A stretch of 64,000 nt of DNA, taken from NCBI GenBank assembly GCA_016937575.1, contig JAFHKN010000002.1:1860001-1924000 (forward strand). The letters run 5' to 3'. Every line of letters begins with the position of its first letter. Position 1 is the stretch's first letter. Below, one piece after another: positions 1 to 64,000 of the stretch. The notes under the pieces are model-generated. The model saw only the letters and a program-made list of their open reading frames with translations. It searched no databases and had not been told where the DNA came from. A program made the translations under genes and the position numbers. The DNA comes from Roseomonas aeriglobus (lineage in GTDB: Bacteria > Pseudomonadota > Alphaproteobacteria > Sphingomonadales > Sphingomonadaceae).

Positions 1-3000
1 GTCAGATACTGCCCGGCCGCCAGCGCGGTCCCCCGCCCGGTCGCCTGATCGGCACCGAGGATGCGGAGCCGGTCGATACCGGTGACGCTCCGCAGCTTGC
101 CGAGCGGATTAAGTCCGCCGCCGCCCGATCCGCGCAGCGAGTTGAGCGCCGCGGCCAGCTGGATCGCCTCCGTCGCCGAGAGGTTCGTCACCGAACTACC
201 GAAGAGCAGGCGCGACAGCACTTCGTCCTGTGGCAGGTTCGGCGTCGAGGCGAACGTCAGCTGTGGCTGCTGCGCCGATCCGCCGATCGCGATCGTCGCG
301 GTAATGCCCTGCGTCGTCGTGGTAGCAGCGATGTCGAGTTCCGGATCGCCTATCGGCCCGCCGCGGAAGCGGACGATACCGCGAGTCAGGTCGAAGCGCT
401 TGCCCGCAAAGCTATACGTGCCCCGCACGACTCGCGCCTCGCCCGTCACATTCGGTGCCGCGGACGTGCCGCCGACGCGGATATCGGCTTCCCATTCGGA
501 CTCGAGGCCCATGCCCGACACATACAGCCGGTTGTCTGCCCGCACGCGCAGCGCGAGTTTGAACAGCCCCGGCGGCGCGGCGGCCGGCTGATCGCGCCGG
601 GCGGCGCCGGCGCGCGCGAGGTCGCTCTTGCGCCGTACCCCGGTCAATTCCGGCACTTCGGCTGCGCCCTGACGGACGATCTGATAGCGCGCCTCCGGAA
701 TGCTCAGTTCGCCCTGGATCAACCCGCCATTCTGCGCCGAGTTGGTCACCCGGATCGTTCCGGTCGCCGTCGCGCCCAGCGCATTGCTGCGGGCAAGACG
801 CGCGTCGTTCAGCGTCGCGCGCACGTCGATCGGGAAGCCGGCATCCGATGCCAGTCCAATGGTGCCTTGCGCGCTGACCGTTCCCTCGCCCGCCTGCGCC
901 GCCATATCGGTCAGCTCGAACCGGTCGTTGGTGAAGCGGCCGTTGATCCGCATGTTGGTCAGGCGCGTGCCATAGACCTCGTTATCGTAGGTGAGGTTGC
1001 TCGCCCGCACGACGCCGGTCAGTTGCGGCGACGACACACGCCCGCCAAAGTCCGCTGCGACGCCGATCGGCCCGCTGAGCTGCTGCCCCGACAAGCCAGC
1101 GAAGGAGAACAGCACGCCCGCGGGGCCATTGTAGCGGATTCCGCCCGACAGGGGTGCTGCCATCAGCCGGGTCGTCCAGCTGCCGCTGCCGGGCGGCAGG
1201 GGACGCAGCGTCGCGACGAGCCGGCCCACGGTCGTCGTCCCTCGTTGGATGATCGCCCGCGCATTGCCACCGTCCGGCACCAATTGCCCGGCAAACACGA
1301 TGTTGACCGGCGTGGACACCGACGCAAGGCTCGAACGGGTGAAGTTGGTGATCCGCAGCTTGGCGTCGGCCTGAGGGAAGCTGGCGCCGGTCGGTTGACG
1401 GAAGTCCAGGCTGCCGCTCGCCTGTCCACCGAGCCCGATGTCGGGGACGAAGGCGTTGGCGATCGACAGGTCCATCCGGTCGAGCCGCGACTGTAGCTCG
1501 ATCCCGTTGCCATAGCGCCCGGCGAGACGCAGCGAGCCCTGGTCGAAATCGATCCGCGTCGGCTGCAGCTGATAGCTCCCCTTGCCGGGGATGATCCGCG
1601 CCGGTTGCGCCGTCCGGAAGTTGATCCCGTTCGCCTGACCCTGCACCGCCGCCAGCCAAAGCTGCGGCGAGAAGCGCGCGTTGAGGCCGATACGGAACGG
1701 CACGCCCGATGACCCTTCGGCGAATGCCTGCGCAGTTCCGCTGCCGCCGCGATAGTCGAGTTTCACTCGCGACGTGCGCAGCAGGAAGTCGCCCATCTTC
1801 AGATTTGCGATCTGCGCGTCGCCGGTGATCGCCGGCTGGTTCGGATAGAGGATCGCGGTGCCGACGATGATCGCCCGGCCGATCGTCAGCCCGGCGCTGC
1901 CCGGAATGACCGCGTTCAGCGCGCGTGCATTCACGTCGGCACGTTGGACATTGCCTTGCGCGGCCAGTCGCAGGGATCCGTTGACGCCCGATCCGTTGAA
2001 CGCCAGCTGCCCGGCGAACGGCCCGGCCGGAGTCTGCTCGACCCGTCCGCGGAAGTCGATTCCGGCAAAGCGCGCATTGCGGATGTCGGCGGTCAGCCGG
2101 GGCCCGGTCGACAGCAGCAGATCAACGGTGAAGGGACCGTAGTCGGATCCGCCGCGCGCGACGATAGCATAGCGGCTGCCCTGCCCACGGATCGTCGCGG
2201 TAACGCCGTTCAGCCCGACGCCCAGTCCTGGCCGCGCGGCTCGGATCGTTGCGACCGGCGCGTACAACGTTCCGGTCACGCGCGCACTCACCGGGCCATA
2301 GACGGTCGAATAGGCATCCGCATCGATCAGCAGCGGCCCGGCGGGGTCATACCGGCCGGAGCCACGCGTGATGCGGAACTGCGGCGCATTCACGCGCAAA
2401 TTGTTGAAGACGATGATGCCCTGTGGCGTGTAATCCAAATCAACCCGCGCGATCGCATTCCCGCCCAGGAAGTCGCGCGCGCCGTCGTTGAAGATCCGCG
2501 ACGTGCGTGCAACCACGCGACCGCGGATACCGAAGCCACCGGCAGCGGGCGTATAGAGCTGTGCGTCGGTCGTCAGATTGACGATGCCGAAGCCCTCGAC
2601 GCGATAGTCATTCACCCGCCCCTTCAGTGCACCGGCATAGCGGCCCGTCGCCAGGTTCGCCGCGACGATCGCGGTCGCGTCGATCCGATCGGACCGAATG
2701 CGCAGATTGTCCGACAGGATTTCGGTGCCGTTATTGATCGCCAGATCGCCGTTGATCGCGACATTGGTCAGCAACCCGCCGGCGGCCGCGTTCAGACCGG
2801 TCACGCGCGCAGCCTTGGCCGCGACGGGGATCATGATGCGATCGGTGTTCACCCGCGCACGCCCCTCGGCGTACAGGCCCTGAACGACCGTCTCCCCAAA
2901 GCCGAGCGCAGCGGCGCGCAGCTTGTAGTCGACGACGGGCGTCGCGAACGGGCCGTCGAGCGCGACCGCCAACTGCACCTCGCGCCCATTCAGGTTCGGC

Positions 3001-4073
3001 GCGATCGCGCCCGGCGTCAGCAGCATCGCCGTCGCCTTGAAGTTCGAGAAACGGCTGTCGGCCAGGTTCAACTTGCCGTCGCCCGTCACCTGCAACGCAC
3101 TGGAACGCAGCAACAGCTTCGTATCTGCAACGCGATCGGCAAATGCAGCGTCGATCGCGACGTCCAGCCGCGGCGCCGTCAGCCGCTCGACCGGCCCCTT
3201 CAGATACAGCCCCGGCTGCGTCGTTCCGCGAACGACGAACTTGCCGTCGCGCCCGTCGATCCGCAGATCGGCGAGACTGCCGCCGCCAAGCGTCGACACC
3301 GCGCGGCCGGTCCACCGTTTCCAATCGCCACGGCCATCGACCGCCAGCGTCATCGGAGCCTGAAGCGACGCCATGCTCGCGACCAAGCCATCGGCCGGCG
3401 CCTGCACGTTCAGCTTCAGGTCGAAGCGGTTCGCATCGGGCACCGCATCCAGCCGGAGCGCCACGCGGTCGCCACCCGCGATGCCCGGCCCGGTCAGCGT
3501 CCGCCCGTCAAGCTGCACCTGCGCGCGGCGGTCGGCGATGTGGACGCTACCAGCGATCTGCGCCAGTCGACGCGCCCCGCTTACGGCCGGCGCCAGGTCG
3601 ATCCGGTCGATCGCCAGTCGGTTCACGTCGATGTCGATATCGGGCAACAACGGCGCGTTGGGGTCGCTCGGCACGGGTTTCAGTACCGGCATCCGGCTCA
3701 TGCTGATCAGCGGGCTGGTCAGCTGGCGGACGTCGACATGGTTGCGCGCGAACGCGAAGGGCCGCCAGTCGACCCGCAGCTCCGGCGAGGTCAGGAACAC
3801 ACCCTTCTGATCGCGCACCCGCACGTCGCGCAGGCGCATATCGCCATAGATCGACCCGTCGATCCGCCCGACCCGGATGTTGATGCCGTTCGCCATCGTA
3901 TATCCGGCGATCCGATCGGCGATAAAGCGGCGACCCGGCTGGGTGTTCAGGCCGAACATGACCAGCACCAGCAACAGCGCCAGTCCGGCGATGACGATCC
4001 CGACCCATTTCGCGATCGTCTGCCACAGGGGGCGGCGGGTGACGACGACCGTCGTTTCGTCCGACACGGCCAT
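1..4073 (-). CDS. tamB: Translocation and assembly module protein TamB (3' end beyond window)
   Basis: TamB is the inner-membrane-anchored, periplasm-spanning partner of TamA and helps assemble or lipid-supply the outer membrane. The frame starts at ATG 4073 and stays open to the window edge, giving at least 1357 codons; the C-terminal DUF490 part lies outside. The first 30 residues are polar and basic, followed by a hydrophobic anchor (about residues 23-42, WVGIVIAGLALLLVLVMFGL), then a long chain of short beta-type repeats rich in DG, RV and L-D patterns, as in the family. The start codon overlaps the tamA stop (ATGA), so the two are probably translated together. The long plus-strand frames here are antisense shadows. 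Confidence 0.9.
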   Translation of the reverse strand, partial: MAVSDETTVVVTRRPLWQTIAKWVGIVIAGLALLLVLVMFGLNTQPGRRFIADRIAGYTMANGINIRVGRIDGSIYGDMRLRDVRVRDQKGVFLTSPELRVDWRPFAFARNHVDVRQLTSPLISMSRMPVLKPVPSDPNAPLLPDIDIDVNRLAIDRIDLAPAVSGARRLAQIAGSVHIADRRAQVQLDGRTLTGPGIAGGDRVALRLDAVPDANRFDLKLNVQAPADGLVASMASLQAPMTLAVDGRGDWKRWTGRAVSTLGGGSLADLRIDGRDGKFVVRGTTQPGLYLKGPVERLTAPRLDVAIDAAFADRVADTKLLLRSSALQVTGDGKLNLADSRFSNFKATAMLLTPGAIAPNLNGREVQLAVALDGPFATPVVDYKLRAAALGFGETVVQGLYAEGRARVNTDRIMIPVAAKAARVTGLNAAAGGLLTNVAINGDLAINNGTEILSDNLRIRSDRIDATAIVAANLATGRYAGALKGRVNDYRVEGFGIVNLTTDAQLYTPAAGGFGIRGRVVARTSRIFNDGARDFLGGNAIARVDLDYTPQGIIVFNNLRVNAPQFRITRGSGRYDPAGPLLIDADAYSTVYGPVSARVTGTLYAPVATIRAARPGLGVGLNGVTATIRGQGSRYAIVARGGSDYGPFTVDLLLSTGPRLTADIRNARFAGIDFRGRVEQTPAGPFAGQLAFNGSGVNGSLRLAAQGNVQRADVNARALNAVIPGSAGLTIGRAIIVGTAILYPNQPAITGDAQIANLKMGDFLLRTSRVKLDYRGGSGTAQAFAEGSSGVPFRIGLNARFSPQLWLAAVQGQANGINFRTAQPARIIPGKGSYQLQPTRIDFDQGSLRLAGRYGNGIELQSRLDRMDLSIANAFVPDIGLGGQASGSLDFRQPTGASFPQADAKLRITNFTRSSLASVSTPVNIVFAGQLVPDGGNARAIIQRGTTTVGRLVATLRPLPPGSGSWTTRLMAAPLSGGIRYNGPAGVLFSFAGLSGQQLSGPIGVAADFGGRVSSPQLTGVVRASNLTYDNEVYGTRLTNMRINGRFTNDRFELTDMAAQAGEGTVSAQGTIGLASDAGFPIDVRATLNDARLARSNALGATATGTIRVTNSAQNGGLIQGELSIPEARYQIVRQGAAEVPELTGVRRKSDLARAGAARRDQPAAAPPGLFKLALRVRADNRLYVSGMGLESEWEADIRVGGTSAAPNVTGEARVVRGTYSFAGKRFDLTRGIVRFRGGPIGDPELDIAATTTTQGITATIAIGGSAQQPQLTFASTPNLPQDEVLSRLLFGSSVTNLSATEAIQLAAALNSLRGSGGGGLNPLGKLRSVTGIDRLRILGADQATGRGTALAAGQYL

Positions 4074-6307
4074 CAGAACGCCTGCCCGATCGAAAGGTAA
4101 AGCGCGATCTTCGATTCCCCCGGCTTGCGCGCGATTGGTGTCGCGACGTCGATCCGCATCGGCCCGAAATTGGTATAGAAACGCCCGCCGATGCCCGCGC
4201 CGAACCGCAGGTCGGACCCCTTGGGCAGCGTGCTGTCATAGACTTGGCCAGCGTCCAGGAAGGGCACGATCCCGAAATTGCCGAAGCGATAGCGCGCCTC
4301 GATCGCAAATTCGTTGAAGCTGCGCCCGCCGACCGGGCGGAAGATAGTCGGCGGATCCTTCTCGTCCGGATCGGTCGGGTCGAACTTCGGGTTCGGCTCC
4401 TCGGTCTTCGGGCCCAGTTCCTGGAAACCGAAACCGCGCACCGATCCGCCGCCGCCGGCATAGTATCGCCGCGAGGGCGCGAGATCGTCGCGCGCGATAC
4501 CCGCGATCGCGCCGACGCGCGCGCGACCGGCGATGACGATGCTGCTCGTTACCGGATAATAGGCCGTCCCCTCCAGCATGCCGCGGACATAGGGCCGCGT
4601 ACCGCGGTTCATCGACGCTTCTGGGCTCAGGTTGAGCTTCACGCGGAAGCCTTTGGTCGGGTTCAGCAGATCGTCGGACGAATCATAGCCGAGATACCCC
4701 GGCAGCGCGCCGATGAAATAGGTGCGCCGCACGCGATTGGAGAGCGAGAAATCGTACACATCCTCGTTCGTGCCGACGAGTTCGACTCCGTAGAAATAGG
4801 TCCATTTCTTCTGCCAGATCGGCGTGGAGTCATAGCTGATGCGCCCCGACAGCGTGCCGGTGAACGCTTCGAACGCATCGTAATCCTGCCGGTTGGCGGA
4901 CGCCACCAGCGTCACCGTCCGGTCGCGGCGCCCAGCGTTCGAACGACGGAAGGTCACGCCCAACCCCTGCTGCTGCGTGCCGGCGATGCCGCTGACGATC
5001 AGCGCTCCTTCGGGTGGGAACAGGTTGCGGTGCGTCCAGCTGCCCTGAAGGGTGAAGCCTTCGCCGGTGCCATAGCCGACTTGGCCCGCGAGCGTACGGG
5101 CCGGGCCCTTGTTCTGCGTGACGAGCAGGTCGACCTCCTCGGTCCCGTCCGGCCCGGCGCGACCGGTTCGCTGCGGCTCGACCGCGACGGAGGAGAACAG
5201 GCTGGTGGCGACTAGTGCCTGGCGCAGATCGTCCACCTTGCGCACATCGTACAACTCGCCCGGTTTGTACCGGCGGAGTATCTCGATATGATCGGTCTCG
5301 AACACCGGATCGCCCTTCGTCACGATCCGGCCGAAGGCGCCGCGCGGGCCGATGGTGACGGGCAACGTATAGTCGCCCAGATGTGTCGCATCGTCGAGCA
5401 GGATATCGCGCTGTCCGACCTCGGCGAAGGCATAGCCCTGCTGCGGCAGCTTGAGCGACACGTTCGCCTCGGCGCCCTGGATACGTTCAGCATCGATCGC
5501 TTCGCCTACCTTCAACGGCAGTTCGCGTTCGATCAGCCCGGGCGGTACGGTGGGCTCGGCGCGCACGGTGATCGAGCCGAGCTTGTACTGCGCACCAGGA
5601 ATGGCGGTCACGACCGCGCGGACGCGACCTTGCTCTCCCTGGATCGGCTCGATCGCCGACGTCGCGGTACCATCGTAATAGCCGATCGCGCGCATCAGCC
5701 GTTTGGCCAGTTCCTCGTCCTCGCGGGCTCGCGCGGCGACGATGACGGCGTTCGGGGCGTCCTTGTCTTCCTTCAACGCCGACAGGGCATTGAAGCGGTC
5801 GGTAAGACCGATCTCCTCCAAGCCTTCGACCCGCGTTTCATAGCGGATCTCGCTCGCCGGCGGGTCCTCGACACCGGCGATCTGGACCGGCTCGACGTTG
5901 AAGCTGGAGAGCGGCGGCAGAGGTTGGGCCAACTCGCTATCCTGCGCCACTTGGGTTGCAGCGGCATCGGCCGCGGGCGTGCCGGCGGCCGGCTGCTGCC
6001 CGGGGACGGCGGTCGTCGCCGGGGCAGCGAAATCCTCGATCGGTTCGAGCGGCGCGTTGGGATCGCTGCTCAGTTGCGGCACTTCCTTTTCGAAGGTCGC
6101 ATCCGAAACGATGGGCGTGTCGCTTGCCGGGTCGGCCGGCGCTGCGGGCGCAGTCTGCGCCGGCGTCGCGGGTTGCTTTTGCGGGTCGGGCAACGAGGAC
6201 GATGGCGCCCCCTGCCCCGGCTTGGGCTGGTTGATCTGGCCATGCGCCATTGCGGGCAGCGACACGGCACCCGCCAGCATCCATAAAGTCAAAACGCCCC
6301 GACGCAC
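4073..6307 (-). CDS. tamA: TamA, Omp85-family outer-membrane assembly protein
   Basis: This 744-residue protein is an outer-membrane barrel of the BamA/TamA family working with TamB. Residues 1-23 form a signal peptide ending in AMAHG. A Pro/Ala-rich linker (about 24-125) follows, then POTRA-type modules (about 150-395, with motifs such as GYYDG and FAEVGQRD) and a 16-strand-type barrel to the end. The barrel carries YYAGGGGSVRGFGFQELGP, the family's conserved lid-loop (L6) VRGF motif, and the chain ends in the terminal phenylalanine (SIGQAF) expected of outer-membrane proteins. The stop overlaps the tamB start. The Pro/Ala-rich linker is longer than in enteric TamA. Confidence 0.93.
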   Translation of the reverse strand: MRRGVLTLWMLAGAVSLPAMAHGQINQPKPGQGAPSSSLPDPQKQPATPAQTAPAAPADPASDTPIVSDATFEKEVPQLSSDPNAPLEPIEDFAAPATTAVPGQQPAAGTPAADAAATQVAQDSELAQPLPPLSSFNVEPVQIAGVEDPPASEIRYETRVEGLEEIGLTDRFNALSALKEDKDAPNAVIVAARAREDEELAKRLMRAIGYYDGTATSAIEPIQGEQGRVRAVVTAIPGAQYKLGSITVRAEPTVPPGLIERELPLKVGEAIDAERIQGAEANVSLKLPQQGYAFAEVGQRDILLDDATHLGDYTLPVTIGPRGAFGRIVTKGDPVFETDHIEILRRYKPGELYDVRKVDDLRQALVATSLFSSVAVEPQRTGRAGPDGTEEVDLLVTQNKGPARTLAGQVGYGTGEGFTLQGSWTHRNLFPPEGALIVSGIAGTQQQGLGVTFRRSNAGRRDRTVTLVASANRQDYDAFEAFTGTLSGRISYDSTPIWQKKWTYFYGVELVGTNEDVYDFSLSNRVRRTYFIGALPGYLGYDSSDDLLNPTKGFRVKLNLSPEASMNRGTRPYVRGMLEGTAYYPVTSSIVIAGRARVGAIAGIARDDLAPSRRYYAGGGGSVRGFGFQELGPKTEEPNPKFDPTDPDEKDPPTIFRPVGGRSFNEFAIEARYRFGNFGIVPFLDAGQVYDSTLPKGSDLRFGAGIGGRFYTNFGPMRIDVATPIARKPGESKIALYLSIGQAF

Positions 6308-6429
6308 GTCCCGCGAACTCCCGCCCTGATCACCGGGATCGCGTGCCCCGTTGAAGAAGCGAAACGATCAATCGCGGTTTTGGGTCCGACGTTCGGAACT
6401 TTTGTGCCGGGCCAATGACATAAGTGAAA

Positions 6430-6906
6430 TCAGAGTCGATCGACGGCGTCTTCTATACGCGCCAGCATCGACCGCAACTGCACGAGCTCGGCCGCGTCGA
6501 AGGCACCGAACAGCCGACGCTCGATTTCCAGGGCCTTTGGCGCGACCTCCGCGTAAAGTGCGCGCCCGGCCGGCGTTAGCGCCAGAATGTGCGACCTTTG
6601 ATCCCCCGGGTTCGGCGCCCGCGTCACAAGCCCGCGGTCGACCAGTGCGATCGCGGCGCGGCTGACCGTCACCTTGTCCATCTGCGTCCGCGCGCCCAAC
6701 GCCTGCTGGCTCAACCCCTCGCTTTCGGCCAGCACCGCGACCAGCCGCCATTCGGAAATCCGCAGACCGAACAGCGCGCGGTACGTGCCAGCGACCGCGT
6801 CGGACACCCGGTTCGACGCGATCGAAAGGCGATAGGGGAGGAAATCGTCGAGCTTCAGCGTTTTCGTCACATCTGTAACTGTGCGCCGGTCCGCCGCTGT
6901 CGGCAA
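6430..6906 (-). CDS. MarR-family transcriptional regulator
   Basis: This 158-residue protein has a winged helix of the MarR type (about residues 50-115) with the recognition-helix segment GARTQMDKVTVSRAA and the wing GDQRSHILALTPAG. It is divergent from hppD with 64 bp between start codons. MarR proteins commonly control an adjacent divergent aromatic-degradation gene, so control of hppD/hmgA is a reasonable inference but is not shown by sequence. Proteins of this type may bind an aromatic acid such as homogentisate or 4-hydroxyphenylpyruvate. Confidence 0.85.
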   Translation of the reverse strand: MPTAADRRTVTDVTKTLKLDDFLPYRLSIASNRVSDAVAGTYRALFGLRISEWRLVAVLAESEGLSQQALGARTQMDKVTVSRAAIALVDRGLVTRAPNPGDQRSHILALTPAGRALYAEVAPKALEIERRLFGAFDAAELVQLRSMLARIEDAVDRL

Positions 6907-6913
6907 GGGCGGC

Positions 6914-6941
6914 CTTTACGCCGCGCTCGCGTTGGTATAGT
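6914..6941 (+). promoter_or_regulatory. Candidate sigma-70-type promoter of hppD
   Basis: A TATAGT box lies at 6936-6941, 29 bases before the hppD start, with a weak CTTTAC at 6914-6919 and a 16-base spacer. TGGT (6933-6936) and ACCA (6952-6955) flank the box as a short inverted repeat that could be the MarR site. The prediction rests on a weak -35 match. Confidence 0.35.
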
Positions 6942-6970
6942 AACATTTGAAACCAGTTCATGAGGATGGC

Positions 6971-8035
6971 ATGACCGAGAAGCACGACAATCCGATGGGC
7001 CTCGACGGCTTTGCGTTCGTTGAATTCACCTCGCCCGAACCCGATGCCATGGCCGATTGGTTCGAAAAGCTTGGCTTCACCCATGTCGGCACGCACAAAT
7101 CGAAGAACGTCCGCCATTATGCGCAGGGCGACATCAACTTCATCCTGAACATGGACGGTGAAGGCCAGGTCGCAGGCTTTCGCGAAGCCCATGGCCCGAG
7201 CGCCAATGCGATGGCGTTCACGGTCGAGGACGACGACGCCGCGCTGAAGCTGGCGGTCGAGCGCGGGGCGGTGCCGGTCAAGGGTCAGAACGGGCCCGGC
7301 GAGCTCGACATCCCGGCGATCGAGGGCATCGGCGGCGCCAACCTGTACCTGGTCGACAAGAAGGACGACATCTGGGCGACCGACTTCGTCCCCACCGGCA
7401 AGGGGCGTAACGACAATTCGGTCGGCCTGAACGTGCTCGACCACCTCACGCACAATCTGAAGCGCGGGCGGATGGATTATTGGGCGGATTACTACGAGCG
7501 CATCTTCAACTTCCGCCAGATCCGCTATTTCGACATCGAGGGTCAGGCGACCGGCCTGTTCTCCAAGGCGATGACCGCGCCGGACGACAAGATCCGCATC
7601 CCGCTGAACGAAAGCCAGGACGAGCATTCGCAGATCGAGGAGTTCATCAAGGACTATAAGGGCGAAGGCATCCAGCATATCGCGCTGACGACCGACGATA
7701 TCTTCGCAACCGTCGACCGGCTGCGCGCGAACGGCATCATCTTCCAGGATTCGCCCGATACCTATTTCGCCATGATCGACCAGCGCCTGCCCGGCCACGG
7801 ACACGACGTGGCGGAAATGCGCAAGCGCAGGATCCTGATCGACGGCGCGCCGGAGACGGGCGGCGGCCTGCTGCTGCAGATCTTCACCGCAAACATGATC
7901 GGCCCGATCTTCTTCGAAATCATTCAGCGCAAGGGCAACGACGGTTTCGGCGAAGGCAACTTCAAGGCGCTGTTCGAGTCGATCGAATTGGATCAAATCC
8001 GTCGCGGCGTCGTGCCGGCTAAGCAGGAGGCTTAG
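6971..8035 (+). CDS. hppD: 4-hydroxyphenylpyruvate dioxygenase
   Basis: This enzyme converts 4-hydroxyphenylpyruvate to homogentisate in tyrosine breakdown. The iron ligands of the family's 2-His-1-carboxylate site are visible: His158 (LDHLTHN), His236 (IQHIALTTDD) and Glu316 (FFEIIQRKG). At 354 residues it is of normal length. ATG 6971 is chosen over an upstream in-frame TTG at 6947 because GAGGA sits just before it and other family members start here. hmgA, the next step, follows 190 bp downstream. Confidence 0.96.
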   Translation: MTEKHDNPMGLDGFAFVEFTSPEPDAMADWFEKLGFTHVGTHKSKNVRHYAQGDINFILNMDGEGQVAGFREAHGPSANAMAFTVEDDDAALKLAVERGAVPVKGQNGPGELDIPAIEGIGGANLYLVDKKDDIWATDFVPTGKGRNDNSVGLNVLDHLTHNLKRGRMDYWADYYERIFNFRQIRYFDIEGQATGLFSKAMTAPDDKIRIPLNESQDEHSQIEEFIKDYKGEGIQHIALTTDDIFATVDRLRANGIIFQDSPDTYFAMIDQRLPGHGHDVAEMRKRRILIDGAPETGGGLLLQIFTANMIGPIFFEIIQRKGNDGFGEGNFKALFESIELDQIRRGVVPAKQEA

Positions 8036-8043
8036 TCGAGACG

Positions 8044-8061
8044 CGGGCGCAAAAGCGCCCG
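8044..8061 (+). terminator. Hairpin after hppD
   Basis: Seven-base arms CGGGCGC and GCGCCCG surround an AAAA loop, nine bases after the hppD stop. There is no T-tract, so it may stabilise the 3' end or pause transcription rather than act as a classic intrinsic terminator. Confidence 0.35.
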
Positions 8062-8148
8062 AGCGCGATCGGCCGGAACGGCAAGCCGGTCCATAGGACG
8101 CGGCTTTGCCGGGTCCGACGGGCCAGCGGGTAACAAGCGAACAGCGAG

Positions 8149-8218
8149 CCGTTCGTCCCGAGCGAAGTCGAGGGCGCAGTCTGGGCGGCACGTGTCTCAC
8201 TTCGCTCGACACGAACGG
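8149..8218. repeat. Intergenic inverted repeat before hmgA
   Basis: The left arm begins CCGTTCGT and runs through CGAGCGAAGT. The right arm is its near-complement (ACTTCGCTCG then ACGAACGG). Arms of about 22 bases surround a central GC-rich stretch. It ends at the hmgA ribosome binding site (GGAGG at 8217-8221). Its arm resembles a shorter partial copy at about 28508-28530, inside mtaB. It has the look of a REP-type element. Confidence 0.6.
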
Positions 8219-8225
8219 AGGTACA

Positions 8226-9536
8226 GTGGCAAACTCTGGATACATGACCGGCTTCGGCAACCACTTCGCCACCGAAGCGGTCGCCGGCGCCCTGCCCCAA
8301 GGTCGCAATTCCCCGCAGAAGCCCGCCTACGGCCTTTATGCCGAGCAACTGTCGGGCACGGCCTTCACTGCGCCGCGACACGAGAACCGCCGCTCCTGGC
8401 TGTACCGCCTGCGCCCCTCGGCCAGTCACCCCGCCTTCACCCGCTACACCGGTTCCCAGCAGTTCGCGCCCGGCGTCAGCGACGCTCCCCTCGCCCCGAA
8501 CCGCCTGCGCTGGCGGCCGCTGGAGCAGGCGCACGGCGGCGACTGGCTCGACAGCCTGACGACGATGCTCGTCGCCGGGGACGGCCCGCAAGCGCAGGCC
8601 GGCGTCGCGATGCACCTTTATCACGCGTCGCAGGACATGGTCCGCCGAGCGTTCGTGTCGGCGGATGGTGAGCTGCTGATCCTGCCCGAGAAGGGCGCGC
8701 TCCGCCTGTTGACCGAGATGGGTCGCATCGATGTTGCCCCCGGCCAGGTCGCGATCATTCCCCGTGGCGTGCGTTTCCGCGTCGAGCTGCCTGACGGATC
8801 GGCGCGGGGCTATGTCGCCGAAAATCACGGCGAGCCCTTCCGTCTGCCCGACCTCGGCCCGATCGGCGCCAATGGCCTCGCCAATCCGCGCGATTTCGAA
8901 ACGCCGGTCGCGTGGTTCGAGGACGTCGAGGGCGAGTATCAGCTCGTCCAGAAATTCCTCGGGTCGCTCTGGACGACGGAACTCGGCCGCTCGCCGCTCG
9001 ACGTGGTCGCCTGGCACGGCAACCTCGCGCCGTGCCGCTACGATCTGTCGCGGTTCAACACGATCGGCACGGTCAGCTTCGATCACCCCGATCCTTCGAT
9101 CTTCACCGTGCTGACCTCGCCCAGCGACGTCGCCGGGACCGCCAACATCGATTTCGTCATCTTTCCACCGCGCTGGATGGTGGCCGAGGACACGTTCCGC
9201 CCGCCGTGGTTCCACCGCAACGTCATGAGCGAGTGCATGGGCCTGATCACCGGCGCCTATGATGCAAAAGCCGACGGCTTCCGCCCCGGCGCGCTATCGC
9301 TGCACAATCAGATGAGCGGTCATGGCCCCGACGTCGCAAGCTGGAAGGGCGCGAGCGAGGCTGAGCTCAAGCCGCATAAGATCGACGGCACCATGGCCTT
9401 CATGATCGAAAGCCGCTGGGTGTTCAAACCGACGGACTATGCGCTGGAAACGAGCGCGCTCGACGAGGACTATGACGAGGTCTGGGCGGACTTCCCCAAG
9501 GCCGCCGTGCCCGGCAGCAGCGCCAGCAGTTCCTGA
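8226..9536 (+). CDS. hmgA: Homogentisate 1,2-dioxygenase
   Basis: This enzyme opens the ring of homogentisate to maleylacetoacetate. Iron ligands are His330 and Glu336 (FHRNVMSE) and His366 (MSGHGPD), with the same 6- and 30-residue spacing as the human enzyme. The opening YMTGFGNHF is the usual family N-terminus. GTG 8226 is chosen because GGAGG lies four bases upstream; ATG 8244 is the alternative, and the frame upstream is intergenic repeat. The protein is 436 residues. The later pathway genes (isomerase and fumarylacetoacetase) are not adjacent. Confidence 0.96.
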
Positions 9537-9952
9537 TCGAGCGCGAGCGACCGCGCCTTCGCGTCGCTGAGCGCGGTCGGGTCGATCGCCAGCACTTCGG
9601 CCATCGCGATCGCGGTGTCGTAGGACACTGCCCTCGCCGCGGTCGCCTTGCGGATCGCACCGATCAGCGCGGTATCGAGCAGCGGACCGTGCTTCGTCGT
9701 CTCGGTATCCCGTCGCGCGTCGTCGCAGATGCCCGTCATCCAGAGATTGTCCGGCCCATCGAGATCGCGGTCATAGTCCGCCATGCCCGCAGCGCTATCC
9801 CGACACGCCGCGACATGGGCGAGCAGTAGCACCTGCAACCTCTCGTCGGCTGCACACTCGGCGATCCCGGGCAGCGCTTTCCCCAGCATCCGCTCGCCCG
9901 CGGCCAGATCCTGCAGGCACGTCGTGAACAGCGCGTCGGAATCGCCGGTCAT
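9470..9952 (-). CDS. DUF892 (YciE/YciF-like ferritin-fold) protein
   Basis: This 160-residue, mostly helical protein resembles the DUF892 family of ferritin-like four-helix proteins linked to stress. Matching features are [20 protein letters not shown] near the start, a central helix and [20 protein letters not shown] in the last helices. The function of the family is uncertain. The ATG overlaps the aldehyde dehydrogenase stop (ATGA). Its 3' end runs 67 bases into the convergent hmgA gene on the other strand. Confidence 0.65.
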
Positions 9953-11367
9953 CGTTTCACCTCCTGCGCGATCGTCCGCCGGGTCGCCTTGCCATAGGGC
10001 GGCTTCAGTCCTGCAAGCTTGGCGACATCGAGCCGCGACTGCTTGAACACCGCCTTCGCATGGCTGAACGTCCGGAACCCGTCGCGGCCGTGATACGCGC
10101 CCATGCCCGAAGGACCGATGCCACCGAACGGCAAATCCTCCATCGACACGTGCATCACGACATCGTTGACCGTGACTCCGCCAGAGATCGTCCGGTCCAG
10201 CACCCGCGTCTGTTCCGTCGCATCCTCGCCGAAGTAATAAAGTCCGAGCGGCCGGTCGCGGCGGTTCACTTCTGCGATGGCATCGTCGATCATGTCGTAG
10301 CGACGCACGGGCAGGACGGGTCCGAAGATCTCCTCCTGCATCACGATCATATCGTCGGTGGCGTCGCGGATGATGTGCAGCGGCATCTTGCGGCTGTTGC
10401 TGGCGGCAAAGTCTTCGCGGCCCGAATTTACGACCTCGACCGTCGCGCCCTTCATACGGGCATCCTCGATCCACTCGGCAAGGCGGGCGTGGTGGCGGTC
10501 GTTGATGATCGCGGTGTAATCGGGGTTGTTGAGCAACGTCGGGTACATCGCCGATGCCGCGGCCTTCAGCCCATCGACCACCGCCTGCTCGCTCTCGGCG
10601 GGCGCGAGCACATAGTCGGGCGCCAGGCAGATCTGGCCGGCGTTGAGCATCTTGCCCAGTGCGATCCGCTCGGTCGTGCGCGCGATGTGGGCCGATCGTC
10701 CGATAATCACGGGCGACTTGCCGCCGAGTTCCAACGTGACCGGCACCAGATTGTCCGCCGCGCCGCGCAGAATGTGTCGTCCGATGCCCGTCGCGCCGGT
10801 GAACAGCAGATGGTCGAACGGCAGCGCGGCGAACGCCTGCCCGACCTCCGGCCCCCCTGACACGAACGCGAGTTCGTCCGCCGCGAAATATCGCCCCGCC
10901 AACTCCTCGAACAGCGCCGCCGTCCGTGGCGTGAATTCGGACGTCTTGACCATCGCGCGGTTGCCCGCCGCGAAGACGCCAGCGAGCGGTGCCATCACCA
11001 GGTTCACGGGAAAATTCCACGGCGCGATCACGCCGACCACGCCCTTGGGCTGATAGTCGACCCACGCCCGCGCACCGAGCAACCCCAGTGGGAAACGCAC
11101 GCTCCGCTTGTCGCGCGCCATCCAGCGGTCGACATGCTTCAGCGCATGCCGCAGCGGCCCGATCGACGCGCCGATGTCGGTGATCATCGACTGTTCGCGG
11201 CTGCGATGCCCGAAATCCTCGCTCAGCGCCTCACACCACGCGTCGGCATTGTCTGCGACCAGCGCGATCGCGCGTTTCAACCGATCCTTGCGTACGGCCG
11301 CGCCGACGGGAAGCTCGCGAAGGAAGGCGGCACGCTGGCGATCGAGCATCGGCATCAGGTCGGTCAT
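9949..11367 (-). CDS. calB: Coniferyl aldehyde dehydrogenase-type aldehyde dehydrogenase
   Basis: This 472-residue NAD(P)-dependent aldehyde dehydrogenase belongs to the class that includes coniferyl aldehyde dehydrogenase. The oxyanion Asn118 (APWNFP), general-base Glu213 (TLELGGKSP) and nucleophile Cys247 (NAGQICLAPDY) are all present. The CLAPDYV context is typical of the CalB/fatty-aldehyde branch rather than of betaine or succinate-semialdehyde enzymes. The real substrate cannot be told from sequence. It is coupled to the DUF892 gene downstream and preceded closely by the prepilin peptidase. Confidence 0.85.
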   Translation of the reverse strand: MTDLMPMLDRQRAAFLRELPVGAAVRKDRLKRAIALVADNADAWCEALSEDFGHRSREQSMITDIGASIGPLRHALKHVDRWMARDKRSVRFPLGLLGARAWVDYQPKGVVGVIAPWNFPVNLVMAPLAGVFAAGNRAMVKTSEFTPRTAALFEELAGRYFAADELAFVSGGPEVGQAFAALPFDHLLFTGATGIGRHILRGAADNLVPVTLELGGKSPVIIGRSAHIARTTERIALGKMLNAGQICLAPDYVLAPAESEQAVVDGLKAAASAMYPTLLNNPDYTAIINDRHHARLAEWIEDARMKGATVEVVNSGREDFAASNSRKMPLHIIRDATDDMIVMQEEIFGPVLPVRRYDMIDDAIAEVNRRDRPLGLYYFGEDATEQTRVLDRTISGGVTVNDVVMHVSMEDLPFGGIGPSGMGAYHGRDGFRTFSHAKAVFKQSRLDVAKLAGLKPPYGKATRRTIAQEVKR

Positions 11368-11376
11368 GCAGCGATC

Positions 11377-12093
11377 CTATCGTAGATTGGCGGCGATCCA
11401 CATCCCGAATCCGGCAACCGCGAGCAATGTCCCAAGCGGCAGCCGATCGTCCGCGCGCATCCGCCCCGCCAGCGCCCAGGCCAATCCCAAGAGACACGCG
11501 ACCAACAGCACGGCGGGCAGCGCGCGCCAGCCCAGCCACAGCCCGATCGCGCCGAACAGCTTGGCATCCCCTCCGCCCAGCCCCATCCGGCCACGTACGC
11601 GGTGATAGGCTTGCGCGACCACCCACAGGCTCGCAAACCCCACCGCCCCGCCGATCAGCCGATCCGCCAGGAGTGGGTCGAACCCGTTAAGCCCAGCCGC
11701 CAGACCCAATAGCGCCAGCGACAGGCTCAGCGCATTCGGGATACGAAACGCAACGAAGTCGATCGCGCCGATCAGCAGAAGCAGCCAGCCGAAGGCTGCG
11801 CCGGTGACGGCCAGCGGCCCGGTCGCAACCAACCCCGCGGCGACACCGATCGCGGCGCCCAGGACTTCGAGGGCAATATGGAGGGGGCCGATACCGGCAT
11901 CGCAGGTCTGGCAGCGTCCGCGCAGCACCAGCCAGCTCAGGATCGGCACCAGCTCGACCGCCCGCAAGGTCCGGGCGCATCCATCGCACCGCGACCGTCC
12001 CGCCAGGGCAGACGCGGGCCAGCGCACCGCGACGGTCGCGATGAAACTGCCGAAAATCGCTCCTAGCCCCCCGAGGCCGATCGCCCAGTAAAT
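11377..12093 (-). CDS. Prepilin peptidase (A24 family), start codon unclear
   Basis: This membrane aspartic protease/methyltransferase processes type IV prepilin or pseudopilin leader peptides. Two CxxC pairs (CDGC, CQTC) form the zinc-type motif of full-length PilD. The two catalytic aspartates are in GAIDFVAFRIPN and GLGGGDAKLFG. The first standard start is GTG 12027, but the sequence before it in frame (LGAIFGSFIATVAV) is the conserved first membrane helix of the family. Reading back, the only initiator-like codon after the upstream stop is ATT at 12093-12091. I give that extended form (238 residues); GTG 12027 would give 216. Confidence 0.8.
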   Translation of the reverse strand: MYWAIGLGGLGAIFGSFIATVAVRWPASALAGRSRCDGCARTLRAVELVPILSWLVLRGRCQTCDAGIGPLHIALEVLGAAIGVAAGLVATGPLAVTGAAFGWLLLLIGAIDFVAFRIPNALSLSLALLGLAAGLNGFDPLLADRLIGGAVGFASLWVVAQAYHRVRGRMGLGGGDAKLFGAIGLWLGWRALPAVLLVACLLGLAWALAGRMRADDRLPLGTLLAVAGFGMWIAANLR

Positions 12094-12099
12094 CGCGCT

Positions 12100-12357
12100 T
12101 TACTCGCCCTTTTTGCGGATCAGATAGCGATACACGCCGAACAGGTTGATGCCCAGCAGCACGCCGTTCTGCGCCGTCAGCGCCCAGTCCTGGGTCAGCA
12201 CCGCGCCGGTAATCCAGGCGATGGCCGAGGCGACGAAGATCACGAACCCCCACCCCGTCACCCGCCGCCCGCTGTCAAGCGAGACCATGAATGCGGCGGT
12301 GATCCCGGTTGCGGTCGCGAACCACTTCAGGCCGGTGACGAAGGGCGTCTCTTCCAT
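12100..12357 (-). CDS. Small membrane protein of unknown function
   Basis: This 85-residue protein has three probable membrane helices (about residues 12-27, 34-53 and 60-77) and a basic C-terminus ending RKKGE. I do not recognise a specific family; the last helix pattern NGVLLGINLFGVYRYL is seen in several small inner-membrane proteins. It is in the same reading frame as the prepilin peptidase, separated only by its TAA stop, so the two are probably cotranscribed. Confidence 0.6.
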   Translation of the reverse strand: MEETPFVTGLKWFATATGITAAFMVSLDSGRRVTGWGFVIFVASAIAWITGAVLTQDWALTAQNGVLLGINLFGVYRYLIRKKGE

Positions 12358-12422
12358 CCGCGCCCAACGTTCCGAAAGGACGTCAAGACGCGGGAGAATC
12401 GCGTTGATTCAGATTGTACGCG

Positions 12423-13448
12423 TTAGCCCTTCTTCAGGTGCCGACGCCCGAGCAGTTCGGCGATCTGCACCGCGTTCAGCGCCGCGCCCTTGCGCAGATT
12501 GTCGCTGACGCACCACAGGGCCAGGCCGTTCTCCACGGTCGGGTCCTCGCGCACCCGGCTGACGAAGGTCGCATAGTCGCCGACGCATTCGACCGGCGTG
12601 ACGTAGCCGCCGTCCTCGCGCTTATCGACCAGCATGATGCCCGGCGCCTCGCGGAGCAGGTTCTGCGCGGCTTCCGCCGACAGCTCGTTCTCCATCTCGA
12701 TCGTCAGCGCCTCGGAATGGCCGACGAAGACGGGCACGCGCACGCAGGTCGCGACGACCTTGATCTTGGGATCGAGGATCTTCTTGGTTTCGACCACCAT
12801 CTTCCACTCTTCCTTGGTCGATCCGTCGTCCAGGAAGCTGTCGATGTGCGGGATCACGTTGAAGGCGATCTGCTTGGTGAATTTCTTGGGCTCGGCCGAG
12901 TCGCCGACGAAGATGTTGCGGCTCTGCTCGAACAGCTCGTCCATGCCCGCCTTCCCCGCGCCCGAAACCGACTGATAGGTCGCGACGACGACGCGGGTGA
13001 TCTTGGCGGCGTCGTGGATCGGCTTCAGCGCGACGACCATCTGCGCGGTCGAGCAATTCGGGTTCGCGATGATGTTCTTGGCGGTGTAACCGTCGATCGC
13101 TTCCGGGTTCACTTCGGGCACGACCAGCGGCACGTCCGGGTCCATGCGGAACAGCGACGAATTGTCGATGACGGTGCAGCCCGCCGCGGCAAAGCGGGGG
13201 GCGTGGAGCTTGGTTGCTTCCGACCCGATGGCGAAAATCGCCATGTCCCATCCCTTGGGATCGAAATGCTCGATGTTCTGGATCTTCAGCTTGCGGCCGG
13301 TTTCGCCATAATCGACCTCGTCGCCCTGGCTGCGCGCCGACGCCAGCACCGCAATCTCGTCGGCCGGAAACTCGCGCTCGGCCAGGATGGCAAGAACCTC
13401 GCGCCCGACATTGCCCGTCGCGCCTGCGACAACGACCCGATACCCCAT
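12423..13448 (-). CDS. asd: Aspartate-semialdehyde dehydrogenase
   Basis: This enzyme makes aspartate semialdehyde from aspartyl phosphate, feeding lysine/diaminopimelate, methionine and threonine synthesis. The N-terminus VVVAGATGNVGREV is the NADP-binding loop. The nucleophile is Cys132 (NPNCSTAQM), and the conserved VFVGHSEALT holds the active-site His. At 341 residues it has normal length. ATG 13448 is preferred over GTG 13460 because GGAGG lies just upstream of it. Confidence 0.96.
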   Translation of the reverse strand: MGYRVVVAGATGNVGREVLAILAEREFPADEIAVLASARSQGDEVDYGETGRKLKIQNIEHFDPKGWDMAIFAIGSEATKLHAPRFAAAGCTVIDNSSLFRMDPDVPLVVPEVNPEAIDGYTAKNIIANPNCSTAQMVVALKPIHDAAKITRVVVATYQSVSGAGKAGMDELFEQSRNIFVGDSAEPKKFTKQIAFNVIPHIDSFLDDGSTKEEWKMVVETKKILDPKIKVVATCVRVPVFVGHSEALTIEMENELSAEAAQNLLREAPGIMLVDKREDGGYVTPVECVGDYATFVSRVREDPTVENGLALWCVSDNLRKGAALNAVQIAELLGRRHLKKG

Positions 13449-13863
13449 GAAACCCTCCACTTACTCGCGCGCGGCCGTAGCGGCGGGCCGGCGCGCGGGC
13501 AAGCAAGCAGGGGTTTAGACCCGTAAACGGCAATGACCGTGACGGAGCCGACATTGGTTCAGGCAAGAAACGAGGAGCGGCGCGATGCTATTGCATCGTG
13601 TCCCCAGGCGACTTTGGCTCGCGACGCTCTGGGGTAAAATCGGCCCGCCGCTTCCGGGTTTCATCAAATTATCGCTTTTGATGAGACCCTGCACGGTTGC
13701 CCTGTCGCGCCTACCGGCTGCGTCAGGGTTTCCCGCGAAGTAGCACCTTGCGGGGGCCCGGCGGCGAGCCTTGCAGGCTGCGCCGCTACCTGCTGCCCCC
13801 CCCTCGTTGCCGGACGAACACGACAGGGCAATCACGGTCGTTGTCCTTTGCGGGTCTGACCCC
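13449..13863. other. Long non-coding gap with nested inverted repeats
   Basis: No credible gene is found in these 415 bp, which lie between two minus-strand genes. It contains an 11-base perfect long-range pair (TTGCCCTGTCG at 13697-13707 with 13821-13831). Inside that lie GGGGGC/GCCCCC (13752-13757 and 13795-13800) and a hairpin at 13761-13786. There are also separate hairpins around 13593-13608 (CGATGC arms) and 13661-13683 (TCATCAAA-type arms). The nesting suggests a structured RNA, read most simply on the minus strand. I could not match it to a known RNA family. Confidence 0.5.
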
Positions 13864-16071
13864 TTACTTGAGGCCAGCCCCAACCGTCCTGTCGAGGAAG
13901 TTCAGGATCGTCGTCCAGACATGAATGTCGCGGCCGGCGCTGTGGGTCTTTCCGGGATAGAACATCATTTCGAACGGCGTGTTCGTCGCCTGCATCCTGG
14001 CGGCGAAGGCGGTCGAATTGTCGAGCACGACATTGTCGTCGGCCATGCCGTGGATCAGGAGCAGCGGGTCGCTGATCTTCGGCCCGTCCTCGACCGCCGC
14101 CGATCTGGTATAGGCCGCCTTGTCGCGACCCTTCGGATCGGTGCCCATGTAGCGCTCGGTGTAATGGGTGTCGTAGAGTTCCCACTTCGTCACCGGCGCG
14201 CCCGATATGCCGGCGGCGTAGACGCCCGGGTTCGCCTCCAGCATCTTCAGCGTCATGTAGCCGCCGTACGACCAGCCATAGGTCGCAATGCGCTTGGGAT
14301 CGACGAAGTCCAGCGTCTTGAGATAATTGGCCCCGGCCAGCTGGTCGCGCACCTCGACCCCGCCCATCGCGTGCCAGATCGCGTCCTCGAACGCCTTGCC
14401 GCGGTTCGCCGACCCGCGGTTGTCGATCATGAAGACGATATAGCCCTTGTCGACCAGCAGCTGGTGCAGCGGCGGCCCCCAGTTCCGCGTGACCGTCTGG
14501 CTATGCGGGCCGCCGTAATGTTCGAAGAACACGGGATACTTCTTGCCCGGCTCCAGCTTCGGCGTCAGCATTTCCCAATAGAGCGTCTCGCCATCGGGCG
14601 TCTTCAGACTGCCGAACTTCGTCTCGGCGTGACTCGAGAGATACGGATAATAGGGGTGGCCCGGCCGGATCGCATTTTCGGTGATCCAGGACAGCCGCTT
14701 ACCGCTCGCATCGGCGAGATAGACCTGCGTCGGCTGAATCGGATTGGAACGCTGGACGATGAAGCGGCGGGCGCTGTCGTCGGCGGTGGCATTGTTCCAC
14801 CAGCCGGCCTCGGTCAGGCGGGTCATAGCCAGGGACGCCAGGTCGAGCGCGTAGATATGGCGTTCGAGCGCACCGTCCTTGTTGCCGTTGAAATAGAGCT
14901 TGCCGCCCGTTTCATCGACGCCGTTCAGCCCGGCGACGTCCCATGCGCCCTTGGTCAGCTGCGTCCACTTGCCGGCGTTAAACCGGTACAGGTGCCCGTG
15001 GCCGTCGCGCTCTGACCACCAGATGATGCTGCCGTCCTTCATCGGCACGAAGACGTTCGACAGGTTGACCCAGCTCTTCGGGCCCGATTTTTCGGTGAAG
15101 AGGACGCTCGACGTACCGGTCGCCGGATCGACCTTCAGCACGTCGAGCACGGTCTGTTCGCGATTCTGACGCTGGACATAGAGCGTCTTGCCGTCGGGCG
15201 CCCACTTCACGCGGGCGAGGTAGATGTCGCGGTCCTTGCCCAGGTCGACCTTCACCGTCCCAGTACCGTCCGGGCGCATGACATAGAGGTCGACGAGGAC
15301 GTTCGGCGTGCCGGCGGCGGGATAGCGTTGTTCGAAGACCTTCGTCTCCTCCGCCCCGATCGCCGCGCGGACGACGGTGCCGACCGGCGCTTCATCGAAG
15401 CGTTCGACCGCAATATACTGCTCGTCGGGCGACCACCAATAGCCAGTGGTGCGGTCCATTTCCTCCTGCGCGACGAACTCCGCCTCACCCCAATGCACCG
15501 TACCGGCGCCGTCGGGCGTGATCTTGCGCGCAGCACCGCCGTTCAGGTCGGAAACGTAGAGATTTTGATCCCTCACGAAGCTCAACAGATTGCCCCGCGG
15601 GCTGACCAGCGGATTGAGCTCGCCGCCCGGCGTGTTGGTCAGCCGCTTCACCTTGCCGTCGAGCGTGGCGAGGTACAGATCGCCGTCGAGCGGGACCAGG
15701 ATCGACTTCCCGTCCGACGACCATTGATAAGCGACGATTCCGCGCTGGCCGCCGATGCGCGCGCGCTCGCGCTGCATCTTCTCGGCCTCGCTGAGTTCGG
15801 CGCCGGTACCGACCTTCTTGCTGTCGACCAGCATCCGCCATTGGCCCGTTGCGGTATCCATCGCCCACAGGTCGAACCGGTCCTTTTCCTCCGCGCGTGG
15901 GCGCAGTGACGTGAGCAGGCGGCCATCGGGCGACAGCTTCAGCGCGCGCGGCTGCTCGCCGGCCAGATCGGGGCTGGCGAACACGCGCTGTAGCGTCAGA
16001 TCTTCGGCGTGGGCAGGCATGGACATGAGGGCGACGGAGGCGGCAAGCGCCGCGATAGTGGTGCGAAGCAT
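13864..16071 (-). CDS. Dipeptidyl peptidase IV-like S9B serine peptidase
   Basis: This exported peptidase should release N-terminal dipeptides, probably in the periplasm. It has 735 residues from ATG 16071, which begins a clear signal peptide (MLRTTIAALAASVALM...AHA). The earlier in-frame start only adds a basic non-signal stretch. A beta-propeller (about residues 40-480) includes the Glu motif AEFVAQEEMDR that binds the substrate N-terminus in S9B enzymes. The C-terminal alpha/beta hydrolase domain holds Ser601 (GWSYGGYM), Asp678 (HGMADDNV) and His710 (GKTHS). Confidence 0.92.
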   Translation of the reverse strand: MLRTTIAALAASVALMSMPAHAEDLTLQRVFASPDLAGEQPRALKLSPDGRLLTSLRPRAEEKDRFDLWAMDTATGQWRMLVDSKKVGTGAELSEAEKMQRERARIGGQRGIVAYQWSSDGKSILVPLDGDLYLATLDGKVKRLTNTPGGELNPLVSPRGNLLSFVRDQNLYVSDLNGGAARKITPDGAGTVHWGEAEFVAQEEMDRTTGYWWSPDEQYIAVERFDEAPVGTVVRAAIGAEETKVFEQRYPAAGTPNVLVDLYVMRPDGTGTVKVDLGKDRDIYLARVKWAPDGKTLYVQRQNREQTVLDVLKVDPATGTSSVLFTEKSGPKSWVNLSNVFVPMKDGSIIWWSERDGHGHLYRFNAGKWTQLTKGAWDVAGLNGVDETGGKLYFNGNKDGALERHIYALDLASLAMTRLTEAGWWNNATADDSARRFIVQRSNPIQPTQVYLADASGKRLSWITENAIRPGHPYYPYLSSHAETKFGSLKTPDGETLYWEMLTPKLEPGKKYPVFFEHYGGPHSQTVTRNWGPPLHQLLVDKGYIVFMIDNRGSANRGKAFEDAIWHAMGGVEVRDQLAGANYLKTLDFVDPKRIATYGWSYGGYMTLKMLEANPGVYAAGISGAPVTKWELYDTHYTERYMGTDPKGRDKAAYTRSAAVEDGPKISDPLLLIHGMADDNVVLDNSTAFAARMQATNTPFEMMFYPGKTHSAGRDIHVWTTILNFLDRTVGAGLK

Positions 16072-16111
16072 GGGGCGGAACCTACTGAAGGCCCCGCCCG
16101 TAGCCAAGCGC

Positions 16112-17530
16112 TCAGGCTGCCACCGGCACGCCTCCCGCAACGAGCGGCGGGCGCTTGCGGATCGGCAGCAACTGCCGCGCGACGATGGATCGCCACGCCC
16201 ATTCGACCGGCGCGATACGGTACTGACGGACGTACCAGTTCGCCGCCATCAGCAGCAGCGCGTTGATCGCGACCGCAGTCAGCATCAGCGCCATCCAGCC
16301 CTGCGTCCCGTACAGCCCCAGACCGAACGGCGGATACAGCAGCCACAGACAGATGATCGTCTGCCCGATGTAGATCGTCAGTGCCGTACGCCCTGCCGCT
16401 TCGAACGGGCGAAGCAGGCGTGTGCCCAGGGCGGTCGACAACAGCAGGTAGACCAGCCCGATATGGCCGAGCGTCGTCGTCAACCGAGCGACTTCGGACA
16501 GCGACCACATGATCGACGGGCTATCGTCGAAGCGCATCGTATGAATTGCGCCGACCGTCCGGCTCCCGAGGCCTACGGCATAGCTCGCCAAGGTCATCCG
16601 TACGTAGAAGGCGCGCGAGCGGGCGCCCTGGATGATGCCCCATTTGTAGAGCGCCGCGCCGACCAGCATCGTGGCGGCGGCTTCCCAGACGAGAGCGATC
16701 TCGAGCAGCTGGCCCTGCAGATACAGGAAGAAGCCCCAGGCCGCCGACGCCCAGGTGCCGAACGTACCGGTGGCGTCGCTGCGGGCCTTGTCTTCCGCGA
16801 CGATGCGCGCGCGATCTTCGGCTTGCCCCTTCTCGCGCGCGGCGCGGCGCTCCAGCGCCTTCGTCAGCGTTTCCGCTTCCGCCTTGCTCAACGCGGCGCC
16901 GCTCGTCTTTTGGGCTTCCAGCCGGGCTATCTCCGCCCGCTGCCCCGGCACCGTCAGATAGCCGACACCGCCCCCGACGAGTTGCAGCAGCGCCATGCTG
17001 AGCCCGAGCGCCAGCAACGTCTTTGGACCGAGGCGCCGGAACAACACCGCGACCAGCGCAGCGATGCCATAGGTATGGAGAATGTCGCCCGGCCACAGCA
17101 GGACGAAGACGTGGATCAGTCCGAACGCGAAAAGGACGATGTTCCGCCAGGCATAGCTGCGCAGTACCGGCCAGGGACCGAACAGGCGACGGATGATCCG
17201 GCCCATGCGGCCTTCCGGCGGCGCCGTTGCCACAGCGCCGGCCACGCGATCGGTCAGAATGACCATGCCGACCCCGAACAACATCTCGAGCATGCAGCGC
17301 GCGGTGCCATCGGCGAACACCTCGCGGAGGAACCAGGCGATCTGATCGGCCTGCGACCAGCCGAGATGCCGCACGTCCTGCGCCCAGAACGCCCAGATCG
17401 ATCCGCCCATGTCGTTGATGTTCATGAACAGGATGCCCAGGATCGCGATCCCGCGCAGAATATCGAGGCTGGCGACGCGCGGTGCGCCGTCCGGCTCGAC
17501 CGCAGTCGTCATCATGGTGGCGTCGGCCAT
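16112..17530 (-). CDS. DUF418 (YeiB-type) multi-pass membrane protein
   Basis: This 472-residue inner-membrane protein opens with RVASLDILRGIAILGILFMN, the signature of the YeiB/DUF418 family. It has about nine or ten membrane helices. A charged cytoplasmic loop (roughly residues 185-250), rich in Glu, Arg and Ala, interrupts them. The C-terminal DUF418 part has GRTALTIYIGQTI and the final EWAWRSIV. The family is thought to include transporters, but no substrate is known. It is followed downstream by the peptidase gene. Confidence 0.8.
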   Translation of the reverse strand: MADATMMTTAVEPDGAPRVASLDILRGIAILGILFMNINDMGGSIWAFWAQDVRHLGWSQADQIAWFLREVFADGTARCMLEMLFGVGMVILTDRVAGAVATAPPEGRMGRIIRRLFGPWPVLRSYAWRNIVLFAFGLIHVFVLLWPGDILHTYGIAALVAVLFRRLGPKTLLALGLSMALLQLVGGGVGYLTVPGQRAEIARLEAQKTSGAALSKAEAETLTKALERRAAREKGQAEDRARIVAEDKARSDATGTFGTWASAAWGFFLYLQGQLLEIALVWEAAATMLVGAALYKWGIIQGARSRAFYVRMTLASYAVGLGSRTVGAIHTMRFDDSPSIMWSLSEVARLTTTLGHIGLVYLLLSTALGTRLLRPFEAAGRTALTIYIGQTIICLWLLYPPFGLGLYGTQGWMALMLTAVAINALLLMAANWYVRQYRIAPVEWAWRSIVARQLLPIRKRPPLVAGGVPVAA

Positions 17531-17637
17531 AGGATCGTCTCCCCCCGGAGTGTATCGCTACAGTATCACACTTACCGCGGAGCGCAAGCGGATCGCCGGG
17601 GCTTGTGCCGTCTGTGTCCAACCGGATACGATCACCC

Positions 17638-17757
17638 ATGACTGACGATGACGGCGAACGCCGTGGCTGGCGCGACCGGCTGCCTTATGTGATCGGCGTG
17701 CTGGGACTCTTCGCCTGGTTTGCGCTGCTTTACTTCATGCTACGCGACGTCGCCTGA
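17638..17757 (+). CDS. Small single-pass membrane protein, 39 residues
   Basis: ATG 17638 opens a 39-residue frame: a charged start (MTDDDGERRGWRDR), one hydrophobic helix (about residues 16-35) and a short tail. It is isolated between the divergent DUF418 gene and the convergent rplS. The frame is short, so the call rests on the charge/helix layout and good codon use. Function unknown. Confidence 0.5.
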   Translation: MTDDDGERRGWRDRLPYVIGVLGLFAWFALLYFMLRDVA

Positions 17758-17915
17758 CAGGCAGCGTGTCGCATGGTCCGGGTCAGGCGCGGGCGCTCGC
17801 TGCTCCTTGCGCTCGTGCTTAGTCCATCGGAGCACCCAGGCCGGATACGCCCGGCAACGCGCTCGCGATGAAAGACGGGGGGTAGCGGGCGCTGACGCTT
17901 CCCCCAAAAGGAGAA

Positions 17916-17947
17916 GGGGCGCCGCGACCCCCAGGTCGCGACGCCCC
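17916..17947 (-). terminator. Terminator of the trmD-rplS transcript
   Basis: Read on the minus strand, arms GGGGCGTCGCGACC and GGTCGCGGCGCCCC fold with a TGGG loop and one G-T pair. A T-rich stretch (TTCTCCTTTT) follows. It lies 25 bases after the rplS stop. Confidence 0.65.
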
Positions 17948-17971
17948 GTGAAACCCCGACGGGCCGGCGGC

Positions 17972-18361
17972 TTATTCGGCCGCTGCGGTCTCGGTCGTGC
18001 GGGTGTCGCGACGCTCGGCGATACGCGCCGACTTGCCGGTACGACCACGCAGATAGTACAGCTTGGCACGACGCACGACACCGCGACGAACGACGGTGAT
18101 GCTGTCGATGTTCGGCGAATACAGCGGGAAGACACGCTCCACGCCTTCGCCGAAGCTGATCTTGCGGACGGTGAAGCTCGAACCCATGCCCTTGTTCGAC
18201 CGCGCGATGCACACGCCTTCATAGGCCTGGACGCGGGTACGCTCGCCTTCGACGACGCGCACGCCGACACGCAGCGTATCGCCCGGGCGGAACTCGGGGA
18301 CCTGCTTGCTGTCGTTGAACTTGGCGATCTGCTCGGCTTCGAGCTGCTGAATGATGTTCAT
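17972..18361 (-). CDS. rplS: 50S ribosomal protein L19
   Basis: This 129-residue protein sits at the subunit interface. The core is typical: [32 protein letters not shown] and [18 protein letters not shown]. There is a short extra TTETAAAE tail. ATG 18361 overlaps the trmD stop (ATGA), so it is probably translated by coupling. An upstream extension of the frame is trmD sequence in another phase. Confidence 0.97.
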
Positions 18362-19095
18362 ACAAAATCGTCCTCTGACGGTTGCCGCGCGCCAGAGGGA
18401 GGGTGGACCCGAGCGCCGGTGTAGCGCTCCCACAGGTCTGGCCTCCGTAGCCGTGTATCAGTCTCGGCCTGTGCTTTCCGCCAGGCCGCGATCTTCGCAT
18501 GATCCCCCGATCGCAGCACTTGCGGGATCGTGCGGCCCTCCCACTCGACGGGTCGGGTGTAGTGCGGATATTCGAGGAGGCCGCTTTCGAAGCTTTCCTC
18601 ATCCCCACTGAGGGCCGCGCCCATTACGCCGGGAAGCAGCCGAATGCAAGCATCCAGCAGGACCAGCGCACCCATCTCTCCGCCCGACAGGATATAGTCG
18701 CCGATCGACACCGGCTCGACCGCGCGCCCTTCGAAGATGCGCTCGTCGAACCCCTCGAACCGCCCGCACAGGATGGCGACCCCCGGCCCCGCCGCCAGGT
18801 CGCGCACGCGAGCCTGGGTCAGCGGCGCCCCGCGCGGGCTCATCGCCAGCACGGGTACGACGTCCGTCACGCTGTCGATCGCCGCGGCGAGCACATCGGC
18901 CCGCAGCACCATTCCCGCCCCGCCCCCGGCGGGCGTGTCGTCCACCGTCCGATGCCTGTCGATCGCAAAATCTCGGATCTGCGTGGTCTTGAGCGACCAT
19001 TTCCCCTCCCTGAGCGCTCGCCCGGCGAGCGACGCGCCGAGAGGACCGGGAAACATCTCCGGATAGAGCGTCAGGATGGTGGCGGCGAAGGTCAT
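18358..19095 (-). CDS. trmD: tRNA (guanine-37-N1)-methyltransferase
   Basis: TrmD methylates G37 next to the anticodon and is essential in most bacteria. The 245-residue protein has the SPOUT knot motifs: [12 protein letters not shown] at the start, [24 protein letters not shown] and [14 protein letters not shown] 19095 is chosen for the family start [12 protein letters not shown]. It overlaps the stop of a PIN-domain toxin gene (ATGA), which is an unusual upstream partner; rimM normally precedes trmD. Confidence 0.97.
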
Positions 19096-19481
19096 GCGGC
19101 CCAATTCTCAACGCGCAGGCCGGGGATGTCGGCGAAATCGCGGGTGTTGTTGGTGACGAGGGTGAGATCGAGCGCCAGGGCATGAGCTGCAATCAAACGA
19201 TCGAAACTTCCACGGCGCATCCCGATCTGCTGTACCATCGTACCGTACGAAACCGCGGCCGCCTCATCGAACGGCTGAACGATCACGCCGCCAATAAAGC
19301 GATCGATGGTGCGATCATCCTCATGCGGATTACTGGTCGCTTTCGCACCCACGCGAAGTTCGGCCAGCGTGATTGTCGAGACGGCCACCCGTCCAAACAT
19401 CGCGCGCATCTGCGAAATGACGCCCGGATTCCGACGTAGAAGAAAATCGAGGCACGCATTCGTGTCGGCCAGATAGATCAT
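19092..19481 (-). CDS. vapC: VapC-type PIN-domain toxin
   Basis: This 129-residue PIN-domain ribonuclease is the toxin of a type II pair. Acidic catalytic residues appear in [11 protein letters not shown] (Asp near the N-terminus), ITLAELRVG (Glu), [10 protein letters not shown] (Asp) and the C-terminal [12 protein letters not shown]. The start ATG 19481 overlaps the antitoxin stop, and the toxin's own stop overlaps the trmD start, so antitoxin, toxin and trmD form one coupled chain. Confidence 0.88.
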
Positions 19482-19750
19482 GCCGCCCTCGCCGGATCGC
19501 CCTCCGAACGCCAATCGCGCTCCGGCTGCTCGATATCGCCGCGTCCAACTGCCATGAAGTCCGGAGACAGCCGGCCGGCAAGAGACATGAACGCTTCCAG
19601 GGCTTCACTTGTCTTGATGATCGTAAATCCGCCGTCTGCATGCGAAATGATCTTGAGTTCTTCACCTTCGGTCACGCCCAGCGCTTTCGGCAGCCGCAAG
19701 GCCACCGAATTACCCGACTTGAACGCCTTCGCCAGATATTCCTTCGACAT
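19478..19750 (-). CDS. vapB: VapB-type AbrB/SpoVT antitoxin
   Basis: This 90-residue protein has the swapped-hairpin AbrB DNA-binding fold at its N-terminus (AKAFKSGNSVALRLPKALGV, then EGEELKI). A toxin-binding tail ends [14 protein letters not shown]. The stop overlaps the vapC ATG. A palindrome ten bases upstream of its start is a likely autoregulatory site. Confidence 0.87.
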   Translation of the reverse strand: MSKEYLAKAFKSGNSVALRLPKALGVTEGEELKIISHADGGFTIIKTSEALEAFMSLAGRLSPDFMAVGRGDIEQPERDWRSEGDPARAA

Positions 19751-19759
19751 CCCGTAAAT

Positions 19760-19780
19760 GTATATACGCCACGTATATAC
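19760..19780. promoter_or_regulatory. Probable VapB operator
   Basis: A perfect inverted repeat has nine-base arms (GTATATACG and its complement) around a three-base CCA. It is centred about 20 bp upstream of the vapB start and directly after the serine hydrolase stop. AT-rich palindromes in this position are typical binding sites of AbrB-type antitoxins. The TATATA cores could also contain the promoter -10 box. Confidence 0.6.
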
Positions 19781-19781
19781 G

Positions 19782-21275
19782 TCAATCCGGCCGTACGCGA
19801 AAGTCGATGACCTGCAGGCTCAAGTCCGGCGTGGGTGCCCGCTGGACGCGGCCCGCGATGTGGCCGCGTTCACAATGCCAGTCGAACACACCTTCCATCG
19901 CCGAGATCGGGCGGATCGGCTCCGACATCGCGCAGGTGCCGACCTGCGCCTTGGCATCGGCAATCTCGCGCGCCCGTCTCGCAGCATCGCGGTCGAGCAA
20001 CACGTTGTTGGCGAGCGGCGCGCGGGTAGCGTCGCCCGCGGTCCACGCCGTTTTCGCGACCGCATAGGCCGCCGCGAGACCGTCCGACACCGGCGTCGTC
20101 CGCGGCTTGGCAAGCCCCGCTTCGCGCAGCGCCATCAATGTCCGCATCATCGGCAACGCACCGCCCGTATAGGTTCGGCTGGAAAAGACGAACACGCCCA
20201 CGCCGGCATCGGGCAGCAGCGCGACGTTCGATCCATAGCCCGGATAGCCACCGCTATGCGTAACAACCCGCCCAAGGTCGCAGTCGTCGAGCACCCGCCA
20301 GCCCATGCCATAGGCACCCGCTTGCCGACACGACGCCCCGAGCGCGGCGTTGCGCATCTGTCCACTGGCGAAGTTCGCCCCTTCAACGATCTCCCGCACG
20401 GTCGACCGCTTGACCGGCCCCGCTTCGGCACCATCGCGCGCGGGCCAGGCCGACAGAAGAAAGGCCACCCAGCGCCAGTAATCGTTGGCCGTCGTCTCCA
20501 CCCCGCCCATCGCGCCGAACGCACCATCGGCCATGTCGGGCTCGCGGACGTAGCCGCCGTCCTGCCAGCGATAGCCGATCGTCCGGGACCCCTTGGGCGA
20601 CGCGAAGATGTCGTATCCCGTCGACGTCATCCCGAGCGGCATCATGATCTCGCGCCGGATGTAATCCTGATACCGCACGCCCGACACGTTCGAGACGATC
20701 CGACCGAGCGTCGCATAGCCGAGGTTCGAATATTCGAACGCCGTCCCCGGCGCGGTAGCGAACGGCACGCCGTCCTTCAGCATCTTCGTGAACTGGGGCT
20801 CGGTTAGCACCTGCTGGCGGTCGCCCCACGGGTTGTCCTCGACATAGCCGGCGATGTGGTGGAGCAGGTCGCGCACCGTGATCTTCGCGCTGTCGCTGGT
20901 CGGATAGCGCCATCCGCGCATCTCGGGCACATAGCGTTCGGCCGGCGCGTCGAGCGACAGCTTGCCGGCATCGCGCAGCTTGAGGATGGCGAGCGCGGTA
21001 AAGGCCTTCGACATCGACGCGATGCGGAAGCGGCTGTCGGCGGTGACGGGGCGCTTGCTGTCCTGATCCTGCGTGCCGATCGTGCCGACATGGATCAGGC
21101 GGCCGTCCTTCACCACGCCGTACGCCGCACCGGGCACATGCGCCTCTCGCGCCCATTCGGCAAAGATCGTGTCGATCTTGGGCGCGATCGTCGCCACATC
21201 GGCCGCGGGCGCGGTCTGCGCCGCAGCCGGGTTTGCAACGCCCGCCAGAGCCAATGCGATCGCCAGACGCCTCAT
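19782..21275 (-). CDS. Secreted serine hydrolase of the class C beta-lactamase fold
   Basis: This 497-residue protein has a signal peptide (MRRLAIALALAGVANPAAAQ) and the penicillin-binding serine hydrolase motifs: Ser87-x-x-Lys90 (SMSK), the Tyr-x-Asn motif YSNLGY and the third motif HSGG. A C-terminal domain of about 110 residues follows the catalytic domain. It could be an esterase, a D-aminopeptidase-like enzyme or a true beta-lactamase; sequence alone does not decide. A GTG two codons upstream is an alternative start. Confidence 0.82.
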   Translation of the reverse strand: MRRLAIALALAGVANPAAAQTAPAADVATIAPKIDTIFAEWAREAHVPGAAYGVVKDGRLIHVGTIGTQDQDSKRPVTADSRFRIASMSKAFTALAILKLRDAGKLSLDAPAERYVPEMRGWRYPTSDSAKITVRDLLHHIAGYVEDNPWGDRQQVLTEPQFTKMLKDGVPFATAPGTAFEYSNLGYATLGRIVSNVSGVRYQDYIRREIMMPLGMTSTGYDIFASPKGSRTIGYRWQDGGYVREPDMADGAFGAMGGVETTANDYWRWVAFLLSAWPARDGAEAGPVKRSTVREIVEGANFASGQMRNAALGASCRQAGAYGMGWRVLDDCDLGRVVTHSGGYPGYGSNVALLPDAGVGVFVFSSRTYTGGALPMMRTLMALREAGLAKPRTTPVSDGLAAAYAVAKTAWTAGDATRAPLANNVLLDRDAARRAREIADAKAQVGTCAMSEPIRPISAMEGVFDWHCERGHIAGRVQRAPTPDLSLQVIDFRVRPD

Positions 21276-21354
21276 AGCCACTTCCCCTTTGCCCGGATCA
21301 CGCGATTAGCGTGGGCGATGCGGAACCGCCAGCCACCTCGTCATTTGGGCTAGC

Positions 21355-22260
21355 GTGGACGACTGCATCATCATCGGCGCCGGGCCGGCGGGCTTGACCG
21401 CGGCAATCTATCTGGCGCGCTTTCACCTCTCGATCCGGCTATTCGACTCCGGGTCCAGCCGCGCTGCGTTGATCCCGCGAACGCACAACCACGCCGGCTA
21501 CCCCGATGGGATCGAGGGCCCCGATTTGCTTCATCGCATGCTGCGCCAGGCCGAGCGCTATGGCGCAGTCCGTGAAGGCGTCGAAGTCACACGGATCGAA
21601 CCGGTCGGTCGCGACTTTCGGGTGCATGCCGGCGAGCGAGCGTTCGACGCGCGCACGGTGCTGCTCGCGACCGGTGTCGTCAACAATCGCCCGGACATGC
21701 CTCGCGAGGCGCACGACGCGGCGCTTGCGGCCGGGCTGATCCGCTACTGCCCGATCTGCGACGGCTATGAGGTCACCGACAAGCGCGTCGGCGTGATCGG
21801 CACCGGCGACCACGGCATGCGCGAAGCGCTGTTCCTGCGCGGCTATACGAAAGACGTGACGCTGATCGCGCATGACGGCGAGCATGATCTGTCAGACGCG
21901 TGCCGGAGTGAACTCGCCGATGCAGGGATAGCGTGGGTCGACGGCCCCTGCACGCCGCTGCGGGCGGACGGCGCCGAACTGGTCGTCCAGACCGCGGATG
22001 GCGAGCGTCGCTTCGACAGCGTCTACCCCGCGCTCGGATCGGTCATCCGCTCAAAGCTGGCAGTCGACGCCGGCGCCAAGGCGAGTGACGACGGCTGTCT
22101 CGAGGTCGACGACCACCAGCGCACGTCCCTCCCCGGCCTGTTCGCGGCGGGGGACGTCGTAAAGGGCCTCGACCAGATCAGCAACGCGATGGGCCAGGCC
22201 GGCGTCGCCGCGACGACGATTCGCAACGAGCTCTCGGAACGCGTACCGTTGCGGCGCTGA
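21355..22260 (+). CDS. Thioredoxin-reductase-like FAD/NAD(P) oxidoreductase
   Basis: This 301-residue flavoprotein starts with the FAD-binding [14 protein letters not shown]. It has the redox pair Cys132/Cys135 (CPICDGYE, compare CATCDGF in thioredoxin reductase), a second nucleotide-binding loop (GVIGTGDHG) and the FAD-binding [11 protein letters not shown]. Asp/His in GTGDHG replace the usual Gly/Ser (GGGxxA), so the NAD(P) preference is unclear. It is shorter than some TrxR and may reduce another partner. It starts at GTG 21355 and stands alone on the plus strand inside the otherwise minus-strand rimM-trmD interval. Confidence 0.8.
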
Positions 22261-22340
22261 TGCTTCCCGCCCGGCGGAGAGCGGACGCGCATCGAGATCG
22301 CAGTGACGCGCTGACCCGCGCCTGCCTTCCCGCAAGCGGG

Positions 22341-23060
22341 TCAGTTGCGTTCGACCCGACCCGTTTCCAGCCAAACCGCCCAGGCATCGAACCCATTCTC
22401 CTGCGCTCGCCGCGCCGCCGCGCGGTGGTCGTAATCGACCGCATGAAACGTCAGCCGCTCATGCTCCAGCACCGCATAGCGCGCTCGCGGATCGCCATTC
22501 GCGACGCTGTAGGGATACGGCCGATCGTCGGTGAACGCCTGCAAACCGACGCTGCCCGGATTGGCGACCCGCCGCCCGTCCAGCAGCACACGCTCAGCCG
22601 CGACGTGCGAGTGACCGCATAGCGTCAGCCCGGACGCGGGACCGAGACAAGTGACGATTTCGGCATCGGTTGCGGCACGCATTCCGGCCGCATCGACCGA
22701 GAACAGCAGATGCTCGACGTCGCTCGACGGACTGCCGTGGCAAAGGAGGACGCCGTCCACTTCCAGCGTCGCAGGCAAGCCTTCGATCCATCGCCAGTGC
22801 CGATCCGACAGGCGCGCCGCTGCTAAGGCGTCGCTTGGGCTCAGCGCTGCGCCGAACAACTGCCGCTCATGATTGCCCGCGATCGTCGGCCAGTCGAGCA
22901 CGATCAGACGGTCGGCGGTTTCGGCCGGCCACAGCGGACCTGACAGACTATCGCCCAAATTGAGAAACGCATCGCAACCCCGCGAGGCCGCATCGGCGAT
23001 CACCGCCTCCAGCGCCGGCAGATTGCCGTGGATGTCGGACAGGACCGCGGTTCGGGTCAA
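22341..23060 (-). CDS. YfcE/MJ0936-type metallophosphoesterase
   Basis: This 239-residue calcineurin-like phosphoesterase has the metal-binding motifs SDIHGNLPALEAV, NLGDSLSGP, IAGNHERQL, LCHGSP and LCGHSHVA. It ends in a small C-terminal strand region (VDYDHRAAARRAQENG). Start TTG 23060 overlaps the rimM TGA as TTGA, which suggests coupling to rimM; an in-frame TTG at 23069 is the alternative. The substrate is unknown. Confidence 0.85.
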   Translation of the reverse strand: MTRTAVLSDIHGNLPALEAVIADAASRGCDAFLNLGDSLSGPLWPAETADRLIVLDWPTIAGNHERQLFGAALSPSDALAAARLSDRHWRWIEGLPATLEVDGVLLCHGSPSSDVEHLLFSVDAAGMRAATDAEIVTCLGPASGLTLCGHSHVAAERVLLDGRRVANPGSVGLQAFTDDRPYPYSVANGDPRARYAVLEHERLTFHAVDYDHRAAARRAQENGFDAWAVWLETGRVERN

Positions 23061-23629
23061 TCCACCCAACCGTCGGCGACGGTCAGCGTGTCCGCGTCCC
23101 AGCGCGGCACGGCGGCTTCGGTCATCGGGATCATGAAGCGCTTGCCGTCGGGGCGTTCGATCTCGATCACGTCGCCGGCGCCGAAGTTGTCGATCGCGAC
23201 CACGGTCCCGATCGCCGCGCCGTCCTCGGTCACCGCAGCGAGGCCGAGCAGATCGGCGTGGTAATATTCGCCTTCGCCGAGCGGCGGCAGGCTGTCGCGG
23301 GGGACCGTCAGTTCGGTGCCGCGCATCTTTTCGGCCGCGGTGCGATCGGCGACCTCGGCGAAGCGCGCGATGGCACCCTGCGGGGTCAGGCGTAACGCCT
23401 TCATCGTCAGCGCACCGCCGTTGAAGCTCTTGTGAACGCCGAGATCGTCGGCGAACACTTTCAGCCGAACCTCGCCGCCGATGCCATGCGCACCGATCAC
23501 CGCCGCCAGCGTGACCGCTCGGTCAGCGCGCGCGGTCGGCGCTGCCGTCGTCGCCGGGGGGGACGTCGTCGGCCCCTTCGGCGGGGTCGGTGCTCGACCG
23601 GCCTTCGTCGGTGGCGTCGTCTTGGTCAT
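23057..23629 (-). CDS. rimM: 16S rRNA processing protein RimM
   Basis: RimM helps mature the 30S subunit head and binds S19. The core from about residue 37 is typical (VTLAAVIGAHGIGGEVRLK, DLLGLAAVTEDG, VPRWDADTLTV). An unusual N-terminal stretch of about 37 residues is rich in Pro and Thr; no start codon is found nearer the core, so the extension seems real. It lies 144 bp after rpsP and is coupled to a phosphoesterase instead of trmD. Confidence 0.93.
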   Translation of the reverse strand: MTKTTPPTKAGRAPTPPKGPTTSPPATTAAPTARADRAVTLAAVIGAHGIGGEVRLKVFADDLGVHKSFNGGALTMKALRLTPQGAIARFAEVADRTAAEKMRGTELTVPRDSLPPLGEGEYYHADLLGLAAVTEDGAAIGTVVAIDNFGAGDVIEIERPDGKRFMIPMTEAAVPRWDADTLTVADGWVD

Positions 23630-23773
23630 CGGTATCCGGCTCGGTCGGCGGAGGCGTGGCGGTCATGATCATCGTCCCGGCTTTTGTGGAAGCCCGGACA
23701 ACGCATCACGACCGCCGTTGGATCACGCAAAAACCGCATCGTCCCCACCTGCGCGAGAACGACGCGCGTACAC

Positions 23774-24208
23774 TTACGCTTCGGTCGTCTCGCCTTCGGC
23801 AGCCGGCGCGTCCGCGGCGGGCTCTTCAGCGGCCGGTGCCGCAGCGGCGGCAGCGGCAGCTTCCTCGGCGGCCTTCTGCTTCTCGGCACGCTCTTCGGCA
23901 CGCTCGGTGGCCTTTTCGCCCGGCTTGCCCTTGTTCGGGTTGTTGCGCGCAGCGCGCTCCTTCACGCCAGCGGCGTCCAGGAAGCGGGCGACGCGGTCGG
24001 TCGGCTGCGCGCCGACGCTCAGCCAGTGCTTCGCGCGCTCGCCGTCGAGCACGACGCGCTTTTCGTCGTCCTTGGCGAGCAGCGGGTTGTAGGTGCCGAT
24101 CTTCTCGATGAACTTGCCGTCACGCGACGCGCGCGCATCGGCAACGACGATGCGGTAATAGGGACGCTTCTTGCTGCCGCCACGCGACAGGCGAATGCTA
24201 ACTGCCAT
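23774..24208 (-). CDS. rpsP: 30S ribosomal protein S16
   Basis: The N-terminal 80 residues are standard S16 ([30 protein letters not shown]). The protein reaches 144 residues because of a low-complexity tail rich in Ala and Glu from about residue 95. Many alphaproteobacterial S16 proteins carry such tails. It lies 32 bp after ffh, as the next gene downstream of it. Confidence 0.96.
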
Positions 24209-24240
24209 TACTGTCTTCCTTCTCTAAACGATTGCGTAGG

Positions 24241-25740
24241 TTATTTTTTCTTAATCAGGTTTTCGAAGCCCGGCGGCAGTTTCATGCCATCGGGTCCGCC
24301 TAGGCCGGGCAGGCCCGGAAGCCCCCCGCCCTGCTGGTCGAGCTTGCCCATCATGTCGCCCATCTGAGCCCCGCCGATAGCGTTGCCGATGCCGCCAAGG
24401 CCGCCCTTGCCGAACATCGCCATCATGCCCTTCAGCCCGCCCATCTTCTTGATGCGCTTCATGGCCGTCGACATTTCCAGGTGCATCTTCAGCAGCTTGT
24501 TGACGTCCTGCACCGTGGTGCCCGAACCCTTTGCCACGCGGATCTTGCGCTTGGCGTTGATCAGTTCGGGCTTGGCGCGCTCCTTCGGCGTCATCGACCC
24601 GATCATCGCGTCCATGCGCAGCAGAATCTTTTCGTCGACCGCGCCCGACGCCATCGCCGCCTGCGCCTTCTTCATGCCCGGGATCATGCCCGCGAGCGCG
24701 CCCAGGCCACCCATGCGGCGCATCTGTGCTAGCTGCGCGCGAAGATCGTTCATGTCGAACTGACCCTTGGCGAGCTTCGCGGCCATCCGCTCGGCGTCTT
24801 CGGCCTCGATCGACTGCGCCGCCTTCTCGACCAGGCTGACGACGTCGCCCATGCCCAGGATGCGGCCGGCAACGCGGCCCGGGTGGAACGGCTCGATCGC
24901 GTCGAGCTTCTCGCCCATGCCGGCGAACTTGATCGGCTTGCCGGTGACGGCACGCATCGACAGCGCCGCACCGCCGCGCGCGTCGCCGTCCATGCGGGTC
25001 AGGATGACGCCGGTCAGTTGCACCTGCTCGCTGAAATTCTTGGCGACGTTGACCGCGTCCTGCCCGGTCAGGCTGTCGACGACGAGCAGGATTTCATTCG
25101 GGGTCGCGATGTCGGCGACCGCCTTCATCTCGTCCATCAGCGCCTGGTCGACGTGCAGGCGGCCTGCGGTGTCGAGCATCAGCACGTCGAAGCCCTGGAG
25201 CTTCGCCGCCTGCAGCGCGCGGCGTGCGATATCGACCGGCTGCTGGCCGGCGACGATCGGCAGCGTCGCGACTTCGGTCTGCGTGCCCAGCACCGCCAGC
25301 TGTTCCTGCGCCGCCGGGCGATTGACGTCCAGGGACGCCATCATGACCTTCTTGCGCTCGCGGCCCTTCAACAGCTTGGCGAGCTTCGCGGTCGTCGTCG
25401 TCTTGCCCGAACCTTGCAGACCGACGAGCATGACGACCGCCGGCGGGGTGACGTCGATATCGAGCCCGACATTGTCGCTGCCGAGCATTTCGACCAGCGC
25501 ATCGTTGACGATCTTGACGACCTGCTGGCCCGGCGTGACCGAACGCAGGACGTTCTGACCGACCGCCTGTTCGGTGACCTTGTCGACGAATTCGCGCGCG
25601 ACCGGCAGCGCGACGTCGGCCTCGAGGAGGGCGACGCGAACTTCGCGCATCGCACCGCGCACGTCGGCCTCGGTCAGCGCACCGCGGCCACGCAGGCGGT
25701 CGAACACCCCGCCGAGGCGGTCGCTCAGGCTGTCGAACAT
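24241..25740 (-). CDS. ffh: Signal recognition particle protein Ffh
   Basis: Ffh binds the SRP RNA and signal sequences and hands ribosomes to FtsY. The 499-residue protein has the N-domain (MFDSLSDRLGGVFDRL), the GTPase P-loop GLQGSGKTTTTAKL, DTAGRLHVDQ and TRMDGDARGG. A Met-rich M-domain follows (MGGLGALAGMIPGMKKAQ; SGTTVQDVNKLLK). ATG 25740 begins the conserved N-domain; the longer frame is upstream non-coding. FtsY and the SRP RNA gene are also in this window. Confidence 0.97.
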   Translation of the reverse strand: MFDSLSDRLGGVFDRLRGRGALTEADVRGAMREVRVALLEADVALPVAREFVDKVTEQAVGQNVLRSVTPGQQVVKIVNDALVEMLGSDNVGLDIDVTPPAVVMLVGLQGSGKTTTTAKLAKLLKGRERKKVMMASLDVNRPAAQEQLAVLGTQTEVATLPIVAGQQPVDIARRALQAAKLQGFDVLMLDTAGRLHVDQALMDEMKAVADIATPNEILLVVDSLTGQDAVNVAKNFSEQVQLTGVILTRMDGDARGGAALSMRAVTGKPIKFAGMGEKLDAIEPFHPGRVAGRILGMGDVVSLVEKAAQSIEAEDAERMAAKLAKGQFDMNDLRAQLAQMRRMGGLGALAGMIPGMKKAQAAMASGAVDEKILLRMDAMIGSMTPKERAKPELINAKRKIRVAKGSGTTVQDVNKLLKMHLEMSTAMKRIKKMGGLKGMMAMFGKGGLGGIGNAIGGAQMGDMMGKLDQQGGGLPGLPGLGGPDGMKLPPGFENLIKKK

Positions 25741-26000
25741 CGCGCGCACTCCAAAAACCCCACCCCTTGCGCACAGGCCCACGAAACGCGAAAAACGCCG
25801 GCGGACGAAACCTCGTCGGCCGGCGTCGCCGTCCTGACAGGCAGGATCGGCGGCAGATGCGTCACGTAGCCCTTTGCCAAGGGAACGATCGCCGCGGCCC
25901 CTAGCGCGTCCGTCTGCCAAACGCAAGCCGGCTGCCGCCTTAACCCGATCTACACCGCGCCGGGTGCAGGCACGCACAGTGCCTTCGTCATGGGGTTTGG

Positions 26001-27644
26001 ATGAAAAGCGAGCAGATGGATACCGGCGGTCGCAGGCTGCGCGCCTCGCAGGCGGAACTGATGACCGGGGCCGTCTGCGTCGCGGCGATCCTCATGTTCG
26101 TCGGCATCGGCAGCTCGGTGCTGACGACCGCGCTCGACCGGATGGTCAATCAGTCGGCCGATCCGGTCGACCAGCCGCTGGCGCTGGCCCTGATCCTCAA
26201 CGTCGCGCTGATCATGCTCGGCTGGCGGCGCCATCGCGCACTGCGGCAGGAGGTGGAAGACCGCGCCGCGGCGGAGGAACGCGCCAACCTGCTCGCGGCA
26301 CGGGATCCGCTGACCGGCTTCCTCAATCGTCGCAGCGTGACAGAGGAAGGCGCCGCGATGGTCGCCCGCGCGGTGCAGCGTGGCAAAGCACTTGCCGTAC
26401 TCGGGATCGACCTCGATCACTTCAAGACGGTCAATGACATGCACGGCCATGCCGTCGGCGACGCCCTGTTGCGCGTGGTCGCGCGCGAAATGGAACGCGT
26501 GCTGCCGCCCAATGCGCTGATGGCGCGGCTTGGCGGAGACGAATTCGCCTGCGGTTTCCTGTTCGATTCGAGCAATGCCGAGGTCGTGGTCCGCATCGCC
26601 GAGAAACTGGTCAGCCGCATGGCGCAGCCGTTCGACGCCGACGGCATTCGCTGTCACATCTCCGCGTCGATCGGCATCGCCCGGTCCGACGTCGACGGCG
26701 TATCGATCGAAACGCTGCTGCGCGCCTCCGATATCGCGATGTATGCCGCCAAGAAATCGGGCAAGAACCGTTTCGCCTGGTTCGATGCCGCCATGGAGCG
26801 CGAGTTGCAGGCTCGCAACGAAATGGAAAGCGGGCTGCGGCTGGCCATCCCGCGGCAGGAGATCGTCCCGTATTTCGAACAGCAGGTCGACCTGGCGACG
26901 GGGCGCCTGACCGGGTTCGAGGTGCTGGCACGCTGGGAACATCCGACGCGCGGACTGATCAGCCCGGAGGCCTTCATTCCGATTGCCGAGGAAACCGGCA
27001 TGATCGCCGATCTGTCGCTGTCGATCATGCGCCAGGCGTTCACGGCCGCTCGCGACTGGGATCCCGAGCTTGTCATCTCGATCAACATCTCGCCATGGCA
27101 GTTGCGCGACGCCTGGCTGGCGCAGAAGATCATCAAGGTCCTGACCGAAACCGGCTTCCCGGCCAGGCGCTGCGAGATCGAGATCACCGAAAGCTCGCTG
27201 TTCGACAATCTGACCCTGGCTCAATCGACGGTCGGTAGCCTGAAGAACCAGGGCGTGCGCCTGGCGCTCGACGATTTCGGCACCGGCTATTCGTCGCTCG
27301 CGCACCTGCGCGCGCTGCCGTTCGACCGCATCAAGATCGACAAGAGCTTCGTCACATCGATGACCGAGAGCCCGGATTCGGCGGCGATCGTGGGTGCCAT
27401 CGCCCGCCTGGGCGAAAGCCTGAACCTGCCGGTCACCGCGGAAGGCGTCGAGGATGCCGAAATTCAGGAACGGCTAGTCGCGCTCGGCATCGCCAAGGCG
27501 CAGGGCTGGTATTACGGCAAGCCGCTGTCCGTCGCCGGCGCGCGCCGCCTGCTGGCCGAGCGACGGATGCTCGCGGCCGCTCCTGCGCCGACCTCGACCG
27601 GAACCCCGATGGCAGACGCTACCAGCCGGCGCCTGGCTGGCTGA
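26001..27644 (+). CDS. Membrane GGDEF-EAL cyclic-di-GMP enzyme
   Basis: This 547-residue protein has two membrane helices (about 21-45 and 59-75), a short coiled linker and then both c-di-GMP domains. GGDEF is intact at residues 178-182, but there is no RxxD inhibitory site nine residues before it. The EAL domain has EVL at 307-309, an accepted variant, with NISPWQL, EITESSLF, DDFGTGYSS (424-432), KIDKSFV and the EGVE loop all present. Both cyclase and phosphodiesterase activity are therefore possible. Signal sensing would be through the short periplasmic loop. Confidence 0.9.
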   Translation: MKSEQMDTGGRRLRASQAELMTGAVCVAAILMFVGIGSSVLTTALDRMVNQSADPVDQPLALALILNVALIMLGWRRHRALRQEVEDRAAAEERANLLAARDPLTGFLNRRSVTEEGAAMVARAVQRGKALAVLGIDLDHFKTVNDMHGHAVGDALLRVVAREMERVLPPNALMARLGGDEFACGFLFDSSNAEVVVRIAEKLVSRMAQPFDADGIRCHISASIGIARSDVDGVSIETLLRASDIAMYAAKKSGKNRFAWFDAAMERELQARNEMESGLRLAIPRQEIVPYFEQQVDLATGRLTGFEVLARWEHPTRGLISPEAFIPIAEETGMIADLSLSIMRQAFTAARDWDPELVISINISPWQLRDAWLAQKIIKVLTETGFPARRCEIEITESSLFDNLTLAQSTVGSLKNQGVRLALDDFGTGYSSLAHLRALPFDRIKIDKSFVTSMTESPDSAAIVGAIARLGESLNLPVTAEGVEDAEIQERLVALGIAKAQGWYYGKPLSVAGARRLLAERRMLAAAPAPTSTGTPMADATSRRLAG

Positions 27645-28194
27645 GATAGTCGAGCTCTTCCTCGGTCGATCCCCGCCCCAGCGCCTCGTTGCGCCCCGAA
27701 AAGCGGCCGAAACGGTCGAACACCGCCTTGTGCTCGCGCGCGAAGGCGGCGTTGTTCTCACGCCCCAGCGCCTCGAACTTGGCGACGCTCAGCGCCTGGG
27801 CATCGGCCTGTTCGGCGTGCATCAGCGGCATCAGCAGGAACACCACTCGGTTGGGCGGCAACACGCCGTCCCACCCCTTGTCGAGCGCGTCGTGGGTCAG
27901 TGACAGCGCCAGCGGATCGGCCTCGAACGCCCTGGCCTGGCCGCGGTAGATGTTGCGGCTGAACTGGTCGAGCAGGATGATTGCCGCAAGGATCGTCTCG
28001 GGCTCCCCGCGCCATCCCAGCGCGTCGCTGTCCAGCACGTCCTGGCGCATCTGTCCGAAATGCTCCGCGATGGCACGGTCGAGCGCGGGATCCTTGCCGA
28101 ACTGCTGTTCCTCGCTCAGCGCGAACCAGAAGTCGTTGACCTTCTTCGCGGCGTCATAGACTTCACCCGTTCCTGATCCTAAGTGCCCCGTCAT
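27619..28194 (-). CDS. DUF924 family protein
   Basis: This 191-residue protein matches the DUF924 family of helical, TPR-like proteins. Conserved stretches are KVNDFWFAL, ILLDQFSRNIYRGQARAFE, PPNRVVFLLMPLMHAE and FGRFSGRNEALGR. The molecular role is not established. ATG 28194 is supported by GGGAG five bases upstream, and it shares a CATG with the mtaB start on the other strand. It overlaps the 3' end of the GGDEF-EAL gene by 26 bp. Confidence 0.82.
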   Translation of the reverse strand: MTGHLGSGTGEVYDAAKKVNDFWFALSEEQQFGKDPALDRAIAEHFGQMRQDVLDSDALGWRGEPETILAAIILLDQFSRNIYRGQARAFEADPLALSLTHDALDKGWDGVLPPNRVVFLLMPLMHAEQADAQALSVAKFEALGRENNAAFAREHKAVFDRFGRFSGRNEALGRGSTEEELDYLSQPGAGW

Positions 28195-29500
28195 GCTCGC
28201 TCCCTTGGCGCCCGAGGTGATAACGCTCGGCTGCAGACTCAACATCGCCGAAAGCGAAACGATCCGCGGGTATCTCGGGGCCCGCGACGTCGTGGTAGTG
28301 AACAGCTGTGCGGTGACGAACGAAGCGGTGAAGGCCACCCGCGCTGCCATCCGTCGCGCGCGCCGCCGGCGGCCGGGGGCGGAGATCGTGGTGACCGGAT
28401 GCGCCGCGACGATCGACCCGGCAGGATTTGCCGCCATGGCGGAGGTCGACCGCGTGGTCGGCAATCTCGACAAGCTTGCAGCGCACCACTGGACCGCCCC
28501 CCTCCCGTTCGTCCCGAGCGAACGCGAGGGGCGGGATATAAGCGGCGGATTTGCCGGCCACGCCCGCGCTTTGGTTGAAGTTCAGAACGGCTGCGATCAC
28601 CGCTGCACATTCTGCGCAATTCCCTTCGGCCGCGGCCCGAGCCGTTCCGTTCCGGCCGGCGCGGTCGTCGAACGGATCGCGGGGCTGGTCGCGGCGGGAC
28701 ATTCCGAGGTGGTGCTGACCGGCGTCGACCTGACCAGCTACGGCCACGACCTGCCCGGCGCGCCGACGCTCGGCCACTTGGTCGAGCGTGTCCTGAAACT
28801 CGTCCCCACCTTGCCCCGGCTGCGGCTGTCGTCGCTCGATGGGATCGAGATCGACGATCGCCTGTTCGACCTGCTGGCCGGCGAGCCGCGGGTCATGCCA
28901 CACGTCCACCTGTCCCTTCAGGCGGGCGACGACCTGATCCTCAAGCGCATGAAGCGCCGCCACAGCCGCGCGCAGTCGGTCGCGCTGGTCGAGCGACTGA
29001 AGGCGAAGCGGCCGGCGATCGCGATCGGCGCCGACATCATCGCCGGCTTCCCCACCGAGGACGAGGCGATGTTCGCGAACAGCCTGGCGCTGATCGCCGA
29101 TTGCGACATCGTCCATGCCCATGTGTTTCCATATTCGCCGCGGTCCGGCACGCCCGCGGCGCGGATGCCGCAAGTCGCGCCGGTTGTGGTCAAGGAGCGC
29201 GCGACGCGGCTGCGCACGGCAGCGGAGGCGCATCGCGCGGCGTGGCTCGCTTCGCTGATCGGGACCGAGCAGCGCGTGCTGATCGAGGCGCCCGGTGACC
29301 GCGGACGTGCGGACAACTTCGCGGAAATAGAGCTCGACTGCGTATATCCAGTCGGCTCGCTGCAAAGCGTCACCCCCACGCAGGCGGGGGCAAATTCCCT
29401 GAGCACTCGGTTAATTGATTCCCGCCATCGGGGTCCCCATGAAGTATTACTTCATGGGGTGCCCCGTCGCGGGAACGACGAAGGTATTGTAACGGCATGA
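28193..29500 (+). CDS. mtaB: MtaB tRNA methylthiotransferase
   Basis: MtaB is a radical-SAM enzyme that converts t6A37 to ms2t6A37 in tRNA. The N-terminal cluster cysteines are in ITLGCRLN (Cys14), NSCAVTNEA and VTGCAATI. The radical-SAM CxxxCxxC is CDHRCTFC. The TRAM-like end is at about GRADNFAEIELDC. The final 50 residues are encoded by intergenic-type repeat DNA holding a strong hairpin and look added. The stop overlaps the ftsY ATG (ATGA). The start is uncertain because no clear ribosome site precedes ATG 28193; GTG 28217 is possible. Confidence 0.9.
   Translation: MLAPLAPEVITLGCRLNIAESETIRGYLGARDVVVVNSCAVTNEAVKATRAAIRRARRRRPGAEIVVTGCAATIDPAGFAAMAEVDRVVGNLDKLAAHHWTAPLPFVPSEREGRDISGGFAGHARALVEVQNGCDHRCTFCAIPFGRGPSRSVPAGAVVERIAGLVAAGHSEVVLTGVDLTSYGHDLPGAPTLGHLVERVLKLVPTLPRLRLSSLDGIEIDDRLFDLLAGEPRVMPHVHLSLQAGDDLILKRMKRRHSRAQSVALVERLKAKRPAIAIGADIIAGFPTEDEAMFANSLALIADCDIVHAHVFPYSPRSGTPAARMPQVAPVVVKERATRLRTAAEAHRAAWLASLIGTEQRVLIEAPGDRGRADNFAEIELDCVYPVGSLQSVTPTQAGANSLSTRLIDSRHRGPHEVLLHGVPRRGNDEGIVTA
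29421..29473. repeat. Large hairpin inside the mtaB tail
   Basis: Arms CCCCATGAAGT (29435-29445) and ACTTCATGGGG (29449-29459) flank an ATT loop. Outer pairing (CCCGCCATCGGGG with CCCCGTCGCGGG) extends it. It ends 24 bases before the ftsY start. The neighbouring CCCCCACGCAGGCGGGGGC at 29372-29390 is a second, smaller inverted repeat. Confidence 0.75.
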
Positions 29501-30429
29501 GCACCACCCCCTCCTGGTCCCAGCGCCTGCTCGGCGGGTTCAAGCGGACCTCCGATCGCCTGACCGGCAACCTCGCCGGCTTGGGCGCTGCGCGGCTCGA
29601 CGACGCGACGCTCGACGATATCGAAGAAGCGCTGATCGCCTCCGACCTCGGCCCGGCCACATCGGCGCGCGTCCGTCAGCGGCTCGCCGATGGCCAGTAT
29701 GAGCGCAATATGGAGGAACTCGGCATCCGCGTCGTCGTCGCCGAGGAAATCGCCAAGGCACTCGCCCCCGTCGCCAAGCCGCTCGAGATCGAAGCCTTCC
29801 CGCGCCCCCAGGTCATTCTCGTGATCGGCGTCAACGGCAGCGGCAAGACGACCACGATCGCCAAACTCGCCAATCTGTTTCTGGAGCAGGATTACGGCGT
29901 GATGCTCGCCGCCGGCGACACCTTCCGCGCCGCTGCGATCGGCCAGCTGAAGACCTGGGCCGAGCGGATCGGCGTGCCGATCGTCAGTGGGGCCGAAGGC
30001 GGCGACGCGGCCGGCATCGTCTACGAAGCGGTCAAGCAGGCGACCGCGACCGGGATCGACGTGCTGATCGTCGACACCGCCGGGCGCCTCCAGAACAAGC
30101 GCGAACTGATGGACGAACTCGCCAAGATCCGCCGCGTCCTTGGCCGCCTCAACCCGGCGTCGCCGCACGACGTCGTGCTCGTACTCGACGCGACGACGGG
30201 GCAGAACGCGCTCAGCCAGATCGAGGTGTTCAAGGAAGTCGCAGGGGTCACCGGGCTGGTCATGACCAAGCTCGACGGCACCGCCCGCGGCGGCGTGCTG
30301 GTCGCGGCGGCGGAGAAATACGGCCTGCCGATCCATGCGATCGGGGTGGGCGAGAAGATCGACGACCTGCGCCCGTTCGACCCGAATGAGGTGGGACGGA
30401 TGATCGCCGGGGTCGATGAACTTCTGTAA
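29497..30429 (+). CDS. ftsY: Signal recognition particle receptor FtsY
   Basis: FtsY is the membrane-associated GTPase that receives SRP-ribosome complexes. The 310-residue protein has a short N-terminus (WSQRLLGGFKRTSDRL), then N and G domains: GVNGSGKTTTIAKL, AGDTFRAAAIGQL, DTAGRLQNK, TKLDGTARGG and GVGEKIDDLRPF. The long acidic A-domain of enteric FtsY is absent, as in many alphaproteobacteria. Confidence 0.97.
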   Translation: MSTTPSWSQRLLGGFKRTSDRLTGNLAGLGAARLDDATLDDIEEALIASDLGPATSARVRQRLADGQYERNMEELGIRVVVAEEIAKALAPVAKPLEIEAFPRPQVILVIGVNGSGKTTTIAKLANLFLEQDYGVMLAAGDTFRAAAIGQLKTWAERIGVPIVSGAEGGDAAGIVYEAVKQATATGIDVLIVDTAGRLQNKRELMDELAKIRRVLGRLNPASPHDVVLVLDATTGQNALSQIEVFKEVAGVTGLVMTKLDGTARGGVLVAAAEKYGLPIHAIGVGEKIDDLRPFDPNEVGRMIAGVDELL

Positions 30430-30431
30430 CG

Positions 30432-30539
30432 AAAGCCCCTCCCCTTTAGGTGAGGGGTCGGGGCGGGGCCTGTCCGCGGGCGCCAGTCTCTGTGAGACGC
30501 CACCCCACCCCCAACCCCTCCCCTGACGGGGAGGGGCTT
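30432..30539. repeat. Long GC-rich inverted repeat before the YciB gene
   Basis: The outer arms are AAGCCCCTCCCC and its complement GGGGAGGGGCTT; each arm also contains its own small CCCCTCCCC-type hairpin. The centre is GTCTC-TGT-GAGAC (30486-30498). The same core and layout recur in a second element just after the gene at 31176-31292. Confidence 0.75.
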
Positions 30540-30554
30540 GTATAGGGTACGCGT

Positions 30555-31175
30555 ATGACCACCGAAAAAGCTCCCTCTACCCTCCTTCGCCTCGGCATCG
30601 ACGCCGGCCCGCTGGTCGTGTTCTTCGCGGTCAACCAGCTCGCGCCAGGGCCGCAGATCGCCAAGGCGCTGACGGCGACCGTCGCCTTCATGATTGCCAT
30701 CGCCGCCGCGATGGTCGTGTCGCGCGTGAAGCTCGGACGCATCTCGCCGATGCTGTGGTTTTCCGGCGGGTTGGTGCTCGTGTTCGGGGCGCTGACGCTG
30801 TATTTCCACGACACGACCTTCATCAAGGTCAAGCCGACCATCGTCTATGCCATGCTCGCCGGAATCCTGGCGTTCGGCGTCGTGACCGGCCGCCCCATGC
30901 TGAAGCTGATGCTGGAAAGCGCTTATCCGGGCCTGACCGAACAGGGCTGGCGAAAGCTGACGATCAGCTGGGCGGCGTTCTTCACCGTGATGGCGGTGGC
31001 CAACGAAGTCGCGTGGCGAGTGCTCGCGCCGGGTGACGACCTGTCCCGCTGGGCGGCGTTCAAGCTGTGGGTGGTGATGCCCGCGACGTTCCTGTTCGCG
31101 ATGGCCAACATTCCTATGCTGCTGAAGAACGGGTTGGCGGTGGATGGCGATACGCCGGTGCCGCCGGAGGGGTAG
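30555..31175 (+). CDS. yciB: Inner-membrane septation protein YciB/IspZ
   Basis: This 206-residue membrane protein belongs to the intracellular septation protein A family, linked to cell-envelope synthesis and division. It has five to six membrane helices. Typical stretches are FFAVNQLAPG near the start, LGRISPMLWFSG, LTLYFHDTTFIKVKPTI and GWRKLTISWAAFF. It follows ftsY and is flanked on both sides by related long inverted repeats. Confidence 0.9.
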   Translation: MTTEKAPSTLLRLGIDAGPLVVFFAVNQLAPGPQIAKALTATVAFMIAIAAAMVVSRVKLGRISPMLWFSGGLVLVFGALTLYFHDTTFIKVKPTIVYAMLAGILAFGVVTGRPMLKLMLESAYPGLTEQGWRKLTISWAAFFTVMAVANEVAWRVLAPGDDLSRWAAFKLWVVMPATFLFAMANIPMLLKNGLAVDGDTPVPPEG

Positions 31176-31292
31176 AAAGCCCTCTCCCCGCTCGGGGAGA
31201 GGGTTGGGAGAGGGGCAGTGCCGCTGGCTCAGGTCTCGGTGAGACCCCTTCCCCTCTCCCAAACCCTCTCCCCACATGGGGAGAGGACTTTT
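31176..31292. repeat. Long GC-rich inverted repeat after the YciB gene
   Basis: Outer arms are AAAGCCCTCTCCCC and, at the far end, a GGGGAGAGGACTTT near-complement. Inner arms carry GGGAGAGGGG and CCCCTCTCCC. The centre is GGTCTC-GGT-GAGACC (31232-31246). It lies between the convergent YciB-type gene and sodB and may act as a terminator for both. Confidence 0.75.
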
Positions 31293-31298
31293 GCAGAC

Positions 31299-31910
31299 TT
31301 ACTTCTTCGCCGCTTCGTACCGGTCGTTGGCGACGTCCCAGTCGACCACGTTCCACCAGGCCTTCAGATAGTCCGGGCGCACGTTGCGGTACGAGATGTA
31401 GTAGGCGTGCTCCCACACGTCGTTGCCCAGGATGGGCGTGCCCTTCACTTCGGCCACGTCCATCAGCGGATTGTCCTGGTTCGGCGTCGAGGTGATCGCC
31501 AGTTCGCCGTCCTGGCCCACGATCAGCCACACCCAGCCCGACCCGAACTGGCCGACGCCCGCCGCATTGAACTTTTCCTTGAAGTCATCGACCGAACCCC
31601 ATTTGGCTTCGATCGCGTCCTTGAGCGCGCCGGTCGGCTCCGACCCGCCGCCCTTCATCGACTTCCAGAAAAAGTCGTGGTTCCAATAGCCGCCGCCGTT
31701 GTTGCGCAGGCCTGCCGGCTTGCCCTGCAGGCTCGACATGATCTCCTCGATCGACTTGCCCTGCAGCGACGTGTCGCCCTCGACGAACTCGTTGAGCTTG
31801 TCCGTATAGGCCTTGTGATGCTTGTCGTGATGGAGCGTCATCGTCTCCTTGTCGATCGTCGGCTCCAGCGCGTCATAGGCGTAGGGCAGCGGCGGAAGTT
31901 CGAAGGCCAT
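31299..31910 (-). CDS. sodB: Superoxide dismutase (Fe/Mn family)
   Basis: This cytoplasmic enzyme dismutes superoxide to oxygen and peroxide. The 203-residue protein has the metal ligands in the expected places: [21 protein letters not shown] and [13 protein letters not shown] (Asp and His). The [15 protein letters not shown] start is typical. [10 protein letters not shown] and the overall pattern resemble iron-type or cambialistic enzymes, but the metal cannot be decided with certainty. The start is ATG 31910. Confidence 0.95.
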
Positions 31911-31992
31911 CGTCGTCTCCAGTTGAATGTCGTCGCAGCAACGCGCGGGCGCCCGTCGGGGTCCGCGATCGTTACGGCGGCGATATGGGTGG

Positions 31993-33036
31993 TCAGCCCG
32001 CGCCGAGCAACCCGTGACGGCGCAGGGCGTGGCGCAATTGGTCGTAGCTGAGCCCCAGGGCAGCGGCGGCCTGACGCTGATTGTAGCGATGCTCGGCCAG
32101 GCATTTCGTGAGCAGCTCGCGCTCGAACCGGGCGACGCGCGCCTTGAAGTCGGACGGCCCTTCCTCGCAGGCGACGACCGGCTCGTCGGTCGGCACATTC
32201 GATCCCGGCTGTGGCGCTTCCACCGGCTTGGCGCGCGCGGCGCCGGGACGATGCGGCGAAGCGAAGGGGTCGATCTCGATCTCGTCGATGGGACCCGGCC
32301 GGTCCCAGCGATACACCGCCCGCTCCACGACGTTGCGCAATTCGCGGACGTTGCCTGGCCAGCGGTAATTGGTCAGCTGGTCCGTGGCATGCGCGCCGAA
32401 GCCGGGGAAGCGATCGCGCCCGATCTCGGACGCCATCCGCCGCCCGAAGAAATCGGCGAGCACCATGACGTCGCCCGATCGCGCCCGCAACGGCGGCAGG
32501 GTAATCACCTCGAAGCTCAACCGGTCGAGCAGGTCGGCGCGGAACGTCCCCTTCTCCACCCGGTCGGGCAGATGTTCGTTGGTCGCGGCCACGATGCGCA
32601 CGTCGACCCGCGTCGGCCGTGACGCGCCGATGCGGGTGATCTCGCCATATTCTACCGCGCGCAGCAGCCGGTCCTGCGCCGCCATGCTGAGTGTGCCGAG
32701 TTCGTCGAGGAACAACGTGCCCCCATCCGCCTCCTCAAACCGACCGGCGCGCGTCTTCGTCGCCCCCGTGAAGGCGCCCGCCTCATGCCCGAACAGCTCG
32801 GCCTCGATCAGCGTCTCCGGCAACGCTGCGCAATTCATCACGACCAGCGGCTGGTCCCAGCGCTGCGACAGGCGGTGGAGGCGCTCGGCGACGAGCTCCT
32901 TGCCCGTCCCCCGCTCCCCGATCACCAGCACCGGGCGATCGAGCGCGGCGGCGCGGCTGGCGCGCTCCAGCGAGTCGAGAAACGCACTCGATTGTCCGAC
33001 GACCTGGGTGTGCTGAATGGCCATGTGCCGAGGCAT
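31993..33036 (-). CDS. pspF: Sigma-54 activator PspF
   Basis: PspF activates the divergent psp operon with sigma-54 RNA polymerase. This 347-residue protein lacks a receiver domain, as PspF does. The AAA+ domain has the P-loop [14 protein letters not shown], the sigma-54-contacting GAFTGATKT and the Walker B-type GTLFLDELG. The C-terminal helix-turn-helix is [25 protein letters not shown] 33036 is preferred with GGTGGA upstream; ATG 33024 is a close alternative. Confidence 0.92.
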
Positions 33037-33123
33037 GGCGCATTCCACCAACTGTTAGCAACCCTGGAAATCACGCCTGCGCAACGATCGACGAAAAACG
33101 TCGAAAATCTCCCGTTTTTGGAT

Positions 33124-33140
33124 TTGGCACGCCCCCTGCA
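33124..33140 (+). promoter_or_regulatory. Sigma-54 promoter of the psp operon
   Basis: TTGGCACGCCCCCTGCA matches the -24/-12 consensus, with GG at 33126-33127 and GC at 33138-33139 separated by exactly ten bases. It lies about 105 bp before the pspA start and faces it, with pspF divergent on the other side. This is the classic psp layout. Confidence 0.88.
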
Positions 33141-33245
33141 ATGCTATGATCAACCGTCTGGCACAGGCCCCTGGGCCAGGCGAGCCGGGGTGGGATCCCT
33201 CGCCCCACCCCGGCAGATCATGCGAAGTGAGTGTAGGAGTTTTCG

Positions 33246-33911
33246 ATGGGTATCTTCTCCCGAACCCGCGACATCATTGCCGCCAATGTGACCGACCTGC
33301 TCGACCGTGCCGAAGATCCCGCGAAGATGGTCCGCATGATCATCTCGGAGATGGAGGACACGCTGGTCGAGGTCCGCGCATCGGCCGCCCGCACCATCGC
33401 CGACCAGAAGGAAATGCGCCGCCACGTCATCAAGCTGGAAGGGTTGCAGGCAAGCTGGACCGAAAAGGCCGAACTGGCGCTGTCGAAGGATCGCGAGGAT
33501 CTGGCCAAGGCTGCCCTGCTCGAACGCCAGAAGGCCGCCGACATGTGCGACCAGCTGACCGCCGAGATCACGGTTCTGGACGACGCGCTGCGTGCCTATG
33601 AGGTCGACATCGCCAAGCTGCAGAAGAAGCTGAGCGAAGCCCGCGCCCGTCAGAACTCGGTCGAGACGCGACTGGAAAGCGCGAACAACCGCTTCCGCCT
33701 GCGCGACATGTACGCCGGCCCCAAGACGACCGAGGCCTTCTCGCGCTTCGACGTGCTGGAACGCCGCGTGGACGAGGCAGAGGGGCGTGCCGATGCCGCC
33801 GGCCTGGGTGCGATCCGCACGCTGGAGGACGAATTCGCCGACCTGCGCTCCAGCGACAAGGTCGACGCCGAACTCGCCGCTTTGAAGGCACGCCTGAGCA
33901 AGGAGGGCTGA
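33246..33911 (+). CDS. pspA: Phage shock protein A
   Basis: PspA is a peripheral membrane protein that oligomerises on damaged inner membrane and inhibits PspF when stress is absent. The 221-residue protein is almost all helical coiled coil (MGIFSRTRDIIAANVTDLLD start; AEDPAKMVRMIISEME; RLESANNRFRLRDMYAG). TAGGAG precedes the start by six bases. It is followed at once by pspB. Confidence 0.96.
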   Translation: MGIFSRTRDIIAANVTDLLDRAEDPAKMVRMIISEMEDTLVEVRASAARTIADQKEMRRHVIKLEGLQASWTEKAELALSKDREDLAKAALLERQKAADMCDQLTAEITVLDDALRAYEVDIAKLQKKLSEARARQNSVETRLESANNRFRLRDMYAGPKTTEAFSRFDVLERRVDEAEGRADAAGLGAIRTLEDEFADLRSSDKVDAELAALKARLSKEG

Positions 33912-33912
33912 G

Positions 33913-34206
33913 ATGGGTGAGTTCGTAGTTGGCGCGATCGCGATCATCGCGATCTTCATCGGCCTGCCCTGGCTCGTCTTCCACTATGTCACCAAGTGGA
34001 AGCAGGCTCCGAAGATCACGGACGAAGACGAAAAGCTCCTCGATGAGCTCTATCACTTCGCCCGCCGTCTCGAAGACCGGGTGCAGACCGTCGAACGCAT
34101 CGTCGCCGCCGACAACCCCGATTTCCGCCAGCTCTCGGCCCCGACGCCCGATGCGTCGCCCAGCCTGAGCTCGACCCAAGACTATGACTTTTCGCGGAGG
34201 AACTGA
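33913..34206 (+). CDS. pspB: Phage shock protein B
   Basis: This 97-residue protein has one N-terminal membrane helix (about residues 4-26) and a coiled-coil cytoplasmic part (DEKLLDELYHFARRLEDRV, QTVERIVAADNPDFR) as in PspB, which relays envelope stress to PspA/PspF. It is one base downstream of pspA. The C-terminus is longer than in E. coli PspB (about 74 residues). Confidence 0.92.
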   Translation: MGEFVVGAIAIIAIFIGLPWLVFHYVTKWKQAPKITDEDEKLLDELYHFARRLEDRVQTVERIVAADNPDFRQLSAPTPDASPSLSSTQDYDFSRRN

Positions 34207-34209
34207 CCC

Positions 34210-34584
34210 ATGGCTGCCCGCACGAAATTCTATACCGACAAGCCCAACGGCAAGTGGATGGGCGTCTGCGCCGGAATTGCCGACTACACCGGGATCGACG
34301 TGACGCTGGTTCGGGTCGGCATGGTCCTGCTGACGGTCGTCAGCAACGGCATCGCGCTGATCGGTTATGTCGCCGCCGGCTGGCTCGCGCCGAAGAAGCC
34401 CTATGACCTCTACGAGACGCCGGACCAGGAGAAGTTCTGGCAGGGCGTCCGGTCGAACCCCAAACGCTCGACCGCGGAAGTCCGCAGCAAGTTCCGCGAG
34501 CTCGATCGGCGCCTGGCCGACATCGAGACCCACTATACCAGCCGCAATACGCGTCTGGCCGAAGAGATCGAGGCACTGCGCTAA
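34210..34584 (+). CDS. pspC: Phage shock protein C
   Basis: This 124-residue PspC-domain membrane protein has the signature KWMGVCAGIADYTGIDVTLV and then a membrane segment (about residues 38-60). The C-terminal tail (FRELDRRLADIETHYTS, then EEIEALR) carries the same LxxRxxxIE pattern that recurs in the five following small proteins. It lies three bases after pspB. Confidence 0.92.
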   Translation: MAARTKFYTDKPNGKWMGVCAGIADYTGIDVTLVRVGMVLLTVVSNGIALIGYVAAGWLAPKKPYDLYETPDQEKFWQGVRSNPKRSTAEVRSKFRELDRRLADIETHYTSRNTRLAEEIEALR

Positions 34585-34612
34585 GCGCAGGCCTCAAACG
34601 GGGAGACGGACG

Positions 34613-34906
34613 ATGGAATGGGGTGGCCCGACATTCGTCATCATGATCGTGGCGATCTGCACTGGCAGCTGGCTGATCAACAACTGGATCCGCGCCAAGC
34701 ACGGCTATGAGCCGACCGACGAATGGGGCGGCACCGGCGAGAGCAAGACGGCGATCGCCGACAAGCGGAAGATCGAGCTGTTGAGCACCGAGAACGCGTC
34801 GTTGCAGGGCAAGGTCAGCCGGCTGGAAGAGCGGACCGCGGTGCTTGAGCGCATCGCCACCGACCCTGCCGAGCGGACCGCCCGCGAAATCGACGCCCTG
34901 CGCTGA
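34613..34906 (+). CDS. PspB-like small membrane coiled-coil protein 1
   Basis: This 97-residue protein has an N-terminal membrane helix (about residues 5-25) and a coiled coil containing SRLEERTAVLERIATDPAER, ending EIDALR. This matches the PspB motif RRLEDRVQTVERI and the ending of pspC. ATG 34613 has GGGAGACGGACG upstream, and the gene is 28 bp after pspC. It is likely part of the psp transcript. It is a PspB paralogue by pattern; its function is not known. Confidence 0.85.
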   Translation: MEWGGPTFVIMIVAICTGSWLINNWIRAKHGYEPTDEWGGTGESKTAIADKRKIELLSTENASLQGKVSRLEERTAVLERIATDPAERTAREIDALR

Positions 34907-34917
34907 AGGACTGACCG

Positions 34918-35202
34918 ATGAACGGCTTTTCGATTTTCATGATCGTCTTCGTGGTCGTCGGCCTGCCGGTGATCCTCGGCATCGGCAGCGAGATGTTCAG
35001 GCGCTGGCTGAAGCACAAGGAAGTGATGGCCGAGGCGCTGAACGCCCAAACCGCTGAAAAGGCGGCGCAATATGCCGCTCACACCGAACGGCTGGAGCAG
35101 CGGGTGCGCGTGCTGGAGCGGATCGCGACCGACCGCGGCGTGGCGGTCGCGGACGAGATCGAGCGGCTGCGCGACGACCGGACGGTCCCGCCGCTCAACT
35201 GA
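34918..35202 (+). CDS. PspB-like small membrane coiled-coil protein 2
   Basis: This 94-residue protein has a membrane helix (about residues 5-27), a coiled coil (KHKEVMAEALNAQTAEKAAQ) and the shared motif ERLEQRVRVLERIATDRG, followed by EIERLRDD. It lies 11 bp after the preceding gene with GAAGGA before the start. Same layout as PspB; function unknown. Confidence 0.85.
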   Translation: MNGFSIFMIVFVVVGLPVILGIGSEMFRRWLKHKEVMAEALNAQTAEKAAQYAAHTERLEQRVRVLERIATDRGVAVADEIERLRDDRTVPPLN

Positions 35203-35261
35203 GACGACGAGGGGTGTGGGCGGCACTTTCCGCCCAACCAAATTCTCAAGGACACAAAACA

Positions 35262-35381
35262 ATGTTGGTATTTTGCATCGTCATGGCGGCGGTGGCCGGA
35301 GTCGGCTGCTTTCTGACCGAGCGCGTCGATCGCCCCCGCCGCCGCGCCGCCCGTGAAGCGGCACTCCACCCGGCCGAATAG
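35262..35381 (+). CDS. Very small membrane protein in the psp cluster
   Basis: This 39-residue frame has one short hydrophobic helix (MLVFCIVMAAVAGVGCFL) and a basic Arg-rich tail. It sits between PspB-like proteins 2 and 3 and in the same direction, with AAGGAC nine bases upstream. It lacks the coiled-coil motif. The case rests on its layout and position. Confidence 0.55.
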   Translation: MLVFCIVMAAVAGVGCFLTERVDRPRRRAAREAALHPAE

Positions 35382-35423
35382 GCCAGCTATACAAAAACAA
35401 AATCATCAGAGGGAGTTACGACT

Positions 35424-35693
35424 ATGTCCGGTGGCCAATTCATGGTGGTGATGATCGTCGCGATCGTGATGTTCAGCAGCATCATCAAGGCGAAGATGGG
35501 CATCCGACGCGACCGTCACGGCGACTACAGCATCCGCGACGATGCCGCCGTCAGCGCCGAGAACCATCGCCTGAAGGGTGAGATCGCCGACCTGCGCGAG
35601 CGCATCCAGGTTCTGGAACGCGTCGTGACCGACAATGAAGGTAGCCTGCGCCTCGATCGCGAGATCGAGAAGCTGCGCGGCCCCCGCGACTGA
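35424..35693 (+). CDS. PspB-like small membrane coiled-coil protein 3
   Basis: This 89-residue protein has a membrane helix (about residues 6-24), a basic patch and a coiled coil with ADLRERIQVLERVVTDNEGS, ending EIEKLRGPRD. GAGGGAG lies upstream of ATG 35424. It follows the same plan as the two preceding PspB-like proteins. Confidence 0.85.
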   Translation: MSGGQFMVVMIVAIVMFSSIIKAKMGIRRDRHGDYSIRDDAAVSAENHRLKGEIADLRERIQVLERVVTDNEGSLRLDREIEKLRGPRD

Positions 35694-35722
35694 CATTCGA
35701 TACGTAAAGGGAGTATGGAGCG

Positions 35723-35965
35723 ATGACCGATCCGAACTACTACCTGACCCTCGCCTCCGCCGGCCTCGTCGGCCTTGGCATGGTGACGATGGCGGCACTG
35801 AACGGCTGGCGCGGATGGCTGGCGCTGAAGGCGCAGGAAATGTCCGCACGCCGCGAAATGGACGACGCCCCCAGCGTGCCCAGCGCCGGCGCCCGCATCG
35901 AGATCGCGGACCTCAAGGAACGCATCCGCAAGCTGGAAGCGATTGCCGCCGGGGTGGACCTCTGA
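35723..35965 (+). CDS. PspB-like small membrane protein 4
   Basis: This 80-residue protein has an N-terminal membrane helix (about residues 9-27, ASAGLVGLGMVTMAALNGW), then a charged part ending in ADLKERIRKLEAIAAGVDL, a weaker copy of the cluster motif. GGGAG lies upstream. It ends 25 bp before sufE, so all of 33246-36395 may be one transcript. Confidence 0.8.
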   Translation: MTDPNYYLTLASAGLVGLGMVTMAALNGWRGWLALKAQEMSARREMDDAPSVPSAGARIEIADLKERIRKLEAIAAGVDL

Positions 35966-35990
35966 GCCACCCCCGGCGTAGGGGCGAGGG

Positions 35991-36395
35991 ATGACGACCC
36001 TCGCCGACCTGACCGACGAATATGGCTTCCTCGACGCCGACGATCGCTACCGCCTGCTGATCGACCTGGGCCGCGACCTGGAGCCGATGCCCGAAGCGCT
36101 CAAGACCGATGCGACCTTGGTGCGCGGATGTTCGGCCTCGGTCTGGGTCTATCCGACCGTCCACGACGACGGCACGCTGCATTTCCTGGCCGACAGCAAT
36201 GCCGCGATCACCAAGGGGATCATCGCGCTCGTTCTGTTGAGCGTGCAGGACCGGACGCCCGCGGACATATTGGCGACCGACATCGAAAGCGCGCTGGCGC
36301 CGTTCGACCTGAAAAACCAGCTGAGTTCGAACCGGACCCAAGGGATCCCGAACATGATCGCCCTGATCCGCAAGACGGCTGAGCGGTACGCATAG
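35991..36395 (+). CDS. sufE: SufE-family sulfur-transfer protein
   Basis: SufE accepts persulfide sulfur from a SufS-type cysteine desulfurase for Fe-S cluster assembly. The 134-residue protein has the acceptor Cys47 in VRGCSASVWVYP and the family ending SSNRTQGIPNMIALIRKTA. It sits right after the psp cluster. Which desulfurase it serves is not shown; two cysteine desulfurases are at 54-56 kb. Confidence 0.92.
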   Translation: MTTLADLTDEYGFLDADDRYRLLIDLGRDLEPMPEALKTDATLVRGCSASVWVYPTVHDDGTLHFLADSNAAITKGIIALVLLSVQDRTPADILATDIESALAPFDLKNQLSSNRTQGIPNMIALIRKTAERYA

Positions 36396-36507
36396 ACTTC
36401 GTTAGGCTCTCGCGTAGCGGAGGCTCAAGGCGGCGAGCCATAGCGCTTGTGACTTCAGGCTCCCGTCCTTGCGGGACCACAGCATGATGCTTCTACACCG
36501 AGCGGTT

Positions 36508-36598
36508 CCCCGGCGAAGGCCGGGGCCCAGTTGCAATGACCACCGCGATCGGCCCACAACTGAGGCCATCGGCACCTAGAACCCGGCCTCCGCCGGGG
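36508..36598. repeat. Paired GC-rich palindromes between sufE and the [2Fe-2S] gene
   Basis: Hairpin CCCCGGC/GCCGGGG with a GAAG loop is at 36508-36525, and CCCGGC/GCCGGG with a CTCC loop is at 36582-36597. CAGTTG and CAACTG between them also pair, so the unit can fold as one larger inverted repeat. It lies between convergent genes and resembles the REP-type unit at 58555-58651. Confidence 0.6.
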
Positions 36599-36610
36599 TA
36601 CGAGGAAGCG

Positions 36611-36934
36611 TCAAGCCGCATCCCGATCGTTCGCCGCGCGCTTCACGCCCAGCCCCAGCTCTGCCACGACCCGGTCGACCGCAGTTCCCTCCGGTACCAC
36701 CAGCCACCCGCCGGCCCGCCCGACGACGACCGCGCGCTTGGGGCACACGCCCAGGCACTTCGTCTCGACGATGCCGACCGTCGCCTTGCGGCCCTTGCTC
36801 AGGCCCAGCCGCTTGCGCAGCGCCTTGGCTAACGACTGCTTGCCCCGATCGCCGAAGCCGCCGTCCAGCTTCTTCGAACATTTCCCGCACACGACGATCG
36901 CATCCTGCCACCCGGAGGGCAGGCGACGGATCAT
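36611..36934 (-). CDS. Thioredoxin-like [2Fe-2S] ferredoxin-type protein
   Basis: This 107-residue protein has four cysteines in the pattern of thioredoxin-fold ferredoxins: VVCGKCSKKL near the start and TKCLGVCPKRAVVV later, with a basic linker of about 40 residues. Similar domains occur in NuoE-type subunits and in stand-alone (2Fe-2S) proteins; the partner is unknown. Start ATG 36934 overlaps the stop of the J-domain gene (ATGA). Confidence 0.8.
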   Translation of the reverse strand: MIRRLPSGWQDAIVVCGKCSKKLDGGFGDRGKQSLAKALRKRLGLSKGRKATVGIVETKCLGVCPKRAVVVGRAGGWLVVPEGTAVDRVVAELGLGVKRAANDRDAA

Positions 36935-37467
36935 GCCGGCTTCCACTGGCGGCGATCCTCTGCGACGCGGAGCACCTCGTACGCGGCCTGGATCGCCTGG
37001 AACTGCTTGGCCGCCTCGGCATCGCCCGGCCGGACGTCGGGGTGACTTTCCTTCGCCAGCCGTCGCCAGGCGACGCGCACCGCTTCGAAATCGGCGTCCG
37101 GCTCCAGCTCGAGCACGTCGAGCGCACGCATCTCGTCACGCGAACGCGTGCCGTCGCCCGGCCCCGCCCAGCTGTTGTGCTTGGACTGCTGGAACCCACC
37201 CGCATCGCGCCGCTCGTCCGCCTCGCGCGCGGCGGCTTCCTCGGCCGACAGGCCGGCGAAATAATCCCAGCCCTTGTTGTACTCAGCCGCATGGGTCTGA
37301 CAGAAATACCAGCGTTCCGGGCTGTTCGGCGCCTTCGGTGCGGGGCAATTGCCCGGTTCCTCGCAGCCGTGCCGGTCGCACAGCCGCACGGTTGTCGCCT
37401 CGCGCGACGAGCCATAGCCGCCCCAGCGGGGGAAGCCCCAGTTATCGGATCGTGTCTGGCGGGCCAT
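36931..37467 (-). CDS. J-domain protein with Cys-rich N-terminal part
   Basis: The C-terminal 65 residues are a J-domain with the essential HPD (AWRRLAKESHPDVRPGD, then AAKQFQAIQAAYEVL). The N-terminal part carries CDRHGCEEPGNCPAPK and FCQTHAAEYN, a cysteine/histidine pattern that could bind zinc. J-proteins stimulate Hsp70 (DnaK). The start is uncertain: ATG 37467 (178 residues) is used, and ATG 37479 is possible. It is coupled to the ferredoxin-like gene. Confidence 0.82.
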   Translation of the reverse strand: MARQTRSDNWGFPRWGGYGSSREATTVRLCDRHGCEEPGNCPAPKAPNSPERWYFCQTHAAEYNKGWDYFAGLSAEEAAAREADERRDAGGFQQSKHNSWAGPGDGTRSRDEMRALDVLELEPDADFEAVRVAWRRLAKESHPDVRPGDAEAAKQFQAIQAAYEVLRVAEDRRQWKPA

Positions 37468-37605
37468 TCCGGGTGACATAGGGTGGTGGACGCGGGACGC
37501 AAGCGGGTCACGTCTCCGGAAGGCGCGGACATGCGAGTAAATCACAGGCCCGTCGGTCCTTGCTCGACAGCGGGGCCGGCCGTGCTTCGCCGTGCTGCGC
37601 ACCGG

Positions 37606-37624
37606 CGATTAGCACCGCTAATCG
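37606..37624. repeat. Perfect hairpin beside the RNase P RNA 3' end
   Basis: Arms CGATTAGC and GCTAATCG surround an ACC loop, 16 bases downstream of the rnpB 3' end on the minus strand. It may stop or process the RNase P RNA transcript. A similar GATTAGC hairpin is at 57179-57203. Confidence 0.6.
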
Positions 37625-37639
37625 TCTCGGCGAAGTGCC

Positions 37640-38004
37640 AGAGGGTCTGTAAGCCGGGTTCTGTCCACCTTGCCTTGCAGCAAGGATAGGCGACCATTCC
37701 TCTAGGACGACGCTCGCGCGCCGCCTCCAGCAACCAACCCGGACGACGGGCCGGAACGAGGCCCCTATGCCGTCCCTATTCGGTTTTGCTCCCGGTGGGG
37801 TTTACCGTGCCGCTTCCGTTACCGGTCGCGCGGTGCGCTCTTACCGCACCCTTTCACCGTGACCGGGTCGCAACCCGGCCGTCTGCTCTCTGTTGCACTG
37901 TCCCTGGGGTCGCCCCCGGCGGGCGTTACCCGCCACCGTCGTTTCCGTGGAGCCCGGACTTTCCTCGCGTGCTTCACGAAGCACCCGCGGCCGCCCGACC
38001 CTCT
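37640..38004 (-). ncRNA. rnpB: RNase P RNA (class A)
   Basis: This is the catalytic RNA that trims the 5' ends of tRNA precursors. On the minus strand it begins AGAGGGTCGGGCGGCCGC and has the invariant GAGGAAAGTCCGGGCTCCA after the first stems. It continues through GGTAACGCCCG and GAGCAAAACCGAATAGGG, and ends GACAGAACCCGGCTTACAGA then CCCTCT, which pairs with the 5' end. About 365 nt. Confidence 0.97.
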
Positions 38005-38017
38005 GGCGACAACGGCT

Positions 38018-38707
38018 TTAGTCGTCACCTTGGGGTTTGGGAAGCAGGAGCGCGAGCAGGATCATTCGGCACTCCGCATCGATCTCGCCATCGACCAGTT
38101 CGGGGCGGAAGCGTCGCTGGAAAGCAACGATGGCGGCCATCGGATTGGTGACGTCGTATCCGAACCGCTCGAGCGCCAATAGAAAGCCGGCCTCGGTCCA
38201 GTGCGGGTCGATCAGGTTCTTGGTCGGCCGCGGCAGCGCCAAGCGGCGCCGGGCGAGCTCGTGCCACGGGAACAGTTCGCCGGGATCGCGCTTGCGGGCG
38301 GGCGCGATGTCCGAATGGCCGACGACGTTGCCACGCGTGATCTGCCACCGGTCCTTGATCCCGGCGACCAGCCGCACGACCGCATCGATCTGCGCAGGCG
38401 GATACGGCACATATTTATATTCGTGTCCCGGATTGACGATCTCAATCCCGACCGACGCGCTGTTCAGGTCGGTCAGGCCGCGCCAGTGCGACTTGCCGGC
38501 GTGCCAGGCGCGTTTCTCTTCCGGCACCAGCCGATGGACCGTCCCGTCTTCGTACACGAGATAGTGCGACGAGACCTTGGCTTCCGGATCGCACAACCGT
38601 TGCAGGGCGGATTCCGCATCGAGCATCCCGGTATAGTGAAGCACGATCGCGCAGATCGGCAGCAGCCGCTCGTCGAAATTGGGCGAAGGCGTGTCGATGA
38701 AGTCCAT
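38018..38707 (-). CDS. AmpD-type N-acetylmuramoyl-L-alanine amidase
   Basis: This 229-residue amidase_2 enzyme cleaves the amide between muramic acid and the peptide, probably in cell-wall recycling since no signal peptide is visible. Zinc-site motifs are IVLHYTG, VGIEIVNPG and VGHSDIAPARKRDPG. The C-terminal 60 residues (FGYDVTNPMAAIVAFQRRF) look like a peptidoglycan-binding domain, which AmpD of E. coli lacks. ATG 38707 is used. It lies downstream of cheR. Confidence 0.9.
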   Translation of the reverse strand: MDFIDTPSPNFDERLLPICAIVLHYTGMLDAESALQRLCDPEAKVSSHYLVYEDGTVHRLVPEEKRAWHAGKSHWRGLTDLNSASVGIEIVNPGHEYKYVPYPPAQIDAVVRLVAGIKDRWQITRGNVVGHSDIAPARKRDPGELFPWHELARRRLALPRPTKNLIDPHWTEAGFLLALERFGYDVTNPMAAIVAFQRRFRPELVDGEIDAECRMILLALLLPKPQGDD

Positions 38708-38748
38708 GCGGCGATCAGCTTGCGAGCGCCGCGCGCGAAACGCAACCG

Positions 38749-39603
38749 TCAGTGCGGCTGATCGCTGCGGACATAGGTGCCGCGCCACTGTTTCGACGGT
38801 TCAAACCGGTCGGTCTGGCCGATCGTCGTCTCGCCTGCGCCCATCACCAGCAGGCCACTCGGCCGCAGCGCGTCAGCCAGCGTGCCCAGTACGCTGCGGC
38901 GGACCTCCGGTGAGAAATAGAGCATGACGTTGCGGCACAGGATAAGGTCGAACAATCCCGGCGGCGGCGGATCGAAAACCAGGTTTTGCGTACGATACTG
39001 GATGCGTCGCAGTAGTTCGCGGTTCGCTGTCCAGCTGGTGTCGTTGCCGTCGAACCAGGTGATCATCCGCCCCATCGCCAGGCCGCGCTGGATCTCGAAC
39101 TGGGTAAACGTCCCGGTCTTGGCGCGTGCAACTGACTCCACCGACACGTCGGTGGCGATGATATCGTACGTCGATTCGTCGAGCCCACGCTCGTCGAGCA
39201 GGATCGCCAGGCTGATCGGTTCCTGTCCCGCCGAGCACCCCGACGACCAGATCCGCAGCCGGCGATCCGGGTGCGCCGCCCGCATCGCGACTGCGGCGTC
39301 GGCAACCGTGTCCAGCGTCGCAGGGTCACGAAAGAACGAAGATTCCTGGTTCAGCAAGGCATCGACAACCTTCTGCGTGAGCGCCGCGCACCCGTCGCCG
39401 GTCAGGCGGGCGGCGAGCTCGTCCAGCGTCGTCAGGCCAATATCGCGGACCAGCGGGGTCAGCGCCGATTCGACGCGCCACAGTCGCTGCGGGCCTAACA
39501 GCTGCCCGGTCTGGCGCTCGAAGGTCGCGGCGATCGTGCCGATTGCGACGGCGACCGGCGTGGCTCCACCATCGGTCCAGACGGTCGCTCGCTCCCGGCT
39601 CAT
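38749..39603 (-). CDS. cheR: Chemotaxis methyltransferase CheR
   Basis: CheR adds methyl groups from SAM to glutamates of chemoreceptors. The 284-residue protein has the helical N-domain and a methyltransferase domain with LRIWSSGCSAGQEPISLA (SAM loop), IIATDVSVESV and FDLILCRNVMLYFSPE. The ATG overlaps the cheB stop. It is last in the che operon. Confidence 0.93.
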   Translation of the reverse strand: MSRERATVWTDGGATPVAVAIGTIAATFERQTGQLLGPQRLWRVESALTPLVRDIGLTTLDELAARLTGDGCAALTQKVVDALLNQESSFFRDPATLDTVADAAVAMRAAHPDRRLRIWSSGCSAGQEPISLAILLDERGLDESTYDIIATDVSVESVARAKTGTFTQFEIQRGLAMGRMITWFDGNDTSWTANRELLRRIQYRTQNLVFDPPPPGLFDLILCRNVMLYFSPEVRRSVLGTLADALRPSGLLVMGAGETTIGQTDRFEPSKQWRGTYVRSDQPH

Positions 39604-40664
39604 GCCGCTGCCCCGCGCAGCGCGATCAGCCGACCGATCTCTTCCGGCGGCAAAATCGCCGTTGCGTCGCCCGTGCTGGCGATCGCGCCCGGCATGCCCC
39701 AGACCACGGAGGTCGCACGGTCCTGGACGATCACCGATGCGCCCGCCCGCAACAGGTCGCGGGCGCCGACGCTGCCGTCACGCCCCATCCCGCTCAGCAC
39801 GACCGCCAGCGCGCGCTTGCCATAGACCTGGGCGGCGGATGCGAACATCGGGTCGACCGATGGCAGGCAGCCGCTGGCCGCCGGCTCGGTCGACAGGCGG
39901 ATGGCGGCACCATCGCCTGTCGCGGTCAGGCACATATGCGCGTGACCCGGCGCCACCACGATCCGCCCGGGTCGCAGCCGCATGTGATGCTCGGCAACGT
40001 CGCAGGGCCGCGCTGCGATCAGCGCGATCTGCGCGGCAAAATAGGGCATGAAGGATGCCGGCAGATGCTGGGTGATCAGGATTGGCTTGGTAAAGCTGGG
40101 TGGCAGCGCGCGCAGCACGGCGCTCAGCGCGTGGATGCCGCCCGTCGACGCACCCACGACGACGATGTCGAAGCCGCCCAGCTGCGGCATCTGCCCGGCT
40201 CGCGGCGGTGGCGCCGGCACGACGACCGCATCATCGGACCAGACCAGCCGGTCGAGCTTGTCCTGCAGCAACGCGCCGAAGCGGCCGGCGAAGGCGCCGA
40301 TGCGCGGTTTCTCCAGCGTATCCGCCGCGCCCAATGCCAGCGCCTGAACGGTCGCCAGCGCGCCGTCGCCGGCGGTCGCCGACACGACGATCACCTTCGC
40401 GCCCTGCCCGGCCGCTAGCAGATCGGGCAGACCGCTCAGCCCGTCTATCCCGGGCAATTCCAGATCGAGCAGGATGATATCGACCCGGTTGCGCGCCAGG
40501 AACGCCAACGCCGCAGCGACGCCGCCCACCGCGCCCATCACGACGTAACGGTCGGTCGAATCGATCATCCGCCCAAGCGCCGCCCGCGCGACGACCGAAT
40601 CGTCGACGATCAGGACGCTGCGAACCGGCGCGTCGGCGTGAAGGGTGGGCGAGAGTGCGGACAT
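39600..40664 (-). CDS. cheB: Chemotaxis methylesterase CheB
   Basis: CheB removes receptor methyl groups when phosphorylated. The 354-residue protein has a receiver domain with Asp67 (IILLDLELPG) and a linker. The methylesterase domain carries GASTGGIHAL (nucleophile Ser), ITQHLPASFMPYFA (His) and LSGMGRDGSVGARDLL (Asp). It follows cheY and overlaps cheR. Confidence 0.94.
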   Translation of the reverse strand: MSALSPTLHADAPVRSVLIVDDSVVARAALGRMIDSTDRYVVMGAVGGVAAALAFLARNRVDIILLDLELPGIDGLSGLPDLLAAGQGAKVIVVSATAGDGALATVQALALGAADTLEKPRIGAFAGRFGALLQDKLDRLVWSDDAVVVPAPPPRAGQMPQLGGFDIVVVGASTGGIHALSAVLRALPPSFTKPILITQHLPASFMPYFAAQIALIAARPCDVAEHHMRLRPGRIVVAPGHAHMCLTATGDGAAIRLSTEPAASGCLPSVDPMFASAAQVYGKRALAVVLSGMGRDGSVGARDLLRAGASVIVQDRATSVVWGMPGAIASTGDATAILPPEEIGRLIALRGAAA

Positions 40665-40698
40665 GGTCGTCCTCGGCTCAACGGACGGTACGTCTCGA

Positions 40699-41064
40699 TC
40701 AGGCCATGCCCACGATCTGCAGCTTGCTTTCGAGCGTCTCGCGATCGAACGGCTTCATGACATATTCGTCGGCGCCCGCTTCGATCGCGGCGCGAATGTA
40801 GGCCATGCCGTTCTCGGTCGTGCAGAATACGACCTTGGGGCGCGTCGGAATGTCCGAATCGCGCAGCGCCCGCAGGAAATCCATTCCGCTCATCACCGGC
40901 ATGTTCCAGTCGAGCAGGATCACGTCCGGCGCCTGCTGCAGGCAGCTTTCCAGCGCCTCGCGACCGTCGCCGGCCTCGCGCACTTCGAACTCGAGCGTTT
41001 CGAGGATGTGCCGGGCAACCTTGCGGATCACCTTGGAATCATCGACGACGAGACAGGTCTTCAT
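40699..41064 (-). CDS. cheY: Single-domain response regulator CheY
   Basis: This 121-residue receiver has the acidic pair VVDDS, the phospho-acceptor Asp52 (ILLDWNMP), the conserved Thr in VVFCTTENG and Lys in YVMKPFD. It is probably the flagellar-motor-binding output of the CheA kinase encoded upstream in this operon, although several CheY types exist in this group. Confidence 0.93.
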   Translation of the reverse strand: MKTCLVVDDSKVIRKVARHILETLEFEVREAGDGREALESCLQQAPDVILLDWNMPVMSGMDFLRALRDSDIPTRPKVVFCTTENGMAYIRAAIEAGADEYVMKPFDRETLESKLQIVGMA

Positions 41065-41152
41065 CTGCGCACTTTCTGCTGCGAGGGTTCAGCCGACCAT
41101 GCGTCGACAGACGTAAGCGTGACGTTAACAGTCAAAATGGATCGATCTGGTC

Positions 41153-41590
41153 TCACGCCGCGGCGGCCGGGCGCGGCACCAGCGCCGTCAGGTCGATCGC
41201 CAGCACGGGCTCCCCGTCCCGTTCTACGATCCCGCTTGCGATGCCGCGCCAGTTCGCGGCCATGGTCGTCCCATTCGCCAGCGGCTGAAGGTCGAAGGCC
41301 GAGACATCGTCGAGTGCGTCGACCAGCATCGCGTAATGATGCCCGTCGACTCGTACGATCACCGCCCGTGCGGCGTTTCCCTCCCCCTGGAGGCCGAGCG
41401 CGGTGCGCGTGTCGATAACCGTCACCACGCGGCTGCGCAGGGTCGCCAGTCCCCGCACCAGCTCGGGCGCGCGCGGCACCGGCGTGATTTCACCGATGTC
41501 GACAACCGATTCGACCTGTTCGGAACAGATGGCGAAGGTCCGGCCCGCGATGTGGGCGATCAGGAAGAGCTCCTTCAGACGGCTGCTCAT
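41153..41590 (-). CDS. cheW: Chemotaxis coupling protein CheW
   Basis: This 145-residue CheW-domain protein links receptors to CheA. Motifs are FAICSEQVESVVDIGEITPV, LVRGLATLRSRVVTVIDTRT and MLVDALDDVSAF. Its start overlaps the cheA stop (ATGA). Confidence 0.92.
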   Translation of the reverse strand: MSSRLKELFLIAHIAGRTFAICSEQVESVVDIGEITPVPRAPELVRGLATLRSRVVTVIDTRTALGLQGEGNAARAVIVRVDGHHYAMLVDALDDVSAFDLQPLANGTTMAANWRGIASGIVERDGEPVLAIDLTALVPRPAAAA

Positions 41591-43869
41591 CGCCGCACTC
41601 CTGCAACCTTGGCCTCGACCGCGGCGAGGATAGCGTCGCGGTCATAGCGATAGATGGCGCCCGCCCCGTCGCTGCGCGTATCGCTCAGCCGGATCGCATT
41701 GGGCGCAGGGATCGGGTCGAGGGTCAGCACCGCATCGGCGGCTATGCCGTCCGCGCCCTCGATCACCCGGTAGCCGGCCCGCGCGAGCATCGGCGCGACG
41801 AAGCCGCGCAACCACGGGTCCTTGCCGATCGCGCAGGTCGGCTGACGCTGCTCGGTCGCCCCGCCGCCTGATCGGGCAGTGGAGAACAGCCAGAACGGAT
41901 CGATGAGTTCGACCGGATTGCCATCGACCAGCGCGACGCCGGCGACCAGACCCGGCATCACCGGGTCGGCGATGCTTTCCGGCAGGGTGAAGATGTCGAG
42001 CGCCTCGGCGATCGCATAGCCCATTTCCTGCCCACCGTCGGTCATACGCACGACGTCGATCGTCGGCAGCCCCCGCCACTCACCGCTCGCGACCAGAGGA
42101 ATGATCTGATCGTCGACGACCAGGCGGAGCGCGCCGCCGGAGGTACCGACGCGGTCCGCCGAGACCGTTTCCACGCGATCCACCGCCGCCAGCGGGATCG
42201 CGCGCAACTGGCCGTCGATATCGCGGAACAGCAGCGCCTCGACGCCCAACGCCTGCGCCTCGACTGCCCCGTCCTCTTCCTGCACCTCGCGGACGAAGGT
42301 CAGCCCGGCATCGACCGCCAATCCCGAACAATCGAGCATCAGCATCGGCCGGCCGTTGTCGGGCAGCGTCTGGCCCGCAAACAGGCCACACGCCATGATC
42401 GCCGGCGCCGCCGGCTTGATCACCAGTTCCTCGGTGTCGTGCACCGAATCGACAGCGATCACATAGCTGCCGACGCCGATCCCGACGATGACCAGCATCC
42501 GCGTGCCGCCGTCGCCCGCCAGTTGCAGGCGTTCGCCAAGGTCGAGCATCGGCAAACGACGTTCGCGGACGGTCGCCAACGTCGTGCTTCCGACGTGATC
42601 GATGCGAATCGCCTCGGCGCTCTCGCTCACGATCTCCTCGATCGCCTGCCGCGGAATGGCGAAGCGCTGGTTGCCGACACCGACGATGATCGTCGGGATG
42701 ATCGACAGCGTCAGCGGCACGTGGATTGCAATCCGCAGCCCCTGCCCGCGCGTGCTGTCCAGCTCGATACGCCCGCCGATCCCCTCGATTGCCGAACGGA
42801 CGATATCCATGCCCACGCCGCGGCCGGAAATCTCGGTCACTTCGTCCTTCGACGACAGGCCGGGTTCGAAGATCAGCTCGAGCTGCTGGCGCGGCGACAG
42901 GCCGCGAAGTTCGCGTTCATCACGGGCGCCGTTGGCCGCCAGCTTGGCGATCAGTCGGTCCGCGTCGATCCCGGCGCCGTCGTCGGCGATTTCGACGATG
43001 ATCTGATTGCCCGCCTGGCGCGCACTGACGGTCAGCCGACCGCTTTCGCGCTTGCCTGCAACCCGTCGCGCAGCCGGCGTCTCGATGCCGTGGTCGATCG
43101 AATTGCGGACGATGTGGACCAGCGGATCGCGCAGAACCTCGATCATCTCGCGGTCCAGCTCGACGTCGGCGCCGTCGACGGTGACGATCACAGACTTGCC
43201 CAGGCTGGCGGCGGTATCCCGCACCATCCGCGGCAGCGCCGAAAACAGCGACTCGATTTTTTGCATGCGCGTGCGGGTGACCGTCTCGCGCATGTCGGCC
43301 ACCGTCGCGGACAGGCGTTCCAGCGATGCCTCGAGCGCGGGGTCGGGATTTTCGTCGCGGATACGGCGGGCCAGCTCGTTACGCGCCAGCACCATGTCCG
43401 ACATGCCCGACATCATCCGATCGAGCAGGTCGACGCTCAACCGGACGCTCCGGCTGCCGTTGCGCTGGCCGGCCGGGGCCGGCGCCTGCACGACGACCTC
43501 GCGCCCCTCGGCAAGCGCGGCGATCAGGAGATCTTCGCCCGTGTCGTTCAGCGCGACCTGAGCATCGATCGCCTCGACCAGTTCGCCAATGCGATCGACA
43601 ACCGCGAGTACCGCGTTGACCAGCGCGCGGTCCGGCGTCCGCCGCCCGTCCCGGACGGCGGCCAGCACGTCCTCGGCCGCATGGCTCAGCCGCGCGAGGC
43701 GCGGCAGGTCGAGGAAGCCGCAGCTTCCCTTGACGGTGTGGACGAAACGAAAAATCGCATCGAGGCGCGCGCGATCGGTCGGATCGGCTTCCCAAGCCAC
43801 GATCTCCCCGGCGAGTGCTTCGAGCGTCTCCCGCGTTTCGGCAATGAATTCCTGAAGTAGCTCGTCCAC
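41587..43869 (-). CDS. cheA: Chemotaxis histidine kinase CheA
   Basis: CheA autophosphorylates and passes phosphate to CheY/CheB. The 760-residue protein has an Hpt domain with His44 (RFVHTVKGSCGFL), a dimerisation domain and a kinase domain (HIVRNSIDHGIE, EIADDGAGID, EISGRGVGMDIV). A CheW-like regulatory domain follows, then about 240 extra residues that look like a second CheW-like domain and a degenerate receiver (WLRGFVAPMLARAGYRVIEG) without a clear phospho-acceptor Asp. No separate CheY-binding domain is evident. Confidence 0.93.
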   Translation of the reverse strand: MDELLQEFIAETRETLEALAGEIVAWEADPTDRARLDAIFRFVHTVKGSCGFLDLPRLARLSHAAEDVLAAVRDGRRTPDRALVNAVLAVVDRIGELVEAIDAQVALNDTGEDLLIAALAEGREVVVQAPAPAGQRNGSRSVRLSVDLLDRMMSGMSDMVLARNELARRIRDENPDPALEASLERLSATVADMRETVTRTRMQKIESLFSALPRMVRDTAASLGKSVIVTVDGADVELDREMIEVLRDPLVHIVRNSIDHGIETPAARRVAGKRESGRLTVSARQAGNQIIVEIADDGAGIDADRLIAKLAANGARDERELRGLSPRQQLELIFEPGLSSKDEVTEISGRGVGMDIVRSAIEGIGGRIELDSTRGQGLRIAIHVPLTLSIIPTIIVGVGNQRFAIPRQAIEEIVSESAEAIRIDHVGSTTLATVRERRLPMLDLGERLQLAGDGGTRMLVIVGIGVGSYVIAVDSVHDTEELVIKPAAPAIMACGLFAGQTLPDNGRPMLMLDCSGLAVDAGLTFVREVQEEDGAVEAQALGVEALLFRDIDGQLRAIPLAAVDRVETVSADRVGTSGGALRLVVDDQIIPLVASGEWRGLPTIDVVRMTDGGQEMGYAIAEALDIFTLPESIADPVMPGLVAGVALVDGNPVELIDPFWLFSTARSGGGATEQRQPTCAIGKDPWLRGFVAPMLARAGYRVIEGADGIAADAVLTLDPIPAPNAIRLSDTRSDGAGAIYRYDRDAILAAVEAKVAGVRR

Positions 43870-43985
43870 CTGAAGCCCCGTTGGCAGTCGGGTGCGACCA
43901 TGGCCGGGCTTCGGTTAAATCGGCGTTTACGGCGTCGAGGCGATTCCGAGCCTCCCGCCGCTACCAAAAAGGGAGGATCAGGACG

Positions 43986-44627
43986 TCACGCTGCGTTGAA
44001 GATCGCTCCGAACATCAACACCGATGCATCAGGCGGCGATACCTGCAGCGACCCGCCGTTCTCGACCACCAGCGAACGCGCGAGGTGCGCCGCTGCTGCC
44101 CTCGGCGTCACCGCGGCGGTCGACGTGCCGGTCAGCGCGCCGCGCAGTTCGTCGTCGAGGACGATCCGCTGCCCCTCGCCGCGCACGACGATCTCGACAT
44201 GATTGTCGCGCTGCTCGGCGCCGATATCCAGCTGCCCACCGCGGACCAGCGCGTCACCAGCGATCAGCACCAAATTCAGCAGCACCTTGATCGCCCCCTT
44301 CGGCAGGGTCGGATCCTCGATCATCCAGCCGATGGTGACGCGGCGATTATCGCCGAAAAGACCCATCACCGCCGCTTGTGCCTCGCGCGTGTCGACGCGT
44401 TCGCCGAAGCCGCCCGCAGCACCGAACGCCAGCCGAAAGAACTTCAGTTTGTTCGCCGATGCTCGCGCGCTGTCGGACAGCAGGTCCAGGCACCGCTGGC
44501 GCATCTCGGGATCGGTTTCATCGGCCAACAGCTCCAGCCCGTTGTTAAGCGCGCCGATCGGGCTCAGCAAATCATGGCACAGGCGCGAACACAGCAGGCT
44601 GGCGAATTCGGTCGAGGATGTCGGCAA
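43986..44627 (-). CDS. chpT: Histidine phosphotransferase ChpT
   Basis: ChpT carries phosphate from CckA to CtrA and CpdR in the alphaproteobacterial cell-cycle pathway. The 213-residue protein has the DHp-like helix with His18 (LCSRLCHDLLSPIGALNNGL) and a degenerate HATPase-like domain. It lies 116 bp upstream of cheA on the same strand, so it may share transcription with the che genes. Confidence 0.9.
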   Translation of the reverse strand: MPTSSTEFASLLCSRLCHDLLSPIGALNNGLELLADETDPEMRQRCLDLLSDSARASANKLKFFRLAFGAAGGFGERVDTREAQAAVMGLFGDNRRVTIGWMIEDPTLPKGAIKVLLNLVLIAGDALVRGGQLDIGAEQRDNHVEIVVRGEGQRIVLDDELRGALTGTSTAAVTPRAAAAHLARSLVVENGGSLQVSPPDASVLMFGAIFNAA

Positions 44628-44687
44628 GGGGCAGTGCTCCTGGGGAAGCGGCGGCCTTACAGGAACGACCGGCCATGCCGCAACCGT

Positions 44688-45107
44688 TCAGGCGCTATCG
44701 ATCGGGGCAAGATCGACGGATCGGAAGCGATCCTGCACCGGTCCATCCGACTCCACTCGCCACGCCCGTACCGACGACGGCGATCCGATGAGCCACAGCC
44801 AACCTTCCGTTACGGCATCCGCCGCATCCCGTCGCGACGGACGCGAGTCGCCCGAGGGATGCGAATGGTAGCAGCCGATTAATCTTGCCCCACCCTGTCG
44901 CTCTGCGCGGTAGGCGGCGATCAGCGCGGCAGGGTCGATCTCGAAGGCGACCGCGGGCTCCGGCGAGACGTTGCGGCATGGCTGATGGTCGCGAATTATA
45001 GCGGTTTCGCCGAACAGCAGGCCGCAGATTTCACGGTCGGGCGCCGACGCGATCTCCGCACGGATCGCGGCCAGCGTGCTACTTGAAATTCGGACGACAT
45101 TTCCCAT
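44688..45107 (-). CDS. JAMM/MPN-domain metallopeptidase-like protein
   Basis: This 139-residue JAB1/MPN protein has a full zinc motif: Glu in REICGLLFG and the HxHPxGxxxPSxxD pattern (YHSHPSGDSRPSRRDAAD). Bacterial homologues act on small sulfur-carrier or ubiquitin-like proteins, or as isopeptidases, but no such partner is adjacent. It is divergent from rluD. Confidence 0.85.
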   Translation of the reverse strand: MGNVVRISSSTLAAIRAEIASAPDREICGLLFGETAIIRDHQPCRNVSPEPAVAFEIDPAALIAAYRAERQGGARLIGCYHSHPSGDSRPSRRDAADAVTEGWLWLIGSPSSVRAWRVESDGPVQDRFRSVDLAPIDSA

Positions 45108-45120
45108 CTAGACATCACTC

Positions 45121-46068
45121 ATGGACCGGGGGGTTTCCATCATTCAAGCGCGGATCGCCGCGGCAGCCGATGGCTGGCGGCTCGATCGTGCGCTGGCCGA
45201 CGCGGTGCCGACCATGTCGCGCGAACGGCTGAAGGTGCTGATCGCGTCGGGCGCCGTGACGGGTCCCGCCGGCCTGGTGCGCGATCCGGCGAAGAAGGCG
45301 GTCGGCGATGGCCTGTACGACATCGCCGTACCTGACCCGACACCGGCACATAACGAGCCGCAGGATATCGCGCTCACCGTCGTTTACGAAGACGAGCATC
45401 TGATCGTTATCGACAAGCAGGCGGGATTGGTCGTCCATCCGGCCGCCGGCAACCTTGACGGCACGCTGGTAAATGCGTTGCTGCACCATTGCCAGGGCTC
45501 GCTGTCGGGCATCGGTGGTGTCGCGCGGCCAGGTATCGTCCACCGCATTGACAAGGACACCTCCGGCCTGATGGTCGCGGCAAAGACCGATCGGACGCAT
45601 GAAGGGCTGGCGCGCCAGTTCAAGGCGCACAGCATCGACCGGCGATACAAGGCGATCGTGTCCGGGCTGCCACGCGTGAAGGCCGGGACGGTCGACGCCC
45701 CCCTCGCCCGGTCGCCGCAGAACCGCAAGAAGGTCGCGATCGTTTCGGGGGGCAAACACGCGATCACCCATTGGCGTGAACTTCGTGAACTTCGCGATGC
45801 GGCGCTCGTCGAATGTCGGCTGGAGACGGGGCGAACGCATCAGGTCCGCGTGCACATGGCTTCGCTCGGGCATCCGCTGGTCGGCGATCCGGTGTACGGG
45901 CGGACCAAGTCGTCACACCGCGCGCTTCTGGAAACGCTCGGTTTCCGGCGCCAGGCGTTGCATGCGGCGCGGCTGGGGTTCATTCATCCCATAACAAGCG
46001 TCGCTTTGTCGTTCGAAAGCGAAATGCCGGCTGACATGCAGGAACTGTTCAACCAGCTTCGAGTATAA
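45121..46068 (+). CDS. rluD: RluA-family 23S rRNA pseudouridine synthase
   Basis: This 315-residue enzyme has an N-terminal S4-type RNA-binding domain (GWRLDRALADAVPTMSRERL) and the catalytic domain with HRIDKDTSGLM (the Asp attacks the uridine), LVVHPAAGN and GRTHQVRVHMASLGHPLVGD. It is closest to RluD (U1911/1915/1917) by its length and S4 domain; RluC is an alternative. Confidence 0.9.
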   Translation: MDRGVSIIQARIAAAADGWRLDRALADAVPTMSRERLKVLIASGAVTGPAGLVRDPAKKAVGDGLYDIAVPDPTPAHNEPQDIALTVVYEDEHLIVIDKQAGLVVHPAAGNLDGTLVNALLHHCQGSLSGIGGVARPGIVHRIDKDTSGLMVAAKTDRTHEGLARQFKAHSIDRRYKAIVSGLPRVKAGTVDAPLARSPQNRKKVAIVSGGKHAITHWRELRELRDAALVECRLETGRTHQVRVHMASLGHPLVGDPVYGRTKSSHRALLETLGFRRQALHAARLGFIHPITSVALSFESEMPADMQELFNQLRV

Positions 46069-46081
46069 GGTCTAGGACCTT
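46067..46081. terminator. Small hairpin after rluD
   Basis: Arms AAGGTC and GACCTT surround a TAG loop and begin at the rluD stop codon. No T-tract follows. It lies in the 55-base gap before rpoH. Confidence 0.35.
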
Positions 46082-46123
46082 CGCCGCGGTGCGGCATGGT
46101 CCAGCAAGGAGAAAGGCACGATC

Positions 46124-47032
46124 ATGGCAAATGGCAGCAACGTCCCAGCGACGATTCCTGCGCTCGGCGGTGAGGCGAGCCTCAACCGCTATCTCGCCGA
46201 GATCAAGAAATTCCCGATCCTTGCGCCCGAGCAGGAATATATGCTCGCCAAGCGCTTTCAGGATCATGGCGACCCCGACGCGGCCGCACAGCTCGTGACC
46301 AGCCACCTGCGGCTCGTCGCGAAGATCGCGATGGGCTACCGCGGCTATGGCCTGCCGGTGTCCGAGCTCATCTCGGAAGGCAACATCGGCCTGATGCAGG
46401 GCGTGAAGAAGTTCGAGCCCGACCGGGGCTTCCGCCTGGCGACCTACGCCATGTGGTGGATCCGCGCGTCGATTCAGGAATTCATCCTGCGCAGCTGGTC
46501 GCTGGTGAAGATGGGCACGACGGCCGCGCAGAAGAAGCTGTTCTTCAACCTGCGCCGCATGAAGTCCAAGCTCGATGCGTTCGAAGAAGGCGATCTGTCG
46601 CCCGAACACCTCGCCAAGATCGCAACCGACCTGGGTGTGACCGAGGAAGAGGTGACCTCGATGAATCGCCGCATGGCGATGGGCGGCGACACGTCGCTCA
46701 ACGTGCCGATGCGCGAGGATGGCGAGGGCCAGTGGCAGGATTGGCTGGCGGACGACGCGCCGTTGCAGGACTCGATCGTCGCCGACGCGCAGGAAGCCGA
46801 TGTGCGCCACGACATGCTTGTGACGGCGATGGATGAGCTCAACGACCGTGAAAAGCACATCCTGACCGAACGTCGCCTGACCGACGACCCCAAGACGCTC
46901 GAGGAGCTGTCGCAGGTGTACGGCGTCAGCCGCGAACGCGTTCGTCAGATCGAGGTGCGCGCGTTCGAGAAGCTGCAGAAGGCGATGATGCGCCTGGCCG
47001 GTGGCAACCGGATGATCCCGGTCGCTGCCTGA
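46124..47032 (+). CDS. rpoH: RNA polymerase sigma-32 factor RpoH
   Basis: This heat-shock sigma factor has 302 residues. Region 2 has LRLVAKIAMGYRGYGLPVSE, FEPDRGFRLATYAMWWIRAS and the RpoH-type box QKKLFFNLRRMK. Region 4 has RRLTDDPKTLEELSQVYGVS then RERVRQIEVRAFEKLQ. AAGGAGAAAGG lies upstream of the start. Alphaproteobacteria often have two rpoH genes; this looks like the canonical one. Confidence 0.96.
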   Translation: MANGSNVPATIPALGGEASLNRYLAEIKKFPILAPEQEYMLAKRFQDHGDPDAAAQLVTSHLRLVAKIAMGYRGYGLPVSELISEGNIGLMQGVKKFEPDRGFRLATYAMWWIRASIQEFILRSWSLVKMGTTAAQKKLFFNLRRMKSKLDAFEEGDLSPEHLAKIATDLGVTEEEVTSMNRRMAMGGDTSLNVPMREDGEGQWQDWLADDAPLQDSIVADAQEADVRHDMLVTAMDELNDREKHILTERRLTDDPKTLEELSQVYGVSRERVRQIEVRAFEKLQKAMMRLAGGNRMIPVAA

Positions 47033-47035
47033 GGC

Positions 47036-47830
47036 TTAGAATCGGCGGGCGATCCCGACGTAGAGTTCGAGATCGTCCGTCGTCCGATTGAGGCCGAAAT
47101 TGGCGCCTGCATCGAACTGCAGATTGGCGCTGCGCTGCCAGGCGACCGACAGGCCTGCCGCGGATTTGGTCGTATGGGCGACGGGATCGTCATCCCGGAA
47201 GATCGACAGTTCCCCGGTCGCCGACAGCGTCTTGCCGACCGGCAATTGCACACCGACGACACTGCCATAGGCGATGTGCCGTCCCTGCCGGTCCTCGTCG
47301 ACCGCGGCATCGATTTCCGGCGTGAGCTGGACGTTCAGATCGCCCGGGAGATCGAACGATAGCGGGACGAGCAGACTCGCATCCCAGTCCCCCGCCCCGA
47401 TCGTCTGACCGCCGGTCGGGACCGTCGCGGTCCCCATGACGGCGAGCGAAAAGCCCGATCCGTCCGGGCTGCTGATGTTTCGACGCAGCGCAAGCGTGAC
47501 GTCGCCAATGCCACGACCGTGATCGACCGTCCCGGCAAGGCTGTCGCGCTGCCGCTGTAGGCCGAAGGCGGTCCATCCGACCTGCGCCTCGGTCTGCGGG
47601 TCCAGACCGATACGGACCAGCGTGTCGGCGAAGGTCGTCGTATCCGCCCGCTGAGGCCCTTTATGATCGAGCGTCCAGTCGGCCAGCCCGAACTCGACCA
47701 TTACGTGGCCAGGATCGAGCGTGCAGGCCGGCGTGCCGAGCCCGGGTCGATCCGCGCAGAAGTCCCGAAGGTCTTGGGCTTGGGCGGGGGCAGCGGCGAT
47801 GGCCGCGAGCGAAAGGAGCAACGTGCGCAT
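47036..47830 (-). CDS. Predicted outer-membrane protein (phenol-pathway MetA-like transporter family)
   Basis: This 264-residue protein has a signal peptide (MRTLLLSLAAIAAAPAQAQ) and then alternating beta strands ending in the aromatic IARRF typical of outer-membrane barrels. Segments such as GIGDVTLALRRNI and GTATVPTGGQTIGAGDWD match the putative MetA/transporter barrel family. The solute is unknown. It converges on rpoH with three bases between stops. Confidence 0.72.
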   Translation of the reverse strand: MRTLLLSLAAIAAAPAQAQDLRDFCADRPGLGTPACTLDPGHVMVEFGLADWTLDHKGPQRADTTTFADTLVRIGLDPQTEAQVGWTAFGLQRQRDSLAGTVDHGRGIGDVTLALRRNISSPDGSGFSLAVMGTATVPTGGQTIGAGDWDASLLVPLSFDLPGDLNVQLTPEIDAAVDEDRQGRHIAYGSVVGVQLPVGKTLSATGELSIFRDDDPVAHTTKSAAGLSVAWQRSANLQFDAGANFGLNRTTDDLELYVGIARRF

Positions 47831-47923
47831 GACCCGATTCCCCTAATCCAGATTGATTAAGCGGACGTAACGAAGTCCGCGCGCCCTTCCCTCCACGGCG
47901 GCGGCTCGCTAGCAGCGTCCCCC

Positions 47924-48640
47924 ATGGCCGCCACCGCTCGCCCATCCCCTCCCCGCCGTGGCCTGGTGCGCCGCGTCCTCGGCTGGTTCGCCAAGCTGCT
48001 GCTCGTCTTCCTGCTTGTCAGCGTCGTCATGACGATCGCCTATCGTTTCATACCGCCGCCGATTACCTGGACGATGCTGGGCGATGTCGTCTCGGGCCAC
48101 GGCGTTACCAAGGACTGGACGCCGCTCGGCAGCATCGACCCGGATATGCCGCGCGCCGCGATCGCCGCAGAGGACTCGCGCTTCTGCTCGCATGCGGGCT
48201 TCGACTACAAGGCAATCGCCGCGGCCGCGTATCGGAATGCCCAGGGTGGGCGCATTCGCGGCGGGTCGACGATCAGCCAGCAGACCGCCAAGAACGTCTT
48301 TCTGTTCCAGGGCGGCGGCTATGCCCGCAAGGCGCTGGAAGCCTATTTCACCGTCCTGATCGACGCCATCTGGGGCAAGCGGCGGATCATGGAGGTCTAT
48401 CTGAACGTCGCCGAGACCGGCATCGGCACCTACGGGGTCGAGGCGGGCGCGCGCCGCTATTTCAAGCACGGGGCGGGCAAGCTCAGCCCGCGCGAGGCCG
48501 CCCAGATCGCGGCCGTCCTGCCGCTGCCGAAAAAACGCGCCGGCATCGCGCCGCGCGGCTTCACCGGCCGTTATGCCGGGCTGATCCAGCGGCGGATCCC
48601 GGTGGTCCGCAACCAGGGGCTCGACGCCTGCCTGCGATGA
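47924..48640 (+). CDS. mtgA: Monofunctional peptidoglycan transglycosylase
   Basis: MtgA polymerises lipid II into glycan strands. The 238-residue protein has one N-terminal membrane anchor (about residues 20-42) and the GT51 motifs: AIAAEDSRFCSHAGFD (catalytic Glu), GGSTISQQTAKN, KRRIMEVYLNVAETG and REAAQIAAVLP. There is no transpeptidase domain. Confidence 0.94.
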   Translation: MAATARPSPPRRGLVRRVLGWFAKLLLVFLLVSVVMTIAYRFIPPPITWTMLGDVVSGHGVTKDWTPLGSIDPDMPRAAIAAEDSRFCSHAGFDYKAIAAAAYRNAQGGRIRGGSTISQQTAKNVFLFQGGGYARKALEAYFTVLIDAIWGKRRIMEVYLNVAETGIGTYGVEAGARRYFKHGAGKLSPREAAQIAAVLPLPKKRAGIAPRGFTGRYAGLIQRRIPVVRNQGLDACLR

Positions 48641-48657
48641 GGCGTGTCGGCCAGGTC

Positions 48658-48681
48658 GGGGGAGAGCGTGCGCCCTCCCCC
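48658..48681. terminator. Hairpin between convergent mtgA and a small membrane gene
   Basis: Arms GGGGGAG and CTCCCCC with a ten-base loop lie between two convergent stops and could end transcription from both sides. No T-tract is seen. Confidence 0.45.
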
Positions 48682-48689
48682 GGGATCCC

Positions 48690-48959
48690 TTACTCGACCG
48701 CCTTCTTCGCCGAATCGCCAACGTCCTTCGCCGCTGCGCCGACCGACTTGGCCGCGCCGGCGATCGCATCGTCCTTGCGGCTTTCGCTGCTGTTCTGAGT
48801 GAACAGGAAGAACACGCCGACCGCGACGACGATCAGGACCGCCAGCCCGATCAACAAGCCGCCGCCACCGCCGCTGCGACGTTCGACGACCGTCGTCGTA
48901 TGGGCGGCAGGCTGCGCGCCGGTGGTCGTCGTGGTCTCGGTGTAGCGATCGTCACTCAT
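48690..48959 (-). CDS. Small single-pass membrane protein
   Basis: This 89-residue protein has a Thr-rich start, a Gly linker (RRSGGGGG), one membrane helix (about residues 35-54) and a charged Ala/Lys tail with repeats such as GAAKSVGAAAKDVGDSAKKA that could form an amphipathic helix. No family recognised. Confidence 0.65.
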   Translation of the reverse strand: MSDDRYTETTTTTGAQPAAHTTTVVERRSGGGGGLLIGLAVLIVVAVGVFFLFTQNSSESRKDDAIAGAAKSVGAAAKDVGDSAKKAVE

Positions 48960-49035
48960 TACGCATCCCCTCTGTCAAAAGTCGATGCGCGCGCAACGGT
49001 TTAGCCGGCCATTCCGTTCCGCCTGAGAAACAGTC

Positions 49036-49359
49036 TCAAAATGGCAGCTTGAACCCCGGCGGCAGTGGCAGGCCGCTCGTCAGCTTGCCCATTTCGGTCG
49101 AGGACGCGGCATCCGCTTTCGTCCGCGCGTCGTTGAACGCGGCAGCGACCAGGTCCTCGAGCATCTGCTTCTCGCTGGGTTGGAGCAGCGATTCGTCGAT
49201 ATCGACGCTCATGATCCGGCCCTTGGCCGACGCCTTCACCTTCACCAGGCCGCCGCCCGACACGCCCTCGACCTCGATCGTGTCGAGATTCGCCTGCGCC
49301 TTCTGCAGCTCGTCCTGGACGTTCTGCGCCATTGCCATGATGTCTTCGATACTCTTCAC
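49036..49359 (-). CDS. ybaB: YbaB/EbfC nucleoid-associated protein
   Basis: This 107-residue DNA-binding dimer has the family pattern AQNVQDELQKAQANLDTIEV, SGGGLVKVKASAKGRIMSVD and LEDLVAAAFNDA, and ends GLPLPPGFKLPF. It follows dnaX with an ATGA overlap, the common dnaX-ybaB arrangement. Confidence 0.94.
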   Translation of the reverse strand: MKSIEDIMAMAQNVQDELQKAQANLDTIEVEGVSGGGLVKVKASAKGRIMSVDIDESLLQPSEKQMLEDLVAAAFNDARTKADAASSTEMGKLTSGLPLPPGFKLPF

Positions 49360-50999
49360 GCCTGATTGCCTCCGGCCAGTTTGAAATCATGGAGCTCGGC
49401 CCCCGGGAACGCCGCCAGCGCCGCGGCGACCATGGGGGTCGCCAGCACCGCCGCGCGCGCCGCCTCCGCGGCTGCCGCACTCTGTTCCGCCAAGGTGGGG
49501 TCGCCGGGGGTCGGCGACAACGTCACCTTCCACGGCTTGCCGGTGAGCGCGCGCAGTTCGACCGCGAGCTCCTTCGGCAGCTCGGCGGGCAGCGGGGTCA
49601 GATTGCTGAGAATGATCTCGGGAAAGGCGAAGCTCACCACGCGCAGCCTGTGCCAGACATCGACGGCCAGCCGCATACGGTCCGACGCATCCAGCAGGGT
49701 GTGGACGTCCCGCAGGCTCGCCGGCAATGCCGCTTCGGCCGGAGCCGCGGGCGCCGCCGATGCCGCAGGCGCGCCCTGCCCCACCGCCGGTGCCGGCACG
49801 CCCCCATGCGCGATCTGCCGCGCAAGCTCGCCCGGATCGGGCAGGCTCGCAGCGTGGATCACGCGCAGCAGCGCCATTTCCGCCGTCTCGATCGGTAGCG
49901 CCGCGCGCGCGACCTCGTCATGGCCCTTCAGCAACAGCTGCCACAGCCGGTGAAGCGCCGGGAAGCTGAGCGCGGTCGCCCATTCGGTGAGCGCCGCGCG
50001 TTCCTCGGCCGCCTGGCCGGTTGCGCTCAGATCGGCACCGATCTTGACCAGCGTCGCACCGTGAACCGTCTCAAGCAGCGTCTTGAGCACTGCGGCCGGA
50101 TCGACGCCCAGGTCATATTGCTGGCGCAGATTGGTAAGCGCGCCCGCGGCGTCGCCCTCCAGCAGCTTGCCGAACAGGGTCCGGATCGCGCCGCGGTCGC
50201 TGAGGCCCAGCATGTCGCGCACGGCGTCGGCGGTCACTGCCCCGCCCTCGATGCCGGCATGGGCGATCGCCTGATCGAGGATCGACAGGCCGTCGCGCGC
50301 CGACCCTTCCGCCGCGCGCGCTACCAGCGCCAGCGCGTCCGCCTCGGCCTCGACGCCCTCGGCCTTCGCGACCTCGGCGAAATGGCCCGCAAGCAGGTCG
50401 GCCGGGATCCGCTTCAGGTCGAAGCGTTGGCAGCGCGACAGGACCGTTACCGGCACCTTGTTCACCTCGGTCGTGGCGAACAGGAATTTCACATGCCCCG
50501 GCGGCTCCTCCAGCGTCTTGAGCAGGCCGTTGAACGCGGCCTTCGACAGCATGTGGACTTCGTCGATGATGTAGATCTTGTAGCGTGCCGAGACGGCGGC
50601 GTAGCGCGACGCCTCGATAATCTCGCGGATGTCATCGATACCGGTGTGGCTGGCGGCGTCCATCTCGATCACGTCGATATGGCGCCCTTCGGCGATCGCA
50701 CGGCACGGTTCACACACCCCGCACGGGTCGATCGTCGGCCCGCCCTGGCCGTCGGGGCCGATGCAGTTGAGCGCCTTTGCGATCAGCCGCGCGGTCGACG
50801 TCTTGCCGACCCCACGGACGCCCGTCAGCAGGAAGGCGTGCGCCAGCCGGTCGCGCCGAATCGCATTGGCCAACGTCGTGACCATCGCGTCCTGGCCGAT
50901 CAGCTCGCGGAAGGTCTGCGGCCGATATTTGCGGGCGAGCACACGATACGCCGCGCCCTTGGGCTGCGGGGGTTCGCCGAGGTCGAGAGAGTCGGACAT
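49356..50999 (-). CDS. dnaX: DNA polymerase III subunit gamma/tau
   Basis: DnaX forms the clamp-loader ATPase and tethers polymerase. The 547-residue protein has YRPQTFRELIGQDAMVTTL, the P-loop GVRGVGKTSTARLIAKALNC, four zinc cysteines (CGVCEPC with the earlier NC), IIDEVHMLSKAAFNGLLK and SRCQRFDLKRI. A C-terminal tau-like part follows an Ala/Pro linker at about residue 400. It is shorter than E. coli tau (643). Confidence 0.96.
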   Translation of the reverse strand: MSDSLDLGEPPQPKGAAYRVLARKYRPQTFRELIGQDAMVTTLANAIRRDRLAHAFLLTGVRGVGKTSTARLIAKALNCIGPDGQGGPTIDPCGVCEPCRAIAEGRHIDVIEMDAASHTGIDDIREIIEASRYAAVSARYKIYIIDEVHMLSKAAFNGLLKTLEEPPGHVKFLFATTEVNKVPVTVLSRCQRFDLKRIPADLLAGHFAEVAKAEGVEAEADALALVARAAEGSARDGLSILDQAIAHAGIEGGAVTADAVRDMLGLSDRGAIRTLFGKLLEGDAAGALTNLRQQYDLGVDPAAVLKTLLETVHGATLVKIGADLSATGQAAEERAALTEWATALSFPALHRLWQLLLKGHDEVARAALPIETAEMALLRVIHAASLPDPGELARQIAHGGVPAPAVGQGAPAASAAPAAPAEAALPASLRDVHTLLDASDRMRLAVDVWHRLRVVSFAFPEIILSNLTPLPAELPKELAVELRALTGKPWKVTLSPTPGDPTLAEQSAAAAEAARAAVLATPMVAAALAAFPGAELHDFKLAGGNQA

Positions 51000-51119
51000 T
51001 GCGGGTCTTCTCTAGGCGGTCGAGGGAGCGTTGTCGAAGGCTTCGCGGTGCGATGCTCGATGTTGCCGGCGCAGGCTGAGCGCCGCATGATGCCTCCCGC
51101 ATCGACGAGGAGAAAGACC

Positions 51120-51569
51120 ATGCTCAGGATGATCGGACTGGCGGCGACCTGCTTTGTCTCCGTCGCCGCGTCGGCCCAACTCGCACCGGGCGTTCGCATG
51201 CCCGCCGAGATCGGCGCGGCCTATGGCCGGCTCGGCGAGGCGATGATGGCGCACGACGCCGCCGGCGTTCGCGCGGTCTGGGCGGAGGACTTCGTCGTCA
51301 ATTCGCCCGACAATCGCGTCCTGACCCGCGAGCAGGTGATCGAAGCGATGGAAAGCGACTTCCTGAACTACAAGGATTTCCGCAAGCACATCAGCTTCAT
51401 CGGCGAGAAACCCGAAGTGACGGTGGTCATGGGATATGACACGATGGTCCCGCTGAAAGGCCCCGGCGCCGGCAAACAGGTCATGCGCCCATTCACCGAT
51501 GTCTGGGCCAAGCGCTCCGACGGCTGGCGGCTGATCGCACGGCAAGCCACCATTGCAGAGGCCCGGTAG
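51120..51569 (+). CDS. Secreted NTF2/SnoaL-like protein
   Basis: This 149-residue protein has a signal peptide (MLRMIGLAATCFVSVAASAQ) and an NTF2-like fold of the DUF4440/SnoaL type (MAHDAAGVRAVWAEDFVVNS, TREQVIEAM, FTDVWAKRSDGWRLIARQAT). GAGGAGAAAG lies before ATG 51120. It is divergent from dnaX. The ligand or reaction is unknown. Confidence 0.8.
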   Translation: MLRMIGLAATCFVSVAASAQLAPGVRMPAEIGAAYGRLGEAMMAHDAAGVRAVWAEDFVVNSPDNRVLTREQVIEAMESDFLNYKDFRKHISFIGEKPEVTVVMGYDTMVPLKGPGAGKQVMRPFTDVWAKRSDGWRLIARQATIAEAR

Positions 51570-51620
51570 CAGCGACCGCACCCCAAAAGTTGCGATACCG
51601 CGGTCCATTCGTCAGCCTTC

Positions 51621-51647
51621 GTCACTTTTGTCACTTTTGTCACTTTT
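51621..51647. repeat. Three tandem copies of a 9-base unit
   Basis: The unit GTCACTTTT is repeated three times without interruption. The stop codon of the minus-strand gene that follows lies in the third copy, so changes in copy number would not alter the protein. Confidence 0.85.
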
Positions 51648-52041
51648 GCCGCAGATGCGGCGGCACGGGCGGATCGCGCAGCGCCGCAAGGCCGGCGGCG
51701 TTGTCGCTGAAATGGCGCGTGCCGACAAATTCGCCGCGATATCTTCGCGGCACGAGCACGCCCACGGTCGCGCGTTCAAACAGGATGTCGAAGCGTTCGG
51801 CACGGGCGCGGGAGAGCGCATTATCCCAGGCAGCGGCGAAACTCTGCGCACCCGGCCGACCGCGCAAGCGATAGGCACTGGTCCGCGTCGATCCGACCGC
51901 CCGCGCGGCGGCGTTCACGCTGCAGGTTTCAGCGAGTGCGGCGATGAAACGCTGCTGGCGCTCCGCGGACCAGCCGTCGTGGCGAGAACGGGCCATGGGG
52001 ACGGGCGTGAAGGCGATTGGAGAAGGGTCTGAGTCGCTCAT
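51640..52041 (-). CDS. HTH-type hypothetical protein
   Basis: This 133-residue basic protein has a probable helix-turn-helix near residues 20-60 (ERQQRFIAALAETCSVNAAA, RAVGSTRTSAYRLRG), similar in style to small terminase subunits or transposase-associated HTH proteins. The second half (FERATVGVLVPRRYRGEFVG) is not recognised. An internal ATG (residue 16) is possible. It is next to the ParDE pair, in an accessory-looking stretch. Confidence 0.6.
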   Translation of the reverse strand: MSDSDPSPIAFTPVPMARSRHDGWSAERQQRFIAALAETCSVNAAARAVGSTRTSAYRLRGRPGAQSFAAAWDNALSRARAERFDILFERATVGVLVPRRYRGEFVGTRHFSDNAAGLAALRDPPVPPHLRQK

Positions 52042-52098
52042 CCGCCAGGGTGGAGCAGATTTGCGCCATGTAGGAAAGTTCTATTTTTGTTCGCGACG

Positions 52099-52389
52099 TC
52101 ACCGCACGTGACGATCCTGCGCCATGCGTTGGTGAAGGACGCGAATGATGCGCAAGACATCGCCATCCGACCGGAAATAAATGAAGTGCCGCAACGCCGT
52201 GACGCGACGCGTGCCCGCTGTCGCGCCTAGATACGGCCGTCCGCTTTCCGGCGCGTCGGTCAACGCCGTGAGCTTCGTATTCAGGAGCGTCTGATACCGG
52301 ACGGCCTGGGCCAGGCCGAACGCCTGCTCGGTCCAGTTGAAGATGCTACGAAGGTCGGCCTCGGCCGCGTTGGTAAGTTCAAGCCGCAA
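52099..52389 (-). CDS. parE: RelE/ParE-family toxin
   Basis: This 96-residue protein has the ParE pattern: LELTNAAEADLRSIFNWTEQ, FGLAQAVRYQTLL, PESGRPY and a strand region HFIYFRSDGDVLRIIRVLHQ. ParE toxins target DNA gyrase. The gene overlaps the antitoxin by 11 bp. Confidence 0.87.
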   Translation of the reverse strand: MRLELTNAAEADLRSIFNWTEQAFGLAQAVRYQTLLNTKLTALTDAPESGRPYLGATAGTRRVTALRHFIYFRSDGDVLRIIRVLHQRMAQDRHVR

Positions 52390-52606
52390 GGCGTTTGCGG
52401 AGCAAATCTTCGAGAATGTCGTCGGGACTGAGTGTGCTCAGTCCACTCGTCTCACCCTCTTCCAGCGCAGTTAGCACCGACTGACGGTCGGCCACGGCAT
52501 CTTCGATGAGATCGGACAAAAACGTGGTCGTATCGGCATATCCCGCCGCCTCGACCTGGGTGTCGATTCGGCGCTTGAGCGCGTCGGGAATTACGATCGT
52601 CGCCAT
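52379..52606 (-). CDS. parD: ParD-type antitoxin
   Basis: This 75-residue protein has a short ribbon-helix-helix-like start (TIVIPDALKRRIDTQVEAAG) and an acidic tail (LSTLSPDDILEDLLRKRLAA) that would wrap the toxin. It precedes and overlaps the ParE-type gene. Confidence 0.83.
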   Translation of the reverse strand: MATIVIPDALKRRIDTQVEAAGYADTTTFLSDLIEDAVADRQSVLTALEEGETSGLSTLSPDDILEDLLRKRLAA

Positions 52607-52738
52607 GGGTCAAAGATGGCGGATGCCGGTGCATAACTCAAGGGCAGGCGTCAGACGTCTGGTTCGTCAGACGATCCAGCGGGGATGGCATGCCGCGGAC
52701 CAACGCGCCTGACGCCGACGCACGATGCAGATCAACCC

Positions 52739-53215
52739 TTAGCCGAACCTGCCCGCCGTTTGAAAAGATACCTCGACCATCGCAAGCGTCCTGTGGGTCG
52801 AAAACAGCGGCCGGGAAAAGGATGCGAACAGCAGATGCCCGTCGCGGTCACGAAATTGCGTCGGCTTTGCTTTGGTTGTACATACCGGCTTGTATTCGAC
52901 CGACGATGCGGCTGGCGCATTCTGCTGGAGACCTTCGAACTCTCCTGCGGCAAGGTTGAGCCGTTGCCTGTAGTGCGGGACAAACGTCGAGAGTTCGAGC
53001 GCACGATCCGATGGACGCAGGTTTATCGGATAAGCGGGCACAGTGCTTTCGGTCGCTGCGGTATATGCGGCTTCGAGAACGGTGCAGTCTTGCGATTCCG
53101 GCGATCAAATTTTCACCAAAGCGGGCGACGATAAGACTGTCAGGACAAGCACTACTGAAACAGCAAATTTTTGGGCCACCACGCCATCTCTGCTGGTGCG
53201 TCGGAACAACTTCAT
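52739..53215 (-). pseudogene. Exported hypothetical protein interrupted by an in-frame TGA
   Basis: Read from ATG 53215, the frame gives a basic start and hydrophobic signal-like helix (MKLFRRTSRDG, then VSVVLVLTVLSSPALVKI). It meets TGA at 53107-53105 and then continues in the same frame for 121 more codons to a stop at 52739. The part after the stop has protein-like composition (SPESQDCTVLEAAYTAATES, SFSRPLFSTHRTLAMVEVSF). Base use is more AT-rich than the neighbours. I read it as a gene broken by a nonsense mutation. An alternative is two frames: a 36-residue peptide and a 100-residue protein from GTG 53041. Confidence 0.5.
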
Positions 53216-53253
53216 GTGTGTAGGTAAATTGCATTCCGGGATGAGGTCCGCGC

Positions 53254-53329
53254 CGCGGCGAAGCCGCGTCGTCGGACGGGCCGCTGGCCCGCCGGCCACG
53301 CTTGCGCGTCTCGGGCTGGCGCAGCCAGC
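53254..53329. repeat. Cluster of three perfect short hairpins
   Basis: CGCGGC-GAA-GCCGCG (53254-53268), GGGCC-GCT-GGCCC (53278-53290) and GCTGGC-GCA-GCCAGC (53315-53329) follow one another in non-coding DNA. They lie just beyond the 3' end of the SRP RNA gene and before the broken exported gene. Confidence 0.65.
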
Positions 53330-53342
53330 GCCGTGCGCGCTG

Positions 53343-53440
53343 CGCGGTGGGAGCCGGGACGACCCGGGGCGAAATCGTTGTGGCTGCTGCCTTCCGGCCC
53401 TGACCAGGTTGGCGACGACCCCGTCCGCCCGACTCCCGCG
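53343..53440 (-). ncRNA. ffs: Signal recognition particle RNA (4.5S type)
   Basis: The minus strand contains GGTCAGGGCCGGAAGGCAGC followed by AGCC, the conserved apical domain that Ffh binds, with the GGAA tetraloop. Flanking arms GGGAGTCGGG (5') and CCCGGCTCCC (3') close the long helix. About 98 nt; exact ends are estimated from the pairing. Frames drawn through this stretch are not genes. Confidence 0.92.
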
Positions 53441-53494
53441 TGCCAGATAGGGGAGCCGGGCGGCGCGATCAAGTCGCTGTTTGGCCGTTACGAC

Positions 53495-53785
53495 TTAGCG
53501 GCGGAAGCAGCGGCGTTCCGGTCCGTACCAGCCATCGACCCAGACGCAGCGCACGCGGTTGCCACGCCAGCCGCGATCCCAGCCGCGATTCCACCCACCA
53601 CGGTTCCAGCCCCGGTCGCCGCGCCATCCGCGGTTCCAGTTCCGGCGGTCGTGTCCACGGCCGCGATCATATCCGCGATCCCAGCCGCGGCCGTCATTCC
53701 AGCCATGGCGCTGCGCCTGTGCAGGGGTCGGCGTTACGGCACTTGCGGCGATAAGGCCGGCAGCGGCCAATGCGATCATCTTCAT
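53495..53785 (-). CDS. Secreted Trp/Arg/Gly-rich protein
   Basis: This 96-residue protein has a signal peptide (MKMIALAAAGLIAASAVTPT ending AQA). A low-complexity middle follows, made of repeated RGW, NRGW and DRGW units. A short C-terminus has two cysteines (RVRCVWVDGWYGPERRC) that may form a disulfide. No family recognised. It lies between the SRP RNA gene and the ferredoxin gene on the same strand. Confidence 0.75.
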   Translation of the reverse strand: MKMIALAAAGLIAASAVTPTPAQAQRHGWNDGRGWDRGYDRGRGHDRRNWNRGWRGDRGWNRGGWNRGWDRGWRGNRVRCVWVDGWYGPERRCFRR

Positions 53786-53883
53786 GACCTTACTCCTCTC
53801 TTACACGCCCGATACGCGGGCTCCTGGAGAGAAGAATGGGTCGGCGGCCATGCACGTTCCCTGAATGCGGCGTTATCCCGCGT

Positions 53884-54216
53884 TCATCGTCCGCGCATGT
53901 CGCGCGCCTCGGCCGGCACGCGGACGGTCAGGCCATCGATCGCGGCCGTCAGCGCGATCTGGCACGCAAGCCGGCTGGTTCGCGTGGCGCCGGCGGCGAG
54001 GTCGAGCATATCCTCCTCCTCCTCGCTCGCCCGCGGCAAGCGGTCGAAATCCTCCGCCGCGACGATGACATGGCAGGTGGAGCAGGCCATCTGGCCCTCG
54101 CACGTTCCCTCAAGCGGCTGGCCGGCGGCCTGGGCGAGGCGCAGCAGCGTGTCGCCGGCCTGCCCCACCACGTCCGAAACGCCCCCGTCGGGGCCGATCA
54201 TTCGGACGCGGATCAT
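53884..54216 (-). CDS. fdx: Adrenodoxin-type [2Fe-2S] ferredoxin
   Basis: This 110-residue ferredoxin has ligands Cys39, Cys45, Cys48 (GTCEGQMACSTCHV) and Cys85 (SRLACQIAL), the Isc-type spacing. It probably donates electrons during Fe-S cluster assembly or to an oxygenase. ATG 54216 overlaps the stop of the upstream cysteine desulfurase (ATGA), making a coupled unit. Confidence 0.93.
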   Translation of the reverse strand: MIRVRMIGPDGGVSDVVGQAGDTLLRLAQAAGQPLEGTCEGQMACSTCHVIVAAEDFDRLPRASEEEEDMLDLAAGATRTSRLACQIALTAAIDGLTVRVPAEARDMRGR

Positions 54217-55292
54217 GCGGCGGCGCGCTGGTCTGCCGCGGCGGCGGTAATACGGGCCATGGCGGTATCGATATCCTCGGACGTGGTGTAGCGGCCGAAG
54301 CCGATGCGAATGCTTTCGCGCGCCTGCCCGTCGGTCAGCCCGATCGCGCGCAGCACATGGCTCGACCGACCCGATCCGCTGGCGCAGGCCGACCCGGCGG
54401 AAAAGGCGATGTCGCGCAACTCGCTCATCAACCGCGCAACGTCGAGGCCGGGGAGCCGCACGTTGAGGTTGCCAGGGTAGCGGTGCGCGCACGACCCGTT
54501 GACCTGCCAATCGGGACCAAGGTGGTGCAGGGCGCGGTCGAACAGGGCAGCGACGTGCATATTGTCCTGTGTCCGGCGAGCTTTCGCCACTGCCGCGGCG
54601 GCGCCGAAGCCGGCGCATAGGGCGGGGCTGAGCGTGCCGGATCGCCCCCCTGCTTCCTGCCCGCCGCCGTGGAGCAACGGCGTGAGCGCCACTCCGTCGC
54701 GAATCCACAGCGCGCCGATACCCTTTGGACCGTGGATCTTGTGCGCGGATAGGGCGATCAGGTCGCAGCCGTTGGGAATGGGCACGCGGCCATAGCCCTG
54801 TACCGCATCGCACAGGAACAAGGCTCCGGCGGCATCGGCAATCTCGGCGAGGTCGGCGATCGGCTGGATTACGCCGATCTCGTTGTTGACGAGCATCGCA
54901 GCGACGAGCGCGGTGCCGGGGCGGATCGCTTCGCGCGCGGCGGCAAGGTCGACCAGGCCGTCGCGCCCCACCGGCAGAACGGTGCAGGCGGCACGCGACT
55001 GCGCGGTCTCCAGGACCGCGGCATGTTCGGTGGCGATCGTGACCACGGGGCCGGTCGTGCCCTGGATCGCCCAATTGAGCGCCTCGGTCGCCCCGCCGGT
55101 GAAACTGACCGTGCCGCCGGCGGGAAGAAGTGCTGCGACCTGCGCCCGCGCCACTTCGACCGCGGCCTTGGCCTTGCGTCCCGCCGCGTGGGGGGAGTGC
55201 GGGTTGGCAAAGCCATCGCGCAGCCAGGGGACCATCGCGTCGAACGCCTCGGGCGCGAGCGGCGTCGTCGCCTGGTAATCGAGATAGATCAC
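54213..55292 (-). CDS. Cysteine desulfurase (NifS/IscS class), second copy
   Basis: This PLP enzyme takes sulfur from cysteine. The 359-residue protein begins IYLDYQATTPL and has the PLP-lysine loop LSAHKIHGPKG, SFTGGATEALN, ATEHAAVLE and the persulfide cysteine in SAGSACASGSG. GTG 55292 overlaps the stop of the preceding desulfurase (GTGA). It differs clearly from its neighbour, so the pair is not a recent duplication. Confidence 0.93.
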   Translation of the reverse strand: MIYLDYQATTPLAPEAFDAMVPWLRDGFANPHSPHAAGRKAKAAVEVARAQVAALLPAGGTVSFTGGATEALNWAIQGTTGPVVTIATEHAAVLETAQSRAACTVLPVGRDGLVDLAAAREAIRPGTALVAAMLVNNEIGVIQPIADLAEIADAAGALFLCDAVQGYGRVPIPNGCDLIALSAHKIHGPKGIGALWIRDGVALTPLLHGGGQEAGGRSGTLSPALCAGFGAAAAVAKARRTQDNMHVAALFDRALHHLGPDWQVNGSCAHRYPGNLNVRLPGLDVARLMSELRDIAFSAGSACASGSGRSSHVLRAIGLTDGQARESIRIGFGRYTTSEDIDTAMARITAAAADQRAAA

Positions 55293-56389
55293 AGCGCTTC
55301 TTCGGCCGGATCGCCCCGCGCGCGCAGGTCGCGGGCGACGTCGGCCCAGGCACTGATGAAACGCTCGACATCGGCCGGCGTGGTGTCGCGCGAGAAGCTG
55401 ACGCGAACGACCTCGCCCGCCGCCGCCCCTTCCCAGCCCATATGGGCAAGGACGTGGCTGGGACGCATCGTGCCGGAGGAGCAGGCCGACCCCGCCGACA
55501 CCGCGATGCCCGCCAGGTCGAAGCGAATGAGCTGCGCCGCCGCCGACAGACCGGGCATTCGGTATGACGCGATGTGCGGGGCGCGGAGCGAATGGCCCGC
55601 GACGATCTGGCCGCCCAGCGATTCGATCGCCGAATCGAGTCGCGCGCGCAGCGTCGCCATGGCGGCCAGGTCTTCGCCGATCGTGACCGCCGCGGCGAAG
55701 CCCAGCGCCGCGGGCATGTTCTCGGTACCGCCGCGATAGCCTCGCTCCTGCCCGCCGGTCGGCAGCAGTAGCGACAGGTCGCGGACGAGCAGCCCGCCGA
55801 TGCCGGCCGGGCCGCCGCGCTTGTGGCCCGAAATCGCGATCAGGTCGGCGACCTCCTGCGGCGGATGGTCGTTCCAGGCAGCCGGCATCTGCGCGGCATC
55901 GACGAACAGCCTGCCGCCGGCGGCGCGGACGATCTCGGCGATCTCGGCGATCGGCTGGATGACGCCCGTTTCGCTGTTCGCCCATTGCACCGCGACCAGA
56001 GCGGGCGCCGGCGCGACCGCCAGTTCGTGGCCGAGCACGTCGAGGTCGAGCACGCCATCGGCCCGCACCGCCAGACGCACCGCCTCGGGCGCAGCGCGCA
56101 ACACCGCCTCATGTTCGGTCGCGCCGACCAGCACGCTTCTTACCTGCGCGCGGGTCAGGGCCATCGCGATCGCTTCGGTGGCACCACTGGTCAGGATCAG
56201 CTCGCCCGGCCAGCGATACGCCGCCTTCAGCACGTTGCGCGCGCTTTCCAGCATCGCCCGCGCCGCGCGCCCCTCGGCATGCGGGGAGGACGGATTGGCC
56301 CAGCCGGCCAGACCGCGCACGACCGCCTCGGCGGCCTGGGGCAGCATCGGCGTGGTTGCCGCGTGATCTAGATAGAGACGATTGGCCAC
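55289..56389 (-). CDS. Cysteine desulfurase (NifS/IscS class), first copy
   Basis: This 366-residue homologue has RLYLDHAATTPM, the PLP lysine in AISGHKRGGPAG, TSGATEAIAMAL, GATEHEAVL and the active cysteine in SAGSACSSGTM. GTG 56389 has GGGAG six bases upstream. It is first in a three-gene unit with the second desulfurase and a ferredoxin. Which copy is the housekeeping IscS is unclear; no scaffold (iscU), hscA or hscB gene follows. Confidence 0.92.
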   Translation of the reverse strand: MANRLYLDHAATTPMLPQAAEAVVRGLAGWANPSSPHAEGRAARAMLESARNVLKAAYRWPGELILTSGATEAIAMALTRAQVRSVLVGATEHEAVLRAAPEAVRLAVRADGVLDLDVLGHELAVAPAPALVAVQWANSETGVIQPIAEIAEIVRAAGGRLFVDAAQMPAAWNDHPPQEVADLIAISGHKRGGPAGIGGLLVRDLSLLLPTGGQERGYRGGTENMPAALGFAAAVTIGEDLAAMATLRARLDSAIESLGGQIVAGHSLRAPHIASYRMPGLSAAAQLIRFDLAGIAVSAGSACSSGTMRPSHVLAHMGWEGAAAGEVVRVSFSRDTTPADVERFISAWADVARDLRARGDPAEEAL

Positions 56390-56503
56390 GGGACTCCCGA
56401 TCGATTCGATTTCGTTGCGCCCGCGTGCGGCCTTCTTATATAGCGCCCGCAATTCCCACGCGCCATTCCAACGCGCCAGCCTCCTTCGCAGGTTCCGAAC
56501 GTC

Positions 56504-57160
56504 ATGCCAGAAGTCATTTTCCCCGGTCCCGAAGGTCGCCTTGAGGGCCGTTTCGCCCCGGCGCCCCGCCCGCGCGCACCGGTCGCCATGATCCTGCACC
56601 CGCATCCGATGTCGGGCGGCACGATGAACAACCGCATCGTGCAGGAACTCTACAAGACGTTCCAGCGCCGCGGCTTCGCGACGCTCCGGTTCAATTTCCG
56701 CGGCGTCGGCAAGAGCCAGGGGACGTTCGACAACGGCGTCGGCGAGCTGAGCGATGCGGCAAGCGCGCTCGACTGGGTACAGAGCTTCCATCCCGAAGCG
56801 TCGACGACCTGGGTCGCAGGCTTCGGGTTCGGCGCCTGGATCGGCATGCAGCTGCTGATGCGCCGCCCGGAAATCCGCGGCTTCATCTCGATCGCGCCGC
56901 CGGCGAACATGTTCGACTTCACCTTCCTGGCGCCCTGCCCGTCGTCGGGCATCATCATCCAGGGCGAGGCGGACGAGGTCGTGACGCCGATCGCGGTGCA
57001 GAAGCTGGTCGACAAGCTGCGCACACAGAAGCACATCACGATCCACCACGACACGATCCCGGGTGCCAACCATTTCTTCGAGCACGAGATGGACCAGCTG
57101 ATGGGGAGCGTGGATCGGTACTTGGATATGCGGCTCGATCCCAATTCGCCCATAAAATAG
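56504..57160 (+). CDS. Alpha/beta-hydrolase-fold protein lacking the nucleophile serine
   Basis: This 218-residue protein resembles the COG2945-type small alpha/beta hydrolases (MILHPHPMSGGTMNNRIVQE, FNFRGVGKSQGTFDNGVGE). The nucleophile elbow reads VAGFGFGAW: the position usually held by Ser is Gly108 (codon GGG 56825-56827). Asp and His candidates remain (QGEADEVV, PGANHFFEHE). It may bind rather than cleave, or act differently. It is divergent from the cysteine desulfurase unit with 114 bp between. Confidence 0.85.
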   Translation: MPEVIFPGPEGRLEGRFAPAPRPRAPVAMILHPHPMSGGTMNNRIVQELYKTFQRRGFATLRFNFRGVGKSQGTFDNGVGELSDAASALDWVQSFHPEASTTWVAGFGFGAWIGMQLLMRRPEIRGFISIAPPANMFDFTFLAPCPSSGIIIQGEADEVVTPIAVQKLVDKLRTQKHITIHHDTIPGANHFFEHEMDQLMGSVDRYLDMRLDPNSPIK

Positions 57161-57170
57161 GCGAATTGGG
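57140..57170. terminator. Hairpin spanning the hydrolase stop codon
   Basis: Perfect arms CCCAATTCGCC and GGCGAATTGGG flank a nine-base AT-rich loop. The TAG stop (57158-57160) is at the base of the loop, so the last codons are inside the hairpin. Confidence 0.5.
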
Positions 57171-57178
57171 AGCCCGCA

Positions 57179-57266
57179 GTGGATTAGCGAAACGCTAATC
57201 CACGCCCGCGGCGAGCCCGGCCGGCGGTGCGAAGCTCCGGCCGACGGCATCGGCTTTGCCGATGCC
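57179..57266. repeat. Two perfect three-base-loop hairpins after the hydrolase
   Basis: Eleven-base arms starting GTGGATTAGCG (57179-57189 with 57193-57203, loop AAA) are followed by nine-base arms GGCATCGGC/GCCGATGCC (57246-57266, loop TTT). They stand in a 232-bp gap otherwise free of genes. Confidence 0.7.
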
Positions 57267-57392
57267 CGCGCTAGGCTCCTAAGAGCAGCCCTTCGACAAG
57301 CTCAGGCCGAACGGCTGGGTGGCCAAGCTCATCTTGCCGCCCGCGAACCCATTCTGCCTTCGCAAACGCCCCGCCGCAGGCCAGACGCGGCG

Positions 57393-57575
57393 TCACAGCG
57401 TCCAGATGAGCACATTCCCCACCAGCACGCCTGCGCAGACGAGCATCAGCACGCCTTTCGTGCGGCTATCGCCCCCTGCGCGGATCAGGCGGATGCCGCC
57501 GAAGACGAGCGCGAAGACGGCGAGCATCGTGATGGTCGGGGCGAGTTTGGCGATGGCATCCATGCTCCTGTCCAT
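57393..57575 (-). CDS. Small two-helix membrane protein
   Basis: This 60-residue frame from ATG 57575 (or 57563) has two hydrophobic helices (about residues 11-28 and 40-58) with a charged turn (RLIRAGGDSRTKG). No family recognised. It converges on the intergenic repeats and is divergent from the ferredoxin-NADP reductase gene. Confidence 0.6.
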   Translation of the reverse strand: MDRSMDAIAKLAPTITMLAVFALVFGGIRLIRAGGDSRTKGVLMLVCAGVLVGNVLIWTL

Positions 57576-57707
57576 CGCACCGCTGCGATTCACTCGCAAC
57601 ACTCGACCACGGGGCATCCCGTCTGCTATGGGCGCCGCGCATTCCGACAGGCCAATGATTTCGCGCGAGGTTTCCCTGCGCGCCACACATGAAGGACGTA
57701 TCCGCCG

Positions 57708-58520
57708 ATGAGCGATTCGATCGCTGCCCCGACCGTGCTTGAACCGACCGCCGCACTGACCGTCGAAACGGTGACCAAGGTCCACCACTGGAACGAGCAC
57801 CTCTTCAGCTTCGCGATCACGCGCCCGGCAAGCTTCCGCTTCCGTTCGGGCGAATTCGTGATGATCGGGCTGCAGGGCGAGAACCGCCCGCTGCTGCGCG
57901 CCTATTCGGTCGCATCGCCGTCGTGGGACGAGGAACTCGACTTCCTGTCGATCAAGGTCGAGGACGGGCCCCTGACCTCGCGCCTGCAGAAGATCCAGAT
58001 CGGCGACCAGATCTATCTGGGCCGCAAGCCGACCGGCACGTTGGTCACCGACGCGCTGACGCCGGGCAAGCGGTTGTTCCTGCTGGCGACGGGCACCGGC
58101 TTGGCCCCGTTCCTCAGCCTGATCCGCGACCCCGACGTGTACGAGATGTTCGAACAGGTCATCGTCGTCCACTCGGTCCGCCGCGTAAGCGATCTCGCCT
58201 ATCGCGAGGTGCTCGAAGCGAAGCTGGCGGGCGATCCGCTGGTCGAGGATCAGGCCGCGGCGCAGCTGCATTACGTGCCGACCGTGACGCGCGAGGATTT
58301 CCCGACGCAGAAGCGCATCGGGACGATGATCGAGGACGGATCGCTGTTCGACGGGATCCCGGGCGAGGCGAAGCTCGATCCGGCAACCGACCGCGTGATG
58401 CTGTGCGGTAGCATGGCGATGATCCGCGACACGGCGGCGATGCTCGACGGGATGGGGTTCACCGAAGGGTCGAATGCCAACCCGGGCGATTACGTGATCG
58501 AGCGGGCGTTCGTGGGGTGA
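57708..58520 (+). CDS. fpr: Ferredoxin-NADP(+) reductase
   Basis: This FAD enzyme moves electrons between NADPH and ferredoxin or flavodoxin. The 270-residue protein has the FAD motif RAYSVASPSWDEELDF, the NADP motif ATGTGLAPFLSLIRDP, CGSMAMIRDT and the C-terminal end YVIERAFVG typical of the bacterial type. A fdx gene is 3.5 kb away. Confidence 0.95.
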   Translation: MSDSIAAPTVLEPTAALTVETVTKVHHWNEHLFSFAITRPASFRFRSGEFVMIGLQGENRPLLRAYSVASPSWDEELDFLSIKVEDGPLTSRLQKIQIGDQIYLGRKPTGTLVTDALTPGKRLFLLATGTGLAPFLSLIRDPDVYEMFEQVIVVHSVRRVSDLAYREVLEAKLAGDPLVEDQAAAQLHYVPTVTREDFPTQKRIGTMIEDGSLFDGIPGEAKLDPATDRVMLCGSMAMIRDTAAMLDGMGFTEGSNANPGDYVIERAFVG

Positions 58521-58554
58521 TAAGGGCGCCCGGCTTCGAGCCGAGCCCTGACCG

Positions 58555-58651
58555 CCGTCATCTCCGCGAAGGCGGGGATAAATTCCGGCTGACCTGTCGA
58601 TAGAGCCGATAGACCAGCGACTATTGATCCCCGCCTTCGCGGGGATGACGG
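58555..58651. repeat. Long inverted repeat between convergent fpr and dehydratase genes
   Basis: Arms of about 24 bases (starting CCGTCATC and running through CCGCGAAGGCGGGGAT) reappear as the complement at 58627-58651, with a 48-base middle that includes a small GATAGAGCCGATAGA pattern. It is placed to serve as a terminator for both genes and looks like a sphingomonad REP-type unit. Confidence 0.75.
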
Positions 58652-58661
58652 CTGGTTGGTT

Positions 58662-59630
58662 TCAATCCGACCCGCCCAACACCGCCGCATAGGCGTCCGG
58701 ATCGGCATTTCCGCCCGATACCAGCACCAGCATATTTTCCTGCGGTTCGACCTTGCCCGCCAGCAGCGCCGCGATTCCCACGGCGCCGCCCGGCTCCACC
58801 ACCAGCCGTAACTTCGCCGCCGCCCAGCGCTGCGCCGCGCGGACTTCGGCTTCGGTCACCGCCACGCCCGTAGCACCCCGACGCGACAGGACGTCGAAGG
58901 TCAGCTGCGACACCCGCTTCGTCTGAAGCGAATCGCAGGACGTATAGGGCGCGTCGGCCGGCACTTCCTCGATCCAGCCCGCTTCCAGACTGCGGCGCAT
59001 GTCGTCCCAGCCTTCGGGTTCGACGACCGTGATCGTCGCTTCGGGCAGCGCCAGCGCGAGTCCCGCCGACAAGCCACCACCGCCGCAGGGGCTCACGACA
59101 TGCTCGACCGGACCCCAGCCGATCTCTTCGAACTGGTCCTCCGCCTCGATCCCCGCGCTCCCCTGCCCTTCGATCACCCAGGCGTCGTCGAAGCTCGGCA
59201 CCAGCACCGCGCCGCGCGCGTGCGCCAGATGCGCGGCGATCTTTTCGCGGCTGTCGGTGAAGCGGTTGCACCCGACGACCTCGGCGCCCAGCGCCAGCGT
59301 CGAGTCGCGTTTCACCTTCGGCGCGTCGTCCGGCATCACGATGACGGCGGGCATGCCGAGTTCGCGCGCGGCCCAGGCGACCCCCTGCGCGTGATTGCCG
59401 GACGAGAAAGCGACCACGCCCCGCTTGCGCGCCTCTTCATCCACCGCGGTCAGTCGGTGCCAGGCACCACGGATCTTGAACGCGCCGATCGGCTGCAGCG
59501 ACTCGGCCTTGAAGGCCAGTTCGACCCCACGAATCTCGGCGCGCAGCAGCGGTGTCGGGGGCAGCAGATCGGCCATCTTGGCCGCGGCATCGCGCACGCC
59601 GGCGCGGGTGGGTTGTCGCACGATGGTCAC
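58662..59630 (-). CDS. Threonine/serine dehydratase
   Basis: This 322-residue PLP enzyme of the tryptophan-synthase-beta fold family should deaminate threonine or serine. The PLP lysine is Lys52 (PIGAFKIRGAW), with SSGNHAQGVAW and the phosphate loop CGGGGLSAG. It lacks the C-terminal regulatory domain of biosynthetic IlvA, so it is probably the catabolic or a serine-racemase-like type. Confidence 0.88.
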   Translation of the reverse strand: MTIVRQPTRAGVRDAAAKMADLLPPTPLLRAEIRGVELAFKAESLQPIGAFKIRGAWHRLTAVDEEARKRGVVAFSSGNHAQGVAWAARELGMPAVIVMPDDAPKVKRDSTLALGAEVVGCNRFTDSREKIAAHLAHARGAVLVPSFDDAWVIEGQGSAGIEAEDQFEEIGWGPVEHVVSPCGGGGLSAGLALALPEATITVVEPEGWDDMRRSLEAGWIEEVPADAPYTSCDSLQTKRVSQLTFDVLSRRGATGVAVTEAEVRAAQRWAAAKLRLVVEPGGAVGIAALLAGKVEPQENMLVLVSGGNADPDAYAAVLGGSD

Positions 59631-59791
59631 GCTTCATCCCTGCCGCAAAATGGTACGCAACGAAACTCTTTACATGCTCGTTCGACGACCCTATTTCGCC
59701 GCCTCCGCTGCCCCATGGGACTTCCACCGCAAGGCAGTGTTCGTGAACTGAAAGTCCGGGGCCACAGCCCTGGCATTGGAGGTCCCTTGAG

Positions 59792-61021
59792 TTGCACCAG
59801 CAAGATTGCGCGCTGGGGCTAGCTGCCCCAACAACGGGTCGTAACGCCGTTGAGATCGCCAAGGGCAAGCCGGTTCAGCCGGTGACGCTCGTTCGTCCGC
59901 ACGCTGCTGCGCGGGCCGCCCGGTTCTTCGTGGAGAAGTTCCCGGGCCGGTCGATGTATGCGGTGAAGGCGAACCCGAGCCCTGAGCTGCTTCAGATCCT
60001 GTGGGATGCAGGCGTGACGCATTACGACGTCGCGTCGCTGGGCGAGGTTCGCCTGGTCGCCCGCACGTTGCCGCAGGCGACTCTGTGCTTCATGCACCCG
60101 GTCAAGGCCGAGGAAGCGATCCATCAGGCGTATTTCGAGCATGGCGTCCGCGTCTTTTCGCTCGATTCGATGGAAGAGCTGGACAAGATCGTCGCGGCGA
60201 CGTCGTGGAACGGCGTGCCCGCCGCCGACCTGACGCTGTGCGTCCGCATCCGCGTGTCGTCGGACCTGTCGAAGCTCAGCCTCGCATCGAAGTTCGGCGT
60301 GATGCCGGAGGAAGCCAAGGCGCTGCTGTTCGCTGCCCGCCAGGCGGCCGATGCGCTGGGCATCTGCTTCCACGTCGGTTCGCAGGCGATGTCGCCCGAC
60401 GCCTATGCGCAGGCGATGGAGCGCGTGCGCGCGGCCATCGTCGAGGCAGCGGTGACGGTCGATGTGATCGACGTCGGCGGCGGCTTTCCGAGCATCTATC
60501 CGGGCATGGAGCCGGTCGCGCTCGAGCGCTATTTCGAGACGATCCACCGCGCGTTCGAGTCGCTGCCGATCAGCTATTCGGCCGAACTGTGGGCCGAGCC
60601 GGGTCGTGCGCTGTGCGCCGAGTATAGCTCGATCATCGTCCGCGTCGAAAAGCGTCGTGGCGACGAACTGTATATCAACGACGGTGCCTATGGCGCATTG
60701 TTCGACGCCGCGCACATCGGCTGGCGCTTCCCGGTCCGCCTGCTGCGCGAGCCCGACAGCAATGCCAGGGACATGGCGTTCAGCTTCTACGGCCCGACCT
60801 GCGACGATCTGGACCATATGACCGGCCCGTTCCTGTTGCCGGCGGACATCCGCGCGGGCGACTATATCGAGGTCGGCATGCTCGGCGCGTACGGTTCGGC
60901 CATGCGTACCGCGTTCAACGGCTTCGGTTCGGACCAGACGGTCATCGTCGAAGACGAACCGATGGCGTCGCTGTACGCCGAGGTCGAACCAGCTGTCGCT
61001 TCGAACGTCGTCAAGCTGTAA
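59792..61021 (+). CDS. Ornithine/lysine decarboxylase (PLP fold type III)
   Basis: This 409-residue enzyme makes putrescine (or cadaverine). The PLP lysine is Lys59 (MYAVKANPSPELL), with HVGSQAMSP, VIDVGGGFPSIYPG, AEPGRALCA and the active-site Cys in GPTCDDLDHM. TTG 59792 is used as start with GGAGG nine bases upstream; no ATG is available before the conserved region. It lies 109 bp before the deoxyhypusine-synthase-like gene, which suggests a polyamine pathway. Confidence 0.9.
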   Translation: MHQQDCALGLAAPTTGRNAVEIAKGKPVQPVTLVRPHAAARAARFFVEKFPGRSMYAVKANPSPELLQILWDAGVTHYDVASLGEVRLVARTLPQATLCFMHPVKAEEAIHQAYFEHGVRVFSLDSMEELDKIVAATSWNGVPAADLTLCVRIRVSSDLSKLSLASKFGVMPEEAKALLFAARQAADALGICFHVGSQAMSPDAYAQAMERVRAAIVEAAVTVDVIDVGGGFPSIYPGMEPVALERYFETIHRAFESLPISYSAELWAEPGRALCAEYSSIIVRVEKRRGDELYINDGAYGALFDAAHIGWRFPVRLLREPDSNARDMAFSFYGPTCDDLDHMTGPFLLPADIRAGDYIEVGMLGAYGSAMRTAFNGFGSDQTVIVEDEPMASLYAEVEPAVASNVVKL

Positions 61022-61130
61022 CGCACGACCATCACACGAAATCGGCGGTGGGGCCCGGACCGGGCCCCGCCGTCCAAACGGGTTTCCGCGTCCCCACCTG
61101 AACGACGCCGGCTAGACTATGGGAGTTCCC

Positions 61131-62210
61131 ATGACCGACACCCTGACCAAGACCGCGGCGGCCAACGCCCCGATCAACGATACCCGCAAGGCCGAACTGC
61201 TGTCGAAGCAGGTCAAGCACATCGACATCAAGAGCTTCGACGCGCGCCCGATCGTCGATGCGATGGCGGACATGAGCTTCACCAGCCGCGATCTCGGCCG
61301 TGCGACCAAGATCTACAACGACATGCTGGCCGACAAGGACTGCACGGTCTGCCTGGTGATCGCCGGGTCGACCTCGGCCGGCGGCTGCATGGACCTGTAT
61401 GCGGAGCTGGTGCGCAACAACATGGTCGACGTGATCGTCGCCACCGGCGCCACCATCGTCGACATGGACTTCTTCGAAGGCCTTGGCCACAAGCACTATC
61501 AAGCGCTTGAAATCCCGGACGACGACACGCTGCGTTCGCTGTACATCGACCGCATCTACGACACGTACATCGACGAAGAACAGCTGCAGGACTGCGACTT
61601 CACGATCAACAAGATCGCGGAATCGCTCGAGCCCAAGCCGTATTCGAGCCGCGCGTTCATCCGCGAGATGGGCAAGTACCTCGTCGAGCACGGCAAGAAG
61701 GACAACAGCCTGGTCAAGCTCGCCTACGAGCATGACGTGCCGATTTTCTGCCCGGCGTTCGTCGATTCGTCGGCCGGCTTCGGCCTGGTGAAGCATCAGG
61801 TCGATGCGGCGAAGGAAGGCCGCCCGTACATGGTGCTCGACGCCATCGCCGACTTCCGCGAGCTGACCGAAATCAAGATCAAGGCGGGCACCACCGGCCT
61901 GCTGATGATCGGCGGCGGCGTGCCGAAGAACTTCATCCAGGACACGGTCGTCTGCGCCGAGATCCTGGGCCACGAGGACGTCGAAGTGCATAAGTACGCG
62001 GTGCAGATCACCGTCGCCGACGTGCGCGACGGTGCCTGCTCGTCGTCGACGCTTCAGGAAGCGGCCAGCTGGGGCAAGGTGAACACCGGCATCGAACAGA
62101 TGGTGTTCGCCGAAGCCGGTTCGGTGATGCCGCTGCTGGCGAGCGATGCGTATCACCGTGGTCACTGGAAGGACCGGGCGAAGCGCGGCTGGGCGAAGCT
62201 GTTCGCCTAA
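61131..62210 (+). CDS. Deoxyhypusine-synthase-like enzyme (probable polyamine synthase)
   Basis: This 359-residue protein belongs to the deoxyhypusine synthase family. Visible blocks are LVIAGSTSAGGCMDL, VATGATIVDMDFFEGLG and CPAFVDSSAGFGLV. The motif ASWGKVN matches the family's catalytic lysine site. Bacteria have no eIF5A, so bacterial members make other polyamines such as homospermidine or a guanidino relative. The adjacent ornithine decarboxylase supports homospermidine, but this is an inference. ATG 61131 is chosen with GGAG five bases upstream. Confidence 0.87.
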   Translation: MTDTLTKTAAANAPINDTRKAELLSKQVKHIDIKSFDARPIVDAMADMSFTSRDLGRATKIYNDMLADKDCTVCLVIAGSTSAGGCMDLYAELVRNNMVDVIVATGATIVDMDFFEGLGHKHYQALEIPDDDTLRSLYIDRIYDTYIDEEQLQDCDFTINKIAESLEPKPYSSRAFIREMGKYLVEHGKKDNSLVKLAYEHDVPIFCPAFVDSSAGFGLVKHQVDAAKEGRPYMVLDAIADFRELTEIKIKAGTTGLLMIGGGVPKNFIQDTVVCAEILGHEDVEVHKYAVQITVADVRDGACSSSTLQEAASWGKVNTGIEQMVFAEAGSVMPLLASDAYHRGHWKDRAKRGWAKLFA

Positions 62211-62220
62211 GCCGCACGCA

Positions 62221-62235
62221 GATAGCCAAGCTATC
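62221..62235. repeat. Small hairpin after the deoxyhypusine-synthase-like gene
   Basis: Arms GATAGC and GCTATC surround a CAA loop, ten bases after the stop. A second hairpin, GTCACGGGA with TCCCGTGAC around a TTTAC loop, lies at about 62284-62306. Confidence 0.55.
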
Positions 62236-62379
62236 GGCGAGACGGCGCTAGGCCGGCCGGCACGGGCCGAGCCCGCGTCCGACGTCACGGGATTTACTCC
62301 CGTGACGGCCCCCTATGAGTTGCCTATCGCAATCGAATGATGCAGCCTCCCCCCGCGACCACCGGGGGGAGGCTTTTTC

Positions 62380-62811
62380 ATGCACCAGGACATTCTGAAA
62401 CCCGTCGTCGTCCTGATCGCCTGGACGCTCGTGATGTGGGCCTGGATGCTCGCCAAGCGCATCCCTGCGCTGAAGGCGGCGGGCATCGACCTCACCAAGC
62501 TGACCGGCAGCAAGACCGGTGACGCCGACCGCGTGCTGCCGGCCAAGGTCCAATGGCCGGCGCACAACTACAATCACCTGATGGAGCAGCCGACGATCTT
62601 CTACGCGGTGGCGATCGTCATCGCGCTGACGGGGACCGGCAACGGGGTCAACGCCTGGCTGGCGTGGGGCTATGCGGGCTTGCGGATCGTGCATTCGCTG
62701 GTGCAGGGGACGGTCAACAAGGTGGGCCCGCGCTTCGTCCTGTTCGTTGCCTCGACGCTGTGCCTGGTGGCGCTGACGCTGCATGCCGCTATGGCTGTGT
62801 TCCATGGCTAA
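62380..62811 (+). CDS. MAPEG-family membrane protein
   Basis: This 143-residue protein with four membrane helices matches the MAPEG family (membrane-associated eicosanoid/glutathione metabolism). Conserved parts are VQWPAHNYNHLMEQPTIFYA, LAWGYAGLRIVHSLVQGTVN and a last helix. Bacterial members are poorly understood. The 3' end overlaps the next gene by eight bases. Confidence 0.85.
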   Translation: MHQDILKPVVVLIAWTLVMWAWMLAKRIPALKAAGIDLTKLTGSKTGDADRVLPAKVQWPAHNYNHLMEQPTIFYAVAIVIALTGTGNGVNAWLAWGYAGLRIVHSLVQGTVNKVGPRFVLFVASTLCLVALTLHAAMAVFHG

Positions 62812-62989
62812 GGGCGAAGGATTCGAGCGGCACAAGCAGCCGTGGACCGCGGCGGAGCTGCAGAAGCTCCATACGCTGGCGAAAAAGGGCATGGCGCTCA
62901 AGGCGATCGCCAAGGCGCTGACCCGCAGCGAGGAATCGGTGAAGGACCGCGCAAAGGCCGACGGGTTGAATATCGCGAAGCTGCGATAG
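62804..62989 (+). CDS. Small HTH (Myb/SANT-like) protein
   Basis: This 61-residue basic protein has the pattern KQPWTAAELQKLHTLAKKGM then KAIAKALTRSEESVKDRAKA, resembling a three-helix SANT/Myb-type or sigma-region-4-like DNA-binding motif. ATG 62804 lies inside the end of the MAPEG gene, so it is probably cotranscribed. Function unknown. Confidence 0.72.
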   Translation: MAKGEGFERHKQPWTAAELQKLHTLAKKGMALKAIAKALTRSEESVKDRAKADGLNIAKLR

Positions 62990-62992
62990 GTC

Positions 62993-63093
62993 GATCGCCC
63001 TCACCCTTCCCACCGCCTGACGGCGGCGGCCCCTTCCCTCTCCTGGCGGGAGAGGGAGGGAGGCGCGAAGCGCCGGAAGGGTGAGGGTGATCG
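62993..63093. repeat. Inverted repeat between convergent genes
   Basis: Arms GATCGCCCTCACCCTTCC and the near-complement GGAAGGGTGAGGGTGATC lie four bases inside both stop codons. Inner palindromes are rich in CCTC and GGGAG. Layout as for the units around the YciB gene and at 58555-58651. Confidence 0.7.
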
Positions 63094-63097
63094 AGAT

Positions 63098-64000
63098 TTA
63101 AGCGAACATCCGCCGTACGCTGCGATCCAGCATCACGAGCTGCCACAGCGTCCGGCCGTGCTCGGCGCGGCCCGCGCGATGGTCCTCCGCCAGCCGGTCG
63201 AGTGCCGCGCGATCGAACCAGGCGCCCAGCACCGGCGACTTGCTCAGGCTCGCCGCTTCTCCGGCAAGCTCGCGGCGGAACCACGCGCTGACCGGCGTCA
63301 CGAAGCCCATCTTCGGCCGGTAGAGCACGTCCTTCGGCAGCCAGGGTTCGAGCGCTTTCTTCATCAGCCATTTGCCCTGCCCGCCCTGGATGCGCATCCG
63401 CTCGGGCAGGGTCGCGGCGAATTCGAGCAGGCGGTGGTCGAGCAGCGGCTCGCGTGCTTCCAGGCTGACCGCCATCGAGGTGCGATCGACCTTGGTCAGG
63501 ATGTCGCCCGGCAACCAGTGATGGATGTCGGCATATTGCGCGGCGTCGAGGCCCGAGCGCGCCGGCGCCGCCCGCATCGTCGCGATCATCGCATCCTCGC
63601 CGCGATGCCCGCCCAGGCTGCGGCGGAAGGCGTCGCCGTAAAGCCGGTCGCGGGTCGCGGGCGTCGTCACGCCGACCGCGCGCGCGTAGGCGGTGGCGCC
63701 ATCGTCGGCGAGCGCGAGCAAGGTCGACTTCGCCCGCAGCGGACGCGGCGCCCAGTCGGCCTTGGGATAGAGCCGGCCGAGCGTCCCGAACAATTTTTGC
63801 CGCATGTCACCCGGCAGCAGGCCGCGGACGCTCTCCTCGGCGGCATGGAAGCGGTAGCGGCGGTATCCGGCGAACGCCTCATCCGCGCCATCCCCCGACA
63901 GCGCGACCGTCACGCTCTCGCGCGCCAGTTCGCACACCCGGTAGGTGGCGAGCGCGGAGGCATCGGCGAAGGGTTCGTCAAACGCGTGGACCAAAGTGTC
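63098..64000 (-). CDS. Asparagine-synthase-like amidotransferase (5' part beyond window)
   Basis: The visible 300 codons are the synthetase domain of an asparagine synthase (glutamine-hydrolysing) type protein: DEPFADASALATYRVCELAR, VALSGDGADEAFAGYRRYRF, GDILTKVDRTSMAVSLEARE and the final LDRSVRRMFA. The frame is open past 64000, so the N-terminal glutaminase half lies outside. This ending is usual in amidotransferases linked to exosortase polysaccharide clusters (PEP-CTERM/XrtA type); a plain AsnB is the alternative. Confidence 0.85.
   Translation of the reverse strand, partial: DTLVHAFDEPFADASALATYRVCELARESVTVALSGDGADEAFAGYRRYRFHAAEESVRGLLPGDMRQKLFGTLGRLYPKADWAPRPLRAKSTLLALADDGATAYARAVGVTTPATRDRLYGDAFRRSLGGHRGEDAMIATMRAAPARSGLDAAQYADIHHWLPGDILTKVDRTSMAVSLEAREPLLDHRLLEFAATLPERMRIQGGQGKWLMKKALEPWLPKDVLYRPKMGFVTPVSAWFRRELAGEAASLSKSPVLGAWFDRAALDRLAEDHRAGRAEHGRTLWQLVMLDRSVRRMFA

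Follow-up and report, generated by a model that had tools for sequence, protein, structure and literature searches.

The window, by which we mean the whole stretch of 64,000 nucleotides that was analysed, lies in a genome of 4.28 Mb and contains a psp locus with the gene order pspF (on the minus strand), pspA, pspB, pspC, S1, S2, a gene for a 39-amino-acid peptide (M39), S3, S4, and sufE (Table 1). PspA, PspB, PspC, and PspF each score above an NCBIfam cut-off. The first-pass annotation had described four PspB-like small membrane proteins (here S1–S4) after pspC, and the positions that it gave for pspC, S1, S2, the 39-amino-acid peptide, S3, and S4 are confirmed. Because their dN/dS values against three relatives are 0.04–0.44, the open frames of S1–S4 look like real genes. 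Relatives of the locus were taken as the 80 loci that best match PspA among 548 loci encoding a relative; within this sample the nearest psp loci are those of Sphingomonas. Two sampled records, L020 and L038, bear the titles Arthrobacter sp. TPD3018 and Bacillus sp. 2B10; their psp loci are of the Sphingomonas type, and the names are probably wrong. Elsewhere in the window, at 30433–30539 and 31176–31291, there are pairs of GC-rich inverted repeats of the CCCTCTCCCC...GGGGAGAGG type, 35 and 50 bases apart.

Table 1. Features of the psp locus, with positions counted from the first nucleotide of the window.
Feature	Position	Strand	Basis or remark
pspF, sigma-54 activator, divergent	31993..33051	-	TIGR02974 480.4 bits (cut-off 443.55)
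Sigma-54-like promoter box TTGGCACGCCCCCTGCAA	33124..33141	+	About 121 bp before pspA; score 11 of 12
pspA	33246..33911	+	TIGR02977 276.4 bits (cut-off 242.95)
pspB, true PspB; first half of the module (RRLEDRVQTVERI)	33913..34206	+	TIGR02976 88.8 bits (cut-off 51.7); PF06667 86.2 (cut-off 25.6)
pspC; tail helix at residues about 84–123 aligns with the module	34210..34584	+	TIGR02978 116.7 bits (cut-off 104)
S1, 97 aa; TM helix and full module	34613..34906	+	Profile search, tail alignment; predicted helices 6–30 and 43–96
S2, 94 aa; TM helix and full module	34918..35202	+	Profile search, tail alignment; weak PspB/PspC matches
M39, 39-aa single-TM peptide without the module	35262..35381	+	Homologs in 18 of 80 loci
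S3, 89 aa; TM helix and full module	35424..35693	+	With S2, top profile match to stand-alone proteins of other genomes
S4, 80 aa; TM helix and near-invariant tail; remote relative	35723..35965	+	Tail alignment; company of pspA
sufE-like gene, end of the row	35991..36395	+	25 bp past S4; named from reading the sequence; match in 73 of 80 loci

S1, S2, and S3 have the same layout: one N-terminal membrane helix, predicted to be N-out/C-in, a variable linker, and a common C-terminal helix (the module) with the pattern R..VLERI.TD....L..EI..L. In an alignment of 26 tails, R24, E29, R30, T33, D34, I43, L46, and R47 are invariant, and 25 tails that include those of other families retain R, E, T-D, E-I, and L. 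Hydropathy places one membrane helix near the N-terminus of S1–S4 and of M39, and within the flanks counted K and R occur solely beyond it. In S1–S4 the helix lies at about residues 3–22 (8–26 in S4), is preceded by no K or R, and is followed by 2–5 of them within 15 residues (in S1 the net charge is -1). On hydropathy and the structure model of S1, the PspB-type build (N-terminal membrane helix, N-out/C-in, and cytoplasmic helix) is predicted for all four proteins. The S1 model consists of two helices (modest confidence; pLDDT 79, pTM 0.38), and the model of the window PspC ends in one long helix (low confidence; pLDDT 67.5, pTM 0.33). When the module is aligned with PspC and PspB of Escherichia coli and of the window, the shared spacing is R....E...T(S/D)....L...L. 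The motif had been attributed to PspB itself and to the PspC tail: PspB proves to carry its first half only, and the PspC tail appears related for some classes, S1a and S1b. Similarly, the single plan ascribed to all four small proteins holds in full for S1–S3, and S4 has the coiled-coil half only, without the EIxxLR ending.

Proteins of different classes in one locus are 45 per cent identical over the module and 23 per cent over the N-terminal part (298 pairs), and the shuffled between-class values are 20 per cent for the module and 6 per cent for the remainder (153 pairs). Within a class, tails from different loci are 69–79 per cent identical and the remainder 37–59 per cent. One gene of the relatives (L020, 7671–7991) joins an S1b front half to an S1a tail and resembles a recombination product of adjacent paralogs.

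The relationship among the row proteins was examined with a profile based solely on the tails of S3 (62 sequences, 50 unique), for which S1 and S2 are a held-out test, and which was searched against 16,621 six-frame open reading frames of the 80 relatives and the window. At E < 1e-3, this profile recovers 35 of 35 S1b, 95 of 96 S1a, and 69 of 71 S2 proteins; two further matches below 1e-3 are row members outside the class assignments, and the top match elsewhere has E = 1.5. With the same profile, E < 1 is reached by S4 in 78 of 80 cases, by PspB in 28 of 81, and by PspC in none of 81. Class-to-class searches in the 80 loci also connect S1, S2, and S3, and profile comparison among S1a, S1b, S2, and S3 gives probabilities of 97–99.9 per cent. 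In a tree of 110 rows and 103 columns (200 bootstrap trees, with bootstrap values that had not settled and an arbitrary root), S2 and S3 form groups with support of 98 and 95 per cent, respectively, and S1a is not supported as one group. Judged by these sequence comparisons, S1–S3 are true paralogs, and the family link is solid.

Links from the row to PspB and PspC are more distant. Profile comparison with PspB gives 89.5 per cent for S1a, 87.4 per cent for S3, 61 per cent for S2, 29 per cent for S1b, and 0.5 per cent for S4. With the PspC tail, the values are 93 per cent for S1b and 86 per cent for S1a (over 36 and 33 profile columns, respectively), 58 per cent for S2, 17.6 per cent for S3, and 0.1 per cent for S4. 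As a control we used DivIC, a family of the same build represented by nine sequences (from 9 of 30 loci, collected by motif) against 16–84 sequences in the families compared; it reaches 36 per cent with S1a (range 0.3–36 per cent over S1a, S1b, S2, S3, and S4) and 43 per cent with the stand-alone kin described below, and values under about 50 per cent are therefore at control level. Since S2 reaches 58 per cent, S3 17.6 per cent, and the stand-alone kin 69 per cent, the PspC-tail link stands on S1a and S1b. A direct profile comparison of PspB with the PspC tail is null (0.6 per cent), and the PspA coiled coil and M39 give at most 1.7 per cent with S1a, S1b, S2, and S3. A module profile searched against the whole genome of the window ranks S1, S2, and S3 first (by construction, as it was trained on them among others), followed by PspB (E = 0.019), an unrelated protein (0.24), and the PspC tail (0.29). 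Against the module profile, E. coli PspB has E = 8e-4, and E. coli PspC gives no score (E = 22).

None of S1–S4 exceeds a Pfam or NCBIfam cut-off, those of the PspC models included, and none matches the PspC domain (PF04024). Against the PspB models, S1 and S4 have no match, S2 scores 11.6 bits (Pfam) and 15.2 bits (TIGR02976), and S3 scores 16.3 bits (TIGR02976), the cut-offs being 25.6 and 51.7 bits. The closest NCBIfam names for S2 and S3 are PspB and PspC (E = 0.002–0.02). Among the 120 S3 relatives listed of 284 in UniRef, one is named "Phage shock protein B" and one has a name starting with "Phage shock protein"; the remainder are mostly hypothetical proteins, with some YlxW, FtsB, and SlyB. 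The PDB gave weak sequence matches (best E = 0.005); the top two cover only the coiled-coil half, and several others are named coiled coils. By profile evidence, S1–S3 show distant kinship to PspB and, more unevenly, to the PspC tail, with scores under the curated cut-offs. The earlier label "PspB-like" is thus apt and "PspB" itself is not, because S1–S4 fall under both PspB cut-offs. The proposed expansion inside the psp operon is supported: the proteins form one family, with kinship to PspB and, in some classes, to the PspC tail.

Other assignments were also considered. The condition named at the outset as refuting the family, that the motif is a generic coiled coil without homology between the proteins, fails for S1–S3 on the specificity of the S3 profile, the profile comparison, and the DivIC control; it is partly possible for S4. 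Assignment of S1–S4 to the DivIC/FtsL type fails on PF04977 scores of at most 14.3 bits against a cut-off of 28.9 bits and on profile comparison of at most 36 per cent (43 per cent for the stand-alone kin). M39, the 39-amino-acid membrane peptide correctly noted among the small genes, carries TERVDRPRRR after its helix, is patchily distributed (Table 1), and has dN/dS of 0–0.30 against three relatives. As a member of the module family it is rejected: besides lacking the module, it has a profile probability below 2 per cent against S1a, S1b, S2, S3, S4, and PspB, and of 6.9 per cent against the stand-alone kin.

The row is a lineage-wide feature. All 136 sampled genomes of the family Sphingomonadaceae have modules, with a median of four and a range of one to seven. 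Across the order, PspA is present in 192 of 197 genomes and the module, at E <= 0.01, in 182 of 197, where a few of the module counts may be inflated by PspB or PspC; among the remaining families of the order, 46 of 61 genomes have it, 35 in one copy and 11 in two (range 0–2). Class-wide, the module was found in 19 of 387 genomes, 13 of them outside the family, mostly as weak matches, one of which (L152) is a PspC tail. In the phylum, a broader profile detected it in 53 of 397 genomes, 24 of them outside the class. The synteny comparison showed that the row is kept beside pspA: 79 of the 80 loci have two to five modules, with no match outside the row at E < 1e-3 in any of these 79, and the best listed module lies within 5 kb of pspA in all 77 genomes for which both places are listed. 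The composition of the row varies. At least 35 loci have, by motif, S1b, a class absent from the window, and some have a further type, S1c; one locus (L073) has pspABC and S4 without S1–S3. S4 was seen in 79 of 80 loci, the exception (L063) being on a contig that ends shortly past the first modules.

S4 stands apart within the row. Its 24-residue tail, RIEIADLKERI[RK]KLEAIAAGV[DE]L, is 96 per cent identical between loci and the remainder 54 per cent (39 pairs). Profile comparison of S4 gives 95 per cent with the stand-alone kin, 88 per cent with S3, 47 per cent with S1a, 45 per cent with S2, and 2 per cent with S1b; as profiles go, the similarity of S1a and S2 to S4 is at control level. S4 is present in 131 of 136 genomes of the family and, weakly, in 1 of 61 genomes of the order's other families. 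In 113 of 115 compared genomes it adjoins a pspA, which in 17 of these is a second pspA. Outside two genera, S4 lies less than 6 kb from the listed pspA in all 96 genomes with both places listed (16 more were left out). In the 19 genomes of the two genera, S4 is never near the main pspA and is at most 1.5 kb from the second pspA in 17 (exceptions, G196 and G214). Two such second operons (L267, 4242–5655; L268, 4213–5728) have the order pspA'-pspC'-S4, with a PspC domain over the cut-off and with no pspB or S1–S3 match seen; the genus also retains the main psp row. This constant company with pspA, main or second, makes the strongest case for S4 working together with PspA and PspC, and through it the partner half of the earlier suggestion of several sensors or partners for PspA gains support. 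A 78-amino-acid TM-like protein ending in the S4 tail was also seen outside the psp row (L262, 1953–2189; G008).

Relatives of the module also occur by themselves. Outside the order, 18 regions of 12 kb surrounding module genes (from 13 genomes) contain no PspA, PspC, or PspF, and their sole PspB match is the module protein itself (19 bits). These stand-alone kin (n = 23) give 98–99.6 per cent in profile comparison with S1a, S1b, S2, and S3, 94.3 per cent with PspB, and 69 per cent with the PspC tail; under the cut-offs, they match the NCBI PspB model (best E = 2e-10, L256) and, over the tail, the NCBI PspC model (E = 3e-6 for L256 and 1e-5 for L241). In view of these kin, the psp row looks like the local multiplication of an older small protein, and their place away from psp genes in other Proteobacteria means that the module is also employed outside this operon. 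Another family of the order has one module copy after pspABC (L194–L197) and another after apparent dnaG and rpoD, genes named by eye (L199, L200, L201, and L207). The former loci have an extra protein of 75–84 amino acids that matches PspC between pspC and the module gene (L194, 1062–1301; also L195, L196, and L197), confirmed in L194 as a PspC-domain protein. In two genomes, an S1-type module away from the psp row forms the end of a protein whose N-terminal domain is zinc-ribbon-like (CxxC) and which, by eye, has no membrane helix (L212, 7728–8117, G056; L213, 7813–8205, G136); their DUF6487 scores of 22.5 and 23.6 bits are just below the 24-bit cut-off.

A single transcript from the sigma-54 promoter, as suggested in the first-pass annotation, is supported as probable. 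The intergenic gaps in the window from pspA to S4 are 1, 3, 28, 11, 59, 42, and 29 bp, and across loci, with gene starts picked by a simple rule, 440 row gaps have a median of 16 bp and exceed 100 bp in four cases. Scored against the sigma-54 consensus, a box reaching 10–11 of 12 precedes pspA in 67 of 79 loci, in contrast to 4 of 395 mononucleotide shuffles scoring at least 10; the scan covered 300 bases upstream, and the 12 low scorers may carry the box farther out. Within the row, a score of 10 is found in 4 of 79 loci and a score of 11 in none. No sigma-70-type promoter was found at 33000–36500 of the window; two terminator-like sites, which are on the minus strand, do not exceed chance expectation. 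Taken together, the row is probably one transcript with pspABC, and its conserved place and one promoter put it in the psp operon.

Our preferred reading, to which we give an even chance, is that a membrane adaptor resembling PspB and the PspC tail has undergone a lineage-wide tandem expansion in the psp operon, with S1–S4 as docking helices for PspA. In E. coli, overexpressed PspC40-119 (membrane helix and tail) contacts PspA and can induce psp in the absence of PspB, with a requirement for the tail zipper (PMC3068692). S1–S3 share the build of this fragment, from which we infer that they may be extra docking helices for PspA (or for PspB/PspC) made with the operon; by this analogy, the small proteins would probably serve as additional docking sites for PspA, the protein that guards the membrane. 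PspF would fire the sigma-54 promoter, and S1–S4, produced along with PspABC, would show several copies of the helix at the inner face of the membrane, where these may bind PspA or form heteropairs with PspB and PspC. The differing N-terminal halves could each position or gate this common docking helix in a different way, which would give more PspA anchoring sites and possibly more input signals drawing PspA off PspF. S4, whose tail is its own, would partner PspA and PspC in a more specialised way.

Several observations count against this docking reading: the scores under the PspB and PspC cut-offs, the null comparison of PspB with the PspC tail, the lower profile values of S2 with both, of S1b with PspB, and of S3 and the stand-alone kin with the PspC tail, the control-level similarity of S4 to S1a and S2, the E value of 22 for E. 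coli PspC, the lone kin away from psp genes, and the locus without S1–S3. So does the E. coli protein: the study cited above places its tail putatively in the periplasm and allows for a second topology, and the tail by itself (PspC69-119) depended on PspB (PMC3068692).

Somewhat unlikely, in our estimate, is that the row forms an effector platform, that is, anchors that keep PspA oligomers on the membrane after induction and play no part in freeing PspF. All its genes lie downstream of the promoter that they would control and so should accumulate after induction, and copy number varies, down to a locus that has only S4 beside pspABC. Gene order, however, does not discriminate, because PspB and PspC are encoded likewise and yet are sensors in E. 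coli, and the stronger divergence of the N-terminal parts than of the module fits distinct inputs equally well. More doubtful still is a broader proposition, namely that the PspC-tail/PspB helix is a free-standing PspA-docking module reused by Proteobacteria in lone proteins, in arrays of up to seven in Sphingomonadaceae, and in the zinc-ribbon-like fusion without a membrane helix in two genomes; the array would then be a multi-input Psp switch, each membrane half reading another condition and all converging on PspA. We think it improbable that the modules act as modulators of PspB and PspC, forming heteropairs with PspB or the PspC tail to keep PspBC off (or on) and making no contact with PspA: the module does resemble both the PspB helix and the PspC tail, but S4 accompanies pspA' and pspC' in two second operons that have no pspB or S1–S3 match, and module proteins occur away from psp genes. 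That the row consists of unrelated small coiled-coil membrane proteins alike by composition, for which the weak PDB matches and the sub-threshold Pfam matches could be cited, is barely credible given the profile specificity among 16,621 open reading frames, the DivIC control, and the conserved T-D and E-I..L positions past the coiled-coil half, and is already contradicted for S1–S3, being possible for S4 alone.

If a whole family maintains between one and seven additional tail helices in the operon, then either PspA needs many anchors or the switch has many inputs, and both bear on what PspBC sense. The natural copies, classes, and hybrids, together with S4 moving with a second pspA–pspC pair, are ready variants for mapping the PspA-binding surface.

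In the usual picture of the Psp response, one PspB and one PspC feed PspA. The row proteins resemble PspD and PspG of E. coli as further small psp proteins, and PspD differs in having no module match (-1.8 bits). "PspB duplicates" in psp operons and "PspC fused to a divergent C-terminal PspB" have been reported, with AOL22920.1 and ANW39986.1 as examples (PMC11237479). These are probably the same phenomenon as the S row; the text available from that paper gives each one line, without classes, copy numbers, S4, stand-alone kin, or lineage range. We found no account of the class structure, the copy numbers, S4 with a second pair, or the stand-alone and fused kin in the open-licence literature. 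With PspB (PF06667, TIGR02976), the row proteins share size, the N-terminal membrane helix, the helix R.E.R...(V/L)ERI, and a place in the psp operon, but S1–S3 have the added T-D and L..EI..LR half, fall under both cut-offs, and are present in several copies next to a genuine PspB. With the PspC tail (TIGR02978 at about 80–121; E. coli PspC69-119), S1a and S1b align in profile comparison, and the R..E..(T)(S/D)....L...L spacing and the predicted helix are alike; unlike PspC, the S proteins lack PF04024 and have one membrane helix, a build that resembles the E. coli fragment PspC40-119.
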